Source: a virus
IMG/VR virus record: IMGVR_UViG_3300034018_003147
Coordinates: 1-20,972 of that record
Length of the DNA: 20,972 nucleotides
Reading direction: 5' to 3' (one strand)
Part shown: positions 1-20,972 of the stretch, piece by piece
Layout: the number at the start of each line of letters is the position of its first letter
Position numbering within the stretch: the stretch's first letter is position 1
Position numbers and translations under genes: made by a program
Notes under the pieces: model-generated
Seen by the model: only the letters and a program-made list of their open reading frames with translations
Database searches by the model: none
Told to the model about the DNA's origin: nothing

Positions 1-17
1 TTTTCATTTTTTTTCAT
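1..17 (-). CDS. 5' end of an unknown gene (partial)
   Basis: Only the first five codons are inside the window (Met-Lys-Lys-Asn-Glu). The start is supported by an AGGAGA ribosome site just upstream, inside the end of the preceding gene, and by a two-base gap after that gene's TAG stop. It would be the next cistron of the same minus-strand operon. Nothing can be said about its product. Confidence 0.4.
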
Positions 18-19
18 AA

Positions 20-772
20 CTATCTCCTAATGTTTGGCATGTTTTCTTGTGATGCGTTTCCCCAAAAAAGCTTTCCACCTTCTCTATCTTTTTGTGTCTC
101 TGAAAAATTAACTTCATTGTCACCAATGAGGCCAACTGGGGCTTGAATAAAATATTTGTCGCTAATTTTTATTTCCTTAGACATATCATCTATAATTGTA
201 TAAATCTCACCTTGAATAGAGCCAGATTTAGCATAAACTGGGTATTTTTTATCAACTGTTAGTTTATATCCTTTTGTCTTTACTTCATGTAGCATTGGCA
301 ATTCTGGGGAAAAAACAACTGTTGTGATTGGCTTTTTTGACCTTACCACAGTTTGCTTTTGAATTGCCAATTGCTCATGAGGATAAATTTCTCTTTTCTC
401 TATTTGTTCATGAGGATAAAGTTCTATTTTCTCCACTTGTTCATGAGGATAAGTCGAATTTCCTACGCATGCTACAGACAAATCTTGAACCGAAAAACCC
501 ACAGAGTGATCAAATGTGAACTTTTTGTTTTTTATCACAACGCCACCATCAGATTCTCTAAAGCTAATTGGTTTTTTGCTAAGTTCAAATACTTCTACAC
601 TAGCGACAAATATATCTCTTCGAGCAAGTTGCCCCATTACAACGGATGCAAGCTTTTCCAAAGGTACATCCTCGAATGGATCTCCAACCTTTTTTTTGAT
701 TGTTTTAACTTCATCTTTATTGTAATTCCCATCAACTTTTTCGTGATAAGAATAAATTACTTCGTAGCCCAT
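20..772 (-). CDS. Phage protein of unknown function with 11-residue tandem repeat
   Basis: This 250-aa protein has no signal peptide or membrane segment. Residues 1-100 look like a compact folded domain of a kind I associate with uncharacterised phage proteins; its recognisable stretches are around KKVGDPFEDVPLEKLAS (28-44) and ELSKKPISFRE (63-73). Residues 108-140 are three tandem copies of an 11-residue unit starting YPHEQ (positions 108, 119, 130), which may act as a linker or binding repeat. The C-terminal third is a second, probably beta-rich region. A GAGGAAT ribosome site supports the ATG at 772. The gene is the last complete gene of a minus-strand pair with the methyltransferase-like gene and is followed after two bases by another start codon. 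No function is assigned. Confidence 0.75.
   Translation of the reverse strand: MGYEVIYSYHEKVDGNYNKDEVKTIKKKVGDPFEDVPLEKLASVVMGQLARRDIFVASVEVFELSKKPISFRESDGGVVIKNKKFTFDHSVGFSVQDLSVACVGNSTYPHEQVEKIELYPHEQIEKREIYPHEQLAIQKQTVVRSKKPITTVVFSPELPMLHEVKTKGYKLTVDKKYPVYAKSGSIQGEIYTIIDDMSKEIKISDKYFIQAPVGLIGDNEVNFSETQKDREGGKLFWGNASQENMPNIRR
353..451 (-). repeat. 33-bp tandem repeat, three copies, in frame
   Basis: Three adjacent 33-bp units each encode YPHEQ followed by a charged or hydrophobic tail. The first two are closest (YPHEQ-VEKIEL and YPHEQ-IEKREI) and the third has diverged (YPHEQ-LAIQKQ). Unit length is a multiple of three, so copy number can change without a frameshift. Confidence 0.85.
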
Positions 773-802
773 AAATTCCTCATAATTTATTCTAATATAG
801 TA

Positions 803-1429
803 TTATTTTTGTAAAATACCTGTGCCATATCTAGTATTGTAAATAATTGGTTCTTTTTCTACACTTTCTGCAAAAGCATAAAAGGCATTTTTCATTTTTT
901 TCAAATCTTTTATATACTCAACAACAATGATCCCGCCATCAGCCATATTCTTCCAAGAAATATCTAAATAATAAAGCAAATCATCATAAGAATTTTCATC
1001 AGTAATAAAAAAACAATCCCACTTTTGGCTTGTTATCTTATCGTTTATTTCATCATCATGAATCGAACCATGATAAAAATCAAATTCTTTCTTGAAAGAC
1101 TTTTTTACATTATAAGAACCCATCCTTGGAGAAAAATATAGATTTTCATCTTTTTTTCTAAATGAAAAAAATATTTCTGTTTCTTTGCATGACATGAAAA
1201 AACATTTTTCCAAAAAACCAAGAGTAAAATTCCATGAAAAAACATTTTTTGGTTTTACAAATTTACCAAGATGATAATAAAACGGAGCATACATATAATC
1301 TCCATATGCTGGCGTTTTTCTTGAGTTTTCATCTATAAATTTACAATTTTGTAATAAGACCTTACCGTTTATAATCTTTTTATTTAAAAGAATTGATAAT
1401 TCTTTTTGTATTGTTTCTATTCTAACCAT
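803..1429 (-). CDS. Class I SAM-methyltransferase-like phage protein
   Basis: This 208-aa protein matches my recollection of a phage family resembling small class I methyltransferases. The order fits: a segment around SWNFTLGFLEKCFF (65-78) where the SAM-binding strand and helix would be, an FDFYHGSIHDDE stretch (116-127), and KWDCFFITDE (136-145), followed by an amphipathic helix and ADGGIIVVEY (163-172), the usual 'GGxxvxxD' strand. The canonical GxGxG loop is absent, so SAM binding may be lost or altered. The start is taken at ATG 1429; an in-frame TTG lies upstream at 1447. No clear ribosome site precedes it. It is divergent from glf with only 29 bp between starts, so the two promoters must overlap. 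The substrate is unknown; a sugar or glycan is plausible given the neighbours. Confidence 0.5.
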   Translation of the reverse strand: MVRIETIQKELSILLNKKIINGKVLLQNCKFIDENSRKTPAYGDYMYAPFYYHLGKFVKPKNVFSWNFTLGFLEKCFFMSCKETEIFFSFRKKDENLYFSPRMGSYNVKKSFKKEFDFYHGSIHDDEINDKITSQKWDCFFITDENSYDDLLYYLDISWKNMADGGIIVVEYIKDLKKMKNAFYAFAESVEKEPIIYNTRYGTGILQK

Positions 1430-1458
1430 AAAATAATATAGAAACAAAGGGCAACAAT

Positions 1459-2577
1459 ATGTATGACTTTCTTATAGTTGGATCAGGTTTTTTTGGATCT
1501 ACCTTCGCAAGAAGAGCTACCGATCATGGCAAAAAATGTTTAGTAATTGAAAAGAAAGATCATATCGCTGGTGCTGCCCATGATGTGCCATTTCAAGACT
1601 ATTATGTTTCCTCTTATGGCGCACATATTTTTCACACTCATAGCTCTGAGATATGGAATTTTGTAAATCAATTTGAAGAATTTATTCCATTTATCAATAG
1701 GCCAAAAGTATTATCTGGTGGAACAATATATTCATTTCCAATCAATCTAATGACCATGCATCAGTTGTGGGGCGTAAAAAAACCATCTGAAGCAATTGAG
1801 AAATTAGAAAATGTGAAAATTAAATTTGAAAATCCCAAAAACTTTGAAGAATGGGCTTTATCAATGGTCGGAGAAGAAATATACAAAAAGTTTTTTTATG
1901 GATATACAAAAAAACAATGGCTAAAAGAACCAAAAGAATTACCAACATCGATAATTCAAAGACTTCCAATCAGACTGACATATGATGAAAATTATTTCAC
2001 CACAAAATATCAGGGTATTCCCAAAAATGGGTATACAAATTTTGTCAAAAAGTTACTTGATGGAATTGATGTGGATACGAATGTTGATTTTATAAAAAAT
2101 AAAGATAAATTATCATCTATGGCAAAAACCATAATCTATACTGGCCCAATAGATGAATACTACGATTATGAATTTGGTAACCTTGATTACAACACATTAA
2201 GATTTACGAAAGAAGAATACAAAGGCGACTTTCAAGGTAATGCCGTTATAAATTATGCCGATGAAGATGTTCCATACATAAGATCAATAGAACACAAACA
2301 TTTTTATAAACATGGCGAATTAACAAAGCATTATACAAAAAAAAATGAATCAGAAATTAGCATAATAACTTATGATCATCCAGTTTCATTTAAAGAAAAC
2401 CCAGATCCTTTTTATCCTATTAGAAATGAAAAAAATTCAGATATTTATAAAAAATACAATTCAATAAAATCATCAAATATAGTATTTGGTGGAAGACTTG
2501 GTGAATATAAGTACCTAGATCTAGATGCGACTATGGCATCTGCAATAAGCAAATGTAATAAATTTTTGGAGATTTAA
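1459..2577 (+). CDS. glf: UDP-galactopyranose mutase
   Basis: This flavoenzyme interconverts UDP-galactopyranose and UDP-galactofuranose, the activated donor of galactofuranose. The 372-aa length matches bacterial Glf. The N-terminus has the FAD dinucleotide-binding motif GSGFFG (8-13) after a hydrophobic strand, an acidic strand end (VIEKKDHIAG), then family blocks SYGAHIFHT, FYGYTKKQW and YFTTKYQGIPKNGY, and the C-terminal flavin-binding block GRLGEYKYLDLD. All expected regions are present, so it should be active if reduced flavin is available from the host. It overlaps nothing upstream and is coupled to the next gene: GGAG near its end serves as the ribosome site for the glycosyltransferase one base downstream. 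Its own site is weak (AAAGGG). Confidence 0.95.
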   Translation: MYDFLIVGSGFFGSTFARRATDHGKKCLVIEKKDHIAGAAHDVPFQDYYVSSYGAHIFHTHSSEIWNFVNQFEEFIPFINRPKVLSGGTIYSFPINLMTMHQLWGVKKPSEAIEKLENVKIKFENPKNFEEWALSMVGEEIYKKFFYGYTKKQWLKEPKELPTSIIQRLPIRLTYDENYFTTKYQGIPKNGYTNFVKKLLDGIDVDTNVDFIKNKDKLSSMAKTIIYTGPIDEYYDYEFGNLDYNTLRFTKEEYKGDFQGNAVINYADEDVPYIRSIEHKHFYKHGELTKHYTKKNESEISIITYDHPVSFKENPDPFYPIRNEKNSDIYKKYNSIKSSNIVFGGRLGEYKYLDLDATMASAISKCNKFLEI

Positions 2578-2578
2578 A

Positions 2579-3583
2579 ATGAATGATGCTAAATTTGTTG
2601 TCTTGGCAACAGAAAAAGGTAAAAAAAGATTAGAAAATTTTTTAGAATATTGCTTAGAAAATAAATCTAAAAAAATAGAATGTGTATTCTTACTTGGTCC
2701 AAAAAACGAAAATAGCTTTGCTGAAGATATCATAGAAAAATATCAAACTGAAAACACAAAAATATCTATAGTTCGTTATGAAAATGATCAACCATCATTT
2801 AAAAGAAATGGTTATTTTAGAGATTTAGATCAAGATACTGTTGATAATTTCAAATGGTTAATATCAATTGATGAAGACTCAGTAACAAATGTTGATGGTC
2901 TTATAGATTCATTGAATGATGACTTCAATGAAGAATTTCCAACATATGCTTGCGGGGAAATACAAGATCATTTTCAAAAAGAAGAATTTTTAGTTGCTGA
3001 ATATATTGGAAAAAATTGTTGGTATAAAAGAGGTTTAGGACCATTACACGAATGGGAAATATCTTGTTTAAATAATAAAACAATGCAAATGATGATAAAT
3101 TCAAATATAGTTAAAAAAGTTTTTAATTATAGAACAAAATTACTTTCTGGTTGGGGTGATCATTGCCTTGGATTGGCCCTAAGATTATTGAAAATACACC
3201 CAGTTAAAACATCTTACATGACTGGTGACAATAGAATTTATGATCATAGCCTATTAGGACAAAGATTTCATCACACTCATCACATTTATTACAACATTGG
3301 AATAGAAAATATTTTAAATGTTTTTAAATTTCCAAATTTACCAACAACAAAAAAAGCTTGGCTAAAACTTAAGGAAGGAAATGCAATAAAAGATATAGGT
3401 GTTGTTTTTTTAAATCAAAACAAAACCATTACAGCATTCGGAGAAGAAAATTTTTTCTATGGTCTTTGGAATATTAAAAACGATCAAATTTACATATATC
3501 AAAAAGAAATTGAAGAAGGTTTATTATTGGAAAAAGGAAAAGATAGTGAAAACAAAATAAGTGTTTGGGAGCTAATAGATTAA
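2579..3583 (+). CDS. Glycosyltransferase-like protein (GT-A, possibly Fringe-like)
   Basis: This 334-aa protein begins one base after the glf stop and is surely co-translated with it. Features consistent with a GT-A glycosyltransferase are an acidic DED motif in WLISIDEDS (93-101) after a predicted strand, an aromatic or glycine-rich acceptor region WYKRGLGPLHEWE (148-160), and GWGDHCLG (191-198), which resembles the late catalytic acidic motif of Fringe-type (GT31) enzymes. A His-rich segment FHHTHHIYY follows. The C-terminal 80 residues look like a small extra domain. Pairing with glf suggests, but does not prove, galactofuranose transfer. Its stop shares the palindromic TTAA with the stop of the convergent dCMP deaminase gene. 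Confidence 0.55.
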   Translation: MNDAKFVVLATEKGKKRLENFLEYCLENKSKKIECVFLLGPKNENSFAEDIIEKYQTENTKISIVRYENDQPSFKRNGYFRDLDQDTVDNFKWLISIDEDSVTNVDGLIDSLNDDFNEEFPTYACGEIQDHFQKEEFLVAEYIGKNCWYKRGLGPLHEWEISCLNNKTMQMMINSNIVKKVFNYRTKLLSGWGDHCLGLALRLLKIHPVKTSYMTGDNRIYDHSLLGQRFHHTHHIYYNIGIENILNVFKFPNLPTTKKAWLKLKEGNAIKDIGVVFLNQNKTITAFGEENFFYGLWNIKNDQIYIYQKEIEEGLLLEKGKDSENKISVWELID

Positions 3584-4017
3584 TCAAAATCGTATAAAAT
3601 CAAATCAACTCCAGCTTCACTAAACATATTAGATGCAAGCTCACATGATTCGCTCCATCTTTCTGCCAATTGGCCTTTAATTTTTGGAGCAATACAATTG
3701 CTAATTCCAGATTGAATTATCACACTTGCACAATTAGAACATGGCATAAAAGGGTAAGTTGCTATGGAACATCCAGACACATCTCTTTGTGCAAATAAAA
3801 TTGCATTTATTTCAGCGTGTACAACCATTTTGTATTTTATATTTCTATCAGCGTATTTATTTGGATCATCGGCTACGCTCTTTGGAAAACCATTATAACC
3901 AATTGATACTATTCTGTTTTTATCGTCAAAAATAACAGCACCAACTTGTGTGGATGGATCTTTGCTCCACTCAGAAACATGTTTTGCTAAATTTAAAAAT
4001 CTTAAATTCCAATTCAT
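3580..4017 (-). CDS. dCMP deaminase (deoxycytidylate deaminase)
   Basis: This zinc enzyme deaminates dCMP to dUMP and so feeds thymidylate synthesis for phage DNA. The protein is 145 aa. It shows the family blocks SKDPSTQVGAVI (18-29), GYNGFP (40-45), the zinc and proton-shuttle motif HAE (His67, Glu69) and PCSNC (Cys93, Cys96), followed by IIQSGI. Two in-frame ATGs lie at 4023 and 4017. The AGG in AAAAAGG is directly against the first but six bases from the second, so 4017 is preferred. If 4023 is used, its ATGA overlaps the acetyltransferase stop. It is the last gene of a long minus-strand replication operon. Confidence 0.9.
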   Translation of the reverse strand: MNWNLRFLNLAKHVSEWSKDPSTQVGAVIFDDKNRIVSIGYNGFPKSVADDPNKYADRNIKYKMVVHAEINAILFAQRDVSGCSIATYPFMPCSNCASVIIQSGISNCIAPKIKGQLAERWSESCELASNMFSEAGVDLILYDFD

Positions 4018-4019
4018 AA

Positions 4020-4520
4020 TCATCCTTTTTCGTTCTGTTCCAAAATGCATCTTTCTTTTTGAATTATTTCTTTTTTTGTTGTATAGTTAAAAAAATAAGC
4101 GTCATTTTTTTCGTTATTTTCTGAGAAGAAATCTTTTTCAATCCATAGGGCTTTAAATCCTAATTTTTTGAAAAACAAATGACCTTCTAAATATTTATCG
4201 CAAATTAAAACATCTATTTCTGTTCTATGTCCATTTTGCAATTTATCGGTTAATTGAGAAACCAGTACTTTTCCATAGCCTTTTTTTTGAAGTTCTGGCT
4301 TTATTCCGATATTTAAAATTTCGAATTTTTTGTTTTTTAATTCGTATACCATAAAACCAATAACTTTACTTTCTTCTTCTATAACTTTACATATCCTATT
4401 TTTATCACTTAAACATTCTATAAAATCTTTTTCATTCCAAGGGTGAGAAAAACAATTTTTTTCTATCTCCGCAATTTCTTTAATATCATCCTTAACAACC
4501 CATCTAATATTTTTTTTCAT
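4020..4520 (-). CDS. GNAT-family acetyltransferase (RimI-like)
   Basis: This 166-aa N-acetyltransferase is of the GCN5-related fold. Visible elements are the N-terminal strand and helix (residues 5-25), the WNEKDF block (28-33) typical of RimI-like members, the strand pair GFMVYEL and FEILNIGI, the acetyl-CoA pyrophosphate loop QKKGYG (78-83), and the C-terminal FFKKLGF block (116-122). RimI enzymes acetylate protein N-termini; the substrate here is unknown. GGAG six bases before the ATG supports the start. It sits between dCMP deaminase, whose start overlaps its stop, and the small UvsY-like gene. Presence inside the replication operon suggests an early expressed modifier. Confidence 0.85.
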   Translation of the reverse strand: MKKNIRWVVKDDIKEIAEIEKNCFSHPWNEKDFIECLSDKNRICKVIEEESKVIGFMVYELKNKKFEILNIGIKPELQKKGYGKVLVSQLTDKLQNGHRTEIDVLICDKYLEGHLFFKKLGFKALWIEKDFFSENNEKNDAYFFNYTTKKEIIQKERCILEQNEKG

Positions 4521-4534
4521 TTTTTCTCCGCTTT

Positions 4535-5017
4535 TTACTTTAATAAATCTTCGGCATTACAAAGACCATCATCTTTCTTTTCGTATATATCTCTATTCAA
4601 TTTATCTAATTCTTTTCTAAGAGTATGGCCACGATTTTGAGCATTGTCATGATTTTTATCCCACGCCTTTAAATGCGATTTTATGAGACCTACCGTGGTT
4701 TTTCTGTCGATAGTGTACTCGTAAAGCTTAACGCATTCAGAATTTGATTGAGCTTTAGCTTTGCAATAACCATCAGATCCGCCCTCGTCTTTAAATGATA
4801 TGTAAAGCTCGTTAAATTTTGTTTCATAAGCAAGCTCTGCCATAGAAAGCTCTTTGTTAGATATTTCTAATTGCTTTCCATAATAGTCAATCCAAGCGTA
4901 CTCTCTATCCATATAATTGCTTAAAGTAAATTCATTAAAAATCATATTGTCTGGATCTAGAACTAGATCTTTATTATTTACTTTTACAACAATCTTTTCA
5001 TTTGGTGCTTCTGCCAT
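4535..5017 (-). CDS. Small charged protein; possible UvsY-like recombination mediator
   Basis: This 160-aa soluble, highly charged protein is largely helical by eye. The central part has an aromatic patch (YAWIDYYGKQL, about residues 39-49), then a long helix, a Gly/Ser turn (KDEGGSDGY), and a second helix with a TrpAspLysAsn segment and R-G-H near the end. This order of helix, glycine-containing turn and C-terminal helix around a Trp recalls T4 UvsY, which loads the UvsX recombinase on ssDNA. The similarity is only in pattern and I could not align it convincingly. The start at 5017 is chosen because GAGGAAT precedes it, one base after the helicase stop. Location directly downstream of the replicative helicase fits a replication or recombination accessory. 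Confidence 0.3.
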   Translation of the reverse strand: MAEAPNEKIVVKVNNKDLVLDPDNMIFNEFTLSNYMDREYAWIDYYGKQLEISNKELSMAELAYETKFNELYISFKDEGGSDGYCKAKAQSNSECVKLYEYTIDRKTTVGLIKSHLKAWDKNHDNAQNRGHTLRKELDKLNRDIYEKKDDGLCNAEDLLK

Positions 5018-5018
5018 G

Positions 5019-6545
5019 TTATTCCTCATCTGCTTCTATTACACTATTGTTTTCATTTTTCTTAAAAGGTTTCTTTTTTTTATCTACTGAGTATGTGTCA
5101 AATTCAATGTCCTCAGATCTTTTTTGCTGCACAGAACTCAAAAGTTGTTTATATCTATCCTTCGATATTTCAAATATATCCAAAGTTCCCATGCTATAAT
5201 CAAAACCCATTTTAAACGGGAATCTGGATCTTCCATCTCGATGCTTTATCACAAATCCACGACCAACCTCTGCATCTTTTTCTATCGTTTGCTGATTAAT
5301 AGACCAAAATGCATCTAATGGCTTAAACTGATCAAAAGATGTTCCTATGTTTGATTCATCAATATACTGAGAAATTTCAAGCTTTGCGGCAGTCTGATTT
5401 GGTTGCACACAAGTCAAAGTACAATGCTGCTTTTCGACACCAAATCCTCTAAGATCTCTCAATATTTTGTACGCACTCTCGTATTTCTTAACATTAGGAT
5501 CATCTTTCATTTCACCTACATAATCTATTATTATAAGCCCTGGCTTCCAACCCCTAACTTCAAGTTGTGAGCAAAATGCCCTAACACCATTCACATCTAT
5601 CGAGCCACCAGCAAATTGCTTAACAATTAATAGATTTTTCTCCTCTTTATCTTGAGAAAATTCAGCGAGTGTTCTTTTTACCTCTTCTTTGGATGTTCGC
5701 AAAAGATTTATATCTATTTTGGCGAATTGCGAAGTAAACCTTTGGGCAATTCCAACCTCATCCATTTCCATCGTTAAGTACAAAACTTTATGACCCAATA
5801 AAACATTTGCGACAGCAGCCTTTACCAATGCCAAGCTTTTGCCAGTTCCAGGCAAACCAATCCATGATCCAATCTGACCATGAAATAAACCACCACCAGT
5901 TAAAGCATTGTCTATGGACTCAAAAGATGATGTATATCTTTCCTTTCCTTCAAACCGATTTTCCATTCTTTTAAACATCTCTTCGATATTTAAAAAATAT
6001 TCAAGACCAGGCTCATAGTTGCGATCTATACTCATCGCCTCACGCATTTTTTCGTAAACATAACTCCATGTCTTTTCGTCTTCTGGAGCTTCTGACATTT
6101 TTTGCAAACAATCATGAAATGCAACTTTGATTGCTTGAACTTTTGCAAAATAAGTAACTTTATCTAAGAGGTATTCTCTTGTTTCAATCCCAGCAACATA
6201 ATAGTCATATATCGCTTCCAATTCAGCTATATGATAGAGTTGAATCGATCTATCACGATCTTTTAGCTGATCACTTAAAGATTGTCTAATAATATCTATG
6301 TCTGGACATTCTCTGTATTTCTCAAAGAAAGAAAAAAGCAATTTGCAAATTATAACATGTGCTTCATTACTGAAATAGGTAGGCTTTAACTTGTCGATGC
6401 TTTGAACTAGCATGTGCTTATCCACAAGCAACATGCTAAGAAGCTTTCTTTGAAATGTATCATCCCATGAAAATTTTGACTTTATTACATCTGGGTCTGT
6501 GAGCGATTCTAACTTGTCTTGCTCTTCTGGTGTTAACTCTCGCAT
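5019..6545 (-). CDS. DnaB-type replicative DNA helicase
   Basis: This is a 508-aa hexameric superfamily 4 helicase that would unwind DNA ahead of the phage polymerase. Residues 28-170 form the helical N-terminal DnaB-like region. The RecA-like motor starts near 200 and contains Walker A GLPGTGKS (230-237), the MEMDE strand end (259-263) characteristic of DnaB, and Walker B LIIIDY (337-342). A later block with basic residues in VIKHRDGRSRFPF matches motif H4 and the arginine-finger region. The C-terminal 40 residues are charged and probably disordered. An AGGAG site nine bases before the ATG supports the start. Its 157-bp leader contains two stem-loops followed by T-rich stretches, suggesting regulated entry of transcription into the gene. 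The next gene starts one base after its stop. Confidence 0.93.
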   Translation of the reverse strand: MRELTPEEQDKLESLTDPDVIKSKFSWDDTFQRKLLSMLLVDKHMLVQSIDKLKPTYFSNEAHVIICKLLFSFFEKYRECPDIDIIRQSLSDQLKDRDRSIQLYHIAELEAIYDYYVAGIETREYLLDKVTYFAKVQAIKVAFHDCLQKMSEAPEDEKTWSYVYEKMREAMSIDRNYEPGLEYFLNIEEMFKRMENRFEGKERYTSSFESIDNALTGGGLFHGQIGSWIGLPGTGKSLALVKAAVANVLLGHKVLYLTMEMDEVGIAQRFTSQFAKIDINLLRTSKEEVKRTLAEFSQDKEEKNLLIVKQFAGGSIDVNGVRAFCSQLEVRGWKPGLIIIDYVGEMKDDPNVKKYESAYKILRDLRGFGVEKQHCTLTCVQPNQTAAKLEISQYIDESNIGTSFDQFKPLDAFWSINQQTIEKDAEVGRGFVIKHRDGRSRFPFKMGFDYSMGTLDIFEISKDRYKQLLSSVQQKRSEDIEFDTYSVDKKKKPFKKNENNSVIEADEE

Positions 6546-6574
6546 TTTGTTTATCTCCTGTTTAGGAAACTAAC

Positions 6575-6605
6575 AAAAAACCCACACCGAGTAAATAGGG
6601 CTTTT
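6575..6605 (-). terminator. Terminator-like hairpin in helicase leader
   Basis: On the minus strand AAAAGCCC pairs with GGGTTTTT across a 14-base loop, with one G-U pair, and runs into six T. The G-U pair exists only in the minus-strand transcript; the plus strand would have an A-C mismatch. It lies about 30 bases before the helicase ATG, so it could act as an attenuator. The stem is AT-rich and modest. Confidence 0.4.
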
Positions 6606-6613
6606 AAAAATAA

Positions 6614-6689
6614 AGAGTGGAGGATTGTAATACTAGGATTTGAAATTATCTATAATGTATAAGTTCCCGACAATCTATTACCCCACTCT
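6614..6689 (-). promoter_or_regulatory. Long stem-loop in helicase leader
   Basis: AGAGTGG (6614-6620) pairs with CCACTCT (6683-6689), and inside it GATTGT (6623-6628) pairs with ACAATC (6670-6675), separated by an asymmetric internal loop. On the minus strand the stem is followed by TTTATTTTT. It occupies most of the gap between the sigma-like gene and the helicase gene. It could be an attenuator, a processing site or a protein-binding leader structure. Confidence 0.4.
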
Positions 6690-6702
6690 CCATTGACTGT
6701 AT

Positions 6703-7260
6703 TTATTCGCCATTAAGATAATCAAATTCAGATAGAGAAACTTGGCCAGATCGAATGGCCTTTTCTCTGGTTATTTTTTTGCCCATACTTTTTTGACCAT
6801 TCCAAACAATAGCCTTACAGTATGTGGCAAATTTCGTATCTATTTCAAGTTCAGCATTTCTATTTGGTCTTTTACTTTTTGAAATAAATTTTTCAATAAT
6901 TTTATCTAGAATGATTTCTTGCTTCATTCCAAACTTTTGTCTATTAGCACCATGGCGAGTTCTATTTTGCCACAAGTCTTTTAATTTGTTTATAATTTTT
7001 TCTATAAATAAATCGAATTTTTTATCAGAAACGCTATCAAAACACTTCTCAATATAAATTTGTCTTTTGTAATAAGATCCAGCCCTAATAATTGAAAGTT
7101 GCAATTCTTGATTTATATCATCAAAATCATCAGTGTAATTATTTTTGCAATTCTTTTTTTGAAGTTGATGAGCAGCATAATAACAAAGCTTTCCAAAACT
7201 TTTATTTAATTCGTCAAATTCTTTAGATGTGATCGGAAATGACTGACAAATACTTTTCAT
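6703..7260 (-). CDS. Phage protein of unknown function, sigma-factor-like pattern
   Basis: This 185-aa basic protein has no membrane segments. The N-terminal part has a helix followed by DFDDINQEL (45-53) and then SIIRAGSYYKR, which resembles the 'D-x-x-Q-E' helix of sigma-70 region 2. Residues 143-154, KFATYCKAIVWN, resemble the 'F-x-T-Y' segment of sigma factors and of T4 gp55. Between them is a strongly conserved-looking RTRHGANRQKFG block (100-111). I read it as a possible phage transcription factor, but it could equally be another nucleic-acid-binding protein. Translation is coupled to the polymerase gene: the ATG lies one base after that stop. The long stem-loop leader of the helicase gene follows it. 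Confidence 0.35.
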   Translation of the reverse strand: MKSICQSFPITSKEFDELNKSFGKLCYYAAHQLQKKNCKNNYTDDFDDINQELQLSIIRAGSYYKRQIYIEKCFDSVSDKKFDLFIEKIINKLKDLWQNRTRHGANRQKFGMKQEIILDKIIEKFISKSKRPNRNAELEIDTKFATYCKAIVWNGQKSMGKKITREKAIRSGQVSLSEFDYLNGE

Positions 7261-7261
7261 T

Positions 7262-8596
7262 TTATTCTCTTTTGTTAATGTTAATTTTCTTTAGCTCTGA
7301 TAATTTTCTTCCCGCATAACACGAAATATTTAAATTCATATCTGGGAACAAATGACTTTTAGAAAGCAAAACGGATTGTGATTCTAAAATTACATCCTTT
7401 AAATTATCTCTTGTGCTATAAAGCATATAACCATCATGTACATTATAAGCGATTTTAGCTTTACCATTCAAGCTTTTGTATAATTGTATAAGTTTTTCTA
7501 AACAAAATATTGCTGCTGGAGATTGAACTACGAAGTTTCTAGCCTTATATTCTTTTTCTAAAAATATTCTTTTTTTACCAAAAATATCACAAACAGCATG
7601 TTCTTCTTTTGCCTTATTCTGAAATGATTCAATCCATGAGTATGCCACAGAAAATGTACTCTTTACCCTTTCTACTATTGATTCTGCTGCCTTTACTGGG
7701 AGTCCTAAATTTTCAGATATGGCATTTACGCCCATCCCATAAAAAATTGGTAAAAAGAATCGTTTACAAAGATTTCTTTTATCTTCCGAATCGCAAGATG
7801 TTTTTGTTATAAGTTCATATACAGAACTGTACACATCAGAACTTTCACAGACTTTTTGTAGTTCTGGATCTTTAGACAACCATTGAAGTACTTTTACTTC
7901 CATGCTCTTAAAATCAAAGTATAAAAATACTTGATCAAAATCTAATGGCTTAAATTCGAGCTTCTGATCTGGTGTTATGACATGAGGAACATATCCCTTT
8001 GTGTATGCATTAAAACACAACAAACGACCATTTTCTTGACCATTTATCTCATAATACGCATGTAACCTATCTTGATCTAATATCCCAACACATTCCAATG
8101 CTGGTATAACATCTAACATTAGCGGTAAATAAACACTTTTGTAAATGGATTGTAATTGTGGCCATTTCCCAGAATCCAAAACAAATTTAAGCCTTCTTAA
8201 ACATTCGCTAAAATTTTCTGGCTTTTTTTGTCGTAAACCAAAAAATGATTCAATAATCTTCAAATCGATAATTGAACAAAAAAATTCAAATTTTATTTTG
8301 AATCTTCCAAAACAAAAAGAAACAAAATTTTTCCAATTCCAAGTCAATATCTTCTTGTTGCCTGAAAATATAGTTTTTGATGCAGCCCTGTTAAAAAGAT
8401 TCATCATCCATGGATTGGACATAGGAATCTCATAAATGCCCTTTTTAGACGATATTACCAACCTATAGGCATCTTGCTTGCTTTTGTCGGTAAAGTCCAA
8501 AATATCATCATTGTAGGAGATGTATAATGTGCTTTCGGATTCTAGATCAGAAAACATTTCCATAAGCTGCATATAATTTGAAATAGTTTTAGACAT
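7262..8596 (-). CDS. Family A DNA polymerase, compact, degenerate exonuclease region
   Basis: This 444-aa DNA polymerase of the Pol I family probably replicates the phage genome. Motif A is YFDFKSMEVKVLQ (226-238, catalytic Asp228). Motif B (O helix) has Arg274, Lys278, then Tyr286-Gly287. Motif C is VHDG (386-389, catalytic Asp388). Two positions are notable: Leu282 aligns with Phe762 of E. coli Pol I, and Gly389 replaces the usual Glu of HDE. Residues 20-140 look like a remnant 3'-5' exonuclease fold, but the D-x-E of ExoI and the later acidic residues are not visible. It is far shorter than T7 gp5 (704 aa). ATG at 8596 is preferred over the in-frame TTG at 8635, which would add only a short hydrophobic leader. 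It heads the long minus-strand operon. Confidence 0.9.
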   Translation of the reverse strand: MSKTISNYMQLMEMFSDLESESTLYISYNDDILDFTDKSKQDAYRLVISSKKGIYEIPMSNPWMMNLFNRAASKTIFSGNKKILTWNWKNFVSFCFGRFKIKFEFFCSIIDLKIIESFFGLRQKKPENFSECLRRLKFVLDSGKWPQLQSIYKSVYLPLMLDVIPALECVGILDQDRLHAYYEINGQENGRLLCFNAYTKGYVPHVITPDQKLEFKPLDFDQVFLYFDFKSMEVKVLQWLSKDPELQKVCESSDVYSSVYELITKTSCDSEDKRNLCKRFFLPIFYGMGVNAISENLGLPVKAAESIVERVKSTFSVAYSWIESFQNKAKEEHAVCDIFGKKRIFLEKEYKARNFVVQSPAAIFCLEKLIQLYKSLNGKAKIAYNVHDGYMLYSTRDNLKDVILESQSVLLSKSHLFPDMNLNISCYAGRKLSELKKININKRE

Positions 8597-8603
8597 AAGC
8601 TCA

Positions 8604-8632
8604 AATATACAAAATCCAATAGCAAATTGCAA
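8604..8632 (-). promoter_or_regulatory. Candidate promoter of the polymerase operon
   Basis: On the minus strand TTGCAA and TATATT are separated by 17 bases, ending seven bases before the polymerase ATG, which would make the message nearly leaderless. The same place reads TATATTTG, matching the TAnnTTTG element of Bacteroidetes promoters. This is weak evidence on host type, from one site only. Confidence 0.35.
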
Positions 8633-8642
8633 CAAATATAAT

Positions 8643-8671
8643 TTGAGACAAATTTTATCTTAAATTACATT
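8643..8671 (+). promoter_or_regulatory. Candidate promoter of the intergenic RNA
   Basis: TTGAGA (8643-8648), a 17-base spacer and TACATT (8666-8671) fit a sigma-70 promoter (five of six and four of six consensus bases). Transcription would start near 8678, immediately before the first arm of the long-range helix of the candidate ncRNA. Confidence 0.4.
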
Positions 8672-8677
8672 AAACCG

Positions 8678-9037
8678 AGTGCCGACTTAGCTTTGTTTAT
8701 TGTTATATATAAAGATTATTGTGTAATAAGCTTATTATATATAATTGAATAAGATATTCTGTGTTTAAACATAACTTCCCTCATTCAATCCAATAAAAAA
8801 GTAAGTTAAACCCTTAAACTACAATGTTTAAAGATTCAATTTACAAAATCAATTAGTATCAATTTATGTTTTAAAACTCTTAGTTAGTCTATTCCCTTGT
8901 CTGCAAGAATAGAAGTCGGCTATTTATTTCTAATCTAAGGCTTACTTAACATTCGGGTGTAACAATGGTTCTCGTTGCACCATTCGTGATTTTTCACTAC
9001 AAAGACTTACCCGCTATGGGCCACCCAAGTTTTTTTT
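8678..9037 (+). ncRNA. Candidate structured non-coding RNA, about 360 nt (possibly to 9110)
   Basis: This is part of a 622-base stretch without a gene, between divergent operons. Several complementary segments nest without conflict. GCCGACTT (8681-8688) pairs with AAGTCGGC (8913-8920). TTATATATAA (8703-8712) pairs with 8735-8744 and encloses TTATT-GTGT-AATAA (8716-8729). TTAAAC-TACAAT-GTTTAA lies at 8814-8831. CTATT..CTTG-TCTG-CAAG-AATAG (8889-8912) abuts the long-range helix. GGTGTAAC (8956-8963) pairs with GTTGCACC (8974-8981), and GTGA-TTTT-TCAC is at 8986-8997. The T-G pair 8960/8977 is allowed only in a plus-strand RNA, which sets the direction. A promoter lies just upstream and T-tracts follow hairpins at 9037 and 9110. 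GC content is locally higher at 8940-9030. No tRNA, tmRNA or RNase P signature was recognised. Confidence 0.5.
9017..9037 (+). terminator. Terminator-like hairpin with T8 tract
   Basis: TGGG-CCA-CCCA (9017-9027) is followed by AAG-type sequence and eight T (9030-9037). The upstream CCC at 9010-9012 can also pair with GGG 9018-9020. It is a plausible first 3' end of the candidate ncRNA. Confidence 0.4.
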
Positions 9038-9081
9038 CCAATATCTCTTAGTTGGGATACTTTCATACTAAGATTTAGAGG

Positions 9082-9110
9082 GGAAGAGAAAGCTTCCATC
9101 TTCGTTTTTT
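9082..9110 (+). terminator. Second terminator-like hairpin
   Basis: GGAAG (9082-9086) pairs with CTTCC (9093-9097), or alternatively GAAGA (9083-9087) with TCTTC (9099-9103), followed by G and six T (9105-9110). A further hairpin TCTTAGT/ACTAAGA (9046-9052/9067-9073) precedes it. It could be a second 3' end of the candidate ncRNA. Positions 9111-9218 hold only AT-rich leader sequence of the next gene. Confidence 0.35.
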
Positions 9111-9218
9111 ATAGTTCTGTAACAAGTTGTAGATAATATAACATGAATTGATTAAAAAAACAAATATATTATGTTTAAATAACATGATCTCTTGTGAATA
9201 AAAGGAAAATAAGCTAAA

Positions 9219-9920
9219 ATGATCAATCATGAGGATGTTGAAAAAATGATTGAAAAATACAAAATGGACAACTTAGAATCATTGGCATTTAAGGTCTGTT
9301 TGATATGGATTGAAAAAAGTAGAAAAATATTTCCAAATTATAATCACATAAATCTTCGAAAAGGAGATCCTAGAAAATCTTTAATATTTAAGGTTTGTTA
9401 TAAGCTTGTAAGAGAGACACAAGGACTTTTGGATGAATTTAATCATGGTTTGTATGTTCAGTCTCAATTAGATATTCTCAGACACATAAATATGGGAAAA
9501 GGACATCCTCTCGTAGATGTCAATTGTCTTGTTGGTGATAAAGCTTGGAAACGATGGAAATTATGGAAGAAAAAATATGACACCGTATCTCAACTCAAAA
9601 CAAAAATGCCTGAAGTTAAAATTTATAACGCCAAAATCTATGAAGCTATTAAAAAAACTAAAGAATTCATTGATAAGTCCATCGGAGTATGCCCAACAAT
9701 TGAGCAGTACAGAGCCTACGAATCAAGCAAACAGTTATACAGATGGATTAACTTTGGAAAAATATCACCCTATTATCTTATCTTGTCTCCATATATTGAA
9801 AAAATTATAAACAAAGATGATTTGAAAAAGTTAAACTTCGATCTGAACATTTACAAACAAGGTATTGATGAGGATGTGGTGGAATTTTTTAAAAAACAAT
9901 TTGAATACGAATTCAAGTGA
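9219..9920 (+). CDS. Phage protein of unknown function
   Basis: This 233-aa, Lys-rich and probably helical protein lacks signal peptide or membrane helices. I do not recognise a named domain, though stretches such as FPNYNHINLRKGDPRKSLIF (38-57) and DVNCLVGDKAWKRWKLWKKK (99-118) look like conserved blocks rather than random sequence. The second is very basic and tryptophan-rich and could contact nucleic acid. A GGA-containing site lies about 12 bases before the ATG. It is the first protein gene downstream of the candidate ncRNA and is followed after one base by the DUF3431-like gene, so the two are co-transcribed. Confidence 0.7.
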   Translation: MINHEDVEKMIEKYKMDNLESLAFKVCLIWIEKSRKIFPNYNHINLRKGDPRKSLIFKVCYKLVRETQGLLDEFNHGLYVQSQLDILRHINMGKGHPLVDVNCLVGDKAWKRWKLWKKKYDTVSQLKTKMPEVKIYNAKIYEAIKKTKEFIDKSIGVCPTIEQYRAYESSKQLYRWINFGKISPYYLILSPYIEKIINKDDLKKLNFDLNIYKQGIDEDVVEFFKKQFEYEFK

Positions 9921-9921
9921 A

Positions 9922-10611
9922 ATGCTACACTCAAAAAGTAAAAAACAATTAGTAGTTTCCAGATATGGAGAATCCATAGATTGGATTAAAAAAATTGAAC
10001 ATTTATTTCAAGATATAGTTATTTATGAAAAAAACAATTCGTCTAATTCGTATCATAAATACAAAACCATAGAATTAAAAAATGTTGGTAGAGAATCACA
10101 CACTTATTTACATCATATTATTGCCAATTATGAAGAGATATCTACATATGACAATATACTTTTCTGTCAGGCAAATCCATTTGATCACTGTAGTGAATTT
10201 TTAGACAAATTAAAGATATCGGATAATTATACGAATGATCCATTTTACTTTAAAAAAGTTGGCTCGCATGAAATTACTTTTTATTATGAGCCAATCGAAA
10301 AGGTCCACCCCATAGGATTACCAGTATTCAATTTTTATTATCATCTTTTTTTTGATTCATATATGAAGAATTTGGAACAAACAAGAAATTCTTTAATGGT
10401 AATTCCAACAAATAATATAAAATTTAGATCAAAAGTTTTTTATGAATATCTTATAAAATATTTGAGCAATCGAAAAAATCCATTAGAAGGATACATCATA
10501 GAAAGACTTTGGGTTCCTATATTTGATGGAAAAACCAAAGATTGGATTAGTCATTATTTTTCTGGTAGAGATAAATTCTTAGGCATGTGGAATAATCAAA
10601 AAATCGAATGA
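9922..10611 (+). CDS. DUF3431-like protein
   Basis: This 229-aa protein has the hallmark of the DUF3431 family: an N-terminal strand VVSRYGESIDWI (11-22), VIYEKN (33-38), then ELKNVGRESHTYLHHIIANY (51-70), and a strand FCQANPFDH (81-89). The family is found in fungi, bacteria and large viruses, often beside glycosyltransferases, and its fold looks glycosyltransferase-like, but its activity is not established. The C-terminal ERLWVPIF segment (near 190) also fits. The start is ATG 9922, one base after the preceding stop; an upstream in-frame ATG would overlap that gene by 56 bases. It converges with the TAGT gene two bases away. Confidence 0.75.
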   Translation: MLHSKSKKQLVVSRYGESIDWIKKIEHLFQDIVIYEKNNSSNSYHKYKTIELKNVGRESHTYLHHIIANYEEISTYDNILFCQANPFDHCSEFLDKLKISDNYTNDPFYFKKVGSHEITFYYEPIEKVHPIGLPVFNFYYHLFFDSYMKNLEQTRNSLMVIPTNNIKFRSKVFYEYLIKYLSNRKNPLEGYIIERLWVPIFDGKTKDWISHYFSGRDKFLGMWNNQKIE

Positions 10612-10613
10612 TT

Positions 10614-11444
10614 TTATTTTTTTTCGTTAATCAATATCATTCCATAATTATTTATTCCATCTGGTATTATCAAACCTTCTTTTTTTATTAGTTTATTATT
10701 TTTAAAAGGCTTGTAATTAACTTGATGGTGCCATCTGCCAAATTTCCAAGTTACCTTTGCAACATCTGGATGCTGATCTACTAACGATTGTGCAAATTCT
10801 TTTCTGTTATCTGTTTCTTTATAAATTTCATTTGTATTTCCTCCTTTCATTCTCATTGTTGTAACTTTTCCTGCGAGAAAAGCATTAAACAATATCGTAC
10901 AATAGCCATCTTTTAAAGCCCTTAAACTTAAATCTGTGTCCTCGTTATATCTACCTCTCCACCTATAAGGCAAATCATTTTTAAGCAGTATACAAGAGTA
11001 AATTCTTGTGTTTAGATAGTATGGTGGCACTTTGTCTGTGGTTTTACAAAATGAATAATAGTTAAATCCACTTATCGCCACATTCTCATATCTGTCTGTA
11101 AAATCTTCCGCACATTTAAAAACTGTTCCCGATGAAACTACTGGCTTTGCATTTCTATTTAATCTGTGAAAACCTTCTATATTATCATCTAAAATCCAAT
11201 GTCTTTCATGTCCTTCCGCAATAGAATGTTCCCATACCCAATTTCTTGCAGGTATAGATCCTTGACCCAAATTACTAAATGGAAGTAAAAGGATGTTTTT
11301 TGTAATGTGTTTATAATCATTTATTTCTTGTGGCTCAATCACTAATTGAAAAGGAACATTAATCTTCAAAAGCTCTCTTGCCGTTAAACAAGATTTACCT
11401 CTACCTTTTGATATAATGTAAAATGGATATTTGGGATTATTCAT
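10614..11444 (-). CDS. TET-associated-type glycosyltransferase (TAGT family)
   Basis: This 276-aa GT-A-fold glycosyltransferase resembles the TAGT family described beside TET/JBP dioxygenases, where it is proposed to glycosylate oxidised DNA bases. Signature blocks are FYIISKGRGKSCLTARELL (8-26), VIEPQE (35-40), LLLPFSNLGQGSIPARNWVW (52-71), the nucleotide-sugar or metal motif WILDDN (83-88), and NEDTDLSLR (167-175). No TET/JBP gene is visible within this window. A GGGAGA site precedes the ATG, which overlaps the stop of the upstream methyltransferase by eight bases, so the two are translationally coupled. Substrate could be DNA or protein; DNA is favoured only by family precedent. Confidence 0.8.
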   Translation of the reverse strand: MNNPKYPFYIISKGRGKSCLTARELLKINVPFQLVIEPQEINDYKHITKNILLLPFSNLGQGSIPARNWVWEHSIAEGHERHWILDDNIEGFHRLNRNAKPVVSSGTVFKCAEDFTDRYENVAISGFNYYSFCKTTDKVPPYYLNTRIYSCILLKNDLPYRWRGRYNEDTDLSLRALKDGYCTILFNAFLAGKVTTMRMKGGNTNEIYKETDNRKEFAQSLVDQHPDVAKVTWKFGRWHHQVNYKPFKNNKLIKKEGLIIPDGINNYGMILINEKK

Positions 11445-12237
11445 TGTTTATTTTCTCCCAGTATGTTGGTCTTGCGTTCCATAATTTTGTATTTATTTTT
11501 TCATATCCATGAAGTCGCATTGCGGAACCAAAAACTCTACCTAACTTTTTATTCTCAATAAGTTCATCTGCAACAATATAGAATGGAAAGTGACCTATAG
11601 CTTTAGTATTGAACGAATTTGCAGCATATAAATTTTTCGGAGACATATGTTCAACCACATCGAATAAATGTTTTATTGGATTATTTATATGTTCAAAATA
11701 TTCACTTGCAAAAACAATATCTACATTTTTTGGAATATCTAAAATAGATTCAACAATTTTAAAATCATTTTTTTCAGCTATGCTATTACAAATAGAAAAT
11801 TGCATAGTATTTTTTAAGTTTGTTCCAAATACTTCTGCATTAGGAAACAATTGTTTTAATGCTAAGGTTGAAAATCCTATTCCACATCCTAAGTCAACAA
11901 TCACTTTTGGACTATCAGGGAACAATCCAAGCTTATTTATATTTCTAATATATTCTTTGGAATAGATCGACCAACACGCAACTAGTTCTGATAGATAATA
12001 CGGATGGTCATAAACTCCATAGTCGGGATTACCATTTTCAACAGATTTATACCATCTTGATTCTAATTCTTGCCCTTCCCTTAATTCTTCTCTTAAATTT
12101 TTATCACCTTTTAAATATTTTATGGTTTGAATAATTATATCTTTGATTTTTAAATCGTTAATATTTAAAACATCATTAACAACTTTCATGAAAACTTCTA
12201 TTGTATCTTTCGTATTGTGCTGCAAAATATTATTCAT
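11437..12237 (-). CDS. Class I SAM-dependent methyltransferase
   Basis: This 266-aa protein has a helical N-terminal 105 residues followed by a Rossmann methyltransferase domain. Motif I is VDLGCGIGFS (114-123). It is followed by an AEVFGTNL strand (motif II position), an IVFASEYFEHINNP segment (motif IV and post-I region), and a C-terminal LWNARPTYWEKI. No DNA methyltransferase N/DPPY motif is seen, so a small molecule, sugar or modified base is a likelier acceptor than plain adenine or cytosine. The start at 12237 overlaps the preceding gene by eight bases; an upstream in-frame start would lie deep inside that gene. It is coupled in both directions within the TAGT operon. Confidence 0.75.
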   Translation of the reverse strand: MNNILQHNTKDTIEVFMKVVNDVLNINDLKIKDIIIQTIKYLKGDKNLREELREGQELESRWYKSVENGNPDYGVYDHPYYLSELVACWSIYSKEYIRNINKLGLFPDSPKVIVDLGCGIGFSTLALKQLFPNAEVFGTNLKNTMQFSICNSIAEKNDFKIVESILDIPKNVDIVFASEYFEHINNPIKHLFDVVEHMSPKNLYAANSFNTKAIGHFPFYIVADELIENKKLGRVFGSAMRLHGYEKINTKLWNARPTYWEKINNE

Positions 12238-12541
12238 TTTCTTTACTTTCTTTTTCAATTTCTGGTTTGAAATCAAACTCAAGCTGATTTGAGTCAACCC
12301 ATTTCATTTTTGTTTTTTGAAAATGAGACTTGAATGGGAACCAAGCACTTTTAGTTTTGTTTGTTAGTTTCTGCCCTATAAGTTTTGCGAAATCTTGTAA
12401 AGATTCTTCGTTGTCAAAACGGAAGATAATTTTTGCATATGGTTCTTGTTTATTTTGAACAAATTCTGGCATGTCCTTCCATTCATCACGCCAGTCATCT
12501 GTTTTGCCCACTTGATTTTCTTCAAAAATATTATCTTCCAT
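12230..12541 (-). CDS. Small acidic phage protein of TAGT operon
   Basis: This 103-aa acidic protein starts with DDWRDEWKDMPEFVQ (15-29), followed by a strand-helix unit (PYAKIIFRF, then EESLQDFAKLIGQKL) and a C-terminal strand MKWVDS. I recall small proteins of this 'W-x-x-MPEF' pattern in phage genomes but know no function. The strand-helix-strand order is ferredoxin-like. A GGA ribosome site precedes the ATG. It is the promoter-proximal gene of the three-gene operon with the methyltransferase and TAGT, each overlapping the next, so a shared pathway is likely. Confidence 0.65.
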   Translation of the reverse strand: MEDNIFEENQVGKTDDWRDEWKDMPEFVQNKQEPYAKIIFRFDNEESLQDFAKLIGQKLTNKTKSAWFPFKSHFQKTKMKWVDSNQLEFDFKPEIEKESKENE

Positions 12542-12592
12542 TTTTCAATTCCTTTATTGGCAATTTTTCATTTTTTGCTTCTTAAATATAAC

Positions 12593-12628
12593 ATGGTTTT
12601 GACTTAAAATTAAGTAATTTTAAACCAT
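12593..12628. promoter_or_regulatory. Compound inverted repeat upstream of TAGT operon
   Basis: Outer arms ATGGTTT (12593-12599) and AAACCAT (12622-12628) enclose inner arms ACTTAA (12602-12607) and TTAAGT (12610-12615), separated by two bases. On the plus strand it is followed by six T, but neighbouring genes are all minus strand, so a terminator role would serve no known plus transcript. It lies about 52 bases upstream of the operon start and could be an operator. The rest of the 159-base gap is AT-rich with nothing else evident. Confidence 0.35.
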
Positions 12629-12700
12629 TTTTTTATATTTTTAAAAGTGTTTTACGACTGAATGTGTTTGTTGATCAAAAGATGAAAAATTAATTTGAAT

Positions 12701-13153
12701 TTAATCCAGCCAATTATTGAATTCTCTAGAACTTTTAAATCCTTCATCTTTTTTTACAATATTTTCTTTTTTGTCTATGATTACATAAAAAGGTATTGCT
12801 TTAACATTGTATTTTGAAACTATTTCTTTGTTTTTATCAAGATCAATGTCTATGGTGAGATACAATAATTCTTTTTGTTTAATTTTATTTTTAATTTTTG
12901 AAGTGCTGAATACTTCATGTTCCATTTTTTGACAAGGAATACACCATTTTGAAAAGAATACAAGTAATATTTTTTGATTAGAATTGTTAGCAGCAGAAAT
13001 AATCTCTTTGTAATCATTTATTTGTTCTGCTGTATATAATTTTTCTTTATTGTAATTTTCTTTTGTGATCAATACATTTTCATTTTTTTTGTTTGTCAAA
13101 AAAATTAAAAGTAAACAAATTGAAGCCAAGGATATGTTTATAATGTTTTTCAT
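12701..13153 (-). CDS. Membrane-anchored or exported thioredoxin-like protein
   Basis: This 150-aa protein has an N-terminal hydrophobic segment (about residues 4-20, short Lys-containing start) acting as signal peptide or membrane anchor. A thioredoxin fold follows: strand KILLVFFSKW (61-70), redox motif CIPC (71-74), strand YLTIDID, and cis-proline AIPFYVI (119-125, Pro121). No lipoprotein Cys box is evident. The active site would face the cell envelope, where it could reduce or isomerise disulfides in host or phage proteins. No ribosome site is visible before the ATG, which lies five bases after the preceding stop. Base composition is even more AT-rich than its neighbours, consistent with recent acquisition, though this is only an impression. 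Confidence 0.85.
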   Translation of the reverse strand: MKNIINISLASICLLLIFLTNKKNENVLITKENYNKEKLYTAEQINDYKEIISAANNSNQKILLVFFSKWCIPCQKMEHEVFSTSKIKNKIKQKELLYLTIDIDLDKNKEIVSKYNVKAIPFYVIIDKKENIVKKDEGFKSSREFNNWLD

Positions 13154-13158
13154 ATTTT

Positions 13159-13968
13159 TTAATAGGTCATAAATATTTTTACGACTGCGTCAATAATTTC
13201 CTTTGGTTCTTGAGTAGGGGCAAAATTTTCATCCCATTCTGAAGGTTGAACTTTCCAAGAATGCTGTCTAGTTGTTGAATCTATATTATATCCCCAACAT
13301 CTCAACAATCCTTTTTTAGCATCCCAATAAAGATCTATATTGAATTGTTCTGCTCTCCCAGAGGTTGGAGATTCGACTCCATGACCACGAAATTCAAATA
13401 TGTATTTGTGATAGTGTTCGTTTTTTTTCAGCATACCAATTGGAAACATACAATATGATGGATAAGTGTTTCTTACAGCCCCAAACAATTTCAAAGACAA
13501 TTTGTTGAATCCATTGAAATCTGTTTTTGCTTTATCAATCATGGTTTCATTGAGTGATGTTAAATAATCATGAATTTCAGAAGCATATACTTCTTCTCTG
13601 GTGTTATGATAGCCTTCTTCAAGTGGAAATATTCTTTTGCAAATCCAATCAATATGGCCAGTAGCATCTGCGATTTTTCTTCTGGTAATTATTTTGTAAG
13701 ATCCAAGTGGAGTTAATTGCAATTGCAATGCCCCAACCTCTGAACCCCATTCAATTAAGTTTTGAAATTTTTGATTTAATCTAAGATTACCAATTGCAGG
13801 AGAATCTAAAATCTCAGATATAATCTTACTCGAATGAATTATATCAATCGGTCCATAACCAGTAATTTTTTTGGTTCCACCTTCTGGGTCATGCAATTTT
13901 TTTTCACCAAAACCAAATGATGCCCATTCTTTAAAATTCAAATGTTTGTTATAACTATAATTACTCAT
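13159..13968 (-). CDS. Phage protein of unknown function
   Basis: This 269-aa protein has no signal peptide or membrane helix and no catalytic motif I recognise. It mixes helices (EEVYASEIHDYLTSLNETMIDKAK, about 125-147, quoted by its edges EEVYAS and MIDKAK) with beta-rich parts such as ALQLQLTPLGSYKII (80-94) and YIFEFRGHGVES (about 188-199). Aromatic and Gly residues spread evenly suggest a real folded protein. The start at 13968 has no clear ribosome site and lies only 40 bases from the start of the divergent small gene, so their promoters overlap. It is followed closely by the thioredoxin-like gene. Confidence 0.65.
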   Translation of the reverse strand: MSNYSYNKHLNFKEWASFGFGEKKLHDPEGGTKKITGYGPIDIIHSSKIISEILDSPAIGNLRLNQKFQNLIEWGSEVGALQLQLTPLGSYKIITRRKIADATGHIDWICKRIFPLEEGYHNTREEVYASEIHDYLTSLNETMIDKAKTDFNGFNKLSLKLFGAVRNTYPSYCMFPIGMLKKNEHYHKYIFEFRGHGVESPTSGRAEQFNIDLYWDAKKGLLRCWGYNIDSTTRQHSWKVQPSEWDENFAPTQEPKEIIDAVVKIFMTY

Positions 13969-14008
13969 GATAATATATAGAATAGAAAATTAATATTAGG
14001 ATAAAAAA

Positions 14009-14275
14009 ATGATATCGTATAAAATTTGGACTGAAACAAAACAAAGAAAATTTGAAGACTTCAAAAATGTTATTTTACCAGCATTGAATCTTGATTCCGA
14101 AAAGGGAATTTCAACCACTATCGATTCGTTGAGTATAGACAATTTGAAAAGCAAATTGCAAAGTTTGGAGATTTTTAAATTGTTACCAACTAAAAAGCAA
14201 CAAGAAATAATGAAAAAAATAGAAGGTGAAAAAAGTGGAACTATACTTGATTTGATCAACAATATGATCAATTAG
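14009..14275 (+). CDS. Small helical protein of unknown function
   Basis: This 88-aa charged protein is predicted mainly helical, with KLQSLEIFKLLPTKKQQEIM in the middle and ILDLINNMI at the end. AGGA seven bases before the ATG favours this strand over the opposite-strand reading, whose start lacks such a site. The gene fills the space between two minus-strand genes exactly: divergent from one by 40 bases and overlapping the stop of the other by four (TTAG at 14272-14275). Function unknown. Confidence 0.6.
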   Translation: MISYKIWTETKQRKFEDFKNVILPALNLDSEKGISTTIDSLSIDNLKSKLQSLEIFKLLPTKKQQEIMKKIEGEKSGTILDLINNMIN

Positions 14276-15045
14276 GCGTAATTTTTAAATAGAAATTCTA
14301 ACATTTTTCTATTACATAAGGTTCTCTTTGCTAGACTAGCATTGCAAGGGGTTTCGGTTGTTAAATAGTTTATCCCCATGTTGTGAAATTTGTTTTCAAT
14401 CGAACACTTGTGCTTTGGATGCATAGAGATTTTATCTTCAGATGGATGAGAAATCAAACCATTGTCGCATTCATCTCCATGTATTTTTTTGTTTCTTATG
14501 GGAAAATAATTGCTTGCAAAATCAACAATTTTTTTCCATAAATGTATTTTTTCTTCATTTGAATAATATAAGTAAAAATCGTCACATGATGCATCTTCGT
14601 GAAGAGTCCATAATAATTCTGGCTTATCATTCTTCAATAAATTCATAATCGCTGCGGTTTCTGGCTGAAGAGTCGGCTTGCAAAAATCCCGATTAATATC
14701 AGTGTCATTTGAATTGTTTCTTGTGTTTTTTATAAAACCAGATGTATTAAGAAGTGGAATTATTTCTAATCTTATGCTTTTTGGCATATTTGATTTTTGC
14801 ATAAAATTTAAAATACCAGTAGTTCCAGCGGTTTCATTTCCGTGAATACAACCTATGATGTAAATGCTTCTATCTATGTTTGGATTGATTGTAGCACGAT
14901 ATATTGGGGTTTCTGAATCTCCAATATTTGAAATAATTGCTTTTTTGCAGTTTTTTAACTGTTTTTCAAATTCTGAATACCTTGACAAACCAGAGTCTAT
15001 AAAATTATGAAAATTCATATTTGTATCTATGAAATTTAACTCCAT
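14272..15045 (-). CDS. Zinc carboxypeptidase-like protein (M14 / succinylglutamate desuccinylase type)
   Basis: This 257-aa protein has the zinc-binding H-x-x-E in CIHGNETAG (His68, Glu71), the substrate carboxylate-binding block from PLLNTSG through NDTDINRDF (98-121, with Arg109, Asn118 and Arg119), the third zinc ligand in WTLHED (His149), and the catalytic glutamate in LTTETP (Glu231). All active-site residues are therefore in place. No signal peptide is present. Related small enzymes such as MpaA cleave murein peptides, so a role in cell-wall peptide cleavage is possible; deacylation of a small metabolite is the alternative. The ATG lies 17 bases from the start of the divergent HNH gene, and no ribosome site is evident. 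Confidence 0.85.
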   Translation of the reverse strand: MELNFIDTNMNFHNFIDSGLSRYSEFEKQLKNCKKAIISNIGDSETPIYRATINPNIDRSIYIIGCIHGNETAGTTGILNFMQKSNMPKSIRLEIIPLLNTSGFIKNTRNNSNDTDINRDFCKPTLQPETAAIMNLLKNDKPELLWTLHEDASCDDFYLYYSNEEKIHLWKKIVDFASNYFPIRNKKIHGDECDNGLISHPSEDKISMHPKHKCSIENKFHNMGINYLTTETPCNASLAKRTLCNRKMLEFLFKNYA

Positions 15046-15062
15046 AAAACTTACAATATTAT

Positions 15063-15338
15063 GTGAGCAAAAAATACAGTAAAAAACAGATTAAAAAATT
15101 AGTTGATAAAAAATGTTATTTTTGTCAACAGAATGACTATTCATTGCTTGATGTCCATAGAATAATTGAAGGAAAAGATGGTGGCGAATACCACGAAATG
15201 AACACGATAACAGTTTGTGTTCTTTGTCACAGAAAGATTCACTCAGGAAGAATGAAAGTTTTTCGTAAATATACAACAACTTTGGGAAGAATTGTTTTAC
15301 ATTTTGTTGATGAAAATGGTGAGGAAAAATTCGAATAG
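15063..15338 (+). CDS. HNH-motif nuclease-like protein
   Basis: This 91-aa protein carries a compact treble-clef HNH module: Cys18-x2-Cys21, His32 (DVHRI), Asn47, Cys52-x2-Cys55-His56 and His60 in CHRKIHSG. The structural zinc pairs and H-N-H residues are all present, so it is a plausible DNA-nicking or cleaving nuclease. The start is GTG at 15063; the overlapping ATG at 15061 runs straight into TGA. It lacks the extra domains of a homing enzyme and lies directly against the convergent PD-(D/E)XK nuclease gene. That makes it more likely a phage DNA-processing protein than a mobile element. Confidence 0.85.
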   Translation: MSKKYSKKQIKKLVDKKCYFCQQNDYSLLDVHRIIEGKDGGEYHEMNTITVCVLCHRKIHSGRMKVFRKYTTTLGRIVLHFVDENGEEKFE

Positions 15339-15821
15339 TTACTCGAACGGATTTAAATCAGATATCTTAACATTATAACAATCAGACTTTACAATGAAAT
15401 TGTTGTCTGGATCAAAATCACCCTGTTTTAAAAATTTAGCCTTTTTGAAATAATCTTCTTTCTCAAGCCAACCTAAAATATAAGCTTTTTTCCACTGGTC
15501 ATTTCTTAATTCAAGTCTTACAAATGCGTAATTGGTACATTTTTGATGAATGTTAAATGCAGCCACAGAGCATTCGTAATGAGGTTTTGGTCTTGATGTA
15601 CATCTTTTTGTCTTGACATCCCAAAGTATATTGTCTTGAATAATATCGTAATCATAAGTATTGCCAACAATCCCTTTGATTATTTCATTTGCTGCTTGCT
15701 CTCCAATAAAACCAGCCATATTCCCTAATCCGCTAGTAATTGAATTTTTTATTCTTCCCATTTCAATTGATTTTCTATTTGCCCGAACAATCATATCATT
15801 TGTTATGCCGACTTCTAACAT
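15339..15821 (-). CDS. PD-(D/E)XK-type nuclease, possible Holliday-junction resolvase
   Basis: This 160-aa protein has a restriction-endonuclease-like core: a helix with GFIGEQAANEI (Glu41), strand YDYDII (Asp59), strand LWDVKTKR (Asp68-x-Lys70), and a following strand-helix (YAFVRLEL, then the YILGWLEKEDY block). Spacing of E, D and D-x-K matches small resolvases and phage nucleases. A resolvase role is inferred from size and from co-transcription with the UvsW-type helicase. An AGGTG site precedes the ATG. It converges with the HNH gene with no gap. Confidence 0.65.
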   Translation of the reverse strand: MLEVGITNDMIVRANRKSIEMGRIKNSITSGLGNMAGFIGEQAANEIIKGIVGNTYDYDIIQDNILWDVKTKRCTSRPKPHYECSVAAFNIHQKCTNYAFVRLELRNDQWKKAYILGWLEKEDYFKKAKFLKQGDFDPDNNFIVKSDCYNVKISDLNPFE

Positions 15822-15828
15822 GATACAC

Positions 15829-16140
15829 CTATATGTTTTTTAGAAAGAATTTTATCTTTTCATCATCCTTTATTATTTGATAAATTCTTTTTTTGGAATT
15901 TTCCTGTAAGAAATCCAATTTTTCTTTTTTGCTTGGTTTAAAATTACAACTTTTAATTATTGGTTCCAAACCAAACAGGAATATCCATATTCTATAAGTG
16001 CTATTGTTTAATTTGGAAGAAACAAAATTGTAAAATTTTATCCAATTCAATTTCCAAATCTTAAATATTTTTTCATATCTTGTACACATTTGCTCGACTT
16101 GCGTTGTGTAAAATTCTTTGTCAAACTCAGGAATTATCAT
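15829..16140 (-). CDS. Small protein of unknown function
   Basis: This 103-aa Lys- and aromatic-rich protein is mostly helical. A hydrophobic stretch YRIWIFLFGLEPII (about 49-62) could be buried or weakly membrane-associated. Its ATGA start overlaps the stop of the UvsW-type helicase, with GGTGG upstream, so it is translationally coupled. It lies between helicase and nuclease in one operon. No family recognised. Confidence 0.6.
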   Translation of the reverse strand: MIIPEFDKEFYTTQVEQMCTRYEKIFKIWKLNWIKFYNFVSSKLNNSTYRIWIFLFGLEPIIKSCNFKPSKKEKLDFLQENSKKRIYQIIKDDEKIKFFLKNI

Positions 16141-17573
16141 ATATCCACCGTATCTTTGATTTCTATTTCGTGACCTTGATCTTTTAGTATTTTTACTCTT
16201 CTTTTGCTATGAGTCAAAAGATATGGATTTATATTGAAAATAAAATCGTAATAATTTAATTCATTTTTATCTTTAGCCGTTCTTAGACCACGACCCATCC
16301 TTTGAATTATTTGATGATCTGCCTGACCACCAGCAGCATTGATAAGATTATGTACCTTCACATTAATCCCTGTGTTGAAAATTTGCTGAGTAGCAATTGC
16401 AACCACAGTCTCTTTTGACTGCTGTAATTGCAATACAACTTCTTTTCTTGTTTCTGTATTATCTTTTCCTTGAACCCAAAGTGAATTTTTAAGCATTTGA
16501 CTCAACTTGTCTCCATGAGCAACACGATCAACCAATATAAGTGTTCTTCCAGTACATCCTTTCGCTAATCTTGTCACAATATCATTGAAATATGTGTTTT
16601 CTGCAACTCCTCTTGTTACAGCATCAAGATAAATATCATAAGGAATGGCAGGTTCGTTAATTGGATAAAATGTACACTTGCTAGAAGAAAGAATGCCTCT
16701 TTCTTGAAGCTGTGCCGTTGTTAATACTCCACCATCTGAAGACTTTATTTTAAGAACAGGTCCAAAATATCCTTTTACTTGATGTTTTTGTACTTTATCT
16801 CTTTCTCCAAATTTGAATGGAGTTGCACTAATCGCAATTCTAATATCAGCACCTTTAAGCTTCTTGTAGACCGCCATTGGAGTTTTACTCATCATGTCAT
16901 GGATTTCATCAACGATAAGACATTTTATTTTTGGAAGAACCTTTTCCATTTTCATTACCGATTGAATGCTTGCCACAGTTATGATATTTGGCTCAACGCA
17001 TTTTCCCCAAAGTCTACCAAGATTGCTAAAATTCCATTTTTTTAATTCAGAATAGTTTTGTTCTGCTAGACCAATACGATTCTGCAAAACAAGTGTCGGT
17101 GTTCTTGGTGGAAGTGATTTCAAAATCCCTAAAAGAACATTGGTCTTTCCAGCACTTGTTGGGGCAAATATAATGCCTCTTTTTTGTTTGATTGATGTGT
17201 TTATCAAATCAACCTGATAATCATAAAGCGTTACTTTTTCGGAATTTTCAGGCAACCATTGATTTAAAAAATTTTCATTTATATTTTCAATTTCAAATTT
17301 CGTATTCGTTCTTTTGTCTTGAATTTCATATTCCATTCCAAAATGCTTCAAAGCAGCAGATATTTCAGGAATTAATCCTGTAAGAAATCTCCCAGTCTCT
17401 TTTTTAAAAAATTCAGTGTAACCATCCCAAATCCTTTGTTTATACAATCTGCTTCTGAAATAATTTTTTTCACGAAATCTTAAGGCATCCCAAAGAGTAG
17501 CTTTTATATTTTGGTCGGTTGTTATCAATTGCGAATAATCGTTTTCAATGACCAAAAGTGTGTTTTTTTCCAT
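16137..17573 (-). CDS. uvsW: UvsW-type superfamily 2 DNA helicase
   Basis: This 478-aa helicase would remodel branched DNA such as forks, D-loops and Holliday junctions during recombination-dependent replication. An N-terminal domain (1-105) resembles the UvsW DNA-binding region. The motor has motif I APTSAGKT (137-144), motif II DEIH (222-225), motif III SATPF (249-253), motif V region (TQQIFNTGINV) and motif VI QRMGRGLR (424-431). Length is close to T4 UvsW (about 500 aa). A GGA site precedes the ATG at 17573. It leads an operon with a small protein and a nuclease. The divergent intergenic region to the virion gene carries a perfect inverted repeat. Confidence 0.9.
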   Translation of the reverse strand: MEKNTLLVIENDYSQLITTDQNIKATLWDALRFREKNYFRSRLYKQRIWDGYTEFFKKETGRFLTGLIPEISAALKHFGMEYEIQDKRTNTKFEIENINENFLNQWLPENSEKVTLYDYQVDLINTSIKQKRGIIFAPTSAGKTNVLLGILKSLPPRTPTLVLQNRIGLAEQNYSELKKWNFSNLGRLWGKCVEPNIITVASIQSVMKMEKVLPKIKCLIVDEIHDMMSKTPMAVYKKLKGADIRIAISATPFKFGERDKVQKHQVKGYFGPVLKIKSSDGGVLTTAQLQERGILSSSKCTFYPINEPAIPYDIYLDAVTRGVAENTYFNDIVTRLAKGCTGRTLILVDRVAHGDKLSQMLKNSLWVQGKDNTETRKEVVLQLQQSKETVVAIATQQIFNTGINVKVHNLINAAGGQADHQIIQRMGRGLRTAKDKNELNYYDFIFNINPYLLTHSKRRVKILKDQGHEIEIKDTVDI

Positions 17574-17593
17574 ATTCTTTTCCTAAAAATTCA

Positions 17594-17615
17594 TTTTCAT
17601 CTAGATAGATGAAAA
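17594..17615. promoter_or_regulatory. Perfect 10-bp inverted repeat, candidate operator
   Basis: TTTTCATCTA and TAGATGAAAA flank a GA centre. It lies 21 bases upstream of the helicase start, in the gap between the divergent helicase and virion genes. As no transcript should end there, a protein-binding operator is likelier than a terminator. Confidence 0.45.
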
Positions 17616-17662
17616 GATCAATGTCTTATTTGAAAAATAATTTTTATTATGTGATTTATTTT

Positions 17663-17680
17663 TCTAAATACAACAGGAGG
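17663..17680 (+). promoter_or_regulatory. Strong ribosome site with possible late-promoter-like element
   Basis: AGGAGG (17675-17680) four bases before the ATG is the strongest ribosome site in the window, fitting an abundant virion protein. Just upstream, TCTAAATA (17663-17670) differs by one base from the T4 late promoter box TATAAATA. However, the box is so close that the transcript would start at or after the ribosome site, so the promoter reading is weak. Confidence 0.3.
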
Positions 17681-17684
17681 AATT

Positions 17685-20972
<3,288 letters not shown>

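Follow-up and report, generated by a model that had tools for sequence, protein, structure and literature searches.

The 622-base gap between the DNA polymerase gene polA and its divergent neighbour in the viral DNA analysed here (20,972 bases in all, hereafter the window) holds a structured RNA element of about 450 nt (8675-9126, minus strand favoured), which extends from a clamp element on the polA side to a tail on the far side and is conserved in relatives. Judged by comparison of related sequences, in which compensatory changes go beyond chance and common descent, the element is a conserved structured RNA; this comparative evidence is decisive. The window alone is too weak to settle the question; its single-sequence fold is only moderately better than shuffles, and its promoter-like pairs are at chance. 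The initial annotation had proposed an undescribed structured phage RNA at this place, and the proposal holds: homologues occur across a phage family, several helices covary, as does a pseudoknot, and no Rfam family matches. The large, multiply pseudoknotted RNA, read in the sense of polA, is taken here as most likely the 5' leader of the polymerase mRNA, where it would gate polA expression, a reading to which we assign about an even chance.

Gene setting

The polA gene (7262-8596, minus strand) encodes a family A DNA polymerase (Pfam DNA_pol_A, E 1.8e-21). The gap extends from its ATG (8594-8596, minus strand) to the divergent neighbour gene (9219-9920, plus strand, 233 aa). The early description of these 622 bases as free of genes is borne out, bar a possible TTG-started version of polA that would extend to 8635; the sole ORF of at least 50 aa starting or ending in the gap (ATG, GTG or TTG starts) is one of 51 aa on the minus strand (9075-9230), and the longest stop-free stretch within 8636-9218 is 48 codons. 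A DnaB-like helicase operon lies near the element, as does polA. Directly after polA stands a 185-aa gene without clear family (6703-7260, minus strand), and a similar ORF follows polA in LR756511.1 (L125 2916-3482), a 595-kb uncultured phage. Elsewhere in the window, a TET-associated glycosyltransferase gene (10614-11444, minus strand; Pfam TAGT, E 9.2e-44) suggests that the phage DNA may carry glycosylated modified bases, and a very long ORF of collagen-like Gly-X-Y repeats (18214-20970, plus strand, 919 aa) runs off the end of the window, its own end missing.

The protein of the 9219 gene has an all-helical predicted fold (mean pLDDT 84, pTM 0.49) without fold or family match; Pfam, PHROG and PDB gave no significant match, and a weak NCBIfam match is far under its cut-off. 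It stays adjacent to polA down to 32-39% identity. As a partner of the RNA it was considered and set aside: it lacks a fold or family match and is retained in LR756511.1, where no RNA is recognised, so no partner claim is made.

Conserved core and clamp

The core of the element is a four-way junction; its helices and those described further below are given in window coordinates and are assigned, like the element, to the minus strand. Helix Pa (8955-8959 with 9022-9026) closes the junction and shows double changes in four of its five pairs across 20 lineages. Within it are hairpin Pb (8964-8969 with 8979-8984; double changes in four of six pairs, 94.9% of cells paired), the small hairpin Pc (8986-8988 with 8995-8997; both tested pairs double-changed, a gap in 4 of 20 rows) and hairpin Pd (9010-9012 with 9018-9020; both tested pairs double-changed). 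The junction strand at 8996-9011 (plus-strand letters ACTACAAAGACTTACC) is near-invariant outside the L100-type clade. On the 20 lineages, 95.5% of the core's pair cells are paired, against 29-44% when slid, and 57 cells carry double changes, against at most 16 in controls. In a tree-preserving test, whose null is our own in the spirit of R-scape, three Pa pairs rank 1 to 3 among 3160 core column pairs (E below 1/200, 0.02 and 0.08); the fourth-ranked pair (E 1.4) lies outside the named helices. Covariation in homologous regions, to which the initial annotation had pointed as a check, is thus present, with the three Pa pairs at the top.

The clamp is a pseudoknot in which the polA-side end of the RNA (8676-8679, CGAG) pairs with the loop of Pb (8971-8974, CTCG). 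The pairing is conserved and perfect in 20 of 20 lineages, against 0 of 248 for mixed combinations, a count that was not blind because the expression locating the element was written after the alignments had been viewed. It occurs in three letter sets, namely CGAG/CTCG, CGGG/CCCG and CAAG/CTTG. The initial annotation had read AATGGT (8964-8969) and ACCATT (8979-8984) as the competing pairing of a possible two-state switch; this pairing is the conserved helix Pb itself, and the other state is not conserved. In relatives the helix changes to AATGC/GCATT, AATAC/GTATT and AACACC/GGTGTT.

Outer helices and full-length fold

Helix P1 (8681-8688 with 8913-8920), the 8-bp long-range helix noticed at the outset, exists and is conserved, with 89.1% of cells paired. 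In the window clade it is without double change, its inner 6 bp being kept with one broken cell; other clades have GCTGAC/GTCAGC, GCAGA/TCTGC and CCCGA/TCGGG (arms hand-read). The local hairpin said to abut its second arm, Pg (8889-8894 with 8907-8912), exists too; two of its six pairs show double changes, but in the window clade alignment no more than 60.5% of cells are paired. Helix Pf (8878-8887 with 8931-8940, without 8880) shows double changes in five of nine pairs and 94.4% of cells paired, and the long-range helix Pe (8855-8860 with 9056-9061) shows double changes in three of six pairs in the window clade, its arms having been hand-read in 20 lineages. A tentative loop-tail pairing joins 8896-8900 (CTTGT) with 9122-9126 (ACAAG); 87.5% of its cells pair, no double change is seen in the window clade, and other clades show other letters by eye.

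A compact pseudoknot spans 9082-9102. Its stem (9082-9086 with 9093-9097) has double changes in three of five pairs and holds the best pair of the full-length covariation test; its loop (9090-9092) pairs with 9100-9102 as AAG/CTT, GAG/CTC or GGG/CCC (hand-read), invariantly within the window clade. The pseudoknot was not found in the L080 clade. A conserved upstream ORF was rejected, the ATG in the compact pseudoknot being missing from several lineages (by eye). Between clades, the arms of P1, Pe, the loop-tail contact and the compact pseudoknot were identified by eye.

For nine sequences of the window clade RNAalifold predicted 53 pairs, of which 20 show compensatory changes. In this clade the 11 named helices have 92.3% of their cells paired (31-49% when slid) and double changes in 19 of 59 pairs; further pair types are no more numerous than in shuffles. 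The full-length covariation test, in which two helix pairs reach E 0.0 and 0.083 and the remaining pairs have E >1, is underpowered because the clades misalign, and the core test was run instead. The window sequence folds better than shuffled sequence, the other check named at the outset, but only moderately so (plus z -2.37 for 8640-9110), and the case is decided by the comparative evidence; for 8672-9130 the values are plus z -1.52 and minus z -2.66. Just beyond the far end, L100, L088, L076, L123 and L124 have a short extra hairpin of varying letters (e.g., CACC/GGTG, GTTGATC/GATCAAC), mostly between a TATATT-like box and the tail (by eye).

Distribution in relatives

A PolA protein search yielded 25 loci and a PolA alignment search 56, many of them near-identical. 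In relatives whose PolA shares 46-53% identity, the gap DNA retains 69-76% over the principal alignments, 175-499 nt long, and the RNA is still recognisable where the adjacent DNA polymerase is down to about 40% identity. The core profile recognises the element in 44 of the 56 PolA loci; of the 12 loci missed, two (L051 and L086) offer hardly any or no sequence ahead of polA, and the other ten are deep lineages (L070-L073, L095 and L099; L091; L094; L097 and L098). A search with the 9219 protein (80 loci kept) added the lineages L150, L164, L168 and L185 and, weakly, L160 (E 0.032) and L198 (23.2 bits). Of 15 whole records searched with the core covariance model, 10 contain one strong match each (E at most 6.5e-11); those of L072, L091, L094, L098 and LR756511.1 give weak matches or none, the last with 17.1 and 14.6 bits. 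A supposed second copy in the L100 record (27.6 bits) overlies ORFs, cannot be aligned to the RNA and was discarded. In LR756511.1, a 387-aa ORF (L125 4816-5979, minus strand) fills the RNA's place between polA and the 9219 homologue. The PolA scan of cellular genome contigs found no relative.

The family may extend beyond the reach of the profiles, because L094 has the same polA-side element and a single matching CTCG within a hairpin-like context. L072 and L073, two contigs of one clade, share a conserved stretch about 790 nt before polA that the RNA model does not recognise; polA-sense folds of the clade have low z (-6.67 and -5.54), and the stretch may be a diverged or a different RNA at the same place.

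The element lies directly before polA, with sharp conservation edges on both sides. Two RNA patterns that ignore polA match 42 contigs (37 + 5), and all 42 carry polA adjacent; these patterns were designed on polA-found homologues, and adjacency was matched by contig name. In loci with a recognised RNA, the distance towards the 9219 gene ranges from about 0.6 to 2.3 kb. ORFs can intervene there, mostly in polA sense by mechanical ORF calls, which also place a plus-strand ORF between the two in L089 and likewise in L072 and L073, both of which lack a recognised RNA. A role as leader of the 9219 gene was rejected for loci in which long minus-strand ORFs intervene, e.g., L066, L078, L080, L082 and L096. 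The RNA holds one fixed place, beside polA, in a phage family with contigs of up to 381 kb, and is without Rfam match.

Expression signals and proposed function

Signals for transcription were sought by scan and by eye. The pair TTGAGA-17-TACATT, put forward at first as a promoter, is not above chance: 7 promoter-like pairs occur in 8560-9300, against 4.9 +/- 2.0 in shuffles. The T-tract ends claimed for the RNA fared no better, as a single terminator-like site is present (9082-9097; 0.3 expected) and its T-run is not kept in relatives. A weak candidate for a -10 box in polA sense, TATATT, was seen by eye just beyond the far end (9135-9140, minus strand); L010 and L016 have TATAAT at this position, and the consensus scan does not list the window box.

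Between the RNA and polA there is no terminator-like site in 15 of 15 properly covered lineages (the 16th, L008, being truncated by a mischosen start), and the element ends 46-161 nt before the polA start in 15 lineages (starts chosen mechanically). That the RNA adjoins polA with no terminator-like site between them fits a 5' leader of polA. The leader would be transcribed in polA sense as the 5' part of the phage DNA polymerase mRNA. Its polA-side end would dock into the hairpin loop of the four-way junction, forming the clamp; binding of a small ligand or of a protein, conceivably the polymerase, would stabilise or open the fold, and the state of the fold would set the amount of the polymerase operon made. 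Action in cis, movement of the clamp and a sensed trigger are what we infer from this arrangement. Linkage to polA is weak evidence for cis action because gene order is generally conserved and the 9219 gene adjoins polA too. A promoter-like pair also intervenes between the RNA and polA (8632-8604, minus strand; TTGACC-17-TATAAC in L080, by eye), which could allow transcription of polA separately from the RNA. More speculatively, and with rather less confidence than in a leader as such, the element could be the founding member of a new class of RNA regulators, in which the leader senses the replication state through the clamp and meters replisome production; candidates for what is sensed are a nucleotide, the free DNA polymerase or some other replication protein.

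The main rival, clearly the less probable of the two though a serious one, is a free-standing RNA in polA sense that would end or be processed before polA and act in trans, as a machine or scaffold like GOLLD, ROOL or 6S RNA; adjacency to polA would then reflect only conserved gene order. The size and the pseudoknots suit such an RNA, as do the sharp edges of conservation, and a separate transcript would be compatible with the promoter-like pairs that lie between the RNA and polA. It is opposed by the lack of a terminator-like site from RNA to polA in the 15 lineages, and by copy number and place: 10 of 15 records have a single strong copy, and none was found away from polA.

The leader reading can be put to a direct functional test, to which the adjacency of polA points, and the three natural letter sets of the clamp are ready compensatory mutants. 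To our knowledge, bacteria and phages have yielded few classes of large structured RNA, most of them without assigned function.

Strand of the RNA

The RNA is quite probably the minus strand, polA's own sense, an assignment that is supported but unproven: the strand shared with polA directly downstream is favoured by several measures, though some signs are contrary. Consensus and mean energies are lower on the minus strand in 5 of 5 alignments (not composition-corrected), and folding z is lower there in 20 of 23 homologues (mean -4.17 vs -3.05), against only 13 of 23 further loci, mostly without a recognised RNA. Wobble positions were counted on structures predicted without G-U pairs, thus favouring neither strand; in eight disjoint clade sets, 38 are minus-only and 17 plus-only, in cells that share ancestry and are not independent. 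The excess comes from the L080 clade (17 to 6) and the L100 clade (11 to 2), while the window clade has 2 to 2, the L150-type set 5 to 3, the L072 clade 3 to 4, and three two-member sets no wobbles of either kind. In an earlier run the L080 clade stood at 24 to 5 and the L100 clade at 9 to 3. Stems with one wobble number 59 on minus and 38 on plus, against 36 and 31 in shuffled sequence.

The plus-strand transcription favoured by the initial annotation, which amounts to a free-standing RNA divergent from polA, is accordingly at odds with the energies, z-scores, wobble positions and one-wobble stems, and is an improbable reading. It gains from a plus-drawn structure, in which G-U exceeds A-C by 8 to 6 and 16 to 9, a slight plus lean (eight of the 16 G-U cells are one invariant column pair), and from GNNA-like loops on the plus strand in some lineages (by eye). 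By eye, a plus-sense TACAAT-like box also stands before the element, near its polA-side end, in seven relatives (L066, L074, L078, L079, L080, L089 and L096), at a near-fixed distance from the conserved CGGG; a minus-strand RNA would leave this box without explanation. The U-G pair at 8960/8977, first cited for the plus strand, loses its force, its helix being absent from the relatives compared.

An element acting at the DNA level, for instance a replication origin beside the polymerase gene whose single strands can fold, is very unlikely. The position beside polA and the DnaB-like helicase operon would suit it, but the one-strand wobble bias is expected of RNA, and the fold greatly exceeds a simple cruciform in complexity.

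Comparison with known RNAs

Rfam 15, searched on both strands and including the GOLLD and ROOL models, gave no family at gathering score in the window and five related loci. None of 4227 families reached E <=1 on either strand in seven loci with diverse homologues, and four matches at E up to 10 are all far under gathering scores. ARAGORN found no tRNA or tmRNA in the window, and blastn against phages and against plasmids gave no match at the gap. The early view that this is not tmRNA, RNase P RNA, a tRNA or a group I intron agrees with the blank results of the Rfam models and, for tRNA and tmRNA, of ARAGORN. In the literature covered (titles and abstract openings, exclusive of bioRxiv and most subscription journals), no such RNA is named. 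By these searches the element is a new RNA family, outside Rfam 15, of a known general kind. Known RNAs do occur in rearranged forms (PMC10085705), but a strongly derived RNase P RNA, tmRNA or riboswitch class is the least credible reading of all, given the Rfam result on 4227 families and the blank ARAGORN scan of the window.

The preferred reading, a leader of polA, has likenesses among both large phage RNAs and leaders. GOLLD and ROOL often lie near tRNA islands, whereas the present element, of about 450 nt, adjoins polA, and the window, the only stretch scanned, has no tRNA genes. They are large, pseudoknotted RNAs of phages and bacteria and of unknown function, ROOL env-120 having 659 nt and many GOLLD more than 800 nt, as stated in PMC12286853; the ornate style is thus shared. 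Kinship is not supported, as their Rfam models fail and setting and length differ.

With riboswitches and the 5' leaders of Rfam the element shares a conserved junction, a near-invariant strand and a place upstream of one gene, a likeness that is functional only if the strand and cis readings hold; it differs in having no Rfam match, and no ligand, terminator or start-site switch was found. In the gene 43 operator of T4 and RB69, as here, an RNA stands upstream of a phage DNA polymerase gene, and autogenous control is possible. According to PMC3014915, T4 gp43 represses its own mRNA through an upstream hairpin; the operator combines this hairpin, 18 bases long and about 40 bases upstream of the start, with sequence that covers the ribosome binding site, and there is no evidence that it forms a pseudoknot. 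The present RNA, in contrast, is about 450 nt long, precedes a family A polymerase and stops some tens of bases short of the apparent start. T4 gp43 is a precedent in kind, not in size, shape or polymerase family.
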